This document shows, piece after piece, positions 1 through 64,000 of a stretch of 64,000 bases of DNA. A program made the position numbers and the translations under genes. Each line of letters opens with the position of its first letter. Positions within the stretch are counted from its first letter, which is position 1. The stretch is from Solobacterium moorei. Its GTDB lineage: Bacteria; Bacillota_I; Bacilli_A; Erysipelotrichales; Erysipelotrichaceae. Below the pieces are notes generated by a model that was not told the DNA's origin, ran no database searches, and saw only the letters and a program-made list of their open reading frames with translations. The DNA lies in the NCBI RefSeq assembly GCF_036323475.1, contig NZ_AP028934.1:2480001-2544000 (forward strand). Reading direction: 5' to 3'.

Positions 1-890
1 TAGGTGAAATCGGAAATATCCTCACAGATCTTGTTGTAAATTTAAAGAATACATCTGACTCTGATGAGAAGAAGGGATTTTTCGCAAACTTATTTGATAA
101 AGGTAAATCAAAGGTTGAAGAGTTTAGAGCTCGCTATGACAAGGCAGAAGCTAACGTTGAAAAGATTGCAGGTGTCTTAGAAGATCATCAGATCCAATTG
201 TTAAAGGATATCGCTTTATTAGATGAACTCTATGAACGCAACCAAATAAACATCAAGGAATTAAGCATGTATATCGTTGCTGGACGTAAGAAGCTAAAGG
301 ATGTTCGTGCAAATGAATTACCTGCATTAATCGCAAAGGCAAAGCAGACAGGCTTACCTGAAGATGCGCAGAAGGCAAATGACTTAGAGCAGGCTTGTGT
401 ACGCTTTGAAAAGAAGCTCTATGACCTTGAACTAACAAGACAGGTTTCTATCCAGATGGCTCCACAGATTCGTTTGGTACAGAACAACGATACTCTTATG
501 ACTGAGAAGATTCAGAGTACTCTTGCGAATACAATTCCACTTTGGAAGAATCAGATTGTATTATCTTTAGGTATCACACACTCTAAGCAAGCAATGGAAG
601 CGCAACGCGAAGTTACAAATATGACAAACGAACTTCTCAAGAAGAATGCGAAAACATTGCACCAAGCAACTGTTGAAACAGCGAAAGAGAGTGAACGTGG
701 TATTGTTGATATCGAAACATTACAGCACACAAATGAACAGTTAATTTCTACATTGGATGAAGTATTGAGCATCCAGAAGGAAGGCCGTGACAAGCGTGAA
801 GCTGCACAGCTTGAATTACGTCGTATTGAAAACCAATTAACAAATAAGTTATTGGAAATCAATGCAGAAAAAGATGTCACAAAGAGATAG
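1..890 (+). CDS. telA: Toxic anion resistance protein TelA, 5' partial
   Basis: The reading frame is already open at base 3 and runs to TAG at 888-890, giving 295 visible residues; the start lies outside the window. An internal TTG at 198 is in frame but has no ribosome binding site and lies within conserved sequence, so it is not the start. The protein is helical and charged, with the TelA-family pattern (PF05816): FFANLFDKGKSKVEEF near the visible N-terminus, then LLDELYERNQINIKEL, MAPQIRLVQNNDTLMTEKIQ and a C-terminal TNELLKKNAKTLHQATV segment. The family is usually about 370-400 residues, so roughly the last three quarters are present. TelA proteins are linked to tellurite, toxic-anion and cell-envelope stress tolerance; the biochemical role is unsettled. 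They often follow a 5-bromo-4-chloroindolyl phosphate hydrolysis protein gene, which cannot be seen here. Confidence 0.9.
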   Translation, partial: GEIGNILTDLVVNLKNTSDSDEKKGFFANLFDKGKSKVEEFRARYDKAEANVEKIAGVLEDHQIQLLKDIALLDELYERNQINIKELSMYIVAGRKKLKDVRANELPALIAKAKQTGLPEDAQKANDLEQACVRFEKKLYDLELTRQVSIQMAPQIRLVQNNDTLMTEKIQSTLANTIPLWKNQIVLSLGITHSKQAMEAQREVTNMTNELLKKNAKTLHQATVETAKESERGIVDIETLQHTNEQLISTLDEVLSIQKEGRDKREAAQLELRRIENQLTNKLLEINAEKDVTKR

Positions 891-966
891 TTCTATCCCA
901 AGGCATGAATTTAAACGACACCCATATTGAGGATAGGGATAGCAAAACACTCTAATACATGAGAAG

Positions 967-1018
967 AATAAAGTGAACTCCTAAAAGTTGGACAATGACT
1001 AAGGTGGTTCACTTTATT
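967..1018 (+). terminator. Perfect 12-bp stem downstream of telA, possible IS3-type end relic
   Basis: The arms AATAAAGTGAAC (967-978) and GTTCACTTTATT (1007-1018) are perfectly complementary around a 28-base loop and are followed by TTCTTATTG. The internal text TGAACTCCTAAAAGTTGGAC resembles the end of IS3/IS150-group elements, so this may be a solo end reused as a terminator. A weaker CTATCCC/GGGATAG pairing lies at 894-942. The rest of 1019-1310 shows no gene. Confidence 0.45.
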
Positions 1019-1314
1019 TCTTATTGTATAAGTCGATATAACTGATTTTGTGTTTAAATACTTGAATTAGATAATCCAGAAGTTATTTACACAAATATAG
1101 CCAAAAGCGATAGTTTCTGTTTCTTTTCAATGAACAAAATCAGATTATCTTATCAAGTCGTTATTGTGGTTCACTATATAACGGCTTTTATTCTTATTGG
1201 CAGAAAAATACCATGCTTGCAGTCAGGTAATGAGTTATCAAAATATATTCATTCGTTTTCATCTATTAGTTCATTTCAATCCTCGTAAACATCTCCAAGC
1301 GTTGCACATGCAAT

Positions 1315-1683
1315 GATAAAAAATATCAAGGTATATACAAAGTCTCAGAAAGACATATCTAGGTCATTATGCGATCCTTCTTCATTGGTGCGAGAAAGAT
1401 GAGGGAGAATTACAAAAGAAGAAAAATATATCAAAATGCTAACGGACGATTTACCAGTATTTCATGCCCGCATTGGAATCTTGCAAGAAGAGTTATATGT
1501 GATTCTAAGTATCTTTCGTCAGATATATATTGCAGTGGGAACCGGCAGACGTGAAATGAGTTAGCATACATTCTAACACGACTACTGTATTTTAGTTACA
1601 ATGTTAAAACAAAAACCATGCTAGAAGATAGTGAAATCATTTCTGGAACGTTAGAGGAATTACTAAATTACATACGTCGCTAA
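1315..1683 (+). pseudogene. Decayed XRE-family helix-turn-helix regulator
   Basis: No single frame is open, but three frames read in succession give one recognisable small regulator. The pieces are KKYQGIYKVSERHI (followed by TAG at about 1360), then GHYAILLHWCEKDEGELQKKK (+1 frame), then KMLTDDLPVFHARIGILQEE continuing through FRQIYIAVGTGRREMS to a stop, then NVKTKTMLEDSEI and TLEELLNYIRR ending at TAA 1681-1683. The third piece matches the helix-turn-helix core of small Cro/C1-type regulators (normally like ...GISQEELSNIIGISRQTYSAIETGKREMS...). At least two frameshifts and two stops make it non-functional. It lies on the same strand as telA and the zinc-ribbon gene that follows. The family assignment is from pattern memory. 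Confidence 0.6.
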
Positions 1684-1734
1684 TTGGAATGATGAATATA
1701 GTGTTATAATAAAAACCAATTACGGAGGTACCAA

Positions 1735-2316
1735 ATGATTTGTAGGGATTGTGGAAAAGAAATATCTGACAAAAGCAAGTTCTGCGGCTATTGCGGCGCA
1801 AAAACTGTAGAGCAGCTGGTACAATCACAGCCTCAGGCTGTGAAAGAAAGTATATTTTCAAGGTTTCATTTCTGCAAGTTCGATCTTATTACTCTGTGGA
1901 AAGTCGTGAAAAATCCTTTTCAAGGTAGTGAGTTATCATTTCCGGCATCAGTTGTCATTGTAGTATTGAATCTGATTGCGAATATTCTAATCTTAAGATG
2001 TATTATCTGTGGAATTGGACTAACAATCGCTGTTGTAGGTAGTATTTATACGTATTGTTACCTAAACCGCCGAGAAGGACAAAAACCAGAGGATGTATAT
2101 TGTAACGTAGCGAAAATTATATTTGCTCCAACAGTATTTATATTACTCACGGGAATATTTATTTTATTCCAAACGCTTGCAGCACTATGGGTATGGGCAA
2201 TACTTCTATCGATGTCATTTTGTGTGGGTTCTCTTTTTGCGACAGTCAAAAGAGGGAATCGTTTCTCAACATACGCTTGGAAAGCTCTTCAATCCAGTTT
2301 CATTGCTAGGATTTAG
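1735..2316 (+). CDS. Zinc-ribbon membrane protein of unknown function
   Basis: The protein has 193 residues. ATG 1735 follows a strong GGAGG (TACGGAGGTACCAA). The N-terminus is a zinc ribbon with Cys3, Cys6, Cys17 and Cys20 (CRDC...CGYC), typical of zinc_ribbon_2 proteins. After a charged linker there are about four hydrophobic segments, roughly residues 63-100 (a helical hairpin) and 128-175 (a second hairpin), with an intervening NRREGQKPED loop. The ribbon is therefore probably cytoplasmic and membrane-tethered. The GH25 lysozyme gene begins 16 bases after the stop, which suggests co-transcription and a cell-envelope context. No enzymatic motif is visible and I assign no specific function. 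Confidence 0.8.
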   Translation: MICRDCGKEISDKSKFCGYCGAKTVEQLVQSQPQAVKESIFSRFHFCKFDLITLWKVVKNPFQGSELSFPASVVIVVLNLIANILILRCIICGIGLTIAVVGSIYTYCYLNRREGQKPEDVYCNVAKIIFAPTVFILLTGIFILFQTLAALWVWAILLSMSFCVGSLFATVKRGNRFSTYAWKALQSSFIARI

Positions 2317-2332
2317 ACAGATGTGGTAATTG

Positions 2333-3169
2333 ATGAGATACTATCGTAGAAAGAAAAGAGTAAAGAGAACGTGGGCCATCGCTGCTGCGGTGGTAATCTG
2401 TTTTATATTAATGACGATTCGCAATATTTATATGCAAGCATATCGGGCAAGACAATTCTTGCAAGAGGAACAGCTTGTTGAGACTGATCCAAACATGCAT
2501 ACATATAACTGGAATAACTTGACATGGAGAAATGGGCTTCCAGCCTATGAGGATGATACATATACATCTGTGATTGGTATCGATGTTTCGTCACACCAAA
2601 AATCAATTGATTGGGCAGCTGTTAAAAACAGTGGTGTGAAGTTTGCGATGATTCAAGTAGGATATCGTGGATATGAAACAGGTGCTCTCATGGATGATGC
2701 GTACTTTGAAGAGAATATCCAAGGCGCAATAGAAAATGGAATTGATGTAGGTGTTTATTTCTTCTCCCAAGCGGTTTCCGCGGAAGAAGCGCGTGCAGAG
2801 GCAGATTTTGTCTTAGAACGTGTAAAGAAATACAAGCTACAACTACCAATTGTATTTGATTTAGAAGAAGTAAGTAATGCGAAAGACCGTGTAGAAAGTA
2901 CCACTTCTGAGGAGCGTACGCAAGCAGCTGTTACATTTATGAACCATATAAAAAATGCTGGCTACCAAGCAATGGTATACAGCAGTTCTCAATTATTTGG
3001 GACAGTATTCGAGATAAACTATCTACATGATTATGATTTCTGGGTAGCGGATTATTCCTCTGCACCAAACTTTAGTTATCATTTTAGTATTTGGCAGTAT
3101 ACTGATGCTGGAACTGTAGATGGTATCTCAACAAACGTTGATATGAATATCATGTTTATAAAGAAATAG
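2333..3169 (+). CDS. Glycoside hydrolase family 25 lysozyme (membrane-anchored)
   Basis: The protein has 278 residues. ATG 2333 is preferred over the in-frame TTG at 2330; the ribosome binding site is weak, so translation may be coupled to the zinc-ribbon gene. Residues 12-30 form a membrane anchor or uncleaved signal after an Arg/Lys-rich start. The catalytic domain begins at IGIDVSSHQKSIDW and carries the GH25 catalytic Asp/Glu region in IVFDLEEVS, then MVYSSS, FWVADYSS and the C-terminal IWQYTDAGTVDGI. GH25 enzymes cleave the beta-1,4 bond between N-acetylmuramic acid and N-acetylglucosamine in peptidoglycan, so an extracytoplasmic wall-remodelling role is expected. No wall-binding repeats are present. 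Its stop codon directly abuts that of the convergent yigZ. Confidence 0.9.
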   Translation: MRYYRRKKRVKRTWAIAAAVVICFILMTIRNIYMQAYRARQFLQEEQLVETDPNMHTYNWNNLTWRNGLPAYEDDTYTSVIGIDVSSHQKSIDWAAVKNSGVKFAMIQVGYRGYETGALMDDAYFEENIQGAIENGIDVGVYFFSQAVSAEEARAEADFVLERVKKYKLQLPIVFDLEEVSNAKDRVESTTSEERTQAAVTFMNHIKNAGYQAMVYSSSQLFGTVFEINYLHDYDFWVADYSSAPNFSYHFSIWQYTDAGTVDGISTNVDMNIMFIKK

Positions 3170-3781
3170 TTATTCATTGACAGGTTCTTCATAAAGAGTG
3201 GAGCCTGTCTTTTCTGTTTCTGCACTTCCTTTTGTTAGATCAGAGAAGATAGCTTGCAGATTTTCTTCGTTACTTGCAAAGTACGCATGTGCATTGTCAT
3301 CATAATCAAAACTAGCATCACTTGTATGATTGCGTATCCAGTTTTCTACGCTGCCGATATACTCATATGGATATTTTACATGCCAGGTAGCGATAGACAT
3401 GTCTATTACTTTATAGGCTTCTTGTAGAACTGCATTGGTTACACCACCATATGCACGAATTAATCCACCGGCTCCAAGTTTTATTCCACCAAAGTAACGC
3501 ACGACGCAGACTACCGTATCAGATAGCCCTGCTTTGCGAATCGCTTCAAGGATAGGGATACCAGCTGTACCTGCAGGTTCATGATTATCATTGGATTTTT
3601 GATACGCATCGTTTTCTCCGACGATGTATGCGGTACATACATGCGTCGCATCACGGAATTCATCACGGATGTAGTTGATGTATGCTTTGGCTTCTTCTTC
3701 GGTCTTTGCGACGGTTGCACAGGCGATAAATCGTGATTTTTGGATAACAGTTTCTTTGCGGAATTCATTTTTTAGACGCAT
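3170..3781 (-). CDS. YigZ/IMPACT family protein
   Basis: The protein has 203 residues. ATG 3781 is chosen because AGAGG lies five bases upstream; a GTG at 3796 is in frame but would consume that site. The N-terminal UPF0029/IMPACT domain shows KSRFIA, the DATHVCTAYIVG block, NDNHEPAGTAGIPILEAI and VVRYFGGIKLGAGGLIRAY, all classic YigZ motifs. The C-terminal ferredoxin-like DUF1949 domain follows from about residue 130. Length is normal for the family. IMPACT proteins are linked in eukaryotes to control of GCN2; the bacterial role is not settled. It is convergent with the GH25 gene with no spacer, and divergent from mutL across 50 bases. Confidence 0.92.
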   Translation of the reverse strand: MRLKNEFRKETVIQKSRFIACATVAKTEEEAKAYINYIRDEFRDATHVCTAYIVGENDAYQKSNDNHEPAGTAGIPILEAIRKAGLSDTVVCVVRYFGGIKLGAGGLIRAYGGVTNAVLQEAYKVIDMSIATWHVKYPYEYIGSVENWIRNHTSDASFDYDDNAHAYFASNEENLQAIFSDLTKGSAETEKTGSTLYEEPVNE

Positions 3782-3831
3782 GATAACCTCTTTCACAAAT
3801 CATTATAGTATAATATACGCAGGTAAAAAAT

Positions 3832-5661
3832 ATGGGAAAAATTAAACAATTAGATACATTAACAGCGAACATGATAGCGGCTGGTGAAGTCGTAGAAAGA
3901 CCAATGGGTGTCGTTAAGGAACTTGTGGAGAACGCAATCGATGCAGGTAGTACTCGCATAGAAGTGAATATTACAGAAGGTGGCATCCAACGATTGAGTG
4001 TCATTGATAATGGTTGCGGTATGGATGCACAAGATGCACAACTCTGTTTTGGTCGTCATGCGACATCTAAGATTCAATCACAGAATGATTTATGGTCAAT
4101 TCATACATTGGGCTTTAGAGGTGAAGCACTACCATCAATCTCTTCTGTATCTCGAATGGTATTAAGTACATCAGATGGAAAGGATGCGACAAAAGTTGTT
4201 GTTGCCTATGGCAATGTGGAGAGTGTTGCACCATACCCATGTAATCAGGGAACAGAGATTTCAGTAGAGGGTCTATTCTATCAGACACCTGCACGTCTAA
4301 AGCATATGCGTTCAGCTGCATATGAAGCATCCCTGATTCAAGATATCGTTTCAAAGTTTGCATTATCACATCCAGAGATTGCGTTTATCTTACGCAGCGA
4401 TGATAGAGAATCCTTCCGTACAAGCGGACAGGGAAATCTCTTAGAAGTTGTATATCAGGTGTTTGGTAGAATGGCTGCAGAGAATGCGATTCCTGTAGAC
4501 TTTAGTGACTTTGATTATACAGTGAAGGGTTATCTCATTAAGCCAAGCATTACACGTGCTAGCCGTACAGGAATGAATCTATTCTTAAATGGTAGAATGG
4601 TAAGAACGTATAAATTATATAAAGCAGTTCAAGATGGATATGAGGACTTCATCGTAAAGGGTAGATATCCAATCTGTGTCTTAGATATTTCAATGGATCC
4701 ACATCTTTTAGATGTAAACGTACACCCTTCAAAATGGGAGGTACGTTTATCAAAGGAAATTCAATTAGAAACACTCATTAAAAATAATGTTGCAAATATG
4801 TTACGTGGTACGATTCTTGCGCCTGCGGCGGAAGTTCGCGAAGCAAGACAAGAATATTATCAACCAATTTCTTTCGATACTGATCGTTTGATTCAAGAGG
4901 CGGAGTATCGCAAGGAACAACAGCGTAGACAATCTATTGTTGAAAAAGTTGCTTCTACACCACAAGAGGAAAAGGTGGAGAAGCAGGAAGTGACATTAGA
5001 ACAAGAAATTGCGGAAACGGAAGCCGAACTCAAGCGAGTCTCAACACAGTTTGAGGAGGAATATCCAGAATATAAACCCCAACAGCAAGTTTTCCCACCG
5101 ATGGAAGTCATCGGTCAGCTTCATGAGAAATTCATTCTCTGTGCAGCGGAGAAGGGGCTTGTCATCATTGACCAGCATGCGGCACAAGAACGTGTACATT
5201 ACGAAGAGTACAAAGCAAAGTTAAACCAAGATCCTGTGATGATGGATTGTTTAGTGCCAATTACAATTCATGCAGGTAACGATCTTGTAAGACGGGTTGA
5301 AGAAATTAATGCGGCAGTAGAAGATATCCATGTGGTATTTGAACCATTTGGGAAAGATACATTGGTTGTACATAGTGTACCAGTATGGATGCAGGATATT
5401 GAAGAAATACAATTCTTGAATGATGTGATTGACCTCTTTAAAAATGATCGTGATATTAAGTATGCACGCATGGAAAAGAAGAAGATTGCGACAATGGCTT
5501 GTCATCATTCCATTCGCTTTAATCGTAGTCTAACGATGGATGAAATGAAGGAGGTAGTGCGTCAATTATCTCTATGTGAAAATCCATATCATTGTCCACA
5601 TGGCAGACCAACCTTTATCACACTGGATGAAAAGACCTTGGTAAAGGAATTTTTACGATGA
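3832..5661 (+). CDS. mutL: DNA mismatch repair protein MutL
   Basis: The protein has 609 residues. The N-terminal GHKL ATPase has all motifs: ELVENAIDAGSTRIEV, VIDNGCGMD, FGRHATSKI and LGFRGEALPSI. A transducer domain follows (NGRMVRTYKLY, DVNVHPSKWEVR), then a charged Glu/Gln-rich linker (about residues 340-420) and a dimerisation domain. The C-terminal domain carries the latent endonuclease motif DQHAAQERVHYEE, matching DQHA-x2-E-x4-E, plus ACHHSIRFN and CPHGRPTFI. It is therefore a nicking-type MutL, as in Bacillus and not as in E. coli. It links mismatch recognition by MutS to strand incision; mutS is not in the window. The miaA start codon overlaps its stop by four bases (ATGA), so the two genes are translationally coupled. 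Confidence 0.97.
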   Translation: MGKIKQLDTLTANMIAAGEVVERPMGVVKELVENAIDAGSTRIEVNITEGGIQRLSVIDNGCGMDAQDAQLCFGRHATSKIQSQNDLWSIHTLGFRGEALPSISSVSRMVLSTSDGKDATKVVVAYGNVESVAPYPCNQGTEISVEGLFYQTPARLKHMRSAAYEASLIQDIVSKFALSHPEIAFILRSDDRESFRTSGQGNLLEVVYQVFGRMAAENAIPVDFSDFDYTVKGYLIKPSITRASRTGMNLFLNGRMVRTYKLYKAVQDGYEDFIVKGRYPICVLDISMDPHLLDVNVHPSKWEVRLSKEIQLETLIKNNVANMLRGTILAPAAEVREARQEYYQPISFDTDRLIQEAEYRKEQQRRQSIVEKVASTPQEEKVEKQEVTLEQEIAETEAELKRVSTQFEEEYPEYKPQQQVFPPMEVIGQLHEKFILCAAEKGLVIIDQHAAQERVHYEEYKAKLNQDPVMMDCLVPITIHAGNDLVRRVEEINAAVEDIHVVFEPFGKDTLVVHSVPVWMQDIEEIQFLNDVIDLFKNDRDIKYARMEKKKIATMACHHSIRFNRSLTMDEMKEVVRQLSLCENPYHCPHGRPTFITLDEKTLVKEFLR

Positions 5662-6563
5662 AAAAAGTAATTGTCATTGTTGGCCCTACTGCAGTAGGAA
5701 AGAGTGATTTTGCGATTGAACTTGCGAAAAAGTTAAATGGTGAGATCATCAGTGGAGATTCGATACAGGTTTATGAAGGCTTGGATATTGGCTCTGGTAA
5801 GGTGACAATCCAGGAGATGGATGGTGTACCACATCATTTGATTGATATTTATACAACTAAGCAAAGTTATACGGTTGCGGACTTTCAAGCAAAAGCGAGA
5901 GACCTAATAGACCATAGTGATAAGCCGATGATTATCTGCGGTGGTACAGGTCTCTATATAAAGGCATGCCTGTATGATTATCAATTCAGTAATGAAAGTG
6001 GTGCTGGTATTGATACAGATTTAGAAAACTATACCAATGAAGAACTGTACCAACAATTATTAGAATTAGATCCTACACAAAGTGAGAAGATTCATCCAAA
6101 TAATCGTCGACGTCTGCTACGGAGCTTGACCATTGCTAAACGCAGTCCAAAAGTACAGAGTGAGATCATAGCAGAACAAGAACATCGTATGTTATATAAT
6201 GCACGTATTATCGGCTGTACAATGCCACGTGAAGAACTTTATGCACGTATTAATGCACGTGTAGAAAAGATGTTTGAAGCAGGTTTACAACAAGAAGTAG
6301 AAAGCTTATTACAGCAAGGAGTATCCTTTACAGACGCATGTATGAAGGGGATTGGCTATCGTGAATGGGAAGCCCTTTTCGAAGGGAAGAAATCCCTTGA
6401 AGAAGTCAAAGAAGAGATCCAGAAACATTCTCGCCAATTCGCAAAGCGTCAGTACACCTGGTTCCATCATCAGATGAATGTAGAATGGTTTGAAAATAAC
6501 AACCCTATACAACGTCAAGCAATGCTGGAAGACTTGACACATTGGTATCAGAATCAAGAGTAA
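5658..6563 (+). CDS. miaA: tRNA dimethylallyltransferase MiaA
   Basis: The protein has 301 residues, and the start overlaps the mutL stop. The P-loop GPTAVGKS is at residues 8-15, followed by the MiaA motifs ISGDSIQVY, GVPHHLIDI, GGTGLYIKA and PNNRRRLLRSL (acceptor and tRNA-binding region). Later motifs include GIGYREW and RQFAKRQYTWFHHQ. The enzyme transfers a dimethylallyl group from DMAPP to N6 of A37 in tRNAs reading codons that start with U, the first step to ms2i6A. mutL-miaA is a common Firmicutes gene order. No terminator is obvious before the BI-1 promoter. Confidence 0.96.
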   Translation: MKKVIVIVGPTAVGKSDFAIELAKKLNGEIISGDSIQVYEGLDIGSGKVTIQEMDGVPHHLIDIYTTKQSYTVADFQAKARDLIDHSDKPMIICGGTGLYIKACLYDYQFSNESGAGIDTDLENYTNEELYQQLLELDPTQSEKIHPNNRRRLLRSLTIAKRSPKVQSEIIAEQEHRMLYNARIIGCTMPREELYARINARVEKMFEAGLQQEVESLLQQGVSFTDACMKGIGYREWEALFEGKKSLEEVKEEIQKHSRQFAKRQYTWFHHQMNVEWFENNNPIQRQAMLEDLTHWYQNQE

Positions 6564-6590
6564 AAGTAAAAAGGTCGTAGATTATCGAGT

Positions 6591-6618
6591 TTGACTTTAG
6601 GTCAAAGTATCATATAAT
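6591..6618 (+). promoter_or_regulatory. Promoter of the BI-1 gene with overlapping inverted repeat
   Basis: TTGACT at 6591-6596, a 16-base spacer and TATAAT at 6613-6618 form a good sigma-A-type promoter, 24 bases upstream of the BI-1 start codon. The palindrome TTTGACTTTAGGTCAAA (6590-6606) covers the -35 box and could be a repressor site; the regulator is unknown. Confidence 0.6.
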
Positions 6619-6641
6619 AATAGTGTTAGGAGGACTTAACA

Positions 6642-7376
6642 ATGAGCGAATTTGACAGACAAAATGTTTATGGAGCTTATAACGAGGAAGCTGGCCTCAA
6701 AGCTTATATAACAAAAGTATTTACACACATGGGAATTGGTTTAACGATAACATCAGCAGTTGCGTATCTTTTCTACCACTCCCTAGTCACAAGAGGAACA
6801 TTAGCACGTATCGTATTCTATAGCGAATCAGCACTATTCATCCAGATTGGTTTATTGATTTCACAGTTTGTATTAGTAATTTCTCTCAATGCGGCAATCA
6901 CACGCTTATCAAAAGGTGCATGTAATGCATTGTTCTTAACATACGCAGCAGTAACGGGTGTTACATTTGGCGTCATTCCACTTGCGTATGGAGTTGGTGT
7001 AGTATTCCAAGCATTTGTATTTGCGGCAATCTTATTTATCAGTTGTGCTGTGATTGGCCATGTTACAAATGTTGATTTAACAAAGTACCAAGGAATCTTA
7101 GTTGGAGGGTTATTTGCATTAATCATCGCAAGTATTGTATCCATCTTTATTCCGGCATTACGTAATAATCTATTGATTGCATATCTAGGACTATTCATCT
7201 TTATGATTTATACAGCATTTGATATTCAACGTATCAAGCAGTTCTACTATATGTCAGCTGATGGAACGGATCAAAGAGAGAAGCTTGCAATCTATGGTGC
7301 ATTGCAGTTATATCTAGACTTTGTCAATATGTTCCTATACTTATTGAGAATTTTAGGTGGTAGAAGAAGACGTTAA
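6642..7376 (+). CDS. Bax inhibitor-1/YccA family membrane protein
   Basis: The protein has 244 residues, with AGGAGG nine bases before ATG 6642. A short cytoplasmic N-terminus (residues 1-20) precedes seven hydrophobic segments. The family pattern is visible in FTHMGIGLTITSAVAYLFY, in GVTFGVIPLAYGVG and in the C-terminal GLFIFMIYTAFDIQRIK followed by LYLDFVNMFLYLLRILGGRRRR. The conserved Asp residues of the last helices (TAFD, LDFVN), which in BsYetJ form a pH-sensing pair, are both present. BI-1 proteins (TMBIM, UPF0005) form a calcium-leak-like pore in the membrane. The gene is monocistronic, with its own promoter and a terminator directly downstream. Confidence 0.93.
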   Translation: MSEFDRQNVYGAYNEEAGLKAYITKVFTHMGIGLTITSAVAYLFYHSLVTRGTLARIVFYSESALFIQIGLLISQFVLVISLNAAITRLSKGACNALFLTYAAVTGVTFGVIPLAYGVGVVFQAFVFAAILFISCAVIGHVTNVDLTKYQGILVGGLFALIIASIVSIFIPALRNNLLIAYLGLFIFMIYTAFDIQRIKQFYYMSADGTDQREKLAIYGALQLYLDFVNMFLYLLRILGGRRRR

Positions 7377-7396
7377 TCATAAATCAATGTTAAAAT

Positions 7397-7426
7397 AATG
7401 ACAGGTCATAAAGGCCTGTCATTTTT
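7397..7426 (+). terminator. Rho-independent terminator after the BI-1 gene
   Basis: AATGACAGG and CCTGTCATT pair around a nine-base loop and run into TTTTT. Confidence 0.85.
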
Positions 7427-7448
7427 CACCAGGAAGGAGGATTGATGG

Positions 7449-8150
7449 ATGAGAGTCGCAGAACTAAATTTTACAGTCATGTATCAGAAGTATATTACGA
7501 TTGAAGCGGATGATTTAACAGAACTGTTAAAAGATAAGATTGAAGTACATCAAGATGATTGTTACGCGGTGTGTTCAGCGTACTGTACAGAAGATGGGAT
7601 GCTGATGTTTAATGTGCTATCAATCGGTAATTCATGGGAAACATGTCTTAGAGGAATGGATGATCCAGAGATGCTTGGCTTTTTTACGATGGAACAAGTA
7701 TTTAACCGTGAAGTAAGAGTTGTAAACGAAACGGTTCAAATGGTGAAGAAGAATGCGTCATGGATTGAAAAAACAGAGACAAAGGACGAAGACCTACGAC
7801 GTTTACGGAAAGATGAGCGATTAGACGCATTACGCGATCCATTCTATCCGGATACGGTATTAGCAGGTGTCATGCATGGTTCTATCATCCGTGAGATAAC
7901 GGTACGCTTAATAGGGATTCATGGTCCATTTGTGGTGGGAGAAGTAGATGAAGAACCGGGTCAAGAAATTGGTTTACACTTTACAGATAAAGTATGGGCA
8001 ATCCCATATTACACCAATGATGAAGCACATCTGATTATCTTATTCGGTGGCGAAACACTCAGTGAAGAAGAGTCAGAAGTACTCGAAAAAATTGTGAATG
8101 AAACAGAGAAGCTAGGAATTGATTTTTCTGGAATCTCTATGAAGAGCTAG
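7449..8150 (+). CDS. Hypothetical protein, two-part acidic cytoplasmic protein
   Basis: The protein has 233 residues. AAGGAGG is placed well for ATG 7449 (MRVAELNF...). I recognise no family. It is soluble and acidic, with no signal or membrane segment. The N-terminal part (1-100) reads as mixed beta/alpha with VLSIGNSWETCLRGM. A charged middle section (KTETKDEDLRRLRKDERLDALR) leads to a C-terminal half beginning FYPDTVLAGVMHGSIIREITVRLIG and containing HGPFVVGEVDEEPGQEIGL. The CpXC zinc-finger gene follows 9 bases after the stop, so the two are likely one operon. The promoter is probably in 7427-7448 or it reads through from BI-1. Function unknown. Confidence 0.75.
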   Translation: MRVAELNFTVMYQKYITIEADDLTELLKDKIEVHQDDCYAVCSAYCTEDGMLMFNVLSIGNSWETCLRGMDDPEMLGFFTMEQVFNREVRVVNETVQMVKKNASWIEKTETKDEDLRRLRKDERLDALRDPFYPDTVLAGVMHGSIIREITVRLIGIHGPFVVGEVDEEPGQEIGLHFTDKVWAIPYYTNDEAHLIILFGGETLSEEESEVLEKIVNETEKLGIDFSGISMKS

Positions 8151-8159
8151 GAGAATAAC

Positions 8160-8804
8160 ATGAGCCAGAGTCAAGATATTAGATATACATGTCCTTATTG
8201 TCATAAGGAATTCGATACAACAATTTATACAGCAATCAATGCGGAACAAGATCCAGACTTAAAGGAAGCTTGTATTAGTGGGGATATTTTTAGACATACG
8301 TGCCCTCATTGCCAGCATGCATTCATGATTCAGCCACCGTTGGTGTATTCTGATCCATCTAGAAAATTCTTGATTTGGCTTAGTCAACAAGCTCCTGCAG
8401 AGTCTTTAAAGCAGTTAGCACTGCCTCTTGCAAAGCAAGGATTTAAGTTAAGGCGTTGTGCGACAGTACAAGAATTCGCTGAAAAAATACAGATTTTTGA
8501 AGATGGTGTAAATGACATCATGGTAGAACTTGCGAAATACGACAGCTTTATTGAGTATATCGACAATAAAAAAGGAACTGCTGAAGATGTGACTGGTATT
8601 GAATATCAACATACCGAGAACGATGTCATGAAGATCAATGTAAGAGCAGATGATAAGGGAATGTCATTCCTAATTCCAGTTAGTGTTCTTGAAGAAGAGA
8701 TGAAAGTAGATAAAGATCGCTTCGCAATTGATGAAACAGACTTTCCGCGTATCAATAATGATTGGATTATCAGTGCTTATACAGAAGCGGCTGGCAAGGC
8801 TTAG
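8160..8804 (+). CDS. CpXC domain zinc-binding protein
   Basis: The protein has 214 residues, with AGGAG before ATG 8160. The N-terminus has the CpXC signature: YTCPYCHKEFDTTIYTAINAE, then the second knuckle HTCPHCQHAFMIQPPLVY. This gives two CPxC motifs about 38 residues apart that together could bind one zinc ion. The downstream part has the family's YSDPSRKFLIWL and a variable C-terminal region. CpXC proteins (PF14353) have no assigned biochemical role. It forms a probable two-gene operon with the preceding unknown gene and is closed by a strong terminator. Confidence 0.85.
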   Translation: MSQSQDIRYTCPYCHKEFDTTIYTAINAEQDPDLKEACISGDIFRHTCPHCQHAFMIQPPLVYSDPSRKFLIWLSQQAPAESLKQLALPLAKQGFKLRRCATVQEFAEKIQIFEDGVNDIMVELAKYDSFIEYIDNKKGTAEDVTGIEYQHTENDVMKINVRADDKGMSFLIPVSVLEEEMKVDKDRFAIDETDFPRINNDWIISAYTEAAGKA

Positions 8805-8829
8805 AAGCTCTTATAATACAAGATATCTG

Positions 8830-8872
8830 AAGTGCATGCATGTTTATTGAAAAACATGCATGCACTTTTTGA
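8830..8872 (+). terminator. Strong terminator after the CpXC gene
   Basis: AAGTGCATGCATGTTT pairs with AAACATGCATGCACTT around a short loop and is followed by a T run. The stem is rich in GCATGCATGC, a text that recurs elsewhere in the window. Confidence 0.85.
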
Positions 8873-9035
8873 AAATTTTTCATACAAATGTTTAAAAATA
8901 CATAAAAAACGAAATTTATTTTAGTTAGCCTATGTAAATTATTTTGATAATATTTATAATAGAACTTGTCGGTATGTAGTGACGGTGGTAAGGTGCCACT
9001 CATTCGAATGATAATTAAGAAGGGAAAAAGGAAAA

Positions 9036-9476
9036 ATGAACAAAAAGGGTCGTGATTTCGTGATTGCAACAAATGCATTTAGCCATTGCATTCAAGCAAT
9101 TAAGGCGGAAGAAATCAAATCAACAAAGCTTAAGGGCGCAGAAACAATGCTACTATTATATTTGGGCTTTAACCCTGAAGGCTTAACAAACACAGAATTA
9201 GTTGAATGTAGTAAGATGGACAAGGCGGCGGTTTCTAGATCGCTTGCTGATCTAGCAAAAGGAAAATTCATTCGTTTTGAATATCGTAATGGTAAGAGCA
9301 GATATGGAGCACATGCTGTATTAACTACAACTGGTAAAGAAGTTACAGAACACATTGTGGAAAGAATCGGTAAGGTTCTCACAAAGGCACTTGGTCATTT
9401 AAGCACTGAAGAGAAGAAGTTTTTTGTGGCAAATATGGCTACAGTTGCATCTGCTATGTTAGAAATAGTAGAATAG
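9036..9476 (+). CDS. MarR family transcriptional regulator
   Basis: The protein has 146 residues, with AAGGGAAAAAGG before ATG 9036. A winged helix-turn-helix core is visible: LLLYLGFNPEGLTNTELVE, KMDKAAVSRSLADLAKGKFI (recognition helix) and the wing GKSRYGAHAVLTTTGKEVTE, followed by a C-terminal dimerisation helix. MarR proteins are dimeric ligand- or redox-responsive repressors. No target gene is divergent from it; upstream is only the CpXC terminator and an AT-rich 160-base promoter region. The original neighbour downstream is the unknown membrane protein at 11934, now separated from it by the IS1182/IS200 insertion. Confidence 0.85.
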   Translation: MNKKGRDFVIATNAFSHCIQAIKAEEIKSTKLKGAETMLLLYLGFNPEGLTNTELVECSKMDKAAVSRSLADLAKGKFIRFEYRNGKSRYGAHAVLTTTGKEVTEHIVERIGKVLTKALGHLSTEEKKFFVANMATVASAMLEIVE

Positions 9477-9491
9477 TTATGGTTAAAATAA

Positions 9492-9511
9492 GATAGAGTC
9501 ATCTATCTCAG
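9492..9511 (+). terminator. Left arm of a terminator-like inverted repeat split by an IS1182-family element
   Basis: The arm GATAGAGTCATCTATCTCAG (9492-9511) is the near-perfect reverse complement (17 of 20) of CTGAGATAGAGTAATCTATC at 11893-11912, which is followed by TTTTT. Without the element the two arms would form the terminator expected after the MarR gene. Each arm is also internally palindromic (GATAGA-N4-TCTATC). Confidence 0.55.
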
Positions 9512-9551
9512 AGTGTTGACAAAGTGACATTTTAAACGATGTCACTTTTTA

Positions 9552-9597
9552 TTATAGGAAACGAAGTTTCCTATAAAAACCATACGCTATGCGTATG
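9552..9597. repeat. Hairpins at the left end of the IS200-like element
   Basis: TATAGGAAAC/GTTTCCTATA with a GAA loop (9552-9576) and CATACGC-TAT-GCGTATG (9581-9597) are consecutive palindromes. Subterminal hairpins are how IS200/IS605 TnpA recognises its ends as single-stranded DNA. Which of the two is the recognised one is not decided here. Confidence 0.5.
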
Positions 9598-10265
9598 AGA
9601 ATGGAAAAGCTTAAGCGATGAAAAAAGCCTCCGTATATAATTGAATAAGGCTGACAACCGAAATTCAAAATATAAGGAGGAGATATCAATGGCAACAAAG
9701 CCAAATGACGATTCAAGTCTATCACATACGAGATGGAACTGTAAGTATCATATTGTGTTCATACCAAAGTATAGAAGAAAGGCAATTTACGGAAAATTAA
9801 GAGCAGATATAGGAGGGATATTGAGACAGTTGTGTGCATATAAAGATGTAGAAATGATAGAAGCACATGCAATGAGAGATCATATACATATGTTGGTAAA
9901 GATACCACCGAAGATAGCAGTATCAAGTTTCATGGGATACTTGAAAGGCAAATCATCGTTGATGATATTTGAGAAACATGCAAATTTAAAATATAAATAT
10001 GGCAATCGAAACTTTTGGGCGAAGGGTTACTATGCAAGTACGGTAGGACTGAATACGAAGGTAGTAGAAGAATATATCCGAAATCAAGAAAAAGAAGATA
10101 TGATACAGGATAATCTAAGTAAAAAAGAATATGTAGACCCTTTTAAAGGGTAGGCCATAGTGTGCAAACACGGTTGTCGGTCTTTTACACAAGACCCTTA
10201 AGGGTCGAAGTGTGGTAAAGGCCCTTATAGGGTAGCCTAAAAACCGCACGTTATACGTGCGGATT
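9577..10265 (+). mobile_element. IS200/IS605-type element carrying tnpA only
   Basis: The element contains a single Y1 transposase gene, flanked by subterminal hairpins at 9581-9597 on the left and CCGCACG-TTATA-CGTGCGG (10244-10262) on the right. There is no tnpB. Additional short palindromes at about 10192-10236 (GACCCTTAAGGGTC and GCCCTTATAGGGTAGCC) lie between tnpA and the right hairpin. Exact ends are estimates, because this family has neither inverted repeats nor target duplications. It sits inside the 3' flank of the IS1182-family element. Confidence 0.65.
9689..10153 (+). CDS. tnpA: IS200/IS605 family transposase TnpA (Y1 HUH)
   Basis: The protein has 154 residues. ATG 9689 has AAGGAGG nine bases upstream; an upstream in-frame TTG at 9641 has none. 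The HUH motif is HIH in AHAMRDHIHMLVKIPP, and the catalytic tyrosine lies in WAKGYYASTVG. The N-terminal RWNCKYHIVFIPKYRRK is diagnostic of the family. Y1 transposases act as dimers on single-stranded DNA hairpin ends, cutting and pasting without target duplication. Length is normal, so it is probably functional. The transcript may start within the left hairpin region. Confidence 0.93.
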   Translation: MATKPNDDSSLSHTRWNCKYHIVFIPKYRRKAIYGKLRADIGGILRQLCAYKDVEMIEAHAMRDHIHMLVKIPPKIAVSSFMGYLKGKSSLMIFEKHANLKYKYGNRNFWAKGYYASTVGLNTKVVEEYIRNQEKEDMIQDNLSKKEYVDPFKG

Positions 10266-10284
10266 GTTATTTTGTCTGTAAACT

Positions 10285-11739
10285 TCAATAATATTGACTT
10301 TCCAATAAGACAAAGTACTGATTTTGAGGTATTAAGCTTAAAAATGGATTTGCTTCCCATTTCCATCGTGCCATTCTTTCTAGATTATGGCATGCAAAAA
10401 TCATCGACGTTCTATGTCGATTTTTCTTTAACCCTCTTTCTCGTGTGAATCTCAAGCAATGATTCTCCTTATCCTCCGCAAATACTCTCTCGATTGTCTG
10501 TTTGCGTAATGGATATATTTCCTTCCATAATGGGGTATACCTTATCTCTTCTGCTGCTTCAAGATAGGGTGCCCATACATGTCTGGTTATCACTTTTGTA
10601 TTATTCTTGCTTTTGGTGCATTTATCTTTCAACGGACAGCTGGCACATATTAATGGATTACTCTTGTATTGCCTGTACCCTTGTCGGTTCACTGTTGTAT
10701 ATGTCAATGTTTGATTGTTTGGACATATATACCAGTCATAGTGTTCGTCATACACATATTCTCTTTTTGGGAAAAAGCCTTTCTTCGTCTGAGGTCTTTT
10801 ATATGGAAGTATTGGCTGCTGATGATTATCTATTATCTCTTTGGCAATGGCTGGTGTTTTATATCCTGCATCTAAACATACATTTTTAATTTGATCTCCA
10901 AATTTTCCCTGAAGATGTCTGTATGCACCAAAGAATGAAACACTGTCATGTATATTTCCAGGGACTGTATCAAAGCTCAATACGAATCCATGTTTATCAC
11001 AGAATGTCTGCTGTTCATACGCAAAACATTCTTCATGTTCTCCTTTATGATAATTCCCGGATTCAGGATCAGTAGTACTTTGCTTTACTCTTTTTGTTTT
11101 TACTATCTCTATTTCTTCTCCTGTTTCAGAATCAAAATCCAGTTCTGTTCTGTTTAATGAGTGAAATTCTTTTTTACCATCTAATGCTCTTTCTTGGTTT
11201 ATTTCCTCAAGCAGGGAATCTTCAAAACATTTTTTTGTGATTTCTATTTCTGCATCTGTATGTTTTCTTTTATTTGCATTGGCTTTAACGTGTGTTCCGT
11301 CTCCAAACACTGTTTCGAGATCAACAAATCCTGCATCCATAGCTTCCTTAAGTATTCTATTGAATATTTGTTCAAATATATCAGAATCTCCATATCTACG
11401 TATATAGTTCTGGCTCCAGGTAGAATAATTTGGAATACTCTCAAACATTTCATATCCTATAAACCATCTGTATGCCAGATTTACTTCTATTTCCTTACAG
11501 GTTTTTCTCATACTGTTGATGCCAAAACAGAAGTTAATGAATATCATCTTAAATAAAACCACCGGATCAATGGATGGCCTTCCTTCAGAACTATACAGAT
11601 CCTTTACCAGAGGATATATAAAGTTCCAGTCAACAGCTTCTTCAAGCTTTCTGACCATGTGATCTGGTGGTACTAAGTTATCAATAGTATCAAATATTAT
11701 ACTGTCGTGTTTTATATTATTCCTGCATGTCATTGTCAT
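10285..11739 (-). CDS. IS1182 family transposase
   Basis: The protein has 484 residues from ATG 11739, which follows GGAGAG at eight bases; a GTG at 11748 is an alternative. Typical IS1182 blocks are present: LVPPDHMVRKLEEAVDW, EGRPSIDPVVLFKM, then DDE-type catalytic residues in VFGDGTHVKANAN (first Asp), NVCLDAGYKTPAIAKEI (second Asp) and KQTIERVFAEDKENHCLRF (Glu). A four-Cys zinc-binding stretch (CPNN...CASCPLKDKC) lies before the last block. No frameshift is seen, so the gene looks intact. The protein mediates cut-and-paste transposition of the surrounding element. The IS200-like insertion lies just beyond its 3' end and does not disrupt the gene. Confidence 0.93.
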   Translation of the reverse strand: MTMTCRNNIKHDSIIFDTIDNLVPPDHMVRKLEEAVDWNFIYPLVKDLYSSEGRPSIDPVVLFKMIFINFCFGINSMRKTCKEIEVNLAYRWFIGYEMFESIPNYSTWSQNYIRRYGDSDIFEQIFNRILKEAMDAGFVDLETVFGDGTHVKANANKRKHTDAEIEITKKCFEDSLLEEINQERALDGKKEFHSLNRTELDFDSETGEEIEIVKTKRVKQSTTDPESGNYHKGEHEECFAYEQQTFCDKHGFVLSFDTVPGNIHDSVSFFGAYRHLQGKFGDQIKNVCLDAGYKTPAIAKEIIDNHQQPILPYKRPQTKKGFFPKREYVYDEHYDWYICPNNQTLTYTTVNRQGYRQYKSNPLICASCPLKDKCTKSKNNTKVITRHVWAPYLEAAEEIRYTPLWKEIYPLRKQTIERVFAEDKENHCLRFTRERGLKKNRHRTSMIFACHNLERMARWKWEANPFLSLIPQNQYFVLLESQYY

Positions 11740-11796
11740 GATAATCACTCTCCAATTCCCGTTATTATTATACCATGATTACTTTTTGCAAAATAA

Positions 11797-11843
11797 AAAG
11801 CAGAAGAATTACCGATTTTGGGAATTGGAGATCTTCTGCTTCT
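11797..11843 (-). terminator. Inward-protecting terminator at the IS1182 5' end
   Basis: On the minus strand AAGCAGAAG pairs with CTTCTGCTT and is followed by TTTATTTT. It lies between the element's outer end and the transposase start and would stop outside transcription from reading into the transposase. Confidence 0.6.
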
Positions 11844-11892
11844 TTATTATACTTTATTTTTTGCTTTTTTTCCTTATTTGTTTGTCAACAGG

Positions 11893-11917
11893 CTGAGATA
11901 GAGTAATCTATCTTTTT
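11893..11917 (+). terminator. Right arm and T-run of the split terminator
   Basis: CTGAGATAGAGTAATCTATC is followed by TTTTT and is complementary to 9492-9511 (17 of 20). By itself GATAGA-GTAA-TCTATC plus TTTTT could still form a small terminator. Confidence 0.55.
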
Positions 11918-11933
11918 AGTTCATGGAGGAAAT

Positions 11934-12869
11934 ATGAAAGATTATACGATTTTAGGAAGAGTAGCAAATGGACTAGGTATTGCATATGATAAGGATGCGG
12001 TTGTAGCTTGTGCTACAGAAGCTGGATATACATATGCATTAACAACATTTCAAAATATATACACAATTATTGCAAAGTTCAGTCTTGTTGACCAAGACAA
12101 TCGTAAACCAAATGATTTAAATCTACGTGGTCTTGTAAGTGCTGTAAAGAAGGTTGGCAGTGCAAAGGCAAACGGAAATATTGTTACGATCAGATTTAAG
12201 TCTGCAATTACTGCCAATGGTAAAGCGAAGAATGTTATTTCTTCAATTCCAGAAGTCATTAACTGGTTCCGTATGAATGGTTATTCTAATTGTGCAGAAG
12301 CAACCTTAGAGCCTGCAGAGACTAAAGTATTTATCAACCATGGAGTAATTCACTTCTATACAGAAGAGGTTGCGAATCAGATGTTGATAGAACATGCAGA
12401 GGAACAAGCAACAGCACCTGTTGTGGCTGAAAACTATGCCTTAGGAACAGTATTTGCTTTAGGTGGTGTCATTGTTGGTGCAATTCTCATTGTTATCATC
12501 GGACAATTAGGATATATCTCGCTGGTTGCTGGTGTTGCGATGGGATTTTTGACACTAACTGCATACCAAAAGGGTGCAGGTAAAATGAGTAAAATCGGTA
12601 TCGCAATCTGCTTCGTATTAATGTTGATTGGTGTTTATTATGCACTTAGCGTTACAAGATTCTTCCATGAAAATGGATATTCTGATATTCGTATGATGGA
12701 TGCGTTTGGCGTTATTCCTGAGATGATGGAAAAGGGTATTATCGAGAGTACCGATTATTATACAATGTTCGCATTCCAGTGCGTAGCTGCTCTAGGTGGT
12801 GCAATATCTCCACTTGTAGCATTATTACAAAAGAATAAAGCTGCTAGCATTACAAGAATTCTTGGATAG
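11934..12869 (+). CDS. Hypothetical membrane protein with N-terminal cytoplasmic domain
   Basis: The protein has 311 residues, with GGAGG seven bases before ATG 11934. I do not recognise a family. Residues 1-155 are soluble (GLGIAYDKDAVVACATEAGY, then a repeated beta-like region ending in HGVIHFYTEEVANQMLIEHA). The rest contains four hydrophobic segments at roughly 166-188, 190-207, 216-234 and 283-300, with a 45-residue loop holding FHENGYSDIRMMDAFGVIPEMM between the third and fourth. The layout resembles a sensor or regulatory membrane protein more than a transporter. It was probably the immediate downstream neighbour of the MarR gene before the IS insertions. Base composition is like that of its chromosomal neighbours. 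Confidence 0.75.
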   Translation: MKDYTILGRVANGLGIAYDKDAVVACATEAGYTYALTTFQNIYTIIAKFSLVDQDNRKPNDLNLRGLVSAVKKVGSAKANGNIVTIRFKSAITANGKAKNVISSIPEVINWFRMNGYSNCAEATLEPAETKVFINHGVIHFYTEEVANQMLIEHAEEQATAPVVAENYALGTVFALGGVIVGAILIVIIGQLGYISLVAGVAMGFLTLTAYQKGAGKMSKIGIAICFVLMLIGVYYALSVTRFFHENGYSDIRMMDAFGVIPEMMEKGIIESTDYYTMFAFQCVAALGGAISPLVALLQKNKAASITRILG

Positions 12870-12931
12870 AACATCACATAATTTTACAAAATCTTGCCAT
12901 ATTTAAATGACAATAAATTTGTACTATATAA

Positions 12932-12953
12932 GTGCAGATAGGAATATCTGCAC
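12932..12953 (+). other. Hairpin without T-run downstream of the unknown membrane protein
   Basis: GTGCAGATA and TATCTGCAC pair around a four-base loop. There is no U tract, so it is more likely an RNA stabiliser or processing site than a terminator. Confidence 0.35.
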
Positions 12954-13008
12954 TGAATGATTGCTCCCCTTAGCAAGCATCAGTGAAATTCTATCCCCTT
13001 ATTAAATA

Positions 13009-13048
13009 AAAACAAGAAAAGACCATGCGGAGGTCTTTTCTTGTTATA
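13009..13048 (+). terminator. Rho-independent terminator
   Basis: AACAAGAAAAGACC pairs with GGTCTTTTCTTGTT around ATGCGGA. It is A/T-flanked on both sides and may work in both directions. Confidence 0.8.
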
Positions 13049-13073
13049 GGGGGTAGTATCATCCAATATAGGC

Positions 13074-13106
13074 AAAAGGCGTTAGCAAGTAAGTTAACGC
13101 CTTTTG
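13074..13106 (-). terminator. Terminator of the esterase fragment, possibly bidirectional
   Basis: CAAAAGGCGTTA and TAACGCCTTTTG form a 12-bp stem just beyond the stop of the minus-strand esterase remnant. Confidence 0.75.
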
Positions 13107-13117
13107 TTATATAGTAC

Positions 13118-13660
13118 TTATAGTTGTTTCTCTAACCAATCGGATAACACTTTATAGCGATTGGTTAGATTTTCATGATGTCCAAATTCATCAAGTACAG
13201 AAGTAATGCTATTTAACTGCTTACGAATCAAAGCGTGGATTTCCTCTGCACATTGTGGAGCTGTATCTAGAATATTGTGGTGATGAATACCTTCTGTTTT
13301 GCCGTTACATAGGTAAACGCTAGCATTTTGATTGATAACGGGATTCTCTTTACAGAAGTTAACGAACCTTGGATACCAGAAGGATCCACAGATAGAGAAT
13401 ACTGCACTAGGAATGTTTGTTCGATACAAACTATATACGGCTGCTAATCCTCCTAAGGAATAGCCACCATAAATGATTTCGTTTGTATCGATAGAATATC
13501 TACTTTGAAGTTCTGGTAGAACGTTATTGAATAGTTCATTGTGATATTCATCTGCTTGTCCACCAAAGTTTTCTGTGCCTGGTCTGATTGCTTCCGCATG
13601 CCAGGGTGTATAATCCGTTAATCTATTTTCTGGTAGTAGTCCTACGAGAATTGCTTTTTC
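13118..13660 (-). pseudogene. Esterase (alpha/beta hydrolase), 5' end lost to an IS element
   Basis: Reading leftwards from the IS junction the frame is open and gives EKAILVGLLPENR, DYTPWHAEAIRPG, GGQADEYHNELFN and then the nucleophile elbow GGYSLGGLAAVYSLYRTN (GxSxGG), followed by VFSICGSFWYPRF and the catalytic-His region GIHHHNIL. This is an esterase of the Fes/YbbA (D-type) kind. About 180 residues remain, with a natural C-terminal end at 13118. The first third, including the start codon, is absent and the frame meets TGA inside the IS. No functional start exists, although an internal TTG could in principle initiate a 103-residue product. The lost 5' end faced the AraC fragment at 17485. 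Confidence 0.75.
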
Positions 13661-13696
13661 TTTGGCTATATTAGCAAATTGGTGAGATGTAGCAAT

Positions 13697-14689
13697 TCAA
13701 TAAATGAATACATCTTCTGATTTCATATCTACAATACGGAAGAAGTCAGTTATCTGATGCATTCTTTTCTTGATGGATAGAAGGATCTCCTGAACATCAC
13801 ATCCACTGTATTCTCTAACAAGAACAAATAGTGCTGCATATCTGTTCAGATATTTACTGGCAACACCTCCATACTTCTTGTACCACTTTTTTATCAGTGA
13901 ATGAAGCGCATTTACGTTATTCAAATGATCAATGGATGTATAACATGTATGATCTTTCATGATTCTCTTTTCACAGTGCTTCTCTTCTAAAAGACAACTA
14001 TATGCTGCTTTGCCATCAAGCCACGCCATACTGTGCTCCCCAATATTGTCTGCAAGCTTCATTATGTCTCTACTGGTTGGAGTAGCAGTATTCGTAGCTT
14101 TTAAAACAGCAGTGCCGTTTCTCTGCACTGCTGTTGGTAAACATATTTGTTCATTAGATACTCCACGCTTTGAAGCTGAGCCGCCACGTTTTCTAGGTTC
14201 AACACCTGCTATCTTTTCGCCTTTATGAGAATTGAGAAGATACTTTTCATCTAACTCAATCTCTCCGGATACTACTGTAGTATTCAGAAGTTCTTCAAAC
14301 ATGTGAAGTAGTTTCATTCTCGTACGCCATACAGTATATGTACTGATATCCAGCGTAGCTGCTGTTTTTTCTATAGGAACCTGTGCAAATGTATCTGTGA
14401 TTAACAGATCCCATTTAGATTCATCCTGATGTGAATAATGTGTAAGCTGGCCATAATCAATAGTAAAGCGTTTATGACAGCTACTGCATTGAAGCATTGG
14501 TTTACCACTATTTGCCTTTCCGCCTTTTGTAAAACGAGAATTAACAGAGCCACATTTAGGACACACTTTAATACAGTAGTTTCTGGATTCTTTCTTTGCA
14601 TTTACCAGGTCAATCAGCTCTCTGTCGATTTTATCTTTAGCAAATTGATCTAAGGAATTGTAATGTTCAATAATTTCTAAGTCTTTCAT
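13697..14689 (-). CDS. IS1595 family transposase (ISXO2-like DDE)
   Basis: The protein has 330 residues. ATG 14689 has AAGGAG seven bases upstream and is preferred to the in-frame ATG at 14728. The N-terminal zinc ribbon is CPKCGSVNSRF...LQCSSCHKRF, followed by a helix-turn-helix region (TAATLDISTYTVWRTRMKLLH). The DDE core includes VSGEIELDEKYLL (first Asp), KRGVSNEQICLPTAV and AWLDGKAAY (second Asp), and a C-terminal helical block LHSLIKKWYKKYGGVASKYLNRYAALF. The gene is uninterrupted. Its promoter region, between ATG and the right inverted repeat, now carries the IS66 insertion, so natural transcription is probably altered. Confidence 0.88.
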   Translation of the reverse strand: MKDLEIIEHYNSLDQFAKDKIDRELIDLVNAKKESRNYCIKVCPKCGSVNSRFTKGGKANSGKPMLQCSSCHKRFTIDYGQLTHYSHQDESKWDLLITDTFAQVPIEKTAATLDISTYTVWRTRMKLLHMFEELLNTTVVSGEIELDEKYLLNSHKGEKIAGVEPRKRGGSASKRGVSNEQICLPTAVQRNGTAVLKATNTATPTSRDIMKLADNIGEHSMAWLDGKAAYSCLLEEKHCEKRIMKDHTCYTSIDHLNNVNALHSLIKKWYKKYGGVASKYLNRYAALFVLVREYSGCDVQEILLSIKKRMHQITDFFRIVDMKSEDVFIY

Positions 14690-14733
14690 AATAGTCTCCT
14701 TGAGTTCACTATTATGATAATGAGTCACAACTC

Positions 14734-14741
14734 ATTTACTG
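14734..14741 (+). repeat. IS66 target-site duplication, left copy (ATTTACTG)
   Basis: The identical 8-mer ATTTACTG is found at 17422-17429 directly beyond the other end; 8 bp is the IS66-family duplication length. Confidence 0.9.
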
Positions 14742-14810
14742 GTAAACGCTAAACCAGTTGTACCATATAGATAAAATAAAATCGTATTTGAGATAGTGTT
14801 GTAAAGTATC

Positions 14811-16397
14811 TCAAGTACGATTTTTATAAATGTTATCTGGTAGTTCTTTTGACCAAGGTAGTAATCTATCTGGTACCTCCACCGTTAGGTCATGTATCGT
14901 TTTAGGAAGTTCTTCTAACAGATAGCGAATATATTCGTATATCTTGATATCATTTGCTTTACATGTTTCTACGATACTATAGAGTACTGCACTGGCCTGT
15001 GCTCCTTTTATCGTATCGATCATGATCCAGTTCTTTCTTCCTACTGTAAATGGTCGTATCGCTCTTTCTGCCGCATTGTTATCTAGAGGTATTCTTGCGT
15101 CCTTTAGAAATTCTCTGAGATAGGATTCTTGATTCAGGGCATAGGTAAAGCCTTTTCCTGTTTCTGATTCTCTTGATACATTCTCCCAATATCTTTTTAC
15201 CCATGTGAAAAATTCATCCACTAGGGGTGCTACTTTCTCTTTCCTCTGTCTTAGCTTTTCTTGTTCGCCCAATCCCTTCAATTGATTATCTTCGTGATAG
15301 ATTCTATTGATCCTATCTACCGCTTCCTGGGCAAGTGTCTGACTCGTCTTCACTGCTTTGATGAGCGTCGTGAACTTTCTTTTGAGATGGGTCCAGCACC
15401 CAGCTACGGTAAAGCTTTCGGGATCTTCCTTGGCCAACTGGTGATAAGCACTGTAGCCATCACATACAAGTGTCCCTCTAAATCCCTCTAGGAATCTTTG
15501 CGGATGTTCATGGGACCTCGTACGTCGATAATCATACAGGACGATCCGCTTTTCTTCCTCATGTGCCCCTGTACGATATACCCACATATAGGACTTACTG
15601 CCAGCTTTTCTGCCATCTTTGCTTACCTCGAATGGTGTTTCATCCACATGCAGTATATCCTGTTTGATCATTTCTTCTTTTAACCTATCGTAGAAATGTA
15701 TCAAATAGTTGTCGGATGCTTGGATCATCCAATTGGCCATGGTGGATCGTGAAATGTTGATCTGGTTTTCTTGGTATGTCTTTTCTTGTCTATATAACGG
15801 TACGGCATTGACATATTTGCCCCATATGATAGATGACACCAGTGATGGGGTAGCGATACTGTTTGGCCATAGTTCTACAGGCTTCTGTGCTCGTATGATT
15901 GTCTGGTTATCCTTTGCGGCATATACACCAATTTTATAAGTGACCGCTTCGAAAGATGCTGGTATATGTTCCAGTTTCGTTATGATCTGATATGGCAGTC
16001 TCTTCCATCCGCTCTTGCCAAATCTTTCATTCAATTCTTCTTCGGATAGTTCGATATATTCTTCACGGTGGTTCGTGATCTTCTGGATGTCTGATGCCCG
16101 CTTTCCTTTTGCCTTCTTCCTTGGTGCAGCTTCCTCTAACGTTGGCTCTGGTTGTAGTAAATCAAACAATACTTCAGGTTCATTAAAACCGAGTTCCAAC
16201 TGTTCAAAGATTCCAGAACTCTGTTTCTCTGTACTTCTGCCAAAGCTTCTTTGATTCATGATCTTGATCTGTTCACTAAGAAGTTTGATAGTAGCTTCTA
16301 GACTTTCTACACTGCTTTGCATACTCATAAAGAGCTTTATGATGATGTCCTTTGGCAGGCTTTCTACTTCTTCCTCACTTAGTTTTTTCATTTCCAT
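14811..16397 (-). CDS. IS66 family transposase (TnpC)
   Basis: The protein has 528 residues. An N-terminal coiled coil (LFMSMQSSVESLEATIKLLSEQI) precedes the IS66 DNA-binding region with RSFGRSTEK. A central DDE core includes ILHVDETPFEV (first Asp), TLVCDGYSAYHQL (second Asp) and IPLDNNAAERAIRPFTVGRKNW (Glu), then a C-terminal IS66_C-type tail. The gene is full length and uninterrupted. It requires TnpA and TnpB, both present upstream. A 219-base gap separates it from tnpB and contains a long stem-loop. Confidence 0.95.
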   Translation of the reverse strand: MEMKKLSEEEVESLPKDIIIKLFMSMQSSVESLEATIKLLSEQIKIMNQRSFGRSTEKQSSGIFEQLELGFNEPEVLFDLLQPEPTLEEAAPRKKAKGKRASDIQKITNHREEYIELSEEELNERFGKSGWKRLPYQIITKLEHIPASFEAVTYKIGVYAAKDNQTIIRAQKPVELWPNSIATPSLVSSIIWGKYVNAVPLYRQEKTYQENQINISRSTMANWMIQASDNYLIHFYDRLKEEMIKQDILHVDETPFEVSKDGRKAGSKSYMWVYRTGAHEEEKRIVLYDYRRTRSHEHPQRFLEGFRGTLVCDGYSAYHQLAKEDPESFTVAGCWTHLKRKFTTLIKAVKTSQTLAQEAVDRINRIYHEDNQLKGLGEQEKLRQRKEKVAPLVDEFFTWVKRYWENVSRESETGKGFTYALNQESYLREFLKDARIPLDNNAAERAIRPFTVGRKNWIMIDTIKGAQASAVLYSIVETCKANDIKIYEYIRYLLEELPKTIHDLTVEVPDRLLPWSKELPDNIYKNRT

Positions 16398-16487
16398 AGC
16401 TTATGTATAAACCATTATGAGGGTGCCGTCAAATGTGGAAAACTTTGATTTTCCACACAAATATTTTACTGGTACCAGCGCATATCT

Positions 16488-16574
16488 ATGGCGTAATAAA
16501 AAGGCACGTATCAAGCAGTTTGGGGGCTGGAGTGTAGAAATTCATCTACTGCTTTTTATGTGCCTTATACGCCA
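16488..16574 (-). ncRNA. Long imperfect stem-loop between IS66 tnpB and tnpC
   Basis: ATGGCGTA and TACGCCAT, AAGGCAC and GTGCCTT, and GCAGT and ACTGC pair in nested order across about 87 bases. The remaining flank (16398-16487 and 16575-16616) has no open frame. It may be a structured RNA or a translation/transcription control element of the IS. The strand is assumed from the IS operon. Confidence 0.4.
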
Positions 16575-16616
16575 TCTATAGGCCTATCTTCTTAATAAAA
16601 GTTGTGGATAACTTTT

Positions 16617-16976
16617 TTACAGTATCATCTTTCGTTCTACTTTCTGAATTGTCTTCCTCTGTATGATTGCCATGCCTTCAAACAGCCAATGATACTGTTC
16701 GATACTAATGTTCTCTATGTCTTCTGTCTTTCTGGGCCATTGGAATCTTCCTTCCTCCAATCGTTTATACAATAATAGGAATCCATCTGCCTCCCAAAGC
16801 AGTCCCTTCATACGATTAGTCTTTCTTCCACAAAACAAGAATAACGTTCCTTCATCAAAAGGATCTAGGTAGAAATGGTTCTGAATGATCGAAGCCAACC
16901 CATCTATTCCATTTCTTAGATCTGTATATCCACATGCAATATAGATCTTCTTAAAACCACAATACTCTTTAAGCAT
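16617..16976 (-). CDS. tnpB: IS66 family accessory protein TnpB (Orf2)
   Basis: The protein has 119 residues. Orf2 motifs are IYIACGYTDLRNGIDGLASII, then FLFCGRKTNRMKGLLWEADGFLLLYKRLE and FQWPRKTED. Its start overlaps the end of tnpA by eight bases, suggesting translational coupling. IS66 TnpB proteins are required for transposition, but the mechanism is not established. Length is normal. Confidence 0.95.
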   Translation of the reverse strand: MLKEYCGFKKIYIACGYTDLRNGIDGLASIIQNHFYLDPFDEGTLFLFCGRKTNRMKGLLWEADGFLLLYKRLEEGRFQWPRKTEDIENISIEQYHWLFEGMAIIQRKTIQKVERKMIL

Positions 16977-17322
16977 GGGATACCGCCCGAATGATCTTTA
17001 GTAATAGCTCATCTGAAATATCTTCACCGATCTCTATCTGATGATTGCCCAATTGAATGTGTGCAGAACCATGTCGAATAGGTTTCTTCAATTCTTGAAA
17101 TGTGACATCTGATGATGGCGGTAAAGTTGCAGGAAAGATATCCATATGATTACCGACTTCTTGCGCCAAGTGGTTACGCAACTTTCGGTGATAATACCAA
17201 TATTGTTTTTCGTTGATTCCATGTTCGTTACACCACTGTAGAACAGATTGACCACTTGTCTTACATTCCATAATGATCGATACCCATCGCTGTGCCTTTA
17301 GCTCTGCCGCTGTCATTATCAT
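16969..17322 (-). CDS. tnpA: IS66 family accessory protein TnpA (Orf1)
   Basis: The protein has 117 residues. The helix-turn-helix-like N-terminus AQRWVSIIMECKTSGQSVLQWCNEHGINEKQYWYYHRKLR is the typical IS66 Orf1/IS3_Orf1-like domain, followed by a short beta-like tail (HIQLGNHQIEIGEDISDELL). It is the first gene of the IS66 operon. The 99 bases between its start and the IS end contain an inverted repeat (CCCTCACGATTCTTAAGGG region) that could be part of the promoter. Confidence 0.9.
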   Translation of the reverse strand: MIMTAAELKAQRWVSIIMECKTSGQSVLQWCNEHGINEKQYWYYHRKLRNHLAQEVGNHMDIFPATLPPSSDVTFQELKKPIRHGSAHIQLGNHQIEIGEDISDELLLKIIRAVSHA

Positions 17323-17421
17323 AAAATAATCACCCCCAAACCCTCACGATTCTTAAGGGTTCTAGGGTGATTATGACATGACTTATGATTAATATACAGG
17401 TACTACCTATTTAGCGTTTAC

Positions 17422-17429
17422 ATTTACTG
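17422..17429 (+). repeat. IS66 target-site duplication, right copy (ATTTACTG)
   Basis: Matches 14734-14741 exactly. Confidence 0.9.
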
Positions 17430-17484
17430 TACACGTATATGTACATTAAATGAACTTATTCACCGTTTTGCTAATATAGCCAAA

Positions 17485-17770
17485 GGATTTAGCCAAAGCT
17501 GCACAGATGGATGAAGCTCATTTCTCTTATAAGTTCAACAAAGTCTATCATATCCGTCCAATTGACTATCTGATTCGTTTGCGATTAAGAAAAGCAGCCA
17601 ATCTATTATTGAAGGGCTATTCAGTAACAGAGGCTGCTTGGAATGTAGGATACCAAGATCCATTATATTTTAGTCGATTGTATAAGAAACATTTTGGAAT
17701 ACCTCCAAGTCATACCTATCGGAATGAAGAAAGAGATATTGAATATCGAAGACAATCGAAAGAGAACTAA
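17485..17770 (+). pseudogene. AraC-family regulator, C-terminal DNA-binding fragment
   Basis: From the IS1595 end the frame reads KDLAKAAQMDEAHFSYKFNKVYHIRPIDYLIRLRLRKAANLL, then TEAAWNVGYQDPLYFSRLYKKHFGIPPSHTYR. This is the double helix-turn-helix of an AraC/XylS protein: the first recognition helix around MDEAHFSYKF and the second around VGYQDPLYFSRLYKKHFG. The ligand-binding N-terminal part and the first residues of the DNA-binding domain are missing, and a TAG precedes the frame within the IS end. An ATG at 17507 could start an 87-residue product without a good ribosome binding site. It probably regulated the divergent esterase now truncated at 13660. Confidence 0.75.
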
Positions 17771-18420
17771 CCTAAGATGTGGAAGGCACTGCGGATATCT
17801 TTGTCTTTCCCTAATACCAATAAGGATTCTTCAGAGTTGAGTATGTGGGAAGCTCCTGGTGTGACAGATACATTGTCATCCTTCTTAATCGCGATGATAT
17901 TGATATTGTAGTGTTTACGTACATCAACCTGACCAATTGTCTTACCTAACCATTCATTAGGTACAGCAATTTCGAATACTGCGAAGTCTTTACCGATTTG
18001 AATGTAGTCAAAGATATTATCACTGCTATAACGCATTGCGGTTAAGTTACCCATTAACTTTTCAGGGTATACAACTGCATCTGCACCATTGCGTAATAAG
18101 AACTTTTCCTGTGTATCACGTGCTGCACGTGATACAACTTTTCTTGCGCCTAATTCTTTGAGGTAGGATGTAATTTCAAGAGAAGCTAAGAAGTTATCAC
18201 CAACCGCAACGATACATACATCAAAGTTTTTAAGACCTAATGTCTTTAAGAAGTCTTGGTTTGTTGCATCACCAACTTCAGCGTTTGTGACATAAGGTAA
18301 TACTTCTCTTACCTTTTCTTCATCATTATCAATACCTAATACCTGAATATCTAAATCATTTAACTTGCGAGCAATGTGACGGCCAAAACGACCCATACCA
18401 ATAATTAAAATCTGTTTCAT
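17767..18420 (-). CDS. ktrA: Ktr/Trk potassium uptake regulatory subunit (TrkA-type)
   Basis: The protein has 217 residues. The RCK_N Rossmann fold starts IIGMGRFGRHIARKLNDL (GxGxxG) and has the acidic residue of strand 2 in VLGIDNDEEKV. GDATNQDFL and CIVAVGDNFLASL complete the nucleotide-binding domain. A TrkA_C domain follows (LGKTIGQVDVRKHYNINIIAI). The protein forms the cytoplasmic octameric ring that gates KtrB in response to ATP/ADP and, in related systems, cyclic-di-AMP. The gene lies 12 bases downstream of ktrB, in the same operon, and its end overlaps the convergent AraC fragment by four bases. Confidence 0.95.
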   Translation of the reverse strand: MKQILIIGMGRFGRHIARKLNDLDIQVLGIDNDEEKVREVLPYVTNAEVGDATNQDFLKTLGLKNFDVCIVAVGDNFLASLEITSYLKELGARKVVSRAARDTQEKFLLRNGADAVVYPEKLMGNLTAMRYSSDNIFDYIQIGKDFAVFEIAVPNEWLGKTIGQVDVRKHYNINIIAIKKDDNVSVTPGASHILNSEESLLVLGKDKDIRSAFHILG

Positions 18421-18432
18421 ACTCTCTCCTAT

Positions 18433-19767
18433 TTAGCCTACGGCTACGTTTTCTTCAATATATCTACCTAAGCATTGATTGCGGAATGGGAACATACCAT
18501 AAATCAAGGTGAGTCCTCCAATACGTCCAGCGAACATTAGGAAGATTAAGATTATTCTTGAAACAATCGTTAAATCACGTGTGATACCCAAGGTTAAACC
18601 TACGGTAGCGATTGCGGATGCGGTCTCATACATTGCGGTTACCATTGGAACATTCTCAATGACACTGATAACCATTGCGGCACCTATACATAATGAGATA
18701 TATAACATCAAGATTGTGGCCGAGTTGCGTACGATTGTCTCTGGGATGGTTCTACCAAAGCTCTCTGTACGAGAACGGTTTCTAAAGATTGCCATACTTG
18801 TTGTGACTAATACGAAAAAGGTTGTTATCTTCATACCACCACCAGTAGAACCTGGTGCAGCACCAATCAACATTAATATAATCTGTAAGAAGATGCTGGA
18901 TTCAGACATTTTTGTAAGGTCTACTGTATTAAATCCAGCAGTACGTGGTGTTACAGATTGGAAGAAGGATGCTAGGATTCTTGTGCCTAAAGGCATGCCT
19001 GTAAAATCCACAAAGAAGAAGTAGATTGCAGGGAATACGACCAAGATTGCGGTCATCAATAAGATGATCTTAGACTGCATGTGGTAACGGTGTAGATTAA
19101 ACTTATATTCCTTGATATCTGCCCAAGTGGAGAAGCTCAATCCACCAATCAGGATTAAGGACATAATTGAGATATTAATAATTGGATTGGAAACATAACT
19201 TGTTAAGGATGAGAATGGTTCACGTACACCCATTAAGTCAAAGCCTGCATTACAGAAGGCTGAGATGGAATGGAAGATACTATACCAAACGCCCTTTATG
19301 AGTCCAAACTCCGGTATGAACGTAAATGACATTAGTAAGGCGAAGAAACCTTCAACCATAAATGTAATCTTACAGATAAACTGTAGTAAGCGGATGATTC
19401 CGCCAACTGCTGAGATTGAGATGGAGTTTGCTAAAGTAGAACGAGCAAGATATCCAATTCTTCTACCAGTAATAAGTGCAAGGGATGTGATAACTGTCAC
19501 AACACCAAGTCCACCAATCTGGATCAGAATAATAATGACAAGCTGTCCAAAGAAGCTCCAATATGTGGCGGTATCGTAAACAATCAATCCCGTTACACAA
19601 ACACATGACGTAGATGTGAATAGTGCATTGATAAATGGTGTCCATTGACCAGATTGACTAGCAAATGGTGTCATCAGTAATAATGCACCGAATACGATAA
19701 TCGCACCAAATCCCAAAATAATCATCTGTGGATATGTTAGATGTAGTTTATTTCTAAGAAAATTCAT
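18433..19767 (-). CDS. ktrB: Ktr-type potassium transporter membrane subunit
   Basis: The protein has 444 residues and four repeated membrane-pore-membrane units, each with a selectivity-filter glycine: SCVCVTGLIVYDTAT, ISAFCNAGFDLMGV, SVTPRTAGFNTVDLT and ASAIATVGLTLGITRD. The length and lack of an extended N-terminus fit KtrB more than TrkH. It moves potassium through the membrane, gated by the KtrA ring encoded directly downstream. AT-rich DNA (19768-19903) separates it from the divergent histidine phosphatase gene and probably holds both promoters. Confidence 0.95.
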   Translation of the reverse strand: MNFLRNKLHLTYPQMIILGFGAIIVFGALLLMTPFASQSGQWTPFINALFTSTSCVCVTGLIVYDTATYWSFFGQLVIIILIQIGGLGVVTVITSLALITGRRIGYLARSTLANSISISAVGGIIRLLQFICKITFMVEGFFALLMSFTFIPEFGLIKGVWYSIFHSISAFCNAGFDLMGVREPFSSLTSYVSNPIINISIMSLILIGGLSFSTWADIKEYKFNLHRYHMQSKIILLMTAILVVFPAIYFFFVDFTGMPLGTRILASFFQSVTPRTAGFNTVDLTKMSESSIFLQIILMLIGAAPGSTGGGMKITTFFVLVTTSMAIFRNRSRTESFGRTIPETIVRNSATILMLYISLCIGAAMVISVIENVPMVTAMYETASAIATVGLTLGITRDLTIVSRIILIFLMFAGRIGGLTLIYGMFPFRNQCLGRYIEENVAVG

Positions 19768-19903
19768 AATACCCTTTCAGAATGTAGTATATACGTATAT
19801 GATACTATCATAACGACTAAAATATTATAGTATTCTCAGCGTTTATTACCAACACTATTCGTGAAAAATAAGAGAAAATACAAAGAATTGGAGTATAAAA
19901 CAC

Positions 19904-21127
19904 ATGGAATTGAAATTTTACTTTGTTAGACACGGGAAAACTTTATTTAATCTTAAAGGTCGTATGCAGGGCTGGTGTGATAGCCCACTGCTAGATGAAG
20001 GCATTCAACAGGCAAAAAATGTTGCATCTGCACTCAGAAATATGCCGTTTAATCGGGCATATTGTTCCACCTCTGAAAGAGCTTGGGACACCGCCAAAGA
20101 AATCTGTAAATATCATGACATTCCATTAATCCTTACCAAGGGCTTGAAGGAGTTCTCTTTTGGTTCTTTAGATGGTGCACGTAAGGAAGAAGTTTTGGAT
20201 TCTCCATTCTTTGATGATTGGTCATCAGAAGGTGGTGAAACAAATATAGGATTTGCGCAAAGAGTTCGTGAAACGATGCAGGGTATCGTTGAGGAAGCTA
20301 ATGATGGCGATACAATTCTATTGGTTGGCCATGGTGCCTATGCAGTGCGTATCTTAGAAATTTTGTTTGGAATGGATCTAGATGAGTATGTAGATCGCTG
20401 TAAGGCACAGGATCGTTGGCTAATGCCAAATACGGGCATGTTAATATTTCATTATAAGGATGGAGAGTTTTCCTTGGACCAAGAGCCAATTGATGTGAGT
20501 GAGTATCGTCAAATATATCATCCAAAGACAATTGATATTTATTTGATGCGCCATGGCGAAACAAGATTTAATATCCAAGAGCGTATACAAGGCAGATGCG
20601 ATAGTCCTTTAACTGAAAAAGGAATTCAGGAAGCACAAAAGGCAGCTGAAAAGCTAAAGGATATACATTTCTCTACCATGTATGTTTCAACAGCGGAAAG
20701 AACGCGTGATACAGCAGAAATAATCGCTCAGTATCACCCAGGAAATATTATCTATACAAAAAAGATTTGTGAAGTCAGTTATGGTGATCTTGAAGGTATG
20801 ACATTCAAAGAAGCAGATTCTAGTAGCAAACGCTTTATGGACACGCACTATGGTGATGTCGGTGGAGAAGAATATAGTGATGTCATAAAGCGCATGAATT
20901 CTATCTTCCAGGAAATCTATGATACACACCAAGACCAAGATAAAGTATTATTGGTTTCTCACGGAGACTTCTATCTTGTATGTCTTGAAGCGTTATTTGG
21001 ACTAAAAAAGGAGGATATCTTCCAGGAAGCCTCCGAGTTAGGAATCCATCCAGTTCCAAACTGTGGAATCGCACACTTTAGAATAACAAGTAATCAGTTT
21101 GAACTCATTCAAAAGATGAGTGATTGA
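19904..21127 (+). CDS. Tandem-domain histidine phosphatase (phosphoglycerate mutase-like)
   Basis: The protein has 407 residues in two full histidine-phosphatase domains. Domain 1 (about 1-195) has the catalytic FYFVRHGKTLFN, then CSTSERAWDTA, LKEFSFGSLDGARKEE and LLVGHGAYAVRI. Domain 2 (about 210-407) has IYLMRHGETRFN, VSTAERTRDTA, ICEVSYGDLEGM and LLVSHGDFYLVC. Both keep the two catalytic His, the Arg residues and the acid, so both look active. Typical family members are single-domain, about 200 residues, so this is an internal duplication or fusion. The substrate is unknown; broad-specificity phosphatases and cobalamin-type phosphatases share the fold. It is monocistronic and followed by a terminator. 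Confidence 0.93.
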   Translation: MELKFYFVRHGKTLFNLKGRMQGWCDSPLLDEGIQQAKNVASALRNMPFNRAYCSTSERAWDTAKEICKYHDIPLILTKGLKEFSFGSLDGARKEEVLDSPFFDDWSSEGGETNIGFAQRVRETMQGIVEEANDGDTILLVGHGAYAVRILEILFGMDLDEYVDRCKAQDRWLMPNTGMLIFHYKDGEFSLDQEPIDVSEYRQIYHPKTIDIYLMRHGETRFNIQERIQGRCDSPLTEKGIQEAQKAAEKLKDIHFSTMYVSTAERTRDTAEIIAQYHPGNIIYTKKICEVSYGDLEGMTFKEADSSSKRFMDTHYGDVGGEEYSDVIKRMNSIFQEIYDTHQDQDKVLLVSHGDFYLVCLEALFGLKKEDIFQEASELGIHPVPNCGIAHFRITSNQFELIQKMSD

Positions 21128-21138
21128 TAAAGATATAG

Positions 21139-21171
21139 GACAATATGTGACGTAACATATGTTGTCTTTTT
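21139..21171 (+). terminator. Terminator after the tandem phosphatase gene
   Basis: GACAATATGT pairs with ACATATGTTGTC and is followed by TTTTTG. Confidence 0.8.
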
Positions 21172-21205
21172 GTAACGCGTTCGAAATTCAAAAATAAATT
21201 GAGAA

Positions 21206-21213
21206 TTTTTTTA
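21206..21213 (+). repeat. Mini-element target duplication, left (TTTTTTTA)
   Basis: The identical 8-mer TTTTTTTA lies at 21742-21749 beyond the other inverted end. The sequence is low complexity, so it is weaker proof than the IS66 case, but the length fits the IS1595 family. Confidence 0.65.
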
Positions 21214-21741
21214 TCTAACAGTAAACAAAAATGGCCTAGACAAGAAGAGAGGATTATCTAAGAGCCAACTCTGTATCGTTGTGGCAATCGATTGTCACAA
21301 AAATACATACGCTGCTATTTGTGGTCATGGAAAGCCATCTGCTTCACGTATCTTTGAAGCACTAAAGAATCATATCGCTTCCGGATCAACACTAGTACAT
21401 GATGGCGAAAGAGCACATGACAAGCTGATAAAAGAATTAGATTTGAAAGAAGAATTCTATAAAGCCAATACACACGACAAAGAATATCTAGAGAACATGG
21501 CATTGATAAACAATATGTGCTCGTGGTTAAAAAGGTATATCTATCGCTTCATTGGGATGAGAATGACTAATCTACAATCCTATTTAAATTGGTTTGTATA
21601 TCTGTTTAGAGTAAAAGGTGCAGTAGAACTGTGGCCAAAGATGGATAGAATTTTACGACATTTGATATTATTCAACGGAACATATAAGAGAAATACTTGA
21701 TTTCATCGCATTTCCATAGGCCATTTTTGTTTACTGTTAGA
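21214..21741 (+). mobile_element. Internally deleted IS1595-type element (528 bp) with intact ends
   Basis: The perfect inverted ends are TCTAACAGTAAACAAAAATG plus GCCTA (21214-21238) and their complement (21717-21741). The left end is joined directly to the middle of a transposase gene, which means the N-terminal half of the gene has been deleted. An 8-bp duplication flanks it. A second, more degraded copy with the same junction is at 59840. Confidence 0.8.
21239..21700 (+). pseudogene. Transposase fragment, C-terminal ISXO2-like DDE domain
   Basis: The frame joins the left inverted repeat to DKKRGLSKSQLCIVVAIDCHK, a block equivalent to KRGVSNEQICLPTAV in the intact IS1595 transposase at 13697. 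It continues with STLVHDGERAHDKLI (second catalytic Asp), then MALINNMCSWLKRYIYRFIGM and TNLQSYLNWFVYLFRV. The zinc ribbon, helix-turn-helix and first catalytic Asp are absent, so it cannot be an active transposase on its own. A GTG at 21281 would start a 139-residue product but has no ribosome binding site. Confidence 0.85.
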
Positions 21742-21742
21742 T

Positions 21743-21770
21743 TTTTTTACAAAAAAATGATAATCTTTGT
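21743..21770 (+). repeat. 28-bp direct repeat, left copy (IS1202-type target duplication)
   Basis: Six T, AC, seven A, TGATAATCTTTGT; an identical copy is at 23300-23327 on the other side of the IS1202/ISNCY element. Unusually long target duplications of 20-30 bp are a known property of IS1202-like elements. It partly overlaps the mini-element's own right duplication. Confidence 0.88.
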
Positions 21771-23299
21771 GTCAACCAAAAATGAAAATGTCTTAAAAAT
21801 TAACGAACATTAGCGGAGCTATAATAGTTCTGCTTTTTTGTAAATAATTGATATGAATACTTCCTCCAAGGGTGAGATATCGGCGGAATATATACTTTCT
21901 TTTTCTCAGGAGTTTCAATGATATTATCGAACTCACCCGAATTTTCTTCAAACACTTGTACTTCTTCTAAGATGTATAGTGTATCCATCGCATTGACAAA
22001 GATCTTTTGATCAAATGATTCAATAACCAATACCTCCATCTTAGGTCTTAGTGGAATTCTATTGTGTTCCTTGTCATAGGCCATCCAATACTTGTTTTTG
22101 AACTTGATACAGTTGCCTTGATCGACTATTCTCGATGAAATGATTGCCAATGTTTGATTGATTGTTTCTATATCTGGTTGTACTTCAAATACAGAATTGG
22201 TACTATTCAAGTGTAGGGCGAACCTTGCATTGAATTCCTTTAGGTAGGATTTTAGGAACTTATTCGCGTCCGCCATACAAGTAATACGAGCACGTCTAAG
22301 TTCAACTGGCAAACGTGATTGGAAAGTCTGGTTGAGACGTTCGATGCGTCCTTTGGCTTGTGCGATGCTCGTTGTTTTGATTTCGACACCAAGGTTATGG
22401 CAGGCGTAGGAGAACTGTGTGAAGGTATCCTCGTCGTCGAAGGCCTTGGTTTTCTTTCTGTATTCAAATACGGTTCGTTTATCCGTATAGAATAGAGCGG
22501 GTATGCCATAGTCGACTAGTATCTGATGGAAAACGTTGTAATAGCCACGTAGGGTCTCCTGTATATCAAAGTGGGCTCCAACAGCAGTACCGGTCGCATC
22601 ATCTACAGCTAGGTGTAGATGCCATATCTCGCCAGGAATCCATTCGTAGCTTGAAGCGTCCATTTGAATCATCTCTCCCATATATTTGGATCTAGATCTT
22701 CGTGAATGAGGCGTATCATCTTCAATTGATTCGATTTGTTCATTGATTGCGTTTCTGGCCTTTGTAGATGTTGTTTGGTCTAATCGTTTTGTCAAACGTT
22801 CCTTTAATTGTTTCTTGGTTTTTCGATGGGCCTTTGGGGACAAGACATCGTGTTCTGATAACCAGTTTCTAATAGTGGTGTCACTGATGGAGATGCCGAG
22901 GTCCATCTGGACGATTTCACTGAAATGAGTGATGTTGGCATCAAGATACTCGTTAAGATAGAGTTCAATGATTTTGTTTTTCGTTTCCAGTGAGAATGTG
23001 TTTGATGGTAATCGTCCACGATTACCATGTGAAAATGAGGATTTGCCTTCAGACTTATAACGTGTAATCAGGCGGTTGATAGTACGAATAGAACAATTTA
23101 GTTTTAATGCCGCACGGCGTTTATTGCCAGAATGATCAACCAGTTCTTTAATAATGTTGTATTTGTTTTCTTCCATAGGGGTTAATATAATCTTTTTCAT
23201 ATTCAATCCAATCTAATGGAATGAATCATAACAATTCCTTTCTATAAATGGGGCATTTTCCCTTTCGGTTCATTAAGACAATATCAACTTCGATTCAGA
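21771..23299. mobile_element. IS1202/ISNCY-family insertion sequence (1529 bp)
   Basis: It is bounded by an exact 28-bp direct repeat. Its ends form an imperfect inverted repeat: about 17 of 26 positions match, with TGTCTTAA fully conserved at 21789-21796 and its complement near 23274. One intact minus-strand transposase gene fills most of it. Confidence 0.88.
21800..23206 (-). CDS. ISNCY/IS1202 family transposase (rve-type integrase core)
   Basis: The protein has 468 residues. The N-terminal helix-turn-helix NIIKELVDHSGNKRRAALKLNCSIRTINRLITRYK is followed by a second winged part (GNRGRLPSNTFS, DLGISISDTTIRNWLSEHDVLSPKAHRKTK). The integrase core has GEMIQMDASSYEWIPG (first Asp), LAVDDATGTAVG, IPALFYTDKRTVFEYR (second Asp) and AKGRIERLNQTFQSRLPVEL (Glu), then a C-terminal domain (YIPPISHPWRKYSYQLF). 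No interruption is present. ATG 23206 follows GGATTGAATATGAA with a moderate ribosome binding site; residue 3 is also Met. It drives transposition of the surrounding element. Confidence 0.9.
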   Translation of the reverse strand: MNMKKIILTPMEENKYNIIKELVDHSGNKRRAALKLNCSIRTINRLITRYKSEGKSSFSHGNRGRLPSNTFSLETKNKIIELYLNEYLDANITHFSEIVQMDLGISISDTTIRNWLSEHDVLSPKAHRKTKKQLKERLTKRLDQTTSTKARNAINEQIESIEDDTPHSRRSRSKYMGEMIQMDASSYEWIPGEIWHLHLAVDDATGTAVGAHFDIQETLRGYYNVFHQILVDYGIPALFYTDKRTVFEYRKKTKAFDDEDTFTQFSYACHNLGVEIKTTSIAQAKGRIERLNQTFQSRLPVELRRARITCMADANKFLKSYLKEFNARFALHLNSTNSVFEVQPDIETINQTLAIISSRIVDQGNCIKFKNKYWMAYDKEHNRIPLRPKMEVLVIESFDQKIFVNAMDTLYILEEVQVFEENSGEFDNIIETPEKKKVYIPPISHPWRKYSYQLFTKKQNYYSSANVR

Positions 23300-23394
23300 T
23301 TTTTTACAAAAAAATGATAATCTTTGTTGACAGGATGGTTAGCGTTTGCTAACATACAGTTAGCACAGGCTAACTGATGTCTCACTCTTTCCAT
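23284..23394 (-). CDS. Possible small ORF (36 aa) disrupted at its 3' end by IS1202
   Basis: ATG 23394 has AAAGGAG six bases upstream. The product starts MERVRHQLACANCMLANANH and contains one CxxC; no family is recognised. Its last codons come from inside the IS1202 end. With both elements removed the frame would continue past the repeat and end in a different tail (...VKKFSIYF). The coding text also creates the paired GTTAGC-N4-GCTAAC palindromes noted separately, so one of the two readings may be fortuitous. Low confidence. Confidence 0.25.
   Translation of the reverse strand: MERVRHQLACANCMLANANHPVNKDYHFFVKNLNRS
23300..23327 (+). repeat. 28-bp direct repeat, right copy
   Basis: Identical to 21743-21770. 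Confidence 0.88.
23327..23374 (+). promoter_or_regulatory. Promoter-like sequence with two tandem GTTAGC-N4-GCTAAC palindromes
   Basis: TTGACA (23327-23332), a 17-base spacer and TAACAT (23350-23355) look like a promoter. GTTAGCgtttGCTAAC (23338-23353) covers the -10 box and GTTAGCacagGCTAAC (23359-23374) follows 21 bases later, two helical turns away, as expected of a dimer-binding operator pair. The regulator is unknown. Confidence 0.4.
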
Positions 23395-23549
23395 CACACA
23401 CTCCTTTATACATCAGTACCTGCGTGTTCCGGAACCCTTTATTTACAAGTCATGGGCAGACTTGTAAAAAATCTAATTGGCATAATGTCCGGAAAAATCC
23501 ATGCATATCCGTGTCCTCCTCAAATTACACTGGAATATGCGAAATAATG

Positions 23550-23594
23550 AAGAATATTGTAAGGACGGGGCATCCGAGCAATATTCTTTTTTCT
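23550..23594 (+). terminator. Terminator ahead of the TPP riboswitch
   Basis: AAGAATATTG pairs with CAATATTCTT around a G-rich loop and is followed by TTTTC. It would end any transcript started in 23327-23549. That stretch (23375-23549) holds a further TTTACAAGTC/GACTTGTAAA hairpin at about 23439-23466 but no recognisable gene. Confidence 0.6.
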
Positions 23595-23624
23595 TTCGTT
23601 TCGAAAAGTGATATGATTAGACTC

Positions 23625-23697
23625 GTGAACAGGGGTGCATGCATGCTGAGAAAAACCCTTATCACCTGATCTAGGTAAAGCTAGCGTAGGGAGTTCA
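23625..23697 (+). promoter_or_regulatory. TPP (thi-box) riboswitch
   Basis: Conserved pieces appear in order: GAAC closing stem, AGGGGTGC, GCTGAGA, ACCCTTATCACCTGATCT, GGTAAAGCTAGCGTAGGGA and GTTC. The 3' aptamer strand GCGTAGGGA can alternatively pair with TCCTTACGC at 23708-23716 upstream of the thiT ribosome binding site, which offers a switch between two folds. Thiamine pyrophosphate binding is expected to reduce thiT expression. Confidence 0.95.
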
Positions 23698-23740
23698 GTT
23701 TTTTAATTCCTTACGCCTTCAAAATGGAGGTGTATTTTTT

Positions 23741-24442
23741 ATGAAAAACGATCAGATTAAAAAGATTGCATTCATGGCAATCTACATGGCGTTATATGTA
23801 GCGCTGAAAATGGTAGGAAATATGATACCTTTCCTACAGATGCCAAATGGTGGATCTATTGAACTGGAGTTAATTCCACTTATGATTGCATCGTATCATC
23901 TTGGTTGGAAGTATGGAGCTCTCTGTGGACTAGCTTCATTCTTACTAACAATTGTATTAGGTTTTCCAATGTACTTTGTTCAACCAATACAGGTTGTATT
24001 AGACTATGTACTACCAATCAGTATTGTTGGAATGGTTTCATTGTTTAAACCATTTGAACATGCAAGCAAACCAATTGTATTAACTGTGGTATCTGTAATT
24101 GGTTTAACTGCTTGTGTTGCTGTGTATTACTCTTATGGTATGAATCTAATGGCTTTGGTGGGTGGTGTCATACTAGCTGCCTTAGTGATTGCATTAGGTC
24201 TATTCCTAACGAGCACAAAGGGGCACTTTGGTATTGTGATTGTGATGATCATCAAATACTTCTCTACAGTTATTTCTGGTGCCTATTTCTGGGCAGAGGG
24301 CACTGCGGCAGGAAGCTTACCGGCGTGGACATTTTCCCTAGGCTATAACCTCTGGTACAACTTAGTGACGATGATTGTCTGCTTATTGATGGTTCCAGTA
24401 CTAATGAGCAGAATTAAAAAAGCAAATATCCAAGGAATGTAA
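23741..24442 (+). CDS. thiT: Thiamine-specific ECF transporter S-component ThiT
   Basis: The protein has 233 residues; GGAGG precedes ATG 23741, and a TPP riboswitch lies directly upstream. Family motifs are LQMPNGGSIELELIPLMIASYHLGWKYG, then FVQPIQVVLDYVLPI and, near the end, KYFSTVISGAYFWAEGT and SLGYNLWYN with the aromatic thiamine-binding residues. ThiT is normally about 180-200 residues. This one has an additional stretch of about 45 residues (near 100-150, VSVIGLTACVAVYYSYG...IALGLFLTST) that looks like an extra pair of membrane helices. It captures thiamine and docks onto a shared EcfA-EcfA'-EcfT module. A terminator follows. Confidence 0.93.
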   Translation: MKNDQIKKIAFMAIYMALYVALKMVGNMIPFLQMPNGGSIELELIPLMIASYHLGWKYGALCGLASFLLTIVLGFPMYFVQPIQVVLDYVLPISIVGMVSLFKPFEHASKPIVLTVVSVIGLTACVAVYYSYGMNLMALVGGVILAALVIALGLFLTSTKGHFGIVIVMIIKYFSTVISGAYFWAEGTAAGSLPAWTFSLGYNLWYNLVTMIVCLLMVPVLMSRIKKANIQGM

Positions 24443-24472
24443 TAGATTGGCACATGCCAATCTATTTTTTTG
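24443..24472 (+). terminator. Terminator after thiT
   Basis: TAGATTGGCA pairs with TGCCAATCTA with a two-base loop; a T7 run follows. Confidence 0.85.
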
Positions 24473-24498
24473 GCTATAATAGAGGCGGAGGATTTGAT

Positions 24499-25329
24499 AT
24501 GACAAAATATATATTCCTAGATATTGATGGTACTTTATATAGTCCAACAATCAATGAAACACCAGAAAGTGCTTTACATGCAATCCATAAAGCAAGACAG
24601 AATGGTCATAAAGTATTCTTATGTACAGGAAGAAGCCTAGCGGAGATTGTGACATATCTAGAATATGATATTGATGGTTATATCCTTGCGGCTGGTGCGA
24701 AAGTTTACGCCGATCGTAAATGTATCTATGATAATCCAATTCCAAAAGAAGAACTGACGCACCTAAAAGATACGATTAATGGAATGGGAATAGGATATGG
24801 ATTGGAAGGAAATGCAGGCGCGTATGGAAATAAACTAGGCTATGCGTTCCAACTCAAATACTTCTCACTACCGAATGCAAATCATGAGGAGAAAGTACAG
24901 AATGCGATGGCAAATTGTATCTATCCAGAAGAAGCGGCGCATGAAGATGATGAAATCTACAAAATCTGCGTATACAGCGAAGATGGACATGAATTTGACC
25001 AATTAGAAAAAGTTCTACACAGTCAATATACCCTCACACGTGTTATTGAAGACCCTATCAAGAAATTCTATGGGGCAGAAATCACAAATAAAGATATCAA
25101 TAAGGGGACTGGCATTGAGAAGGTTTTAGAACATTACCACGCTAATCGTAGTGATGCGATAGGCATTGGAGATAGCGGAAATGATATTCCGATGTTGTCC
25201 TATTGTGGTACATCTGTTGCGATGGGGAATGGTGCAGAGATTGTAAAGGCTATTGCGGATTATGTCACAACAGACATTTTAGATGATGGTATTTACCATG
25301 CATTCAAACATTTTGAGTTAATCGGCTAA
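24499..25329 (+). CDS. HAD-superfamily sugar-phosphatase (Cof type IIB)
   Basis: The protein has 276 residues. ATG 24499 follows GGAGG; an upstream in-frame start at 24454 lies inside the terminator. HAD motif I is YIFLDIDGTLY, motif II is VFLCTGRS, motif III is a Lys in the region around TRVIEDPIKKFYG, and motif IV is GIGDSGNDIPMLSYC with VAMGNG following. Between II and III lies a C2B-type cap of about 110 residues. Such Cof-like enzymes dephosphorylate sugar phosphates or cofactor intermediates such as HMP-PP or PLP; the position next to thiT is suggestive of thiamine-pyrimidine phosphates but proves nothing. It is followed 14 bases later by the oxidoreductase gene. Confidence 0.9.
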   Translation: MTKYIFLDIDGTLYSPTINETPESALHAIHKARQNGHKVFLCTGRSLAEIVTYLEYDIDGYILAAGAKVYADRKCIYDNPIPKEELTHLKDTINGMGIGYGLEGNAGAYGNKLGYAFQLKYFSLPNANHEEKVQNAMANCIYPEEAAHEDDEIYKICVYSEDGHEFDQLEKVLHSQYTLTRVIEDPIKKFYGAEITNKDINKGTGIEKVLEHYHANRSDAIGIGDSGNDIPMLSYCGTSVAMGNGAEIVKAIADYVTTDILDDGIYHAFKHFELIG

Positions 25330-25343
25330 AGGGAGAAAAATCT

Positions 25344-26312
25344 ATGAAAGTTGGTATCGTTGGAAATGGAATGATAGTCCCTATCGCAATTGAAGCAATG
25401 CTACGAGCTGAGATTGGAGTAACAGCGTTATGGTGTCGGAATGGATCAAAGGGAAAACCAATTGTTGAGAAATATCATATACAAAATCAATATACAGATT
25501 ATCAAGTGTTCCTAGGTGATGATTCATTTGATACGGTCTATATTGGTTTGACCAATACACTACATTATCAATATGCAAAGGACGCAATCCTTGCAGGAAA
25601 ACATGTCATCGTAGAAAAACCTTTTACTGTATCTGTAACAGAAGCGAAAGAACTACAAGCTCTAGCATTAAAATATGGGTGCATGTTGTTTGAGGCAATC
25701 CTCTCAAGATATAGTCAAAACTATGAACATCTACGAGAAGAATTACCAAAGATTGGAAATATCAAACTAATACAAGCTAACTTTAGTAAATACTCTAGTC
25801 GCTATGATAAATTTCGAAAGGGTATCATGACACCTACCTTTGATAAAGCATGTGGCGGTGGTGCCCTTATGGATTTGAATGTATATAACATTCACTTTGT
25901 TGTAGGTTTATTTAGTATGCCCAAGAAGGTGCAGTATTATCCAAATCTAGCAGAAAATAGTGTCGATACATCAGGTATATTGATCATGGAGTATCCTGAC
26001 TTTCAAGCAGTATGTACTGCCGCGAAAGATTCTTCATCTGATCCATTTGTGATAATTCAAGGGGAAGAGGGTACAATTGTGTATCCCGAAAGACCAGGAT
26101 ATGTACGATATGGAGAGCGTCATGATCGTCTTACAAATCTCACGGAAGAAATTGATGTTGTTGTAGAGGAAGATCCAATGAAAAATGAATTCCTATATAT
26201 GCAGGAAATCATAGATACAAAAAATACAGAACAGATGAACGCATGGTTAGAGAAATCGATTGCGACAGTGGCTGTTTTAGAACAAGCATTACAATCCATT
26301 TCACAGGGTTAG
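25344..26312 (+). CDS. Gfo/Idh/MocA family oxidoreductase
   Basis: The protein has 322 residues, with GGGAG before ATG 25344. The N-terminal Rossmann domain starts KVGIVGNGMIVPIAIEAML. The family's catalytic motif is HVIVEKPFTVSVTEAKEL (EKP). The C-terminal alpha/beta domain includes ACGGGALMDLNVYNIHFVVGLF, where the His of the G-D-x-x-x-H pattern is kept as NVYNIH. These enzymes use NAD(P) to oxidise or reduce sugars, inositols or their derivatives; the substrate cannot be told from sequence alone. It is the last gene before the terminator-promoter cassette at 26305-26406. Confidence 0.9.
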   Translation: MKVGIVGNGMIVPIAIEAMLRAEIGVTALWCRNGSKGKPIVEKYHIQNQYTDYQVFLGDDSFDTVYIGLTNTLHYQYAKDAILAGKHVIVEKPFTVSVTEAKELQALALKYGCMLFEAILSRYSQNYEHLREELPKIGNIKLIQANFSKYSSRYDKFRKGIMTPTFDKACGGGALMDLNVYNIHFVVGLFSMPKKVQYYPNLAENSVDTSGILIMEYPDFQAVCTAAKDSSSDPFVIIQGEEGTIVYPERPGYVRYGERHDRLTNLTEEIDVVVEEDPMKNEFLYMQEIIDTKNTEQMNAWLEKSIATVAVLEQALQSISQG

Positions 26313-26340
26313 ATAATCGTATCTAGCCCTGTGTTAATTT
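26305..26340 (+). terminator. Terminator after the oxidoreductase gene
   Basis: CACAGGGTTAGAT pairs with ATCTAGCCCTGTG and is followed by TTAATTT. A diverged copy lies at 33332-33366. Confidence 0.65.
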
Positions 26341-26353
26341 ATTAACGCATTTC

Positions 26354-26406
26354 TTGCAAGAAGAAAAACATGAGCGTATAATTCAGTTAGTTAAACTAAA
26401 CTAACT
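26354..26406 (+). promoter_or_regulatory. ecfT operon promoter and overlapping operator (cassette copy A)
   Basis: TTGCAA (26354-26359), a 17-base spacer and TATAAT (26377-26382) are followed at the expected transcription start by AGTTAGTTaaactaAACTAACT (26385-26406), an inverted repeat of the form GTTAGTTW-N4-AAACTAAC. A repressor bound there would block initiation. The half-site is reminiscent of DtxR/MntR-type boxes, which is inference only. Confidence 0.7.
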
Positions 26407-26422
26407 TTAGAAAGAGGACAAT

Positions 26423-27106
26423 GTGAGATACAGGATTAATCCGCTTGTTTTAATTTTCTATAATATATTGATCCCATGCATTTTAATGTTTGCACATGAT
26501 AGATGGATACCTTTATATTTCTTTGTTGTAAGTAGTCTATTTTTGCTTTACATGAAGAAATATAAAAGACTATGTAAGACTATCGTAATTACAATTTTAT
26601 TCTACTTTGGAGAGCAGCTTTTGATGTTGAGTAACGTTGAGGTAATGCAGTTTGTCTCGATGCTATTTATGATGGTTGTTCGATTGATGCCAACGTATAT
26701 TGTGGCTCTTATTTTAATATATGATTATCAACCGTCTGAGGTAATCTCTGCCTTACAGAGTATCCACGTGCCAAGAGCGTTCATTATAGCGCTAAGCATT
26801 ACACTGCGATATATACCAACATTCTTTCGAGAATTACGTTATATCAATGAGTCGATGCGTCTACGTGGTATCCGTTTTGAAATAAAAAATATAGTAAAGA
26901 GTTTTGGATATTTTGTAGTGCCACAGTTATTCCGCTGTTTGATTTTGGCAGATGAATTAACATCTGCTGGACTCTGCAAGGGGATTGATTGTACAGAAAG
27001 AAGAACGTCATATTACAATATTCGCTTTGGTATGAAGGATGCGCTCGTTACAATTGCGATTTGTTTGGGGCTAGTAGGAGAGATGCTATGGATTCGTATA
27101 TTGTAG
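26423..27106 (+). CDS. ecfT: ECF transporter membrane component EcfT
   Basis: The protein has 227 residues. GTG 26423 is used, with AGAGG five bases upstream (the overlapping ATG at 26421 is followed at once by a stop). Five to six hydrophobic segments are visible, and the coupling region has the two EcfT ARG-like motifs SALQSIHVPRAF and MRLRGIRFE (ARG replaced by LRG), then LTSAGLCKGID. EcfT links the S-component to the ATPases. It is the first gene of a six-gene operon; the fused ATPase gene starts 19 bases before its stop. Length is slightly short for the family, usually about 260. Confidence 0.9.
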   Translation: MRYRINPLVLIFYNILIPCILMFAHDRWIPLYFFVVSSLFLLYMKKYKRLCKTIVITILFYFGEQLLMLSNVEVMQFVSMLFMMVVRLMPTYIVALILIYDYQPSEVISALQSIHVPRAFIIALSITLRYIPTFFRELRYINESMRLRGIRFEIKNIVKSFGYFVVPQLFRCLILADELTSAGLCKGIDCTERRTSYYNIRFGMKDALVTIAICLGLVGEMLWIRIL

Positions 27107-28503
27107 AGGGTAAGAACATTTCATTCCAATATCAAGACAGCTCTGAAGGAATTCAAGATATCCATTTTTCACTAAAGCCTGGTGAAACCATCTTGGTAAC
27201 TGGTAATAGTGGTAGTGGTAAATCTACATTCCTGAAATGTCTTAATGGACTAATACCGCGTGTCGTAGAAGGAAAACTACAAGGAGAAATCTTACTCAAT
27301 CATCAAAATACAAAGGATATGAGTATGGCAGAGATTAGCCGTCATATCAGTTCTGTATTCCAAAACCCACGTAGTCAATTCTTTACAACGAATACAACCT
27401 CCGAGCTTGTATTCAGTATGGAGAATTATGGTTGTAAGAAGGATATGATGGAAGCACAGCTTCAGAAAGTCACTGCACTTCTCAAAATTCAAAAATTATT
27501 AAATCGTGATATTTTTCAATTATCCGGAGGAGAGCGTCAGATGGTTGCGATAGCCTCCGCGATGATGTTGGGACAAAAAATCATCTTGTTAGATGAACCA
27601 TCTGCCAATCTTGATTATCACAATACCTATGTATTTAGAGGGCTGGTTGAGAAATTAAAACAAGAAGGCTATACCGTCTTGATTGCAGATCATCGTTTCT
27701 ATTATCTAAGCGGACTCATCAGCCGTGTTTTTCTATTTAATGATGGAAAGATGCAAATCTTCGATAGTGAGCAGATGTTTAAAAATTCAAACTATGATAC
27801 GCGAAGCTTTGATTTATTTGCAATGGATATTCCATTTCAAACACCTAGTGTGAATAAAGAAAAAGTTCTTTCGCTAGTGGATATTTCATACAAGGATATC
27901 TTACAAGATATATCGCTGGGTTTCTTTCCCAACGAAGTCACCGCAATTGTCGGTACAAATGGAGTTGGCAAGACAACACTTGCAAGATTACTCTGTAAGA
28001 GTATTGCATGCACGCATGGAAAGATAATCGGAGATATGCCATTCTATATTATGCAAGATGCGGATTACCAACTGTTTGGCACATCCGTACAGGCAGAGCT
28101 TGAAATCGCAGATCATACGATCAATCAGAAAGAGATTCAGGATGTGATGGATTATCTACAACTTACAAAATATGCAGATACACATCCATTCTCTTTGAGT
28201 GGTGGACAGAAACAGCGTATACAGGTCGCATTGGGAATCTTGAGCAATCGTAAAGTTATCATTTTCGATGAACCTACCAGCGGATTGGATCTTTCATCCA
28301 TGCGTAGGGTCGCAAGAGAGATTCAAGAATTAAAAAAGAAAGCATGTGTCATCGTCATATCTCATGATTATGAGTTTATTCGCTATATCAGTAATCGTGT
28401 TGTGTATTTAAAGGATACGACAGTGAAGAAAGATATTCCGCTAAATGCAGAACATCTGTCCGAATTCAATCAAATTTTTATGGAAATGAGGGATGAATTA
28501 TGA
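27088..28503 (+). CDS. Double-domain ECF/cobalt-type ABC ATPase (fused EcfA-EcfA')
   Basis: The protein has 471 residues. ATG 27088 follows TAGGAGAG and overlaps ecfT. The first ABC domain has Walker A GNSGSGKST (about residue 33), signature LSGGERQMV and Walker B IILLDEPSANLD. The second has Walker A GTNGVGKTT (about 290), signature LSGGQKQRI and Walker B VIIFDEPTSGLD. Both keep their Q-loops (VFQNPRSQF; IMQDADYQLF) and H-loops (ADHRF; SHDYEF). Both sites therefore look competent. Fusion of both ATPases in one chain occurs in YkoD-type and other group I ECF systems. The stop overlaps the first S-component start (ATGA). Confidence 0.93.
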   Translation: MDSYIVEGKNISFQYQDSSEGIQDIHFSLKPGETILVTGNSGSGKSTFLKCLNGLIPRVVEGKLQGEILLNHQNTKDMSMAEISRHISSVFQNPRSQFFTTNTTSELVFSMENYGCKKDMMEAQLQKVTALLKIQKLLNRDIFQLSGGERQMVAIASAMMLGQKIILLDEPSANLDYHNTYVFRGLVEKLKQEGYTVLIADHRFYYLSGLISRVFLFNDGKMQIFDSEQMFKNSNYDTRSFDLFAMDIPFQTPSVNKEKVLSLVDISYKDILQDISLGFFPNEVTAIVGTNGVGKTTLARLLCKSIACTHGKIIGDMPFYIMQDADYQLFGTSVQAELEIADHTINQKEIQDVMDYLQLTKYADTHPFSLSGGQKQRIQVALGILSNRKVIIFDEPTSGLDLSSMRRVAREIQELKKKACVIVISHDYEFIRYISNRVVYLKDTTVKKDIPLNAEHLSEFNQIFMEMRDEL

Positions 28504-29081
28504 ATTTGAAGATGAAGGATTTTGTATTACTTGCTTTACTAACAGCCTTATATGTAATCGTATACTTTGTGGGAGCGATGTTGATATCGCTGATAGGGCC
28601 ATTTGGTGATTCGATTAGCGCAGGTGTATGCGGACTACTATCAGGGGTCATACTTGTATTTATCACTCGCAAGATTGGTAAGATGTGGCAGTTTGCCATC
28701 ATGGAACTTATCGTGATGGCTGTATTCGCACTCATGGGTTCAGGCTATTTACCGTGGTTTATTACATCCATGGTTGGTGCTGTACTAGCTGATGTTATCG
28801 CATCTACATCAGAAAAGCCTAGTGTATTAAAGATTGCGATTGCGTCGGGTATTCTTCATGTTGGTAATGCTTTAGGTGGTATCATTCCTGCATGTTTCTT
28901 TGCGGAACAATATATGAATGAATGGATTGCAAGAGGACAAAAGCCAGAACAAATGCTAGCAATGGTAAAAGCGGCTCAAGGTACAATGGGTATTCTTGCG
29001 ACAATCATTACCTTCATACTTTCCGTGATTGGCGTATACATTGGCTATTCAATATTAAAGGGACATTTAAAAGAGAAATAA
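28500..29081 (+). CDS. ECF-type S-component, Trep_Strep/MptD family (copy 1)
   Basis: The protein has 193 residues; the start overlaps the ATPase stop by four bases. About five to six membrane helices are visible. Family text: MKDFVLLALLTALYVIVYF, then LISLIGPFGDSISAGVCGLLSG, GSGYLPWFITSMVGAVLADVIA and GNALGGIIPACFFAEQYMNEW. It fits the Trep_Strep integral membrane family (PF09605), now treated as a putative ECF substrate-capture subunit of unknown substrate. It is about 85 percent identical by eye to the next gene, indicating a recent tandem duplication. The substrate may be a metal chelate or haem-like compound, judged from the operon context only. Confidence 0.85.
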   Translation: MNLKMKDFVLLALLTALYVIVYFVGAMLISLIGPFGDSISAGVCGLLSGVILVFITRKIGKMWQFAIMELIVMAVFALMGSGYLPWFITSMVGAVLADVIASTSEKPSVLKIAIASGILHVGNALGGIIPACFFAEQYMNEWIARGQKPEQMLAMVKAAQGTMGILATIITFILSVIGVYIGYSILKGHLKEK

Positions 29082-29114
29082 TAGAAACGGTTTTATAGAA
29101 AAGAGGGATAAACA

Positions 29115-29696
29115 ATGCGTTTGAAAATGAAAGATTTTGTATTACTTGCTTTACTAACAGCTTTATACATCATTGTATATTTTGTGGCGATGATGTTAAT
29201 TTCGCTTATGGGCCCATTTGGGCATGCGATTAGTCCAGGTGTTTGTGGTTTGTTATCTGGTGCAATCTTAATATTTATTAGTCGTAAGATTGGTAAGATG
29301 TGGCAGTTTACACTAATGGAGCTCATCATTATGGGCGTATTCGCACTGATGGGAGCTGGCTATCTGCCTTGGTTTATTGCATCAATGGTTGGTGCAATAT
29401 TAGCAGATGTTATCGCATCAACGTCTAATAAACCAAGTGTACTAAAGGTTGCAATTGCGTCAGGTCTTATTCATGTAGGCAATGCTTTAGGTGGTATCAT
29501 TCCTGCATGTTTCTTTGCAGAGCAATATATGAATGAATGGATCGCAAGAGGACAAAAGCCAGATCAAATGTTAGAGATGGTAAAAGCAACACAAGGTACC
29601 ATGGGCATTCTTGCGACAATCATTGCATTCATTTTATCCGTGATTGGCGTATACATCGGTTATTCAATATTAAAGGGACATTTGAAAGAGGACTAA
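29115..29696 (+). CDS. ECF-type S-component, Trep_Strep/MptD family (copy 2)
   Basis: The protein has 193 residues, the same length as copy 1, and starts 33 bases after it with its own GAGGG site. The C-terminal 80 residues are almost identical to copy 1 (GNALGGIIPACFFAEQYMNE). Differences cluster in the first helices: GAMLISLIGPFGDSISAGV versus AMMLISLMGPFGHAISPGV. The Asp-to-His change in the PFGD/PFGH loop may matter for substrate binding. Its stop directly abuts the ABC transporter start at 29697, so transcription and translation are tightly linked. Confidence 0.85.
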   Translation: MRLKMKDFVLLALLTALYIIVYFVAMMLISLMGPFGHAISPGVCGLLSGAILIFISRKIGKMWQFTLMELIIMGVFALMGAGYLPWFIASMVGAILADVIASTSNKPSVLKVAIASGLIHVGNALGGIIPACFFAEQYMNEWIARGQKPDQMLEMVKATQGTMGILATIIAFILSVIGVYIGYSILKGHLKED

Positions 29697-31499
29697 ATGG
29701 AAATCGAAGAGAAAATAAAAGAAGATGTTAAGCGGTCTATAGAAACGAAGAAAAAAGATGCCATTAATCCAAGCATGGTTAAAAAATGGTTATTCTCCTT
29801 CGCCCCACAGCTACAAGGCAAAATGCGTTTATCGATTATACTTGCATGTTTTGGTGAAAGCTTAAAGTTCACATCGTATTTCTTTGCGGCATATGTCGCA
29901 AATGCTGTTATTACAAATCATATTGATTTACAAAAGATTTACTTATATGGAGGATTAACACTGCTGGCACTTGCATTACAATGTACACTAACATGTTTAT
30001 CTAGCATGAAGAGTCATCGAATTTCATTCGAGATTCTTAGAAGCATCCGAAATAAACTAAGTGAGAAATTAGAACGGGTTCCACTTGGGTATGTTACATC
30101 AACACCAATCGGATATTATAAAGCGCTAATCGTCGATCGTGTTAGTTCTTTGGAAGATTGGATTGCACATGTCATGCCAGAGTTTCCCTCTCGCTTATTA
30201 CACCCAATCCTAGCAACCATCTTGTTGTTTGTTGTGGATTATCGCTTGGGTTTAGCATGTTTTGTGAGTGTTCCATTTATCATTCTTGGATTTATGCTGA
30301 TGTATTACAAGAGTGAAGAGCGTATGTATACTTGGTTAAATTCCAATCAGGATTTAAATGCTAGAATCATTGAATATGTAAATGGGATTCATGTTATTAA
30401 AACATTTGGACAGAGTAGACGTAGTTATCAAAAGTTTACAGAATCAGTAAACTACTACTTCTCCTCTACATTAGACTGGTGGAGACAGAGTTGGATTGCG
30501 ATGGCTTTACTATTTGCGTTTGTAAATTCGCCAATCCTTGGAACATTACCGGTTGGCTTATATTTGTATTCACATCAAATCATCAATATGTGGCAGTTAA
30601 TGCTAGGCTTAATCCTACCGTTATCGATTATTCCAAATGCATTCCAATTAATGATGAGTATGGAAATATATTCTTCGATTGAAACAGGCTTCCGTATGAT
30701 TCGCAAAGTACTTACAATGCCAGAGCTTGTAAGACCTAGTAAAGATGTAACGCTATCAGATAAATGTTATCAATTTGAGAATGTATCCTTCTCTTATGAA
30801 AAAGGAATTGAAGTATTACATGATATCAACTTTGAAGTAAAACCAAACTCTGTATTTGCGATTGTTGGAGAAAGTGGAAGTGGTAAGTCCACAATTGCGA
30901 AGTTAATGGCTGGATTCTTTGATGTAGATGCTGGAACAATTTCCTTTGGCGACCAAGATGTTAAAAATATACCTACAGCACAACTCATGAAGCATGTTGC
31001 ATATGTTGCACAAGACAATTTCTTATTTGACACAAGCATCCGTGAGAATCTAAAGGTTGCAAAAGCAGACGCAACGGATGAAGAAATTCAAAGAGCCTTA
31101 CAAGCTGCCAACTGTCTAGAACTGATTGAGCGATTACCAAATGGCTTAAATACAAATGCGGGTGATTGTGGTAAGTTTCTTTCAGGTGGTGAAAGACAAC
31201 GCATTACGCTTGCAAGAGCGATGCTAGCAGATGCGAAGTGTATCATCCTCGATGAAGCTACCGCATATGCGGATGTTGAAAATGAAGCGAAGATTCAGGA
31301 AGCGCTGAGTCGATTAATGAAAGATAAGACATTGATTGTTGTGGCACATCGGTTGAATACAATTGTTGGTGCCGATCAAATTATGGTATTAGACCGTGGC
31401 AAGATTGATAACATCGGCACACATCAAGAATTAATACAAAATTCTTCTGTATATCAGAAACTATGGCAGAGTTACAGTGGCAAGGAGGTGGCCGAATGA
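29697..31499 (+). CDS. ABC half-transporter (fused permease-ATPase), subunit 1
   Basis: The protein has 600 residues. A cytoplasmic N-terminal tail of about 45 residues (EKIKEDVKRSIETKKKDAIN) precedes six membrane helices of the type I exporter fold. The ATPase domain has Walker A GESGSGKST (about residue 395), signature FLSGGERQRITLARAML, Walker B CIILDEATAYAD and the switch His VVAHRLNT. The catalytic Glu is present. The next gene's start overlaps its stop (ATGA), which indicates a heterodimer with it. Exporter-fold pairs next to Trep_Strep ECF genes are known from streptococci and may in fact import siderophore-like substrates, like IrtAB; the direction cannot be read from sequence. Confidence 0.9.
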   Translation: MEIEEKIKEDVKRSIETKKKDAINPSMVKKWLFSFAPQLQGKMRLSIILACFGESLKFTSYFFAAYVANAVITNHIDLQKIYLYGGLTLLALALQCTLTCLSSMKSHRISFEILRSIRNKLSEKLERVPLGYVTSTPIGYYKALIVDRVSSLEDWIAHVMPEFPSRLLHPILATILLFVVDYRLGLACFVSVPFIILGFMLMYYKSEERMYTWLNSNQDLNARIIEYVNGIHVIKTFGQSRRSYQKFTESVNYYFSSTLDWWRQSWIAMALLFAFVNSPILGTLPVGLYLYSHQIINMWQLMLGLILPLSIIPNAFQLMMSMEIYSSIETGFRMIRKVLTMPELVRPSKDVTLSDKCYQFENVSFSYEKGIEVLHDINFEVKPNSVFAIVGESGSGKSTIAKLMAGFFDVDAGTISFGDQDVKNIPTAQLMKHVAYVAQDNFLFDTSIRENLKVAKADATDEEIQRALQAANCLELIERLPNGLNTNAGDCGKFLSGGERQRITLARAMLADAKCIILDEATAYADVENEAKIQEALSRLMKDKTLIVVAHRLNTIVGADQIMVLDRGKIDNIGTHQELIQNSSVYQKLWQSYSGKEVAE

Positions 31500-33244
31500 A
31501 CTACTTTCGTAGATTATTTGAATTAGTTGGAAAAGATAAAGTGAAATTTATCTTTGGCTTATTCTTTGCATTCTTTAAGAATTTCAGTTTTATGTTTATC
31601 TTTGGTGCTTTGTATATTGCATTCTTAAACATACATGCATTAACAGCTACTGTAATATGGAATTGTGTAATGATCATGATAGGTGGTATCTTATTCCACT
31701 TTGTATTCCGTTACTTGGAAGATATCCTTGTTTCAGCTGAAGGCTATGTCATGTTTAGAAATTTCCGCCTGCAGGTGGGAGATGAGTTGAAGAAAGCACC
31801 ATTAGGATATTTCGATGACGCAAAACTAGGTAATATTCAAGGTGCTATGACAACATCGATAAACGCACTTGAAAACTATACGATGATGTTAGTTACCGGT
31901 GTGATTGCCGGATTTGGAATTTCAATCTTATTAACAATTACGATGTCAAAGATGAATGTGTCGTTAGGATTATTCATGATTCCAGTGTTAGTGGTACTAT
32001 CGTTTACCTTAGGGAAGCTTTATAAAATCGCAATGAGAAATGTTCCGCTACAACACAAAGTTGAACAAGAGATGAATTTTGCGGTAATCGATATGATTCG
32101 TGGTATGTCAGTTCTACGGACATATCCGATTAACGAGGATAGTCCTGTTAAGAATATGATTCAAGAGAAGGCAAAAGACCTTTATGCAGAGAAAAAGAAG
32201 GTAGATATCCATTGTGAAGTAGAATTTTCATGGCGTGCTAAGGTTTATAGTTTTATTGTGAATGCAGCAAGTGTTATTTTGATTATTCTTACAGTTCATT
32301 TATACATGCATGAACAGATTACCTTTGCGAATTGTATGACGATGTTAGTGGGTTCCTACTTAATATTCTTGGGACTTGCGCCACTAAGCGATACAGCCTT
32401 CCTATATGCAAAGATTCCTGGTCAACAAAAGTACTTGGATGATGTATTCCAAATCCCTCAATTAGCAGAGGGGAATCAAACTACAATCAATGGACCTTTA
32501 GATATTCACTTTGACCATGTATGGTTTGGATATCGTAAAGATACGCCTGTGATAAAAGATCTCAGTTTTAAAATCAAACAAAATGAAAAGGTCGCAATCG
32601 TAGGACCTAGTGGATGCGGTAAGACGACAATTGTCAATCTTCTCTCTCGATTCTGGGATGCAGATAAGGGTGCGATATATCTAGCTGGAAAGGATATTCG
32701 CGAGTATACAGTAGAGACATTATTTAAACAGATGTCTGTCGTATTCCAAGATGTGTATTTATTTAATGATACGATTATGAATAACATCCGTTTCGCAAAA
32801 CCAGAAGCGACAGATCAAGAAATCTATGATGTGTGTCAGAAAGCGCGCTGTGCTGAGTTTATATCAAAACTTCCACAGGGATATGAAACTGTCATTGGCG
32901 AAGGTGGTGCAAATCTCAGTGGTGGTGAAAAACAACGCATCAGTATCGCTCGAGCATTATTGAAGGATGCACCTATCATTCTGCTGGATGAAGCCACATC
33001 AAGTGTAGACCCAGAAAATGAGGCAGAAATTCTAGCTGCGATTGATGCGCTATGTAAAGGGAAGACAGTGATTTCGATTGCACATCGTATCAGTACAGTA
33101 GAAAGTGTAGATCATATACTTGTCATTGATGATGGTTCTTTACAAGAAGAAGGAAAACATGCGGATTTAATTCAGAATGGCGGAATCTATGCCGGGTTTA
33201 TCAAATCTCGTAAAGACGCAAAAGGTTGGCGAATAGAGAATTAG
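31496..33244 (+). CDS. ABC half-transporter (fused permease-ATPase), subunit 2
   Basis: The protein has 582 residues. ATG 31496 is preferred to an upstream in-frame start at 31463 because GGAGGTGG precedes it and it overlaps the upstream stop by four bases. Six membrane helices (about residues 15-310) are followed by an ATPase with Walker A GPSGCGKTT, Q-loop VFQDVYLF, signature LSGGEKQRISIARALL and Walker B IILLDEATSSVD, with switch His SIAHRIST. Both subunits keep the catalytic Glu and an intact signature, so this is a symmetric-looking heterodimer. It is the last gene of the six-gene operon. Confidence 0.9.
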   Translation: MNYFRRLFELVGKDKVKFIFGLFFAFFKNFSFMFIFGALYIAFLNIHALTATVIWNCVMIMIGGILFHFVFRYLEDILVSAEGYVMFRNFRLQVGDELKKAPLGYFDDAKLGNIQGAMTTSINALENYTMMLVTGVIAGFGISILLTITMSKMNVSLGLFMIPVLVVLSFTLGKLYKIAMRNVPLQHKVEQEMNFAVIDMIRGMSVLRTYPINEDSPVKNMIQEKAKDLYAEKKKVDIHCEVEFSWRAKVYSFIVNAASVILIILTVHLYMHEQITFANCMTMLVGSYLIFLGLAPLSDTAFLYAKIPGQQKYLDDVFQIPQLAEGNQTTINGPLDIHFDHVWFGYRKDTPVIKDLSFKIKQNEKVAIVGPSGCGKTTIVNLLSRFWDADKGAIYLAGKDIREYTVETLFKQMSVVFQDVYLFNDTIMNNIRFAKPEATDQEIYDVCQKARCAEFISKLPQGYETVIGEGGANLSGGEKQRISIARALLKDAPIILLDEATSSVDPENEAEILAAIDALCKGKTVISIAHRISTVESVDHILVIDDGSLQEEGKHADLIQNGGIYAGFIKSRKDAKGWRIEN

Positions 33245-33331
33245 CCAATATGCATGAATGGTAGATAATCATATTGTTCAATGTAGCTTTTCAGACAATG
33301 TCTTTGTTCAATCAAGCATTACAGTTCATGC

Positions 33332-33366
33332 AAGGGGTAGATGTGAATATCTGCCCTTTGTTAATT
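33332..33366 (+). terminator. Terminator of the ECF/ABC operon (cassette copy B)
   Basis: AAGGGGTAGAT pairs with ATCTGCCCTTT and is followed by GTTAATTTG. It is a diverged copy of the hairpin at 26305-26340. Confidence 0.6.
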
Positions 33367-33380
33367 TGTTAACTTAGTTC

Positions 33381-33432
33381 TTGCAATGAGTATTACATGG
33401 GCGTATAATTCGGTTAGTTTAATAAAACTAAC
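33381..33432 (+). promoter_or_regulatory. Second promoter-operator cassette (copy B), upstream of pflB
   Basis: TTGCAA (33381-33386), 17 bases, TATAAT (33404-33409), then GTTAGTTTaataAAACTAAC (33413-33432), a perfect 8-bp inverted repeat with a 4-bp spacer. The arrangement is identical to 26354-26406. The transcript would have a leader of about 190 bases before pflB; 33433-33600 contains no gene. Confidence 0.65.
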
Positions 33433-33610
33433 TTCTGAAAATGAGAGTGTTGCACGTGCTTGCATGTTATCAAGATTATTAACTAACATTGTTGGAATTT
33501 CAAACAAAATAGGGTAAAATTCACAAGTAAAAAAAATCTGATAATATCATTGGACGTATAAACCGCTTTCATTTACAATAAAAAATGTTAGGTAGACGGA
33601 GGAGAAAAAA

Positions 33611-35863
33611 ATGCTAGATAATGAAAAATGGCAAGTCTTCCAAGGAAGAAACTGGAAGGAAGAATGCAATGTTCGTGACTTCATCCAAGCAAACTACAAA
33701 CCTTATGATGGTGATGAGAGTTTCTTGGCTGACGCAACAGATGCGACTAACAAGCTTTGGAGCAAATTACAGGAATTGCAGAAGGCTGAACGTGAAAAGG
33801 GTGGTGTTCTAGACGAAGAGGCTGATGTAGTATCAGGCTTAACTGCATATGGCCCAGGCTATATTGATGAATCCTTAAAGGATTTGGAAAAGGTTGTAGG
33901 TCTTCAGACAGATAAGCCTTTAAAGAGAGCGTTTATGCCTTATGGCGGTATCCGTATGGCAGAAGAAGCTTTATCTACATATGGCTATACACCAAATCCA
34001 GAATTACATAAGATCTTTACAGAGTATCACAAGACACATAACCAGGCTGTATTTGATGCGTATACACCAGAGATGAAGGCTGCTAGAAGTAGCCATGTTA
34101 TCACTGGTTTACCAGATACATATGGACGTGGACGTATCGTTGGTGACTACCGTCGTGTGGCTTTATATGGTATTGACCAATTGATCGCATGGAAAGAAGA
34201 AGATAAGTTAAACTGTGGCAATGGCACAATGGTTGATGATGTCATCCGTCAAAGAGAAGAACTAGCTGAACAGATTCGTGCATTAGAAGGCATGAAGAAG
34301 ATGGCAGCTGTATACGGATATGATATTTCTGGTCCAGCATCCAATGCTAAGGAAGCAGTTCAGTGGTTATACTTCGGTTACTTAGCAGCTATCAAGACAC
34401 AAAATGGTGCTGCGATGTCTGTTGGACGTATTTCTACATTCTTAGATATTTATATCGAAAGAGACTTAGAAGCAGGCACATTAACAGAAAGTGAAGCACA
34501 GGAATTAATTGATCATATCGTTATGAAGTTCCGTATGGTTAAGTTTGCTCGTATTCCTGCATATAATGAATTATTCTCTGGCGACCCAGTATGGGCAACA
34601 CTAGAGGTTGCAGGTATGGGTATGGATGGTCGCTCTATGGTAACAAAGAACGACTTCCGTTTCTTACATACATTAGAAAATATGGGACCTTCACCAGAAC
34701 CTAACTTAACAGTATTGTACTCATCCCGTTTGCCAGAAAACTTCCGTAAGTATGCAGCTAAGATTTCTGTCACAACAAGTTCTATTCAGTATGAAAATGA
34801 CGATGTAATGCGCCCTGAATGGGGAGATGATTACAGCATCTGCTGCTGCGTATCTGCTACACAGACAGGTAAGGAAATGCAGTTCTTCGGTGCTCGTGCA
34901 AACCTCGCAAAGACACTTCTATACGCTATCAATGGTGGTGTAGATGAAAAGAGTTTAAAGCAGGTTGGGCCAGCATATCGTCCAATTACATCTGAATACT
35001 TAGACTACGCTGAAGTAGAGGCGAAGTATTTACAGATGTTGGATTGGTTAGCAGGTTTATATGTAAACATCTTGAACCTCATCCAATATATGCATGATAA
35101 GTATTACTACGAAGCAGCTGAAATGGCTTTAATTGATACAGACGTTAGAAGAACATTCGCTACAGGTATTGCAGGATTCAGTCACGTTATTGACTCCCTA
35201 TCCGCAATCAAGTACGCAAAGGTTAAGACAATTCGTGATGAAAATGGATTGGTTGTTGATTATGAGATTGAGGGAGACTTCCCAAAGTATGGTAATGATG
35301 ATGACCGTGCAGACGAAATTGGTGTATGGTTATTAAAGACATTCATCACAATGATTAAGAAGCATCACACATACCGTAACTCTGAAGCTACAACTTCAAT
35401 TTTGACAATTACATCAAATGTTGTTTATGGTAAGTACACAGGTAATATGCCAGATGGCCGCCGTGCTTGGACACCATTAGCTCCAGGTGCTAACCCATCT
35501 TATGGTGCAGAACAGAATGGATTACTTGCATCACTTAACTCATTAACGAAGCTTCCATATCACTGGGCATTAGATGGTATTTCTAATACACAGACAATGG
35601 ATCCTAATGCATTAGGTCATAGTGATGTTGAAAGATCTAACAATCTTGTAAATGTATTAGATGGTTACTTTGACCAAGGTGCTCACCACCTCAACGTTAA
35701 CGTCTTCGGCAAGGAGAAGCTCGTTGATGCGATGGAACATCCAGAGAAGCCAGAATACGCTAACTTCACAATCCGTGTTTCCGGATATGCAGTTAAGTTT
35801 ATCTCTCTAACAAGAGAACAACAGTTAGACGTTATCGCAAGAACATTCCACGATCATATGTAA
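33611..35863 (+). CDS. pflB: Formate C-acetyltransferase (pyruvate formate-lyase)
   Basis: The protein has 750 residues, with GGAGGAG before ATG 33611. The catalytic cysteines lie in [12 protein letters not shown] (residues 411-413), the glycyl-radical loop is [10 protein letters not shown] with Gly near 725, and the N-terminal PFL domain includes [22 protein letters not shown]. The length is normal. The enzyme converts pyruvate and CoA to acetyl-CoA and formate in anaerobic metabolism, and it needs the activating enzyme encoded at 35956. It is a cytoplasmic homodimer and oxygen-sensitive. A terminator lies between pflB and pflA, so pflB is probably expressed at a higher level. Confidence 0.98.
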
Positions 35864-35894
35864 TTGTTCTTGTGCAAAACAGGACTATAGTTTG

Positions 35895-35930
35895 GTAAAA
35901 TGACTCTGTTATCTACAGAGTCATTTTTAT
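35895..35930 (+). terminator. Terminator between pflB and pflA
   Basis: AAAATGACTCTG pairs with CAGAGTCATTTTT around TTATCTA. Confidence 0.85.
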
Positions 35931-35955
35931 CAAAAAGATATAAAGGGGTGAGAAC

Positions 35956-36684
35956 ATGAAGGGACGCATACATTCATTTGAAACCTTTGGGGCAGTTGAT
36001 GGACCCGGAGTACGATTTATCATATTTTTAAAAGGCTGTAATATGCGTTGCAAATATTGCCACAATCCAGATACTTGGGAGATGGCTGGAGGAGAACTCT
36101 ATACCGCAGAAGAAGTATTACAGAAGGCGCTACGCTATAAGAATTACTGGGTCAATGGTGGTGGAATCACTGTATCTGGTGGAGAAGCTCTATTACAAAT
36201 GGATTTCATGATTGAACTGTTTGAATTAGCACATAAACAAGGTATTCACTGCACTTTAGATACAGCGGGCAATCCATTTACATACGAGGAGCCGTTTTTC
36301 TCCAAGTTTGAACGATTGATGAAAGTAACAGATTTAGTACTCTTTGACTTAAAAGAGATTGATGATAAAGTGCATCGATATCTAACAGGTGTATCGAACG
36401 AAAATATCTTAGAATGTGCAAAGTATCTTTCAGATCGTCATATTCCAATGTGGATTAGACATGTTCTAGTTCCTGGAATTACCGCAAACAAAGAAGATTT
36501 ACAGAAGCTGAGAGAATTTATCGACACGTTAGATTCCGTTGAGAGAGTGGAAGTGTTACCATATCATGTATTAGGTATTCCGAAATACGAGAAGATGGGA
36601 ATCAGTTATCCTCTAATGGATACGCCACAACCTACAAAAGAACAGATTGAAACTGCAGAAAAGATTTTGGGGGTAAAGAAATGA
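35956..36684 (+). CDS. pflA: Pyruvate formate-lyase activating enzyme (radical SAM)
   Basis: The protein has 242 residues, with AGGGGTG before ATG 35956. The radical SAM cluster motif is GCNMRCKYCHNPDTW (CxxxCxxC, residues 30-37), preceded by FGAVDGPGVRFIIFLKGC, the typical activase opening. VSGGEALLQ and LDTAGNPF match the SAM-binding region, and MWIRHVLVPGIT closes the barrel. It uses SAM and a 4Fe-4S cluster to install the glycyl radical on PflB. Length is normal. The following phosphatase gene overlaps its stop by four bases. Confidence 0.97.
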   Translation: MKGRIHSFETFGAVDGPGVRFIIFLKGCNMRCKYCHNPDTWEMAGGELYTAEEVLQKALRYKNYWVNGGGITVSGGEALLQMDFMIELFELAHKQGIHCTLDTAGNPFTYEEPFFSKFERLMKVTDLVLFDLKEIDDKVHRYLTGVSNENILECAKYLSDRHIPMWIRHVLVPGITANKEDLQKLREFIDTLDSVERVEVLPYHVLGIPKYEKMGISYPLMDTPQPTKEQIETAEKILGVKK

Positions 36685-37448
36685 GTGATATTCTCGGCAT
36701 TGAAAAGAAAAGAAACTTACGCGATCTAGGTAGTTATCAGACACAGGATGGTAAACATGTTAAGAAAGGATATTTTTTTCGTAGCAGCCGTTTAATGGAC
36801 TTTGATAAAGAAGAATTAGAAATCTTAAATTCTCTGCACATCAAGAAAATTTATGATTTACGTTCAAAGGAAGAAGTTAAAGATGCACCGGATCCAGAAT
36901 TAAAAGGAGCCGAATACATTCATTCATCTGCTGCAGCACGTGCGGATGGAACGGAAGTAAACTTTTCTCCAGCTACACTCATCGCAGAAAATGTTTATTC
37001 CAAAGAAAGCAATGATGAATTTACGCATAAGGTGTATGGTAACTTACCATTCTCTTATGCATATAAGAGAATATTTGAAGATATTGTAGCAGGCAATGTA
37101 CCAATCTTATTCCATTGTTCCGCTGGAAAAGATCGTACAGGAATTGCGGCAATCTTAATTCTACTAGCACTTGGTGTGGACGAAGAAACAGCGATGTATG
37201 ACTACATGTTAACAAATGAATACCGCAAGGAATATATCGATCACTTCAAGACGGTTTTCCCACTTACAAGAATAGATGGGGAGCTTGCGGGTATGTTACT
37301 GGCGTATGAGGGAGTAACATATACCAACGCAGATTATTCGCTCAAGCGTATTAAAGAGAAGTATGCAAGCTATGATGAATACTTTGAAAAAGAATACAAT
37401 CTTGATAAATTTGCATTACAAAGACTACGAGATTTATATACAGAGTAA
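36681..37448 (+). CDS. Tyrosine-protein phosphatase, Y_phosphatase3 type
   Basis: The protein has 255 residues. The start overlaps the pflA stop (ATGA). The phosphatase loop is LFHCSAGKDRTGIAA (C-x5-R), and the N-terminal block KKRNLRDLGSYQTQDGKHVKKGYFFRSSRL is characteristic of the PF13350 family. A helical C-terminus follows (YDYMLTNEYRKEYIDHF). Members dephosphorylate phosphotyrosine or phosphoinositides; some are secreted virulence factors, but this one lacks a signal peptide. The reason for coupling to pflA is not evident. A terminator follows at 37449. Confidence 0.92.
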   Translation: MSDILGIEKKRNLRDLGSYQTQDGKHVKKGYFFRSSRLMDFDKEELEILNSLHIKKIYDLRSKEEVKDAPDPELKGAEYIHSSAAARADGTEVNFSPATLIAENVYSKESNDEFTHKVYGNLPFSYAYKRIFEDIVAGNVPILFHCSAGKDRTGIAAILILLALGVDEETAMYDYMLTNEYRKEYIDHFKTVFPLTRIDGELAGMLLAYEGVTYTNADYSLKRIKEKYASYDEYFEKEYNLDKFALQRLRDLYTE

Positions 37449-37476
37449 GCGGCAGAAAAATCTGCCGTTTTCTATA
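37449..37476 (+). terminator. Terminator after the tyrosine phosphatase gene
   Basis: CGGCAGA and TCTGCCG pair around AAAA and run into TTTTC. Confidence 0.8.
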
Positions 37477-37529
37477 TGTTGTTTTGTATTATTTTGTGAA
37501 AGGTATATGATTACATATGGAGAAATACA

Positions 37530-37886
37530 ATGAAATTATCAAAGAAGCAGAAGAACTTGATAGCAAAGATATTAAAGAATGGAATACCGATACTAGTATT
37601 GTTATTTTTTCTGAACTTCTTTTATCAAGAGACAAGAAAATATGACTTTGTAGGGGTTTGGTTCCCTGATTATGAAGATGATATTACGATCCAGTTTAAT
37701 CCAGATTATTCAGGTGTTTATTATGATGATCTTACAAAGACTGCCTTTCGCTGGAAGAACTACGGTAATCAACTTGAGATGACAATGAATGATGAAAAGA
37801 AAGTCTATCACTATACGATAGAAGGAAAATATATCCACTTACAATCCGATAATGAATCCTTTATCCTATATAAATACGGAAATTAA
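37530..37886 (+). CDS. Small membrane-anchored hypothetical protein
   Basis: The protein has 118 residues, with TGGAG before ATG 37530. A Lys-rich start (KLSKKQKNLIAKILKNG) leads into one hydrophobic segment (residues 18-34), so the remainder is probably outside the cell. The outer domain is beta-like and acidic: FVGVWFPDYEDDITIQFNPDYSGVYYDD, then FRWKNYGNQLEMTMNDEKKVYHYTIEGKYIHL. This looks like a lipocalin-like small beta domain as seen in some DUF-type lipoprotein families, but it has no lipobox. No function is recognised. Confidence 0.7.
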   Translation: MKLSKKQKNLIAKILKNGIPILVLLFFLNFFYQETRKYDFVGVWFPDYEDDITIQFNPDYSGVYYDDLTKTAFRWKNYGNQLEMTMNDEKKVYHYTIEGKYIHLQSDNESFILYKYGN

Positions 37887-37983
37887 TTAGCAATTATTAA
37901 ATACTTGTGATAATGATAAAAAGCCTTTAAATATAGGATTTTTATATATTCTAATTATAATATCAGAAAAATAATCAAAATTT

Positions 37984-38010
37984 TTAGCACTTATGTATTG
38001 ACAGTGCTAA
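37984..38010 (+). promoter_or_regulatory. CIRCE operator over the hsp20 promoter
   Basis: TTAGCACTt-N9-cAGTGCTAA matches the HrcA-binding CIRCE consensus TTAGCACTC-N9-GAGTGCTAA except for one base at each inner edge. It overlaps the -35 box TTGACA (37998-38003); a TATTAG-type -10 follows at about 38022. Repression by HrcA is expected; hrcA is not in the window. Confidence 0.85.
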
Positions 38011-38063
38011 AAATATGAGTATATTAGTATGTGTAAGGTGAAAGACCTTAGGAGGTATATGAT

Positions 38064-38483
38064 ATGAAATATATGACAACAAGAAAGAATGATTTATTTA
38101 ATGATATGTTTGATGATGTATTTAGAGCTCCAGTATTCACAGGAAATAATATTTTAAAGACAGATGTTCGTGAGAAAGATGGAAAGTACATCTTGGAAGT
38201 AGAGGTTCCTGGATATAAGAAGGATGAAGTATCTATTAGTTTATTCAATGGTAATCTAACAATCAGTGCTTCTCGTTCATCTACAGAAGAAGAAAAGGAT
38301 GAGAAGGGTAAAGTATTACGTCAAGAAAGATTCAGCGGTAATACATCCCGTACATTCTATGTAGGTGATGCAATTAAGGATACAGATATTCACGCATCTT
38401 TCGATAATGGTATCTTAAAGATTGAGTTACCAACAGAACAAAAGAAAGAAGAAGAAACAAAGAAATTTATCGAAATTCTATAA
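38064..38483 (+). CDS. hsp20: Small heat shock protein Hsp20 (alpha-crystallin family)
   Basis: The protein has 139 residues, with AGGAGG before ATG 38064. The alpha-crystallin domain spans about residues 33-128: ILKTDVREKDGKYILEVEVPGYKKDEVSISLFNGNLTISA, then the classic FDNGILKIELPTEQKK. A C-terminal IEIL tail serves as the I-x-I/L oligomerisation motif. It is an ATP-independent holdase. The CIRCE operator indicates heat-shock control through HrcA. It is monocistronic and followed by a terminator. Confidence 0.95.
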   Translation: MKYMTTRKNDLFNDMFDDVFRAPVFTGNNILKTDVREKDGKYILEVEVPGYKKDEVSISLFNGNLTISASRSSTEEEKDEKGKVLRQERFSGNTSRTFYVGDAIKDTDIHASFDNGILKIELPTEQKKEEETKKFIEIL

Positions 38484-38508
38484 CTGGAAGAAATTCCAGT
38501 TTTTTTAT
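38482..38508 (+). terminator. Terminator after hsp20
   Basis: AACTGGAA and TTCCAGTT pair around GAAA and are followed by T6. Confidence 0.85.
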
Positions 38509-38575
38509 GCATATGAAGAAAATAGATTAACTAATAATTTGTGAATTATGCATAATACAAACGAAATGATTACTA

Positions 38576-39286
38576 TTAACTGATTTGATCGAGTATCAAT
38601 TGAGCAATTAATAGCGAAACAAGTTTTGAAGAATGTTGCGTTACATCGGTGTCTATCTCGTTTGCGTGAATGTAAATTGAAATATTATTGGCTATTGAAG
38701 AGTTTAATCTACTATTACTAATCCAAACAATTTTTGATTTATTTTTACTGAAATTGTTAATAACTGGGAAATAAGCCTTATGCATATGTTCTGTAAACAG
38801 AATAATTAAATCGTTTTCTGTAGAGTTATTTGAAAGTGGTAGGAGGACATCTTTCCACTCAAGAAGTATTGACGGATAGTCGAGGGACATCAACACTTCA
38901 TGCATGTATTTAGCGGGAACAGATGACATGTTTCGACCGTAAATATATATGGCATTTGATTTTTTTATAAATTCACAAATTTTCAAAATTTTTGAATTAT
39001 CTAGTGAATCAAAGATGGCTTTAATTTTATCTTTTGCATGATGGGTGTTGTATATTTCTTGAGTAGTATTTGTATATAAACTTTGTTTAATAGAATATTT
39101 AAAATCGTTATAGGATGCATATCCTAGTTTTTTTAGTAATCTGATAATACAAGCATTTGAACAGAAAGCTCTCTTTGCAAGTTTGGATATTCCCATGTTA
39201 GGTATTAAAGAAATGTTATCAAGAATAAATTTATATGCTTGAATTTCTGTTGCTGAGAGTGCCGAAATATTAGCTGTTTCTAACAT
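38576..39286 (-). CDS. RpiR-family transcriptional regulator (second of a pair)
   Basis: The protein has 236 residues. The N-terminal HTH_6 domain is visible (YKFILDNISLIPNMGISKLAKRAFCSNACIIRLLKKLGYASYNDFKYSIKQS), followed by a SIS domain with IYIYGRNMSSVPAKYMHEVL and LIILFTEH. The sugar-phosphate loop residues are poorly kept compared with its neighbour: it reads YIYGRNMS where SxS would be usual. It lies 4 bases after the first RpiR gene and looks like a diverged paralogue, possibly forming a heteromer or sensing a different sugar phosphate. The family binds phosphosugars and controls sugar catabolism genes. Confidence 0.88.
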   Translation of the reverse strand: MLETANISALSATEIQAYKFILDNISLIPNMGISKLAKRAFCSNACIIRLLKKLGYASYNDFKYSIKQSLYTNTTQEIYNTHHAKDKIKAIFDSLDNSKILKICEFIKKSNAIYIYGRNMSSVPAKYMHEVLMSLDYPSILLEWKDVLLPLSNNSTENDLIILFTEHMHKAYFPVINNFSKNKSKIVWISNSRLNSSIANNISIYIHANEIDTDVTQHSSKLVSLLIAQLILDQIS

Positions 39287-39290
39287 AAGT

Positions 39291-40061
39291 TTATTTCCTT
39301 CCTAACTTCTCGCGATATAAGTTCAATAAAATATCGATCACAAAGAATATAACAAATCTCGATGTATATTCTGCCCCATTATTGTCTTTTGGTGATGTAA
39401 AAAAGCGAATATTATATTGACAACTATTCGATAGATCGTTTTGCGAAAAAGGTGAGATTGATATACACGTAAGGCCGTGTGTAGAAGCGTTTTTTGCAAG
39501 TTGTGCAGTTTTCATAGAAGTGCCTGATGCACTGATAAAAATAAATATGGTATCTTTTTTTACTATTGGAAAAAGGTGGTTGGCGGTTTTTGACGAATGA
39601 ACTTGGAAAACATTATGGCGCCCGCAAAGAAGTAACTGTCGCTCGAGATAATCCAAAACGGTATCCGTAATACCGCTAGGGTAATATAGGTATAAATCTC
39701 GGTTAGAATCTAAGAGAGAAATAATACTGTGAATATCATCTGAAGTTGTAAAACTTAAGGATCCTTCTATGTCGGTTAGAATATTCTTTGTAATATTTTC
39801 TAATGATGTAGCCTTCTCTCTACAACTGGATGAGTTAGTGGACTTGGTGCGGATATTATATTTTAATTCTGAGAACCCAGAAAACCCTATCTTTTTGCAA
39901 AAACGTAGAATTGAGCTTGAAGATATATGCACGCTATTTGAAAATTGTTGGATGGTTTGGCGTGCAATAGCAGATGAGTTTAAATAAATAAATTTTAGTA
40001 AATCTAATTCCTTTTGGTTGAGTGAAGAAAGAATGTGCTCTGACAAATTGAAATCAATCAT
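39291..40061 (-). CDS. RpiR-family transcriptional regulator
   Basis: The protein has 256 residues. ATG 40061 has AGAGGA nine bases upstream; the in-frame upstream ATG at 40124 would read through the promoter region. HTH_6 domain: LNQKELDLLKFIYLNSSAIARQTIQQFSNSVHISSSSILRFCKKIGFSGFSELKYNIR. SIS domain: DLYLYYPSGITDTVLDYLERQL and TIFIFISASGTSMKTAQLAKNAS, where SASGTS is the phosphosugar-binding loop. It is divergent from the GH4/PTS operon across 184 bases holding three TGGAATT-type repeats, so it probably regulates that operon in response to a disaccharide phosphate. Confidence 0.92.
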   Translation of the reverse strand: MIDFNLSEHILSSLNQKELDLLKFIYLNSSAIARQTIQQFSNSVHISSSSILRFCKKIGFSGFSELKYNIRTKSTNSSSCREKATSLENITKNILTDIEGSLSFTTSDDIHSIISLLDSNRDLYLYYPSGITDTVLDYLERQLLLCGRHNVFQVHSSKTANHLFPIVKKDTIFIFISASGTSMKTAQLAKNASTHGLTCISISPFSQNDLSNSCQYNIRFFTSPKDNNGAEYTSRFVIFFVIDILLNLYREKLGRK

Positions 40062-40109
40062 ATAATTTTCCTCTATACTGTATATTATATAAGATGATAT
40101 AAAATATAG

Positions 40110-40185
40110 AGAAAAAAATTCCATAATTTGGAATTTTTTCTAAATATGGAATTATAATCTATATAACTTGGAATTATTTACAGTG
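40110..40185 (+). promoter_or_regulatory. Operator region between RpiR genes and GH4/PTS operon
   Basis: AATTCCATAATTTGGAATTTT (about 40119-40139) is an inverted repeat (ATTCCA-N5-TGGAAT). ATGGAATT (about 40145-40152) and TTGGAATT (about 40169-40176) repeat the same half-site. Three occurrences within 60 bases suggest cooperative binding by the divergently encoded RpiR protein(s). Confidence 0.55.
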
Positions 40186-40245
40186 TTAGTTTATTTGACT
40201 ATCCTTTAACTATACATACATGAATGTAAGAAAGAAGGAGAAATT

Positions 40246-41571
40246 ATGAAGAAATATAATGTGTGCATTGTGGGTGGTGGAAGTACATATACACCAGGTT
40301 TTTTAAAATCGTTTGTACGTCTTAAGGAGGAATTTCCAATTGCGAAATTAGTTTTGTTTGATAATAATGCAGAACGACAAGAGGTAATTGGAGAATTTGG
40401 AAAAATTTTGTTTGGAGAGCGATTCAAAGAACTGGAATTTTCTTATACTACAGATCCAAAAACAGCTTATGAGAATATGGATTTTGTATTCATGCAGATG
40501 CGCTCAGGCGGATTGCAGATGAGAAGAGAGGATGAACATATTCCCTTTAAACTAGGTAAGATTGGACAAGAAACATGTGGTGCAGGTGGAATGGCTTATG
40601 GATTACGTTCTACGATTGATATGATTATTGCTGTTCGTCAGATTAGACAATATTCACCTAATGCATGGATATTAAATTATTCAAATCCAGCTGCAATCGT
40701 TGCTGAAGCATTAAGAAGAGAATTCCCAAATGATAAGAGAATTTTAAATATTTGTGATCAGCCTGAGAATGTTATTCGTTCTGTCAGTAGATTGTTAGGA
40801 TGCTCATGGGAAGATTTGGATCCAGTATATTTTGGACTGAATCATTATGGATGGTTTACACATGTTTATGACAAACATACAGGTGAGGACTTATTGCCAA
40901 AAATTCGACAAATCGTAGCTGAGAAGGGTTTTTTACCACAAGATGCAGAGCAGAGAGATCCATCATGGCTAGAAACATATGGATTTGTGCAAGATATCAT
41001 GAATGATTTCCCAGACTATCTCCCAAATACATATGATGGATATTATTTATATCCTGAATATAAATACAATCATTTGGATCATGAGTATACTCGCGCTGAT
41101 GAAGTAATTGCAGGAAGAGAAACGCGTGTTTTCAAGGAATGTAGAGAAGTTATTGCAAATGGAAAATTAGGTGAAGGCTTCCATAGTATTTCTGATGCAC
41201 ATGCAGAAATGATGATTAAAGTTGCAGAAGCAATTGCATTTAACAAGAATACTCGTTTTATTGTCATTGTGGAGAATAATGGTGCAATCAATAATCTTCA
41301 AGATGATGCAATGGTAGAAGTCGTATGCGAATTAGGAATTAATGGCCCTAGACCAATGGCAGTTGGTAATATTCCTCAATTCTATTATGGTCTATTAGCT
41401 CAGCAAGTATCGTCTGAGAAATTACTAATCGACGCGTATTATGAGAAGTCATATCAAAAGGCGCTTCAGGCATTAACATTAAATAGATTAATTAATGATG
41501 CTAAGAAGGCAAGAGAAATATTAGATGCATTGATTATTGCAAATAAGGATATGTGGCCAGATTTACATTAA
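40246..41571 (+). CDS. Glycoside hydrolase family 4, probable 6-phospho-alpha-glucosidase
   Basis: The protein has 441 residues, with AAGGAG before ATG 40246. The N-terminal NAD-binding opening is VCIVGGGSTYTPGFLKSF. GH4 catalytic features include ILNYSNPAAIVAEAL, ICDQPE (the metal/phosphate Cys motif) and FGLNHYGWFTHV with the metal His. CDMP is typical of phospho-alpha-glucosidases and CNVP of phospho-beta-glucosidases; CDQP points to the alpha type. The enzyme needs NAD and Mn2+ and would split a phosphorylated disaccharide such as maltose-6'-phosphate delivered by the EIIBC encoded 21 bases downstream. Confidence 0.92.
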   Translation: MKKYNVCIVGGGSTYTPGFLKSFVRLKEEFPIAKLVLFDNNAERQEVIGEFGKILFGERFKELEFSYTTDPKTAYENMDFVFMQMRSGGLQMRREDEHIPFKLGKIGQETCGAGGMAYGLRSTIDMIIAVRQIRQYSPNAWILNYSNPAAIVAEALRREFPNDKRILNICDQPENVIRSVSRLLGCSWEDLDPVYFGLNHYGWFTHVYDKHTGEDLLPKIRQIVAEKGFLPQDAEQRDPSWLETYGFVQDIMNDFPDYLPNTYDGYYLYPEYKYNHLDHEYTRADEVIAGRETRVFKECREVIANGKLGEGFHSISDAHAEMMIKVAEAIAFNKNTRFIVIVENNGAINNLQDDAMVEVVCELGINGPRPMAVGNIPQFYYGLLAQQVSSEKLLIDAYYEKSYQKALQALTLNRLINDAKKAREILDALIIANKDMWPDLH

Positions 41572-41592
41572 AACGATGAGGGGGAAATAATA

Positions 41593-43113
41593 ATGAAGGA
41601 TAAGATAATTCAATTCTTTTCAAATCTGGGAAGAAGTTTGATGATGCCAATTGCTGCATTAGCCGCATGCGGTATAGTATTAGGCTTGACATCTGCTTTA
41701 TTAAAAGCACAAGTAGTTGCTGCAGTTCCATTTCTTGGCTTTGCGGTAGTTAAATTTGTTATTTTAGCACTAAATAAACTATCAGCTGTAGTATTCACGC
41801 TAATCCCAGTTTTATTTGCTATATCAATATCTTTGGGATTAGCGAAGGAAGATAAAGAAATTGCTGCCTTTGCTGGTTTTATTGGATATTATGCCTTCTT
41901 GGTGGGTAGCTCATTAGTTATTGCAACTGAAGTCATTGATTTTAGTGCGATGAAGATATCCACAATTCTAGGTGTACAGACTCTAGATATGGGAGCAATC
42001 GCTGGAATTATCATTGGTCTACTAACAGCACATCTACATAATAAATATCATAAGGTAGAATTCCCTGCTGCAATTGCTTTCTATGGCGGAAAGCGATTCG
42101 TAGCATTGGTTGTTATTTTGTGCTCGGGTCTATTGGGCTTGGTAATGCCATTTATTTGGGCACCAGTATCAAGTGGTATAAATGCATTGGGTGGTTTAAT
42201 CGCTAGTTCTGGGTCATTTGGAGTATTCATCTATGGCTTACTAGAAAGACTACTAATTCCTACTGGACTTCATCATGTGCTTAATGGACTATTTAGAACG
42301 ACAGCACTTGGTGGTGTTTACGAAGGTGTTGAAGGATGTTTGAACATTTTCCTTCAATTCATAGATAAAGTTCAAATTTCTGATTTGGCACAGTTCACAA
42401 AATTTTTAGGACAAGGGAAAATGCCATATATGATGTTTGGCCTACCAGCTGCTGCCTATGCAATTTATAAGACAACTCCACAAGAGAAAAAAGGAAAAGT
42501 TAAGGCATTAATGATTGCTGGAGTGGCAGCTAGTGCAATTTCAGGAATTACAGAACCTCTTGAATTCTCATTTATGTTTATTGCACCACAACTGTTTTTG
42601 TTCCATTCGATTATGGGTGGATTATCCTTTATGTTGATGTCGCTATTAGGCGTTGTAATTGGTAACACTGGTGGTGGTTTAATTGATTTCTTTATTTGGG
42701 GTGTATTCCAACCTGGATCAAATTGGTATTGGGTAATTGTTGTTGGTATTTGTTATGCAGCTATCTACTATTTTGTATTCTATTCTTATCTGAAGAAAAA
42801 GAATATTTCTATTGATGTAAGTGTAGATGACGATAGTAAAGTAAACGAGCAAACAATTCCAGATAATGAATTATTTAATACGGCAAGAACTATTATTAGT
42901 GGACTTGGTGGGGTTGAAAATATTTTAGTTGTAAATAATTGCATGTCGCGTTTGAGAGTTGACGTAAAAGATATGTCGAAGGTTGATGATAACGTATTAA
43001 AATCAACTGGAAGTATCGGTATTATTAAGCCGACTGATGGACATATACAAGTTATTTATGGGCCAAAAGTAGAAAAGATAGCTGATAAAGTTCGAGAGCT
43101 ATTAAAATATTAA
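41593..43113 (+). CDS. PTS transporter subunit EIIBC, alpha-glucoside/maltose type
   Basis: The protein has 506 residues, with GGGGG before ATG 41593. The EIIC domain (about 1-400) has ten or so membrane helices and the family signature ERLLIPTGLHHVLNGLFRTT and GITEPLEFSFMFIAPQLF, where GITEP is the conserved sugar-binding motif. The EIIB domain (about 425-506) carries the phosphorylated cysteine in NNCMSRLRVDV (Cys450). No EIIA domain is present, so EIIA must come from another gene. With the GH4 enzyme it forms a phospho-disaccharide uptake and splitting unit, probably under RpiR control. Confidence 0.93.
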   Translation: MKDKIIQFFSNLGRSLMMPIAALAACGIVLGLTSALLKAQVVAAVPFLGFAVVKFVILALNKLSAVVFTLIPVLFAISISLGLAKEDKEIAAFAGFIGYYAFLVGSSLVIATEVIDFSAMKISTILGVQTLDMGAIAGIIIGLLTAHLHNKYHKVEFPAAIAFYGGKRFVALVVILCSGLLGLVMPFIWAPVSSGINALGGLIASSGSFGVFIYGLLERLLIPTGLHHVLNGLFRTTALGGVYEGVEGCLNIFLQFIDKVQISDLAQFTKFLGQGKMPYMMFGLPAAAYAIYKTTPQEKKGKVKALMIAGVAASAISGITEPLEFSFMFIAPQLFLFHSIMGGLSFMLMSLLGVVIGNTGGGLIDFFIWGVFQPGSNWYWVIVVGICYAAIYYFVFYSYLKKKNISIDVSVDDDSKVNEQTIPDNELFNTARTIISGLGGVENILVVNNCMSRLRVDVKDMSKVDDNVLKSTGSIGIIKPTDGHIQVIYGPKVEKIADKVRELLKY

Positions 43114-43116
43114 AAT

Positions 43117-43168
43117 CAAAAAGCTATGTACTATTTCATTCCGTTTGGGATATAGTGCATAGTTTTTT
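43117..43168 (+). terminator. Terminator after the PTS gene
   Basis: AAAGCTATGTACTAT and ATAGTGCATAGTTTTTT pair imperfectly around a 20-base loop; the right arm ends in T6. Confidence 0.65.
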
Positions 43169-43173
43169 ACTAT

Positions 43174-43420
43174 CTATATGATTAGTCTCTTTGAGAAAAT
43201 ATATCCACTAGCGATAATGTCAACGAACATCATTCCAACGTGGGGATAGATGTTTGTATTATCACCTGTCTTTGGTGTACTAGTATTCTTTGATTGCTCT
43301 GTATTTGTGATGGTGAAGCCTGTTGTTTCTTTTACTTCATAGGTACCTTATACTAAAGCTTCAGCAATAACGTTCGTCTTAGTCCAACTGATAAGAACTG
43401 TTAGTGTTATGCACGAATGG
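43174..43420 (-). pseudogene. C-terminal remnant of a Cna_B/LPXTG-type cell-wall surface protein
   Basis: The minus strand reads TKTNVIAEALV, a TAA stop (at about 43350), GTYEVKETTGFTITNTEQSK and then NTSTPKTGDNTNIY followed by the hydrophobic anchor FVDIIASGYIF and SKRLII before TAG 43174-43176. GTYEVKETT is the end of a Cna_B beta domain and TPKTG looks like a sortase motif of the LPxTG type. The internal stop and the lack of anything upstream show a dead fragment. The 109 bases beyond it (43421-43528) hold no gene. Confidence 0.75.
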
Positions 43421-43528
43421 ACTATTATATACCTAATCAATTGTAACAATTTTAAAGTGCTCTTTAAGAGTTCCCTTGCTCTATTTGTGTATAAATCAAC
43501 AAGTATAAAAACAGCCTAGATTAGGCTG

Positions 43529-44743
43529 TTAGTGAAAGTCGATGTCGCCGGCATTTGTTTTGATGAGAATCTCACCTTTTCCATCACCGACAATATAGTT
43601 TTTATGACGGAGCTTTTGATATGGTAAATCATCGTCAAAATCAATATCTCCGAAGTTTGTGGAGAGACTTGCGCGGTAGTCTTTTGTTTCTGTTGTCATA
43701 TCGATATCACCGGCAGTAGATGTAACTTGGATATTCTGGATTTCTCCACGAACATTTAAATCAATATCACCTGCAGTTGTTTTTACTTCAATGATAGGAG
43801 AGGATACTTCCATATCGATATCACCTGCAGCAGCAGAGAGTTGAATGACGTTTGCGGCGTGCTTTTGAATATCGATATCACCGGCTGCGATATTGGCATA
43901 TAGATTACCTGTTGTATTTGTTAAGTCCACATCACCAGCAGATAGCTTCATGCCGATTTCATCAAAGTTTGAATCAGAAATATCTAAGTCACCCGCCAGC
44001 ATCGTAAAGTCTGCGCGCTTCATTTCAACACGGCTAAGAGAGACATCTCCAGATGTGTTATGGCAGTTAAATTCATCAAGTTTGATATCATTGACATCCA
44101 CATCACCAGCAGGTGCTTCCATTGTGATTGTTGAAATACCGGATGGAATTTGTACAGTTAAGTCACCACTGCCAGTCACAAGAATCGTAGCGGTATTATC
44201 ACTTACCTCACAACGAATGCCATCAGCTGTAGGATTTCTGAAGATACTTTGTGACTGCGTAAATTCATAGCAGAGTTCATTTCCTTTTTCTAGAGTGATA
44301 TCTAGGGATGACATTAATGTTTCACTATGAATCACTAAGTGAGCGATAGAGCTTGGGAGTGTTTGAGTCTGTGGCTCTGTATAGTAGTGTGCTGTATTCT
44401 TCTTACGGTCCATATTAGCCGTGAAGTTTTTCGCATGCCCGAGTGCTTCATCTGCGATGCGTGTAAACGCATGGAAGGCTGTAGATAATCCTTCTTTTAG
44501 ATCTTGGTAGTCTTTGCTCTTCTGTTCTTTATGAACGGTTTCTTTTTCACCGCCCATCATATGAATGTTTTCTAGTACATCATCAATTGTTCCGAGATCA
44601 TTCATGATTTCTTCTTCGCTTCTTCCTTCGCTGATTCCTTCTTGAAAGTGTGCTTCGAAGGCGTCAAGAATGTCTTTCTTAAAACTTGGAGAGTAATTTG
44701 CGAGAGCTTGATTCAAAGCTGCTAAGTATTCATTTTTTGTCAT
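43529..44743 (-). CDS. HAAS (DUF1700) - DUF4097 beta-solenoid protein
   Basis: The protein has 404 residues. ATG 44743 overlaps the PadR stop (ATGA), and PadR plus HAAS pairs are common. The N-terminal HAAS domain (about 1-65) is MTKNEYLAALNQALANYSPSFKKDIL...ISEGRSEEEIMNDLGTIDDVL. After a linker (65-140) come about eleven short beta repeats marked by xGD-(I/V/L)-(D/S/T): SGDLTV, AGDVDV, SGDVSL, AGDLDI, AGDVDL, AGDIDI, AGDIDM, AGDIDL, AGDIDM, FGDIDF and AGDIDF, spaced roughly 20 residues. They form a DUF4097-type right-handed beta-helix. No signal peptide is seen. Its role may be in envelope stress, as for LiaX-like proteins; this is inference. Confidence 0.9.
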   Translation of the reverse strand: MTKNEYLAALNQALANYSPSFKKDILDAFEAHFQEGISEGRSEEEIMNDLGTIDDVLENIHMMGGEKETVHKEQKSKDYQDLKEGLSTAFHAFTRIADEALGHAKNFTANMDRKKNTAHYYTEPQTQTLPSSIAHLVIHSETLMSSLDITLEKGNELCYEFTQSQSIFRNPTADGIRCEVSDNTATILVTGSGDLTVQIPSGISTITMEAPAGDVDVNDIKLDEFNCHNTSGDVSLSRVEMKRADFTMLAGDLDISDSNFDEIGMKLSAGDVDLTNTTGNLYANIAAGDIDIQKHAANVIQLSAAAGDIDMEVSSPIIEVKTTAGDIDLNVRGEIQNIQVTSTAGDIDMTTETKDYRASLSTNFGDIDFDDDLPYQKLRHKNYIVGDGKGEILIKTNAGDIDFH

Positions 44744-45042
44744 ATCAATTTTTCCACCTTTTGAACGAACGTAATCCATTCTTCTTTCTGTTGTTGTTGA
44801 TAAAGTTTTCCTTCTTCTGTTAAATGATAGTATTTTCGAGCTGGGCCGCCAGATGACTCGACAAGATAGGTTTCAAGATAACCATTATCTTTTAGTCTTT
44901 TTAGTATTAAATATAATGTTCCGGCAGTTACGGACATTTCTTGGGAAATATCTTCAGTCAGTTCGTATCCATACTTATCATCTTTTACTAACCTTGAAAG
45001 AACGCATAATTCTAAAACACCTTTTTTAAATTGTGCATCCAT
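44740..45042 (-). CDS. PadR-family transcriptional regulator
   Basis: The protein has 100 residues. ATG 45042 follows GGAGGAAAAA; a much longer upstream frame would run across the promoter and terminator. The winged helix-turn-helix is compact: FKKGVLELCVLSRLVKDDKYGYELTEDIS, SVTAGTLYLILKRLKDNGYLETYL, then the wing SSGGPARKYYHLTEEGK. It belongs to the short PadR-s1-like group. It is the first gene of an operon with the HAAS-DUF4097 gene. A candidate autoregulatory site lies at 45074-45102. Confidence 0.93.
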   Translation of the reverse strand: MDAQFKKGVLELCVLSRLVKDDKYGYELTEDISQEMSVTAGTLYLILKRLKDNGYLETYLVESSGGPARKYYHLTEEGKLYQQQQKEEWITFVQKVEKLI

Positions 45043-45073
45043 TGTTTTTCCTCCTTGCAAGTAGAATATAACA

Positions 45074-45102
45074 CATACTATTCTGTAATGCAATATAGTA
45101 TG
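45074..45102 (-). promoter_or_regulatory. Inverted repeat upstream of the PadR gene
   Basis: CATACTAT-N13-ATAGTATG is an 8-bp perfect inverted repeat. It is 32 bases upstream of the PadR start and suits a PadR dimer. Confidence 0.5.
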
Positions 45103-45103
45103 C

Positions 45104-45131
45104 AAAAAAATATACTCCGTTTGGAGTATAT
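45104..45131 (-). terminator. Terminator of asnA
   Basis: On the minus strand ATATACTCC pairs with GGAGTATAT around AAAC, followed by T7. It starts at the asnA stop codon. Confidence 0.85.
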
Positions 45132-46141
45132 TAGAGTAAATGTATTTGATGTGCTTCGCATTCATCGGCCATATCTTGTGGCCAGATGGAAGCTTGTACT
45201 TCGCCAACGTGAGCCTTATTCAGCAGTAACATGCACAATCTAGATTGTCCAATACCACCACCAATGGTATATGGAAGTTCACATTTTTGAATCATTTGGT
45301 GATATGGGTAATGGAGGCGTTCTTCCGCATTGCGGATACGGCATTGTTCTACGATGGAGTTTTCATCGACACGAATACCCATGCTGGAGATTTCTAATGC
45401 ACGCTCTAGGGATGGTAACCAGAAGAACAAATCTCCATTGAGATTCCAGTCATCATAGTCAGGTGCACGTCCATCATGTGGTTTTCCACTACGCTTCAGA
45501 GCGTGACCAATTCGTTTGATGAAGACGCATTTCTTTTCTTTTGTGATTGCATCTTCACATTCTTTTGGCGAAAGGTCTGGGTACATGTCTTCTAATTCTT
45601 GGGAATCGATGAAGAATACATCATTTGCTAGATGGCACACTGCGTGTGGGTATTTATACCAGATTTCATGTTCCATGTGTTTGATGACTTTAAAGATCGT
45701 ACGTACTGTTTCCTCTAGCATCGCTTCTGTACGTTCTTCTTTCGTGATGACTTTTTCCCAGTCCCATTGGTCAACGTAAACAGAATGTAAGTTATCAAGC
45801 TCTTCATCACGACGAATCGCATTCATATTTGTATACAATCCATCATGAACTGCAAAATTATATTTCTTCAGTGCGAAACGTTTCCACTTGGCAAGGGATT
45901 GTACAACTTCGATTGTTTCGTTTGGCATCTCTGCAATATCGAATGATACAGGGCGCTCTATACCATTCAGGTTATCATTCAAACCAGTACTCTTTGGAAC
46001 GAATAATGGAGCGGAGATTCTAGATAAATGCATCTCTCTTCCAAACTCCTTTTGGAAAGTATCACGGATATATTTGATGGCTTCCTGTGTCTGTCTAACA
46101 TCAAGAACAGGATCATAGTCTTTAGGTATTACTAATTGCAT
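45131..46141 (-). CDS. asnA: Aspartate-ammonia ligase (asparagine synthetase A)
   Basis: The protein has 336 residues, with GAGGTG before ATG 46141. AsnA motifs include [27 protein letters not shown] near the start, [30 protein letters not shown], then [30 protein letters not shown] and the C-terminal [17 protein letters not shown]. These resemble class II aminoacyl-tRNA synthetase motifs 2 and 3, as expected for AsnA. It makes asparagine from aspartate, ammonia and ATP. No T-box is seen in 46142-46255. Length is normal. Confidence 0.97.
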
Positions 46142-46277
46142 AACATCACCTCATAGTGCGTTTAATTTTAACACAGAATGAAGGGCATGAGATAGAGAGA
46201 AATACTGTAATTTGATAGCTTTTTGAATATGGAATTGGCGATATAACATGCATACATGCAGGCGGTGTGTATATTCC

Positions 46278-46306
46278 TTGAAAAATTTAATTATATTTCA
46301 TACAAT
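46278..46306 (+). promoter_or_regulatory. Promoter of the flavoprotein/OhrR operon
   Basis: TTGAAA (46278-46283), 17 bases, TACAAT (46301-46306), 21 bases before the start codon. The A/T-rich spacer could hold an OhrR-type operator, but no clean palindrome is visible. Confidence 0.55.
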
Positions 46307-46327
46307 ATAACACGATTAAGGAGCGTT

Positions 46328-47209
46328 ATGATGACACGTTATGATATAGCAATTATCGGTACTGGCCCAGCAGGACTAGAGGCAGCCATTACCGCAAAGG
46401 TGCGTAATAAAAATATTATCTTATTTGGATCAAAGGACTTGAGCCAAAAGATGCAGGTGGTAAAACATCCAATTTTAAACTACTTAGGTTTACCATCAAA
46501 GACAGGTGTAGAGATGGCTAATGTATTCCAACAGCAGTTGGATGAACTTGGAATCTCGATTACAGAAGAGAAGGTTTCAAATGTTTATGCGATGGGTGAA
46601 TACTTCGCATTACAGTTAAATAACAGTGAAATGGTTGAGGCGACATCTGTTATCCTAGCAATCGGTGTTGTGGCTGGTAAGCCATACGCTGGTGAGGAAA
46701 ACTTCTTGGGTCGTGGAGTTAGTTACTGTGCAACTTGCGATGCACCTTTATATAAAGGAAAGGTAGTTGCGGTTGTAGCAGGTAGTCAGGAAGAAGAAGC
46801 AGAAGCTGATTTCCTTGGTGAAGTATGTGAAAAGGTATATTACTTCCCACAATATAAGGATGAACCACAGTTAAATAGTAAGAACATTGAAATTCATCAC
46901 GAAAAGCCCGTTGAGATTACAGGTATGATGAAGGCAAATACGCTGAGAACAGATCAAGGTGAATACATAGTAGATTGTGTATTTATCTTACGACCAACAC
47001 AATTCCCAGGCTCGCTTGTGCCAGGACTTGAAATTGCAGGAAATGCAGTCAAGGTTGATTTACAGATGAAGACAAACTTACCAGGCTTATTTGCGGCAGG
47101 TGATATTACAGGACAGCCGTATCAATATATCAAGGCGGCTGGTCAAGGAAATGTTGCGGCATTATCTGCAGTAGCGTACGTTGATGAGTTAAAGAGAAAG
47201 AAACAATAG
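46328..47209 (+). CDS. Thioredoxin reductase-like FAD flavoprotein
   Basis: The protein has 293 residues. ATG 46328 follows AAGGAG; an in-frame upstream start at 46256 lies before the promoter. The FAD-binding motif is YDIAIIGTGPAGLEAA. The redox-active pair is YCATCDAPLYKGK (CATC), as in TrxB. The NADPH site is degenerate: KVVAVVAGSQEEEAEADFL in place of GGGxSAxEEA. The C-terminal FAD motif is NLPGLFAAGDITGQPYQYIKAAGQG. The altered NADPH loop means it may use a different electron donor (such as ferredoxin, as in some clostridial enzymes). It is one base pair from the downstream regulator and likely part of a peroxide or thiol-stress operon. Confidence 0.9.
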   Translation: MMTRYDIAIIGTGPAGLEAAITAKVRNKNIILFGSKDLSQKMQVVKHPILNYLGLPSKTGVEMANVFQQQLDELGISITEEKVSNVYAMGEYFALQLNNSEMVEATSVILAIGVVAGKPYAGEENFLGRGVSYCATCDAPLYKGKVVAVVAGSQEEEAEADFLGEVCEKVYYFPQYKDEPQLNSKNIEIHHEKPVEITGMMKANTLRTDQGEYIVDCVFILRPTQFPGSLVPGLEIAGNAVKVDLQMKTNLPGLFAAGDITGQPYQYIKAAGQGNVAALSAVAYVDELKRKKQ

Positions 47210-47218
47210 GTGATTAAC

Positions 47219-47656
47219 ATGGCAGGACAGAAAATAGACGCACTTAAATTAGAAAATCAATTATGTTTTCCACTCTATGCGGCTGCTAGAAAGATTACAG
47301 CAGCGTATACTCCTATCCTAAAACCGCTTGAGATGACATATACACAGTATATTGTATTCTTAGTATTATGGGAGAAGGATGATATCTCCGTGGGTGAGCT
47401 GTGCGAAAGATTATATTTAGATAGTGGAACAATCACACCATTACTAAAGAAGATGGAAGATAAGAATTGGTTAACAAGAACTCGTTCCAAGTTAGATGAG
47501 CGTGTCGTAATGATCAAGTTAACAAAAGAAGGCAAGAACATGAAGAAACAATGTGCAGATATTCCTGCAAAGGTTCGTTCTTGTGTATGTCTTAACCAGA
47601 GTGAAGCACTTGATTTGTATAAAGTACTGTATAAGCTTCTAGAAGAGAAAAAATAA
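47219..47656 (+). CDS. OhrR-like MarR-family regulator
   Basis: The protein has 145 residues. ATG 47219 has AGGTG seven bases upstream; GTG 47210 directly after the preceding stop is an alternative. LENQLCFPLYAAARKITAAYTPIL contains the N-terminal peroxidatic Cys of OhrR (LxxQLCF). The winged helix is LYLDSGTITPLLKKMEDKNWLTRTRSKLDERVVMIKLTKEG. Further Cys residues (KQCADI, RSCVCLN) suggest the two-Cys type. It should repress its own operon until organic hydroperoxide oxidises Cys15-equivalent. Co-transcription with a thioredoxin-reductase-like protein supports this. Confidence 0.9.
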   Translation: MAGQKIDALKLENQLCFPLYAAARKITAAYTPILKPLEMTYTQYIVFLVLWEKDDISVGELCERLYLDSGTITPLLKKMEDKNWLTRTRSKLDERVVMIKLTKEGKNMKKQCADIPAKVRSCVCLNQSEALDLYKVLYKLLEEKK

Positions 47657-47702
47657 GCTATGTCAATCGACGTAGCTTTTTTGTGCATGCATGTAATATA
47701 AA

Positions 47703-47987
47703 TTATTTCTGATTGTGTTTCTCTTTGATTTCTTTCTGATAGTCTTTTGAAACTTGCATGGTATAGCGATACCAAGATTCAAAATAATCAGAAAGACAAG
47801 CATCCTGTAACAGTGCTTTTGTGCGCAGGATATTTTGTTCCTCGCGGCCTGTGTCTAGAATTGGAAGTTGGTTAGCTAGCTTGTATTGGATAATACTTTC
47901 TACAGCATGCATACGCTGTTCAAATAATTGAACCAATTGAGTATCAATATCATTAATTTCTAAGCGTTTTTCATCTAATAGTGTCAT
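47703..47987 (-). CDS. Chorismate mutase type II (AroQ class)
   Basis: The protein has 94 residues, with GAGG five bases before ATG 47987. The typical opening is RLEINDIDTQLVQLFEQRMHAVESIIQYKLANQLPILDTGREEQ, where the Arg, Lys and Glu active-site residues of AroQ are visible (ERM, KLANQ, ILDTGRE). A second and third helix follow (DYFESWYRYTMQVSKDYQ). The enzyme rearranges chorismate to prephenate. It stands alone between the OhrR gene and the ABC transporter operon. Confidence 0.92.
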   Translation of the reverse strand: MTLLDEKRLEINDIDTQLVQLFEQRMHAVESIIQYKLANQLPILDTGREEQNILRTKALLQDACLSDYFESWYRYTMQVSKDYQKEIKEKHNQK

Positions 47988-48039
47988 ACATACCTCGTAT
48001 GTTTATCTTAGCAGATATGAAAAAAGGGCTCAACGCCCT

Positions 48040-49872
48040 TTATTCCGCTTCTTCACTAAATTGTGAATTGTAGAGATTTGCGTAGAACCCGTTCTTAGCA
48101 AGTAGTTCATCATGGGTACCGATTTCCACAATATCGCCATGATCCATGACTAAGATCATATCTGCGTTTTTAATTGTGGATAAGCGGTGTGCGATGATGA
48201 AGGATGTCTTACCTTTCATCAGGTTTTCCATACCTTTTTGAATTAAGATTTCTGTACGTGTATCCACGGATGAAGTCGCTTCATCTAGAATTAAAATCTT
48301 AGGATCACTCAAGAAGGCGCGTGCAATTGTTAGTAACTGTTTTTGGCCTTGTGAGATGTTTGTGGATTCTTCATTGATAACTGTTTGATATCCATTTTCA
48401 AGTGTACGAATGAAGTGGTCAACATAGGCTTGGTCTGCCGCATGCATGACTTCTTCGTCGGTTGCGTTTAACTTGCCGTAGCGGATATTGTCCATAATTG
48501 TGCCAGAGAATAACCAAGCATCTTGTAATACCATACCGAAGCTATTACGTAACTGACCACGTGCAATATCCTTTGTGTTAATACCATCAATGAAGATATC
48601 ACCGCTATTTGTTTCGTAGAAGCGCATCAGTAGTTTGACGATTGTTGTCTTACCAGCACCTGTTGGTCCAACAATCGCTACCTGTGCACCTTGTTTAATA
48701 TATGCGCTGAAGTTATGGATGATTGTCTTTTCAGGTGTATATCCAAAGACAACATTCTCGAATGTAACTTGACCCTTAAGGGTGCTGTTTCCGTTTTTAT
48801 CCATGATATTGACGGAATTCTCTTTATCAGGAGTTTGTTCAGGCTCTTCTAGGAATTCAAATACACGTTCAGCGGCAGCTGCAGTAGATTGTAGTACATT
48901 CATAATCTGGGCAGTCTGTGTAATTGGTTGATTAAAACTACGTACATATTGGATGAAGGCTTGAATATCACCGATTGCTAAGCCGTTATGAAGGGATAAA
49001 TATCCACCGAGTACACAACATCCAACATAACCAATATTTCCAATTAAACTTGTAATCGGCTGCATTAATCCACTAATAAATTGTGACTTCCAAGCAGATG
49101 TATAGAGCTCTTCGTTCATCTTGTTAAATGTACTGATGGAACGCTCTTCTCCATTGAAGGCTTTCATGACGATATGACCACCATACATCTCTTCAATATG
49201 ACCGTTGACTTCACCAAGTGTCTTCTGTTGTTGGATGAAGTACTTCTGTCCATTTTTGACAACAGACATTGCCGCAACAGCAGAAAGCGGCACAATAACC
49301 AATGCCATTAACGTCATCTGCCATGAAATGGTAATCATCATGTATAGGATACCGATGATGGTAATCAACGAAGTAAAGATCATCTGTATCGATTGTGTTA
49401 ATGACTGTGACATCGTGTCAACATCATTTGTAATACGAGATAATACTTCACCATGTGTTTGTTTATCGTAGTAGTTTAATGGCAAACGATTGATCTTCAA
49501 AGAGATTTCTTCTCTTAAACGATAGGTTACCTTCTGTGTAACGCCTGACATTATCCATGCTTGAATGTAAGAAAGAATGCCAGAGAGTACGTATATACAA
49601 AGTAGTAAAAGTAATGTGTGTTTAATACCATCGATATCGATGGAACCTGTCCCACTGTATTTGGCAATTAATCCTTGGACTAGCTTTGTGGTCGCATTAC
49701 CTAAAATTTTAGGACCGATAATTGTGAAGATGGTTGAGCCAACCGCAAAGATAATGACGAACACAATTGCGATGCGGAATGGCTTTAGATATTTCAATAA
49801 AGTAGATAGTGTTTTCGATAAGTTTTTTGCTTTCTCGTTGGAAGCACTCATCATTCCATGTTTTTGACTCAT
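48040..49872 (-). CDS. ABC exporter half-transporter, catalytic subunit
   Basis: The protein has 610 residues; the start overlaps the upstream subunit's stop (ATGA). Six membrane helices (about 30-330) are followed by an ATPase domain with Walker A GPTGAGKTT, Q-loop VLQDAWLF, Walker B ILILDEATSSVD with the catalytic Glu, and switch His IIAHRLST. The signature is NISQGQKQLL (LSGGQ altered to ISQGQ), as is usual for the partner of a degenerate subunit. Together with the 727-residue protein it forms an asymmetric heterodimer like TM287/288 or BmrCD. The substrate is unknown, probably drugs, lipids or peptides. Confidence 0.93.
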   Translation of the reverse strand: MSQKHGMMSASNEKAKNLSKTLSTLLKYLKPFRIAIVFVIIFAVGSTIFTIIGPKILGNATTKLVQGLIAKYSGTGSIDIDGIKHTLLLLLCIYVLSGILSYIQAWIMSGVTQKVTYRLREEISLKINRLPLNYYDKQTHGEVLSRITNDVDTMSQSLTQSIQMIFTSLITIIGILYMMITISWQMTLMALVIVPLSAVAAMSVVKNGQKYFIQQQKTLGEVNGHIEEMYGGHIVMKAFNGEERSISTFNKMNEELYTSAWKSQFISGLMQPITSLIGNIGYVGCCVLGGYLSLHNGLAIGDIQAFIQYVRSFNQPITQTAQIMNVLQSTAAAAERVFEFLEEPEQTPDKENSVNIMDKNGNSTLKGQVTFENVVFGYTPEKTIIHNFSAYIKQGAQVAIVGPTGAGKTTIVKLLMRFYETNSGDIFIDGINTKDIARGQLRNSFGMVLQDAWLFSGTIMDNIRYGKLNATDEEVMHAADQAYVDHFIRTLENGYQTVINEESTNISQGQKQLLTIARAFLSDPKILILDEATSSVDTRTEILIQKGMENLMKGKTSFIIAHRLSTIKNADMILVMDHGDIVEIGTHDELLAKNGFYANLYNSQFSEEAE

Positions 49873-52052
49873 TCTCCCAACTCCTCTCTACTTAACTGTG
49901 AGTGTGCGATTTCTTGGTATACTTCACAGCTCTTTAATAACTCTTCGTGTGTTCCAATACCAGCCATCTTACCTTGATCTAAAACAATAATCTTATCTGC
50001 ATGCATGATGGAACTAATACGTTGTGCAACAATAAATACCGTTGCGTGTTTCTTGGTGATGAGTTCTGCAAGGGCAGCGCGCAGTTTCGCATCCGTCGCA
50101 TAGTCTAATGCACTAAAGGTATCGTCGAAAATATATACCTGTGCATCTTTCGCAAGTGCTCTAGCGATGGAGAGACGTTGTTTTTGACCACCAGATACGT
50201 TTGTGCCACCTTGGGCAATTGGTTCATTCACTCCATTTGGCATGCGGTCTACGAATTCCTTCGCTTGCGAAACGGATAGTGCTTCTTCCATCTTTTCATC
50301 ACTTAAACTTTCATCTGCGTAGCGAAGATTTGATGCGATTGTTCCACTAAAGAGAATACCTTTTTGAGGAACATACCCAATACGATCACGTAATTCCTTC
50401 TGTGATACATCGCGAATATCGATATCTCCAAAGCGAATCGTACCTTCAGTTATATCAAAGAAACGAGGTAATAAGTTTACCAGTGTAGTTTTACCAGAAC
50501 CAGTCGATCCGATAAAGGCAACGGTCTCTTCTGGGTTAGCGGTAAAGTGAATGTCTTCCAACACATTTTCTTCTGCGTTGGCGTATTTGAATGAAACGTG
50601 GTCGAAGGTGATTGGTGCGTTTTCTTTTGGTAAGTGTTTAGGCTCAACTGGGTCATGGATTGTAGGTTCTGTTTCGAGAATTTCAAAGATACGGTTTGCG
50701 GAAACGGAAGAACGCGGAACCATGATAAAGATCATTGCAATGATCATAAATGACATTAAAATTTCAGTTGCGTATTGAAGGAATGCCATCATATCACCGA
50801 TTTGCATTGTTCCTGCGTCTACTTGGTTTGTGCCAATCCAGATAATTCCGACAGATAATGCACTTAACGCAAAGGTCATAATTGGCATTGGTAATCCCAT
50901 TATTCGATTTAGGAATAGATTCAGTTTTGTAATATTATCATTCACTTTTTTGAAACGTTGTTCTTCATACTTCTCATTATCAAATGCACGAATGACTAAC
51001 ATACCTTCAAGTTGTTCACGAGATACACGATTTAATTGGTCTACAAGCTCCTGTGACTTCTTAAATTTTGGCATTGTGAAGGAGAAGATGGCAATCATGA
51101 GTGTAATCAAACCTGCAACACTCCATGCAAGCAAGGAAACAAGAGAAGAGTAGTGAATGACTTTAAATAGGGAAGTAAATCCCATGAATGGTGCAAATAA
51201 TACAATTCTTAAAAACATTGTTAGAATTGTTTGTACCTGTTGAACGTCATTAGTTGTACGCGTGATCAAAGATGCGGTTGAAAAACGTGAGAATTCAGCA
51301 GAAGAGAAGGTCTCGACTTTCGCAAATACATCACGACGTAAATCACGACTGGCTGCGGTAGCAGTGCGTGAAGAAAGGTATGCAGAACCAATCGCTGAAA
51401 TTGTAGCGAGTAATGATATCGCAAGCATCCAGAACCCTTCCTGCATGATATAGCGGTTCTGAATGGCTGCTGTATCCATCTGTAGGTCTTGATAAACTTT
51501 CTTGACCGCTAATATTTGTGCTGCAGTTAGATTCGCATCGGTATATTTCGATAACATCGCATCAAACTGATTTACTATCTGTTCCTTCAATTGTGGCTGT
51601 AGTGCTAGTGCTTGATACAACTGTGAAGAACTATCTAGCTTGAAGCTTTTGAGAATCTCTTCATTTTCTAATAATGATGTCATTAGTAAAGGCTTTTTAA
51701 TCGTATCTTCAAGGGAACTATCAGGATGATCCTTTAAAACATAGATATCTTCTTTTTCTACTAGAGGATATTTCTTAGTATAAGAAGTGTCACCCTGAGA
51801 AACTTGAACATAGTTATCTTCTAGGATTGTTTTACTTTCTTCATCCATAAAGACTTGTAGGTGGTTGTAAGTCTCCTCAGACATCGCAGAAGGGATAGAC
51901 TCTGTAATTCCGCCATACTGAATACCGTAGGTAATAATCTTTGACATATGGTCTGGTAAAGCAAGCTGTGCTTGTACTTGGGCAAATACCAATACAATGA
52001 CAGCTACTACCGAGATCCAATAGGGCTTTAAATAACGAAATGCTTTTAACAT
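49869..52052 (-). CDS. ABC exporter half-transporter with large extracellular loop, degenerate catalytic site
   Basis: The protein has 727 residues. GGAG precedes ATG 52052. TM1 (about 13-30) is followed by about 170 residues of mostly helical, soluble sequence (roughly 35-205, ESIPSAMSEETYNHLQVFMDEE...AAIQNRYIMQ), then TM2-TM6. The ATPase has Walker A GSTGSGKTT, signature VSGGQKQRLSIARAL, and Walker B VYIFDDTFSALD where the catalytic Glu is Asp, so this site does not hydrolyse efficiently. The normal exporter length is about 580; the extra 150 residues are the extracellular domain. The exporter pair forms a two-gene operon. Its upstream region (52053-52646) has no visible regulator. Confidence 0.93.
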   Translation of the reverse strand: MLKAFRYLKPYWISVVAVIVLVFAQVQAQLALPDHMSKIITYGIQYGGITESIPSAMSEETYNHLQVFMDEESKTILEDNYVQVSQGDTSYTKKYPLVEKEDIYVLKDHPDSSLEDTIKKPLLMTSLLENEEILKSFKLDSSSQLYQALALQPQLKEQIVNQFDAMLSKYTDANLTAAQILAVKKVYQDLQMDTAAIQNRYIMQEGFWMLAISLLATISAIGSAYLSSRTATAASRDLRRDVFAKVETFSSAEFSRFSTASLITRTTNDVQQVQTILTMFLRIVLFAPFMGFTSLFKVIHYSSLVSLLAWSVAGLITLMIAIFSFTMPKFKKSQELVDQLNRVSREQLEGMLVIRAFDNEKYEEQRFKKVNDNITKLNLFLNRIMGLPMPIMTFALSALSVGIIWIGTNQVDAGTMQIGDMMAFLQYATEILMSFMIIAMIFIMVPRSSVSANRIFEILETEPTIHDPVEPKHLPKENAPITFDHVSFKYANAEENVLEDIHFTANPEETVAFIGSTGSGKTTLVNLLPRFFDITEGTIRFGDIDIRDVSQKELRDRIGYVPQKGILFSGTIASNLRYADESLSDEKMEEALSVSQAKEFVDRMPNGVNEPIAQGGTNVSGGQKQRLSIARALAKDAQVYIFDDTFSALDYATDAKLRAALAELITKKHATVFIVAQRISSIMHADKIIVLDQGKMAGIGTHEELLKSCEVYQEIAHSQLSREELGE

Positions 52053-52646
52053 ATTGTTTTCTCCATCATAATAGCAATCTTATTTTAACATTTTATATAT
52101 TTGAAATAGTGATTTGAATGCTAACTAAAATAATGATTGGTGTGATATTGTGTGAATTATAAGAATGATGTTCCTATATAAATGGATGGCATCCATTACA
52201 TTATTATGCAAGTTATTTATAATTTCTAGTTTAAATATAAAATGCCTTGATAAAATGCTTTGAATACCTATGTTATTTTAAGTTCAAGTAAAAAGTTAAA
52301 TTTTCACTTGAGGCACTTGAGGTAGCTATTGAAAATTTCAACAAATATTGATATTATGTGTGAAAATTGTTAGAATATTATAGAATTTTATCAGTTTAAT
52401 TTTATAAAATTAAATATAAGGGAAGTGATTGAAAATCAAATAAGTAACTAAAACATATGAAAGTTTTAACTCATCCGCTATCCTAACTCTAAAATGGAAT
52501 GCTCATTAGTAGATTGTTGGAGAAAACGATACATAAATTCCAATCATGATCTAAAGAGTACATAGGATAATAATCAAACAACTAACTATATATGTATGAA
52601 AAAAATATATTTGTTACACTAGCATATTAAGGGGGATAAGAAAATA
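52053..52646. other. Gene-free AT-rich intergenic region
   Basis: The 594 bases separate the divergent ABC exporter and surface protein genes. I see no open frame with a ribosome binding site. There is a short palindrome ATGGATGGCATCCAT (52182-52196) and a repeat CACTTGAGGCACTTGAGG (about 52306-52323), and AAGGGGG lies before the surface-protein start. It presumably holds both promoters. Confidence 0.6.
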
Positions 52647-55600
52647 ATGAAAAGCAATCACATTTTAATGAAGGGTGTAATTACGACTGCTTCACTAATT
52701 TCTGTAGGGGCACAAGTAACAACAGTAATGGCTGCGGAAGAGACTCTCACACCTGGACAAGTTGGGCAAATGTCCCAACAAGAAGTTGACAGCCGTATAC
52801 CCCAAGAAGAACAGAGATTACAAGAGGTTAACATAAAAATAGCTGAATTAAACAGCCGGATTGGGCAGTATGCTAATGAGCGTGCTGAACTTGAAAAGCA
52901 GATTGTAGCGAAGAAAACTGAAGTTGATGTGGATAAAGCGGCATTAAGTACGAAGGAGTCAGAATTAAAAGCAACTGCAGAAGCTGCAATTCAAGCGCAA
53001 AATACTGCACAGAGTACAGTCGATAAAATCCAAGAGGAACTGAAGAAGCTAGAAGCAGATAAGAAAGCGTTAGAAGATAAAATTAAAAGTTTGAAGAAGG
53101 AACAGGCAGAACTATCACCTAAGGTTGCTGATATTGCTCCATTAGAGGCTGACGTACTTGCAAAGACAACAGAGCTAAATAATATGCAGGCAGAATTAAC
53201 AAATCGTCAGAATACACTAAATGATGTCACAAAACAGTTGAGTGATTTAAAGGCAGATAAGGAAACCTTAAGCCAAGAACTTGAAACAAAGAAGGATGAA
53301 TTAAAAGTCTTAGAAAATAACAAGAATCAAATTGAAGCAACTGGCACAGAAAAGACGGAAGAAAAGAACACGCTTGATAAGCAGATTGCAGATGTTACAC
53401 AGGCTATTACAAATAAGCAGTCTGAAATTGACGCATTGGGTGTAAATGAAGCGAGTCTTACAATTCAGAAACAGAACCTTGAAAAGAACGTAGCAGATAT
53501 TACAAATGAAATTGCTACAATCGAACAAGACTTAACAACTAAGCGTAATCGTTTAGCAGAAGTTACATCTCCTGAATTAAAGAATCAAATTCAGGGCAAG
53601 AAAGATGAAGTAGCAAATCTTACAAATCAGATTGCGGCTTTAGACAACACAATCAACGAACAGACACAGGCTAAGACAAATGCTGAACAAGCAAAGACTA
53701 CAGCAGAACAGGCTAAGTCAGCAAAAGAAGCAGAAAAGACAAATATTCAAAATTCTATTGACTCTAAGACAACAGAGTTAGCACAGTTAGAAGCCAAGCA
53801 AAAAGAAGTAGAGAAGAAAATTGCAGAGGCAACAGACAATTCTACATTCTTAAACTTCTTAAAGGCTAATGGTGGTAGTGTTCCAACATTAAAAGATGGT
53901 ACTCTTAATTCAACAGCACAACAACCACAGACTTGGGATGAATACTTAGAGTTCGTTATGAACACACCTGTTAAGATGGTTGTCAAGAACAGTAAGGACT
54001 ACGGTCAAGTTAAGACTGTACGTGAGTGGTTAAAGGGTGATGAAACAGCATTAACATCTGCTAAGGATAACCTAATGCGTATGGTAAATACTGTTACAGA
54101 ACTTAACAATCGCCGTAAGGCAGCAGGTTTAGAACCAGTCAAGGTAGATGTTCGTGGTATGTTGACAGAAGCAATTGCAACAGCAATCGGTGCAAATAAC
54201 TACTGGTATCATACTTATGTAAATGGTGCTGATAACTTATTTACTTTAACAGGTAAAGAAGAATGGATTGATAATGGTTCTACATACGAAAAAGAATCCA
54301 TGAAAGGCTGGTGGGATGAAGAGAAGGACTCAAATGGTGGTCACTACAAGTGGTTCTCTGACCAGTATGGTAAGTTACATGCGATATCACCTTACATGTT
54401 TATTAGAGAGGGTGTTAACCAACGTGAAAACATTGGTAAAGATAAGACACCAACATTCTATTCTGGTGTAGGCCTTGAAATTGCAAAACAATCAAACACA
54501 TCATACGCTTACTCTGATAAGAACCATGCGATCCCTCTATATCCACCACACGATGTCAAGACTGACGAACAGATGAAGGCATATATGACGGAAGAGAACG
54601 GTTACTACACAGAAGAGCGTTTCCGTGAGATTGCTACAAACTGGGTAAACAAGGTAACACCTAAGAAGTTGGCAGATGAACTTGAAAAGGCTAAGGCCGC
54701 AGTTGAAGCAAAGAAAGCAGAAAAATCACAGGCTGAACAGAAGTTGGCAGAAATCAATAAGGCTATTGATGAAACTGTAAAGACAATCAACGCTGAACAG
54801 GCTAAGATTAATAGTGCTACAAACGCTATCAACACAGCAACTTCAAGCAAGGCAGATGTGTTACAGAAGAAGCAAGAAGCAGAGAAGAAGTTACAAGAAC
54901 TTGAACAGATGGCTGCTAATGCATCAACAGAAGCACAAAAACTAGCAACTGAAATCAGCACACTAGAGAATAACTTAAGTCAGAAGAACACGGCATTAGA
55001 AAATGCGAAGAAAGCATTAGAGCAATTCAACGAAACAAACAGGAAGTTTAATACATTAACGGCAGAAAAGAATGCTCTTGTAAGTGATAAGAATGCAAAA
55101 CAAGCAGAACTCAATAAAGTTATTGCAGACCTAGCTGATAATGTAGCTGAGTTAGCGGAAGTTCAGAGTAAGATTAATGCCAAGAATGGTGAAATTGCAA
55201 CTAAGGCATTTGAAGTAACAAGCAAACAGAATGCAATTACTTCTGCTGAAGCAGATAAAGTTGCTAAAGAGAAACTTGTAAGCGACCAAGCTAAATTAGT
55301 TGAAGATCAGAAGAAGTTAGTTGAACAGGCAAAGCAATTACTAGATAGTCAAAAGAATATCAATAGCAGAGTAAATCAAATCAATAATGAACTGCCAACA
55401 TTAGATCCAACAATGTATGATGCAGATATTGCTGCACACAGAAATGACTTAACAACTGCAAATGCAACACTAGCAACAAAAACTGGTATTGCAAATGTAG
55501 AGAATGGAAAGTTAGCAGCATTTAGAGCAGAGTATGATGCCCGTAGCTCAAGTGATTATGCAACAATTAATGTTCTTGGTCAACATGAAGCTGAATACAA

Positions 55601-56039
55601 CGTTTTGATGAATAAGTTAAATGTAATTCTTAATCAGTTAAATAAGTTAAACAGCTCAAAGGCAGAATTAGAAAATGATTCCCAAGTTGTCGCAAACAAC
55701 ATTTATTTATTAAATAAGGCAAAAGAAGGTTTTAAGGCTATTCTTGCAAATCTTGAGTATTTAGAGAACCAGAATAAACAAAAAAATCCAAATCAACCTG
55801 CTAAGGGATCTGATAAGAAGAATCAAGAATCAAAGGATAAAGAAGATAAGCCTAAAGATTCTAAGAAAGATACCAAGGAACAAGAAAACAAGCAGTCTAC
55901 TTCAGAAAACACTCTAGGAAATAGCGAAGATAAGGAAAATGGTATCAGTCCTCTTCTTGTTGCTGGTGGAACTGTCTTAGCGGTATCTGGAGGATATGTT
56001 ATCTATTTAGTAGGAAAGAAGAAAAAAGAAGAAGAATAA
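52647..56039 (+). CDS. SEC10/PgrA-like coiled-coil surface protein with central CAP-like domain
   Basis: The protein has 1130 residues. AAGGGGG precedes ATG 52647. A signal peptide (1-30, ending in VMA-AEE) is followed by a coiled coil (about 35-400). Next is a globular region (about 405-665) with TWDEYLEFVMNTPVKMVV, TELNNRRKAAGLEPVKVDVRGM and NNYWYHTYVNGADNLF, which fits a CAP-like fold. A second coiled coil (670-1050), a Lys/Glu/Asn-rich spacer, one membrane helix (1104-1124) and a KKKKEEE tail complete it. The order matches SEC10/PgrA surface-exclusion proteins (TIGR04320). It lacks a clear LPxTG: NTLGNSEDKENG stands where the sorting motif should be. It is a predicted surface-exposed adhesin, monocistronic. 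Confidence 0.88.
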   Translation: MKSNHILMKGVITTASLISVGAQVTTVMAAEETLTPGQVGQMSQQEVDSRIPQEEQRLQEVNIKIAELNSRIGQYANERAELEKQIVAKKTEVDVDKAALSTKESELKATAEAAIQAQNTAQSTVDKIQEELKKLEADKKALEDKIKSLKKEQAELSPKVADIAPLEADVLAKTTELNNMQAELTNRQNTLNDVTKQLSDLKADKETLSQELETKKDELKVLENNKNQIEATGTEKTEEKNTLDKQIADVTQAITNKQSEIDALGVNEASLTIQKQNLEKNVADITNEIATIEQDLTTKRNRLAEVTSPELKNQIQGKKDEVANLTNQIAALDNTINEQTQAKTNAEQAKTTAEQAKSAKEAEKTNIQNSIDSKTTELAQLEAKQKEVEKKIAEATDNSTFLNFLKANGGSVPTLKDGTLNSTAQQPQTWDEYLEFVMNTPVKMVVKNSKDYGQVKTVREWLKGDETALTSAKDNLMRMVNTVTELNNRRKAAGLEPVKVDVRGMLTEAIATAIGANNYWYHTYVNGADNLFTLTGKEEWIDNGSTYEKESMKGWWDEEKDSNGGHYKWFSDQYGKLHAISPYMFIREGVNQRENIGKDKTPTFYSGVGLEIAKQSNTSYAYSDKNHAIPLYPPHDVKTDEQMKAYMTEENGYYTEERFREIATNWVNKVTPKKLADELEKAKAAVEAKKAEKSQAEQKLAEINKAIDETVKTINAEQAKINSATNAINTATSSKADVLQKKQEAEKKLQELEQMAANASTEAQKLATEISTLENNLSQKNTALENAKKALEQFNETNRKFNTLTAEKNALVSDKNAKQAELNKVIADLADNVAELAEVQSKINAKNGEIATKAFEVTSKQNAITSAEADKVAKEKLVSDQAKLVEDQKKLVEQAKQLLDSQKNINSRVNQINNELPTLDPTMYDADIAAHRNDLTTANATLATKTGIANVENGKLAAFRAEYDARSSSDYATINVLGQHEAEYNVLMNKLNVILNQLNKLNSSKAELENDSQVVANNIYLLNKAKEGFKAILANLEYLENQNKQKNPNQPAKGSDKKNQESKDKEDKPKDSKKDTKEQENKQSTSENTLGNSEDKENGISPLLVAGGTVLAVSGGYVIYLVGKKKKEEE

Positions 56040-56112
56040 ACTATTTTAACTAAATATATATTAGAGATTGCTGGCTTAAGTAAACTCAGCAATGAGTTTT
56101 GAAAAAGCAAAA

Positions 56113-56164
56113 TAGGATGGCTATAGAGTGTCGGTAATGACATTCCAATATAGTCATCCTTTTC
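56113..56164 (+). terminator. Terminator of the surface protein gene
   Basis: AGGATGGCTATA and TATAGTCATCCT pair around a 28-base loop and are followed by TTTTCC. A smaller TTGCTGGC/CAGCAA pairing is at about 56067-56091. Confidence 0.65.
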
Positions 56165-56258
56165 CGTTAGCCATTTTAAGATTCTAAAATTAGGATTGGA
56201 TTATAGATTGTTTCGAGTTTTACAATAGAAAAGATCTGTCAATTCTGACAAATCTATC

Positions 56259-56266
56259 AAAAATAT
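56259..56266 (+). repeat. Target duplication, left (AAAAATAT)
   Basis: Identical to 56755-56762; both abut the inverted ends of the decayed element. Confidence 0.7.
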
Positions 56267-56754
56267 GGCTTAATTAACTCATAGTGGACTTAATATCATT
56301 GATGAGGGTTCATATGCACATCAATATTGAAAATGCATAATAGATTAGTTTCATTATAAAGGAGAAATCTATTATGCATGAAACAGAATTAATCACTAAC
56401 TTTAATAAACTTTAATAAACTAATACAATCACAACAGGACCGTATCCAAAGATATTATACAGGATACCTTCAAAAATAACATTACACAACGCTCTATCAT
56501 CTACACAGACGGAACGGATCGTTATAACTCTTTGGCAGAATGTAAGAATTGTAGAGTAGTATATTAACCGATATGCCGTATTGTTTGTATGTATGCGTAG
56601 GTTTATGGAGATGGATCTTAATGAATTATATGAAAAGCTTTCATGGATGATACGTTATCCATTTGTGATAACTACAAAAGTATTACAGAACCACAATTTA
56701 TTTAGTTTCTCAATACAATAACGAATTACAAGTCCACAGTAAGTTAATTAAGCC
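56267..56754 (+). mobile_element. Decayed IS1595-type element (488 bp) with intact ends
   Basis: Ends GGCTTAATTAACT-caTAGTGGAC (56267-) and GTCCACaGTaagttAATTAAGCC (-56754) are inverted repeats with a few mismatches, flanked by an exact 8-bp duplication AAAAATAT. Inside, AAAGGAG precedes ATG 56374 (MHETELITNFNKL then stop), and a piece reads SIIYTDGTDRYNSLAEC (a DDE-like YTDG). The gene is fragmented by stops and frameshifts. GGCT ends and an 8-bp duplication match the IS1595-family element at 13664. Confidence 0.7.
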
Positions 56755-56762
56755 AAAAATAT
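56755..56762 (+). repeat. Target duplication, right (AAAAATAT)
   Basis: See 56259-56266. Confidence 0.7.
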
Positions 56763-56834
56763 TTTTAGTCTCGTTGAAGATGAAATGAATATAGATAAGC
56801 TAAGCAGCTAAAGTGTAGAGTGTGTGAAACAGGC

Positions 56835-57323
56835 TTATTTTACTAATCTTTTGAGTGGTAAACGTGTATGTAGGATGACTGCCATAATTGCGCCAAAGCT
56901 AGCCTGAATAATTTGGAATGGCAATTTGATTATTGCGACCTTTGGACTTGCGTAGAAGAATGAGCGACCTATCGTATATCCACTAACCATGATAATCGCA
57001 CCAACAGTTACCGCAAGAATATAATCCTTTAAAGCAGGATGTTCCTTCTTAGAAATGAGTAGGGAAATCACGACTGCTTGTAGACCGTGAGTAACAAGGG
57101 AAACAAACATTGGTGTTGGATAGAAGAACAAATCACCAAGGAATGAACCAAGACCACCAACGATGAAAGCCTCAACAGGATTTAACATGAGTGCGGCCGT
57201 TACGATGACCAAGTCGTTGAAGTATAGATGTCCACCTGGTACCGGAATACTGAATGAAGATAAAACTATCGTCATCGCTAGTAACATTGCGATTAAAGTA
57301 AATCTTTTTACTGAAATATTCAT
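56835..57323 (-). CDS. ECF transporter S-component, vitamin B6-type candidate
   Basis: The protein has 162 residues. ATG 57323 has GGAGG five bases upstream; the overlapping TTG at 57335 would place GGAGG inside the gene. Five to six membrane helices are visible: FTLIAMLLAMTIVLSSFSIPVPGGHLYFNDLVIVTAALMLNP, then GGLGSFLGDLFFYPTPMFVSLVTHGLQ, typical of group II S-components (PF12822-like). It is divergent from a MocR-type regulator gene. S-components next to MocR/PdxR genes are usually PdxU-type pyridoxine importers, and pdxK lies 3 kb away. The substrate is an inference from neighbours. Confidence 0.85.
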   Translation of the reverse strand: MNISVKRFTLIAMLLAMTIVLSSFSIPVPGGHLYFNDLVIVTAALMLNPVEAFIVGGLGSFLGDLFFYPTPMFVSLVTHGLQAVVISLLISKKEHPALKDYILAVTVGAIIMVSGYTIGRSFFYASPKVAIIKLPFQIIQASFGAIMAVILHTRLPLKRLVK

Positions 57324-57418
57324 AAAAACCTCCAAATATGTGTATATTTTAAACAGTTTCTGGTTATCTGCATATACCCAGAAATGTTATAATTTATATG
57401 ACCAGATTGGAATGAGAT

Positions 57419-58471
57419 ATGAACAATAAAACCAAAGCATACATGGATCTATACCTAAAGATTCGTAATGATATTATTCGTGGTATTTATCAAACAGGGG
57501 ATAAACTACCTTCGAAACGCATTTTAGCAGATAAAGAAAATGTCAGTGTGATAACAGTAGCACATGCATATGAATTACTAGCGTCAGAAGGATATATCAC
57601 TTCTCGTATGAGAAGCGGATACTATGTAAGTTATCTTGAGAAAGATTTTTTTAGTGCTAAAGAAGATAGTAGTATCGAAATCTCACCGGAAATACAGATT
57701 ACAAATGATAAACTGTTTTCTTCCAATGTATTTGCGATGGCTGCACGTAAAGTATTAAGTATGCGACAAGATGTATTACTAACAAAATCACCATGGAATG
57801 GACTCGTATATCTTCGTAAAACAATTACGTCATACTTAGCACGTGTTCGTGGTATCTATGTTGATCCAGAACAGATTATCATTGGTTCTGGTTCAGAATA
57901 CTTTTATGGAATTCTAGTGAGTATGATTGGACGCGATAAGGTATATGCAATTGAAAACCCATCTTACGAAAAAATCTCACTTATGTATGAAACAGAGAAT
58001 GTAAGGCTAATACGCATGAAGCTTGGTAAGAATGGTATTTTAAATTCAGAACTACAAAAGAATCACGCAGATGTATTACATGTGACGCCATATCATAGTT
58101 ATCCATCAGGTAGTACAACAGATATTAATAAGAGAAAACAATATATTCACTGGGCAAATGAAAATCATGCATGGATAGTAGAAGATGATTATGATTCTGA
58201 ATATACCTTAGGAATGAATGGTAGAGAAACACTATATGCTTTAGACGATGAACAGGTTATTTATCTAAATACTTTCTCCAATACCATCGCACCATCCGTT
58301 CGAATTGGATATATGATATTACCAAAGAAGAACTTAAAACAATTTCAAGATAGAATCTCCTTCCGCTCCAATACAGTTTCAACGTTGATGCAGTATATCG
58401 TTGCGGAGTTAATACAGAATGGAAGCTTTGAAAGACACATCAATCGCGTACGAAAGAAGATGCGTAAGTAA
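57419..58471 (+). CDS. MocR/PdxR-like regulator lacking the PLP lysine and C-terminus
   Basis: The protein has 350 residues. The GntR-type winged helix is complete (LYLKIRNDIIRGIYQTGDKLPSKRILADKENVSVITVAHAYELLASEGYI). The aminotransferase-like part has IIIGSGSEYFYGIL, ENPSYEKISLMYE, VTPYHSYPSGSTTDINKRKQYI and VEDDYDSEY, but the lysine expected in TFSKTLAPGLRLGY is Asn288 (TFSNTIAPSVRIGY). It stops at RVRKKMRK, about 110 residues before the usual end. Thus PLP cannot be held as an internal aldimine. It may bind another ligand, or may be decaying. It is divergent from the S-component gene across about 95 bases, which points to that gene as a target. Confidence 0.85.
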   Translation: MNNKTKAYMDLYLKIRNDIIRGIYQTGDKLPSKRILADKENVSVITVAHAYELLASEGYITSRMRSGYYVSYLEKDFFSAKEDSSIEISPEIQITNDKLFSSNVFAMAARKVLSMRQDVLLTKSPWNGLVYLRKTITSYLARVRGIYVDPEQIIIGSGSEYFYGILVSMIGRDKVYAIENPSYEKISLMYETENVRLIRMKLGKNGILNSELQKNHADVLHVTPYHSYPSGSTTDINKRKQYIHWANENHAWIVEDDYDSEYTLGMNGRETLYALDDEQVIYLNTFSNTIAPSVRIGYMILPKKNLKQFQDRISFRSNTVSTLMQYIVAELIQNGSFERHINRVRKKMRK

Positions 58472-58495
58472 TGCTATGCATGTATGGTGGGATAT

Positions 58496-59140
58496 ATGAT
58501 AAAGAAGATTGCTATATATGTAGTCGCTATTGTTATTATTATTTCTGCATTTGCCTATAGGCATTATCAAAATCCATCTATCAAACGACCTACAGGTAAA
58601 TATCAAGTCAAACAGTATCATAGCAATAACGATCAAGATAATGATGGTATCGATGACCAAGTAGATATATTAGAAAATGCGCTAGAATACATTTCCACAA
58701 AGCCAAAGTATCAAAGCAAGTACTATAGTACAGGGTATTCGGACGATGAATACGGAGTTTGTACAGATGTTGTAGCACATGCATTAAAGAATGCTGGGTA
58801 TGATTTAATGACATTAATTCAAGAAGATATTCAAAATCATCCTAGTGATTATGCAATTGATCAGCCAGATATCAATATTGATTTTAGGAGAGTTAGAAAT
58901 TTAAAAGTATATTTTGATCATACTGCGCAGATACTTACGACTGATGTAAAAGATTTTGAAGACTGGCAGGGTGGAGATATTATTGTATTTCGCAATCATA
59001 TTGGAATCGTATCAGACAGAAGAAATGAGAGAGGAGTACCATATGTAATTCACCATGATAGTCCATGGCAGTTGGCATATGAACAAGATATCTTAGAGAA
59101 ACGTAATGATATTGTCGGACATTATCGTATTAGTAAATGA
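58496..59140 (+). CDS. DUF1287 family protein, secreted or membrane-anchored
   Basis: The protein has 214 residues. ATG 58496 follows GGTGG; an upstream ATG at 58484 is possible. A signal anchor (residues 5-22) is followed by DUF1287 (PF06940) features: YGVCTDVVAHALKNAGYDLMTLIQEDI (catalytic-like Cys), then INIDFRRVRNLKVYF, WQGGDIIVF, HIGIVSDRRNERGVPYVIHH and a closing GHYR. The Cys-His pattern resembles NlpC/P60-like hydrolases, so a peptidoglycan or amide hydrolase activity is plausible but unproven. The upstream half of the intergenic DNA is short (24 bases after the MocR stop). Confidence 0.85.
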   Translation: MIKKIAIYVVAIVIIISAFAYRHYQNPSIKRPTGKYQVKQYHSNNDQDNDGIDDQVDILENALEYISTKPKYQSKYYSTGYSDDEYGVCTDVVAHALKNAGYDLMTLIQEDIQNHPSDYAIDQPDINIDFRRVRNLKVYFDHTAQILTTDVKDFEDWQGGDIIVFRNHIGIVSDRRNERGVPYVIHHDSPWQLAYEQDILEKRNDIVGHYRISK

Positions 59141-59168
59141 GAGATACATTAAAAATGGAAGATGGTGC

Positions 59169-59804
59169 ATGTGTATGAAAGAGTATATTGCAAATTTAGA
59201 AAAAGAATTAACTTTAATAGAAAATGGTTTTAAGGAACAGGAAAAAAGAGCACTTGCTGACTATCAATCGAAAGGTATGGACTATATCAAGAAGTTGGCG
59301 TTTTCTGCATACTCATCTAATGTCTACCAAGTAAAGATGTACGCTGTATTTCTCTTTGGATATTTATCGGAGTACGAAGATGTATTAAATTTTATGAGAG
59401 ATGAAGTTTCTAAAGACGAAAATTGGAGAGTTCAAGAAATTTTAGCAAAAGCATTCGATGAATATTGCAAGAAAAAAGGATTTGAAGAAGCGCTACAAGT
59501 AATTGATCAATGGCTGCATAATAAGAATCCTAATACTCGAAGGGCAGTCACGGAAGGATTGAGAATATGGACAAATAGGCCGTATTTTAAAGAACATCCT
59601 GATGAAGCAATTAGAAGAATTGCAGCTTTGAAGGATGATACAAGTGAATATGTAAGAAAGTCAGTAGGAAATGCATTAAGAGATATTAGTAAGAAATATC
59701 CTCGACTAGTGGAGATTAAAGTTGATGGTTGGGATTTGGAAAATAAAGAAATCTATCAAGTATATAAATTAGCGAGTAAATTCTTAAAAAAGAATAGGAA
59801 ATAA
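59169..59804 (+). CDS. AlkD-like HEAT-repeat protein (DNA alkylation repair family)
   Basis: The protein has 211 residues. ATG 59169 has GGAAG seven bases upstream; ATG 59175 is an alternative, and an earlier in-frame start overlaps the previous gene. The protein is entirely helical with HEAT-like pairs: VYQVKMYAVFLFGYLSEYEDVLNFMRDEVSKDENWRVQEILAKAFDEY, then NPNTRRAVTEGLRIWTNRPYF and DDTSEYVRKSVGNALRDISKKYP. These match AlkD-related PF08713 proteins. The catalytic Trp/Asp/Arg positions of AlkD cannot be confirmed by eye, so glycosylase activity is uncertain. No operon partner is evident. Confidence 0.85.
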   Translation: MCMKEYIANLEKELTLIENGFKEQEKRALADYQSKGMDYIKKLAFSAYSSNVYQVKMYAVFLFGYLSEYEDVLNFMRDEVSKDENWRVQEILAKAFDEYCKKKGFEEALQVIDQWLHNKNPNTRRAVTEGLRIWTNRPYFKEHPDEAIRRIAALKDDTSEYVRKSVGNALRDISKKYPRLVEIKVDGWDLENKEIYQVYKLASKFLKKNRK

Positions 59805-59839
59805 TTAGCGAAATGAGTGCTCTAAATAATAAAAGAATA

Positions 59840-59999
59840 TCTAACAGTAAACAAAAATGGCCTAGATAAGAAGAGAGGATTACCAAAGAACTAACTCTGT
59901 ATCGTTGTAGCAATTGATTATCACAAAAATATATAGCTCGTTATTCGTGGTCGTGGAAAGCTATCTGCTTCACGTATCTGAAGCACTAAAGAATCATAA
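59840..59999 (+). mobile_element. Second, 3'-truncated copy of the mini-element
   Basis: TCTAACAGTAAACAAAAATG starts at 59840 and the same junction to a transposase interior follows, matching 21214-21370 at about 85 percent by eye with small gaps. It ends near 59999 (AAAGAATCAT) and has no right inverted end. 60000-60106 is AT-rich and contains no gene. Confidence 0.75.
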
Positions 60000-60087
60000 A
60001 AGTTTAAAGATTATTCATGATTTAGATTTTTATTGGATTGAATAGTTATAAAAAATGTTTCACTTTGAAAAGGAATGACGAAATAAA

Positions 60088-60136
60088 AACTGTATTAAAC
60101 CTTTGGCTATTCGACCGTAGGTTTAACACAGTTTTT
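60088..60136 (-). terminator. Terminator of pdxK
   Basis: On the minus strand AAAACTGTGTTAAACCTA and TAGGTT-less TTAATACAGTTTTT arms pair across the end of the gene (CTGTGTTAAACC with GGTTTAATACAG), followed by T5. Confidence 0.7.
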
Positions 60137-60967
60137 ATATTTCTCCAATGATGTGATTAAGAATGGCATTGCCTGTTCGAAGTTGACGCCATAGATATTA
60201 TGATTTTCTTCTTCCAATGTTTTATGGATAGATTCCTTCACATAGTCACAGGCAAGTATCATTGCTTGTAGTAGGGATAAACCTTGCAAGAGTCCACCGC
60301 TGAAAGCACTTGCCCAAATATCACCTGTACCGTGGAAGTGTTGTGGTTCTTCTTCATTGAAGTATGTTGTGTAGGTATCTGTATCCTTTTCATATGCATA
60401 CGCACCGATACGACCTGGTTCAAATGTTACACCGGTGATAATTGCGGTATGACATCCAAAATCTGTTAGTTGACGTAATACATGTTTGATATAGTCTTCA
60501 TCATACTTTTCCTGATATGGAATATCTAATAAGAAGGAAGCTTCTGTTAGGTTTGGTATGATGATGTCTGCGATAGCACATAAATCACGCATCTTTTTGG
60601 TAAATGGAATGTCGAATCCTGTATATAGCTTTCCATTATCTGCCATACATGGATCTACAATTCGAAGAGCGTGGGTTCCAAATTCTTCGAATATCTTTTT
60701 TGCAAGATCGATTTGTTCGAAGGAACCAAGATATCCTGTATAGATTCCATCGAATGTAAAGCCTTCTTTTTGCCAGTGAGCGAGTATTGGATTTACTTCA
60801 CTTGTTAAATCATGGAATGTAAAGCCTTGGAACATGGTATGTGTTGATAGTACGGCGGTTGGAATAACAGCAGTTTCAATGCCCATCGCAGATAGTACTG
60901 GTAAAGCAACTGTTAATGAGCATTTTCCTACACAGGATATGTCCTGCATTGTCACAATTTTCTTCAT
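60107..60967 (-). CDS. pdxK: Pyridoxamine kinase / pyridoxal kinase family
   Basis: The protein has 286 residues, with AGGAG before ATG 60967. PdxK/PdxY-type features: MQDISCVGKCSLTVALPVLSAMGIETAVIPTAVLSTHT at the start, DGIYTGYLGSFEQID, VDPCMADNGKLYTGF and the ATP-site/anion-hole block HFHGTGDIWASAFSGGLLQG with the catalytic Asp (GTGD). It phosphorylates pyridoxal, pyridoxine or pyridoxamine. It supports a B6 salvage theme with the S-component at 56835. Its own gene seems monocistronic. Confidence 0.93.
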   Translation of the reverse strand: MKKIVTMQDISCVGKCSLTVALPVLSAMGIETAVIPTAVLSTHTMFQGFTFHDLTSEVNPILAHWQKEGFTFDGIYTGYLGSFEQIDLAKKIFEEFGTHALRIVDPCMADNGKLYTGFDIPFTKKMRDLCAIADIIIPNLTEASFLLDIPYQEKYDEDYIKHVLRQLTDFGCHTAIITGVTFEPGRIGAYAYEKDTDTYTTYFNEEEPQHFHGTGDIWASAFSGGLLQGLSLLQAMILACDYVKESIHKTLEEENHNIYGVNFEQAMPFLITSLEKYKNCVKPTVE

Positions 60968-61061
60968 GAGAAATCTCCTAGTCTATAATTCTCATTATAG
61001 AAGATACTAGAAAAGAGAAAATTACCAGATTGATAGAAAATCATATAACCAGATATATTAT

Positions 61062-61913
61062 TTAACTATTCATGCGTGCATGTTGCTTACGATATTGGTT
61101 TGGTGTCATGTTATATTCTTTTAAGAATAGGCGGTTGAAATAACTAGGTTGTCCAAATCCACAAGCAAATGATATTTCAGTGATTTGTTGAGAACTGTTT
61201 GCCAACTGTTCTGCGCTGACTTGTAGACGGTAGCTGTTTAGAAAATCGATAGGAGACTTGCCAGTGTACTTGTGGAATAAGCGTATACAAGTACTCTTAC
61301 TAACTTGTCCAGCCTCCGCAATATCGTCCAAACCGATTTTAGCGCTATAATTTTCGTGGATGTAGCTAGTCATATTTCTTTGAATCTGTACATTAGCATC
61401 ATACGTAGTATGAATGTTTTGCTTGCTAGATTCATAAGCGAGATATAAATAACGAATAATTTTATAAATCAAAGAATATTCTTCGAGTTCATAACCAATT
61501 GGTTTTTCACTTTCTAACACTTCAACTTCTTTCATTAAAGAATAGATATCCAAACCAATACCTTTGTTGATGTTGAATTGGATATGCGCAAACGCATCCT
61601 TTTCAAGTAATGGACGTATATATTTTTCGTAGATATGTTGATCTTTAATAAAGTAATCTGGATTGAAGATAATTGTTTTCTTTCTACACTTGAATGTATC
61701 ATGGTTTTCTGTGTAGATATGATGCATTCTACCGCGGTTGATAATACAGATATTACCTTTATTAATTAGAAACTCTGATCCATCAACATTGCAGTAAAAC
61801 TTTCCTTCTACAACTTCAATTAATTCAAATGAGTTATGCCAATGTGTTAACTCATCTTGCTTATAAGTATCGAAGCTTTCGCTTTCTATAATGAGTGGAA
61901 GTTCTTGATTCAT
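61062..61913 (-). CDS. AraC-family transcriptional regulator with cupin sensor
   Basis: The protein has 283 residues, with AGGAGA before ATG 61913. The N-terminal cupin-like AraC-binding domain (about 10-150) contains LTHWHNSFELIEVVEGKFYCNVDGSEFLINKGNICIINRGRMHHI. The C-terminal DNA-binding domain carries two helix-turn-helix units: LDDIAEAGQVSKSTCIRLFHKYTGKSPIDFLNSYRLQ and ITEISFACGFGQPSYFNRLFLKEYNMTPNQYRKQ. It is divergent from dps and 94 bases from pdxK. Either neighbour could be its target; the ligand is unknown. Confidence 0.92.
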   Translation of the reverse strand: MNQELPLIIESESFDTYKQDELTHWHNSFELIEVVEGKFYCNVDGSEFLINKGNICIINRGRMHHIYTENHDTFKCRKKTIIFNPDYFIKDQHIYEKYIRPLLEKDAFAHIQFNINKGIGLDIYSLMKEVEVLESEKPIGYELEEYSLIYKIIRYLYLAYESSKQNIHTTYDANVQIQRNMTSYIHENYSAKIGLDDIAEAGQVSKSTCIRLFHKYTGKSPIDFLNSYRLQVSAEQLANSSQQITEISFACGFGQPSYFNRLFLKEYNMTPNQYRKQHARMNS

Positions 61914-62048
61914 ATGAATATTCTCCTATATTGATAATATTATACTATTTTGTGGATTAATAATACTATTGTATACATATATTTGATTATATACTATCAA
62001 TGTCAGCTGAGGAGGCTGTAGAAAATATTGAAAAGGAGATTATAAATT

Positions 62049-62480
62049 ATGAACAACAAGTTAAATGTATTATTATCTGACCTAGTCGTTTTCTATCACA
62101 AATTACAAAATAAGCACTGGTATGTAAGTGGACAGTCATTCTTCCAGATTCACCCAGAACTCGAGAATTTATATGATGCTGTATTACCACAGGTTGATAC
62201 AGTTGGTGAATTAATCTTAATGAATGGTGGTAAGCCAGTTTCAACACTAAAGGAATTCCTTGCGAATGCAAAGCTTGAAGAAGGCACAGACGCATATGTA
62301 ACAAGTGTTAAGACTTTATACTCTGAATTATTACCAGACTATCAGTACCTATTAAAGAGTGTTACAGAAATCAAGGAAGCTGCAGATGCAGAGAACAACT
62401 ACCTCGTATCTGCGAAGATGGATGAATTTATCGCATCTTACGCTAAGACAATCTGGATGTTAAGCCAGGCCTTACTATAA
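62049..62480 (+). CDS. dps: Dps/ferritin-like DNA-protection protein
   Basis: The protein has 143 residues, with AAGGAG before ATG 62049. The ferroxidase ligands characteristic of Dps lie at KNKHWYVSGQSFFQIHPELENLYDAVLPQVDTVGELIL (the H...D...E pattern across the dimer interface). Length and helical content match a four-helix Dps monomer forming a 12-mer. It stores iron and consumes hydrogen peroxide. No PerR box is obvious in the 135-base upstream region. It is followed by a strong terminator. Confidence 0.93.
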   Translation: MNNKLNVLLSDLVVFYHKLQNKHWYVSGQSFFQIHPELENLYDAVLPQVDTVGELILMNGGKPVSTLKEFLANAKLEEGTDAYVTSVKTLYSELLPDYQYLLKSVTEIKEAADAENNYLVSAKMDEFIASYAKTIWMLSQALL

Positions 62481-62502
62481 CCATCAATCGTATTAACATG
62501 TT

Positions 62503-62547
62503 ATCCCTGCTAGAGTTCCCCCTACGACTAGCAGGGATTTCTTTTTG
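62503..62547 (+). terminator. Terminator after dps
   Basis: ATCCCTGCTAG and CTAGCAGGGAT pair around AGTTCCCCCTACGA; T5 follows after TTTC. Confidence 0.85.
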
Positions 62548-62615
62548 ACAAAGAAATAAATCGGAACTATAATTTCTGACGGAAATGGGGTTTTCCAAGA
62601 TTATAAATCTAAACC

Positions 62616-62678
62616 GCTATAAGTGCTGATAACTCCTGTAACTTCTTTTTGTTACGGGTATCAGCATTTTTATATAAG
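62616..62678 (+). promoter_or_regulatory. Structured leader / attenuator-like hairpin before the antiporter gene
   Basis: GTGCTGATAactccTGTAAC pairs with GTTACgggTATCAGCA around TTCTTTTT, and the stem is followed by TTTTTAT right before the gene's ribosome binding site. The position suggests attenuation or a riboswitch expression platform. The upstream 62548-62615 has no recognised aptamer class. Confidence 0.5.
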
Positions 62679-62685
62679 GAGAGTT

Positions 62686-63864
62686 ATGTTATTTAGTTTT
62701 GCGATGATGATTTTAGTTAGTGTAGTATTTGCGATGATTATGCGTAAGGTAGGTTTACCAAATTTATTAGGGTATTTACTAACTGGAATCATATTAGGAC
62801 CCTTTGTATTCAACGTAATTGATACAACAACCTTTCAGATTTCATCTGATATTCGCCAGATTGCGTTAATGATTATTTTGATGCGTGCCGGTTTGAACTT
62901 ACAGATATCAGATTTAAAGAAGGTTGGATCGTCTGCGTTGCTGATGTGTTTTGTGCCAGCTAGCTTTGAGATTCTAGGACTGATGATTCTAGCGCCAATC
63001 TTTCTGCATTTAGATCTGTTGAATGCCGCAATACTTGGAACCGTATTAGCTGCGGTATCTCCTGCTGTTGTTGTACCACTTATGTTAAGACTAATGGACG
63101 AAGGATATGGCACAAAAGAGGGTATTCCTCAACTAATTATGGCTGGTGCTTCAATGGATGATGTGTATGTTATTGTACTATTTACATCATTATTGACACT
63201 TGCCAAGAGTGGAGAGTTCAATGCGCTATCCTTATTACGTATTCCAACATCAATCCTATTTGGAATTGTTTCTGGTATTGTCTTGGGGTATGTACTTTGT
63301 AAGCTGTATCGGCTATTGAAGTTACCTACTGGGATTGAACTTGCAAGCATGTTTGCGATCGGGATGGTACTTATTACAATTGAAAGAATAATGACGGGTA
63401 TGATTGGATTCTCTGGTTTACTTGCTATTATGGCTTTAACAGCTACGATACGTCATATCAAACCAGAGATGGCGGATAAATACTCTGCTGTTCTTGCGAA
63501 GCTATGGCAGCCTGCTGAGATCTTCTTATTTGCGTTAGTAGGTGCGAGTGTACGAATTGATTATGCATTATCTTTTGGACCTGTTGTTTTGGTTGTCATT
63601 ATTCTAGCACTAGTATTCCGTATACTTGGTGTATATCTGAGTATCATGAAAACAAAGTTCAATATGAAGGAAAGGATATTCACAATGGGGGCATATCTTC
63701 CAAAGGCAACGGTACAAGCTGCGATTGGAGGACTTGCATTAGAGGCAGGTCTTGCTAGTGGGGAATTAATTCTGACGGCTGCGGTCACCGCAATCCTATT
63801 TACTGCACCGCTTGGAGCTATCTTTATTTCACTTACCTACCGCAACTTTTTACAAAAAGTGTAG
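62686..63864 (+). CDS. Cation:proton antiporter (CPA family)
   Basis: The protein has 392 residues. ATG 62686 follows AAGGAGAG; an in-frame upstream start lies inside the leader hairpin. About 12 membrane helices are seen. Na+/H+ exchanger features include IMRKVGLPNLLGYLLTGIILGPFVF at the start, RAGLNLQISDLKK, then SPAVVVPLMLRLMDEGYGTKEGIPQLIMAGASMDDVYVIVLF with the DD-type Asp pair in the core helix of this family. No C-terminal TrkA_N domain is attached. It exchanges Na+ or K+ for H+ and contributes to pH or ion homeostasis. The orientation and ion cannot be told from sequence. Confidence 0.92.
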   Translation: MLFSFAMMILVSVVFAMIMRKVGLPNLLGYLLTGIILGPFVFNVIDTTTFQISSDIRQIALMIILMRAGLNLQISDLKKVGSSALLMCFVPASFEILGLMILAPIFLHLDLLNAAILGTVLAAVSPAVVVPLMLRLMDEGYGTKEGIPQLIMAGASMDDVYVIVLFTSLLTLAKSGEFNALSLLRIPTSILFGIVSGIVLGYVLCKLYRLLKLPTGIELASMFAIGMVLITIERIMTGMIGFSGLLAIMALTATIRHIKPEMADKYSAVLAKLWQPAEIFLFALVGASVRIDYALSFGPVVLVVIILALVFRILGVYLSIMKTKFNMKERIFTMGAYLPKATVQAAIGGLALEAGLASGELILTAAVTAILFTAPLGAIFISLTYRNFLQKV

Positions 63865-63997
63865 AGTAGTATAGGAGTTTTACAACAATTCTTGTTTTCT
63901 TCTATTTTTCATCTTTACTTCTAGTCCCTATTTGTTATGATAGTTACGTGTTTTATGGTTTGGTAACGGATGTCTTTGGGACAGGAAGGATGGAGCT

Positions 63998-64000
63998 ATG
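63998..64000 (+). CDS. Possible start codon of the next gene, cut by the window edge
   Basis: The last three bases are ATG, preceded by GGAAGGATGGAGCT, which contains a plausible GGAG ribosome binding site seven bases upstream. Only the start codon is visible, so no product can be given. Confidence 0.4.

Follow-up and report, generated by a model that had tools for sequence, protein, structure and literature searches.

An operon of Solobacterium moorei encodes two neighbouring S-components of the Trep_Strep family, S1 and S2, together with one EcfT, one fused EcfA-EcfA' ATPase and a pair of exporter-fold ABC half-transporters. The reading we favour, at a probability of about 0.55, is that these genes encode an equibactin-like ECF plus YbtPQ/IrtAB-type importer of an iron compound, repressed by a DtxR-type regulator, in which S2 keeps the ancestral role and S1 probably serves a second, related ligand. 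The tandem pair offers a natural comparison: two 86%-identical receptors that presumably share one energising module and differ at gate residues that almost the whole clade retains.

One ECF operon with two neighbouring S-components

The window, a stretch of 64,000 nucleotides, covers positions 2,480,001 to 2,544,000 of a single-contig genome of 2.6 Mb. The genes for EcfT, the fused EcfA-EcfA', S1, S2 and the two exporter-fold half-transporters (ABC1 and ABC2) lie on one strand between 26423 and 33244 (Table 1). Adjoining genes abut or overlap, except that 33 bases separate S1 from S2. The operon's ATPases have the full set of nucleotide-binding motifs, and an EcfT accompanied by two EcfA-type ATPases with intact motifs marks the operon as encoding an ECF transporter. 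Compared at full length, S1 and S2 score 125.2 and 129.1 bits against the PF09605 profile (cut-off 28.7) and 135.8 and 138.2 bits against TIGR02185 (cut-off 76.45). The initial annotation had described two 193-residue S-components lying head to tail in the same operon as one EcfT, one fused two-ATPase EcfA-A' and one exporter-fold ABC pair; this composition is confirmed, as are the coordinates, lengths and order of the S-components, and both pass the two family cut-offs.

Table 1. Features of the ECF operon and of the duplicated promoter-operator block (positions in the window).
Feature	Position	Strand	Remarks
Terminator-like hairpin of the upstream oxidoreductase gene	26302..26333	+	Within the duplicated block
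ECF operon promoter TTGCAA-N17-TATAAT	26354..26382	+	Consensus match only
Putative operator palindrome GTTAG-N10-CTAAC	26386..26405	+	Directly 3' of the -10 box
EcfT transmembrane component	26423..27106	+	GTG start; PF02361, 50.8 bits vs cut-off 25
Fused EcfA-EcfA' ATPase	27088..28503	+	Intact: two Walker A, two signature, two Walker B motifs
S1, Trep_Strep S-component, derived copy	28500..29081	+	GDSISAG gate segment, A159
S2, Trep_Strep S-component, conserved copy	29115..29696	+	GHAISPG gate segment, T159
ABC1, exporter-fold half-transporter	29697..31499	+	Closest solved half-transporter YbtP, then IrtA
ABC2, exporter-fold half-transporter	31496..33244	+	Closest solved MsbA and YbtQ, tied
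Second block copy: oxidoreductase gene tail, hairpin, promoter, operator	33263..33450	+	
Second GTTAG-N10-CTAAC, predicted operator	33413..33432	+	

S1 has changed at conserved positions of the probable gate loops

S1 and S2 share 166 of 193 residues (86%), a likeness between neighbours that cannot be due to chance. By their sequences they are an old duplication under purifying selection, since the differences are dispersed, dS is about 0.85 (0.851, with dN 0.079) and dN/dS is about 0.09. The initial annotation had described the C-terminal halves as almost identical; the bias that it noticed is only a trend: residues 1-96 hold 18 of the amino-acid differences and residues 97-193 the other 9 (binomial p 0.086). 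Synonymous differences are split 32 to 23 between the gene halves (p 0.23). We considered gene conversion between the two copies, as dS falls from 1.35 in the first half to 0.55 in the second, and do not claim it: neither the split by halves nor the longest stretch of identical codons (12; permutation p 0.085) is significant, and conversion need not be assumed because the DNA identity, 481 of 582 positions, is dispersed along the gene. A pseudogene or an assembly artefact was rejected, the genome being a single contig, both frames being intact and the codon differences being 55 synonymous versus 27 non-synonymous.

The two proteins were compared with an alignment of 13 orthologous S-components (A3; without those of G072 (L042), G667 (L103) and L104). 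Sixty-six columns are conserved in at least 12 of the 13 orthologs, and S1 and S2 differ at four of them, columns 37, 38, 41 and 159, all changed in S1 (H37D, A38S, P41A and T159A) and none in S2. At the position that the initial annotation had read as PFGD versus PFGH, His is present in 12 of 13 orthologs and a nearby Pro is invariant; S2 has both and S1 neither. The change is real, but the segment concerned, residues 33-41, follows helix 1 (residues 5-32 in the model) and not helix 2 as had been supposed. Two further conserved columns are altered in both copies (Q123N and K188G), and H120, W86 and R145, invariant residues elsewhere, are retained. The AxxxA motif in helix 1 of S-components docks on EcfT; S1 and S2 have it as ALLTA, and the 13 orthologs have A-L-L-[TS]-A. 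Because both copies are under purifying selection and have kept ALLTA, both probably still dock on the single EcfT.

The phylogeny proposed in the initial annotation joins S1 and S2 with full support and places the change after duplication on the S1 branch (length 0.16, versus 0 for S2). In Tajima-type rate comparisons S1 was the more changed copy with 13 of 13 outgroups, and p was below 0.05 with only one of the 13. The structure prediction proposed alongside was made for each protein alone, with AlphaFold2 and 15 sequences, and gave models of near-equal confidence (pLDDT 92.0 for S1 and 91.1 for S2) with much the same helices. Both resemble S-components most, ThiT among them: against solved structures, ThiT 4muu_A gave Z 11.1 with an rmsd of 3.1 over 155 aligned residues for S1, and Z 10.3 with an rmsd of 4.1 over 160 for S2. 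The best-ranked matches of both models are S-components, with methane monooxygenase subunits scoring nearly as high. Foldseek alone gave the models no significant match by E-value, and S2, used as a sequence query against solved structures, returned chance antibody matches only.

In the S1 model, residues 33-41 link helix 1 to the next long helix, and residues 149-159 form the final short helix that precedes helix 162-186. We take these segments to be loops L1 and L5 in the usual naming of S-components. In FolT, according to the text available of PMC4525288, the L1 loop is the gate of the site and L5 its support. Since the S1 changes fall in L1 and L5, S1 is likely altered at the lid, the two loops that would cap the binding site; the gate is placed here by secondary structure and by published S-components.

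Orthologous operons have a single S-component

Among 272 genomes of the same family, three match at an E-value of 1e-20 or better, two copies being found in the present genome and one each in G072 and G218; the same three genomes match at 1e-25 among 392 of the phylum. In the genus of Streptococcus pseudoporcinus, two of 118 genomes match at 1e-20, with one copy each. Within the genus of the present genome, a first sample of 60 genomes gave five with a match at 1e-3, of at most 26% identity outside the genome itself, and G072, which lies outside that sample, has a 52% ortholog. A scan of species-genome contigs with a four-sequence alignment found 13 loci, the 12 genomes other than G218 having one clade member each; the scan used two peptide patterns and misses distant members. 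One of the genomes, G634, has an additional 33%-identical match on another contig. In all, the 15 other genomes that have the S1/S2 clade have it as a single copy (15/15). A plasmid search yielded one record, from E. faecalis, with 38.6% identity. We also asked whether tandem duplication is a common habit of PF09605 and found no support for it: of 245 genomes sampled with the profile, seven had matches, 19 in total, and S1/S2 is the only neighbouring pair among them, which makes the tandem arrangement unusual.

We collected 14 orthologous loci (L042 and L063-L075), which span Lachnospiraceae, Streptococcus, Peptostreptococcus, Erysipelotrichaceae and others. The order EcfT-EcfAA'-S is found in 14 of 14, with one clade S-component each, in contrast to S1 plus S2 here. 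Exporter-fold ABC genes occur in 11 of the 14 stretches and lie directly 3' of the S gene in eight. In Streptococcus ictaluri (L070, 10308-12024) the second ABC gene is broken up into two frames; the S-component of this locus is the only one of the 13 orthologs with Arg for the conserved His.

In the tree, whose inner forks are weak, S1 and S2 group with Lachnospiraceae and not with the Erysipelotrichaceae locus L074, and the operon's ATPase scores highest against Lachnospiraceae loci. For these two reasons a lateral origin of the operon is likely, and the S1/S2 duplication may therefore be older than its stay in the present genome.

The family annotation of PF09605 S-components is 'putative' and names no substrate. 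Titles and abstract openings in the literature searched gave neither tandem S-components within one ECF operon nor a substrate for Trep_Strep/MptD. The E. faecalis genes ef0580/4 are presumably the genes of our locus L104. In the available part of PMC9120511, deletion of ef0580/4 left peptide use unaffected among the rows listed, and the accessible text of PMC11109136 names neither PF09605 nor MptD.

A putative DtxR-type operator precedes the operon

A genome search for GTTAG-N3..14-CTAAC found 42 places, 17 with spacing N6, 8 with N10, 8 with N9 and 9 with the other nine spacings together. The N9 places are variants of one repeated 19-mer, and N9 was excluded from the background statistics; the 17 N6 and 8 N10 sites compare with a mean of 1.0 over the nine background spacings. 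N10 sites lie upstream of the ECF operon, in the block downstream of it, upstream of DUF3793-flavodoxin, and upstream of FeoA-FeoA-FeoB, which has an N6 site as well. Further N10 sites stand before the gene of a 511-aa protein, twice in a repeated stretch and once inside a gene. A frame of 928 aa begins 23 bases after the site of the repeated stretch in L135 (around 3675), and its first 478 aa match no Pfam family. A FeoB-associated protein has a site upstream with one arm mismatch. Two N6 sites precede a ZnuA/TroA-type metal transporter, and one precedes a Fur-family gene, which overlaps a frame that by eye is rubrerythrin-like (L131, 2085-3021). N6 sites also stand before several genes without a plain iron link, and two lie inside reading frames. 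The N6 and N10 classes have the same arms, and FeoA has both.

An N6 palindrome likewise lies upstream of two more Trep_Strep ECF operons in this genome, in L130 (site 1968) and L124 (site 2001), and the metal regulon may for that reason include several S-components of the family. Within the window, 23338-23374 holds two N6 palindromes (GTTAGCGTTTGCTAAC and GTTAGCACAGGCTAAC) on a promoter-like TTGACA...TAACAT; no clear gene follows before a TPP riboswitch, and a transposase-like gene lies just to the left. A gene has possibly been lost here beside the insertion element.

The operator of the ECF operon is of the N10 class and that of the orthologous operons is N6. With at most one mismatch, GTTAG-N6-CTAAC occurs at 8 of the 14 orthologous loci, namely in same-genus G072, which has two N6 sites before EcfT, and in seven others; it is absent upstream in the remaining six (L064 and L068-L072). 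One of these, Butyrivibrio X503 (L064), has DUF3793-like and flavodoxin-like frames, recognised by eye, just upstream. Across 20 upstream stretches of the 14 loci, which omit the motif-less inner gene starts L065:5832, L066:5789 and L067:3829 and three stretches of L104, N6 is exact in 7 and within one mismatch in 11, and each other spacing reaches at most 2. Ten of the 20 exact N6 matches in 217,098 bp lie in the 3,200 bp of these upstream stretches.

We found one DtxR-family gene (PF02742) in the genome; its product has 124 aa and the first two domains only, and EqbA of Streptococcus equi is likewise described, in the text available, with the first two domains only. EqbA is presented there as a metal-responsive DtxR-like repressor without an SH3 domain, with the operator core GTTAG-N6-CTAAC; its operator contains GTTAGATGTATCTAAC, a perfect N6 site, and its binding responds to Fe2+, Zn2+ and Mn2+ (PMC3672683). 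By analogy, the DtxR-family protein may be the regulator that acts on GTTAG...CTAAC of the ECF operon. If placed in an iron or metal regulon by this conserved operator, which agrees with a DtxR-type site from the literature, the clade would gain a testable substrate class.

The promoter-operator block is duplicated

The segment 26233-26424, from the last 80 bases of the oxidoreductase gene to the EcfT start, recurs between the ECF operon and a pyruvate formate-lyase gene (33611). The second copy includes the promoter TTGCAA-N17-TATAAT at 33381-33409. The local alignment of the two copies scores 115, versus at most 38 in 200 shuffles, with 81% identity over 94 nt (E 4.6e-18), and just these two copies exist genome-wide. 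This recurrence points to an earlier duplication of a larger segment, most of whose second copy would since have disappeared. The duplicated block raises the idea that S1 and S2 arose from duplication of the whole operon, but no simple deletion yields the order S1-S2-ABC-ABC-block. Through the duplicated block, pflB may be under the same, partly metal-dependent, control.

Relation to known iron importers and a proposed mechanism

Against solved structures, ABC1 matches YbtP (6p6i_A) at 1.1e-84 and IrtA at 8.4e-79, once higher-scoring eukaryotic full transporters, the two halves of which score together, are set aside; ABC2 matches MsbA at 1.1e-73 and YbtQ at 1.6e-72. YbtP and IrtA are the best solved half-transporter matches of ABC1, and YbtQ is among the best for ABC2; the pair differs from YbtPQ and IrtAB in sharing an operon with an ECF importer and in that the lipid exporter MsbA is about equal for ABC2. 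The iron-type operator, together with the likeness of the ABC pair to YbtP/IrtA, indicates the substrate class. The cargo would be a compound that contains iron; a ferric chelate or a siderophore is the most likely, haem the alternative.

A haem ECF transporter, SiaFGH, is reportedly the subject of a group A streptococcal study. LhaSTA of Staphylococcus lugdunensis, in the description available in PMC7299338, is an iron-repressed ECF importer of haem; it differs in having three genes and a Fur box instead of a DtxR-type operator. A further parallel by description comes from Streptococcus equi, where the locus for equibactin, eqbA-N (PMC3672683; Heather et al. 2008), combines an importer, the three-gene eqbHIJ, with a YbtPQ-like pair, eqbKL. 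According to the parts of that source available, iron import that depends on equibactin requires eqbHIJ, and the iron-toxicity phenotype was not abolished when eqbKL was lost. Unlike the locus so described, the present operon has no NRPS genes, an N10 operator and a doubled S-component. If the analogy holds, import would fall to the ECF part here, and the ABC pair could help import or export the chelator.

On the favoured reading, a DtxR-type regulator would repress the operon through the palindrome when metal is plentiful and would leave it under iron-poor conditions, so that the operon is expressed. S2 would bind its ligand outside, topple to EcfT and release the ligand inside, as in the general ECF mechanism; S1 probably would too, both using the one EcfT-EcfAA' module. 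S2, with the gate and pocket residues conserved in its clade, would do the ancestral job. S1, with an altered lid, the EcfT-docking motif kept and purifying selection, would most likely handle a second iron compound, and its ligand may thus differ from that of S2.

Alternative explanations

Two related substrates, a hetero-oligomer and dosage had been left as options by the initial annotation. The evidence now leans to divergence, with four conserved columns changed in S1, and against pure dosage. Dosage would mean that S1 and S2 bind the same iron compound and that the extra copy raises the receptor number per EcfT module. It agrees with 86% identity, a shared operon, purifying selection on both copies and near-equal model confidence with much the same helices, but it predicts conservation in both copies, and for this reason the four positions that 12 or more of the 13 orthologs conserve and S1 alone has altered, three of them within five L1 residues, count against it; we regard it as somewhat unlikely. 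More tentatively than the favoured reading as a whole, we raise the possibility that gate-loop substitution is changing specificity within one operon, S1 being either neofunctionalised, with the one metal-repressed ECF module importing a second, perhaps foreign, iron chelate, or a docking-competent decoy that tunes S2.

That S1 does not transport at all, or binds weakly and docks on EcfT as a competitor, a sensor or a hetero-oligomer subunit of S2, would fit the loss of the conserved L1 His and Pro with ALLTA kept, and also S. ictaluri, whose S-component is the sole His-less ortholog in A3 and whose second ABC gene is split. The dN/dS of about 0.09 and the retention of H120, W86 and R145 speak instead for a maintained protein; we regard this reading as improbable. 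We consider it similarly doubtful that the cargo is a vitamin-like or peptide compound and the operon merely happens to lie in the metal regulon. Such a cargo would suit the palindromes before genes without a plain iron link, and other PF09605 operons of the genome adjoin TetR- or AraC-like genes (by eye), from which it is likely that the family has several substrates; against it, the N10 form marks FeoA-FeoA-FeoB and flavodoxin, the operator recurs before orthologous operons, and ABC1 is YbtP/IrtA-like.

Other features of the window

At 23621-24442 a TPP riboswitch (74.3 bits) is followed by a ThiT-like thiamine S-component, which scores above the Pfam cut-off and below the NCBIfam cut-off. 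At 62572-63864 a fluoride riboswitch (41.4 bits) stands at the start of a gene that by eye resembles a cation/proton antiporter.
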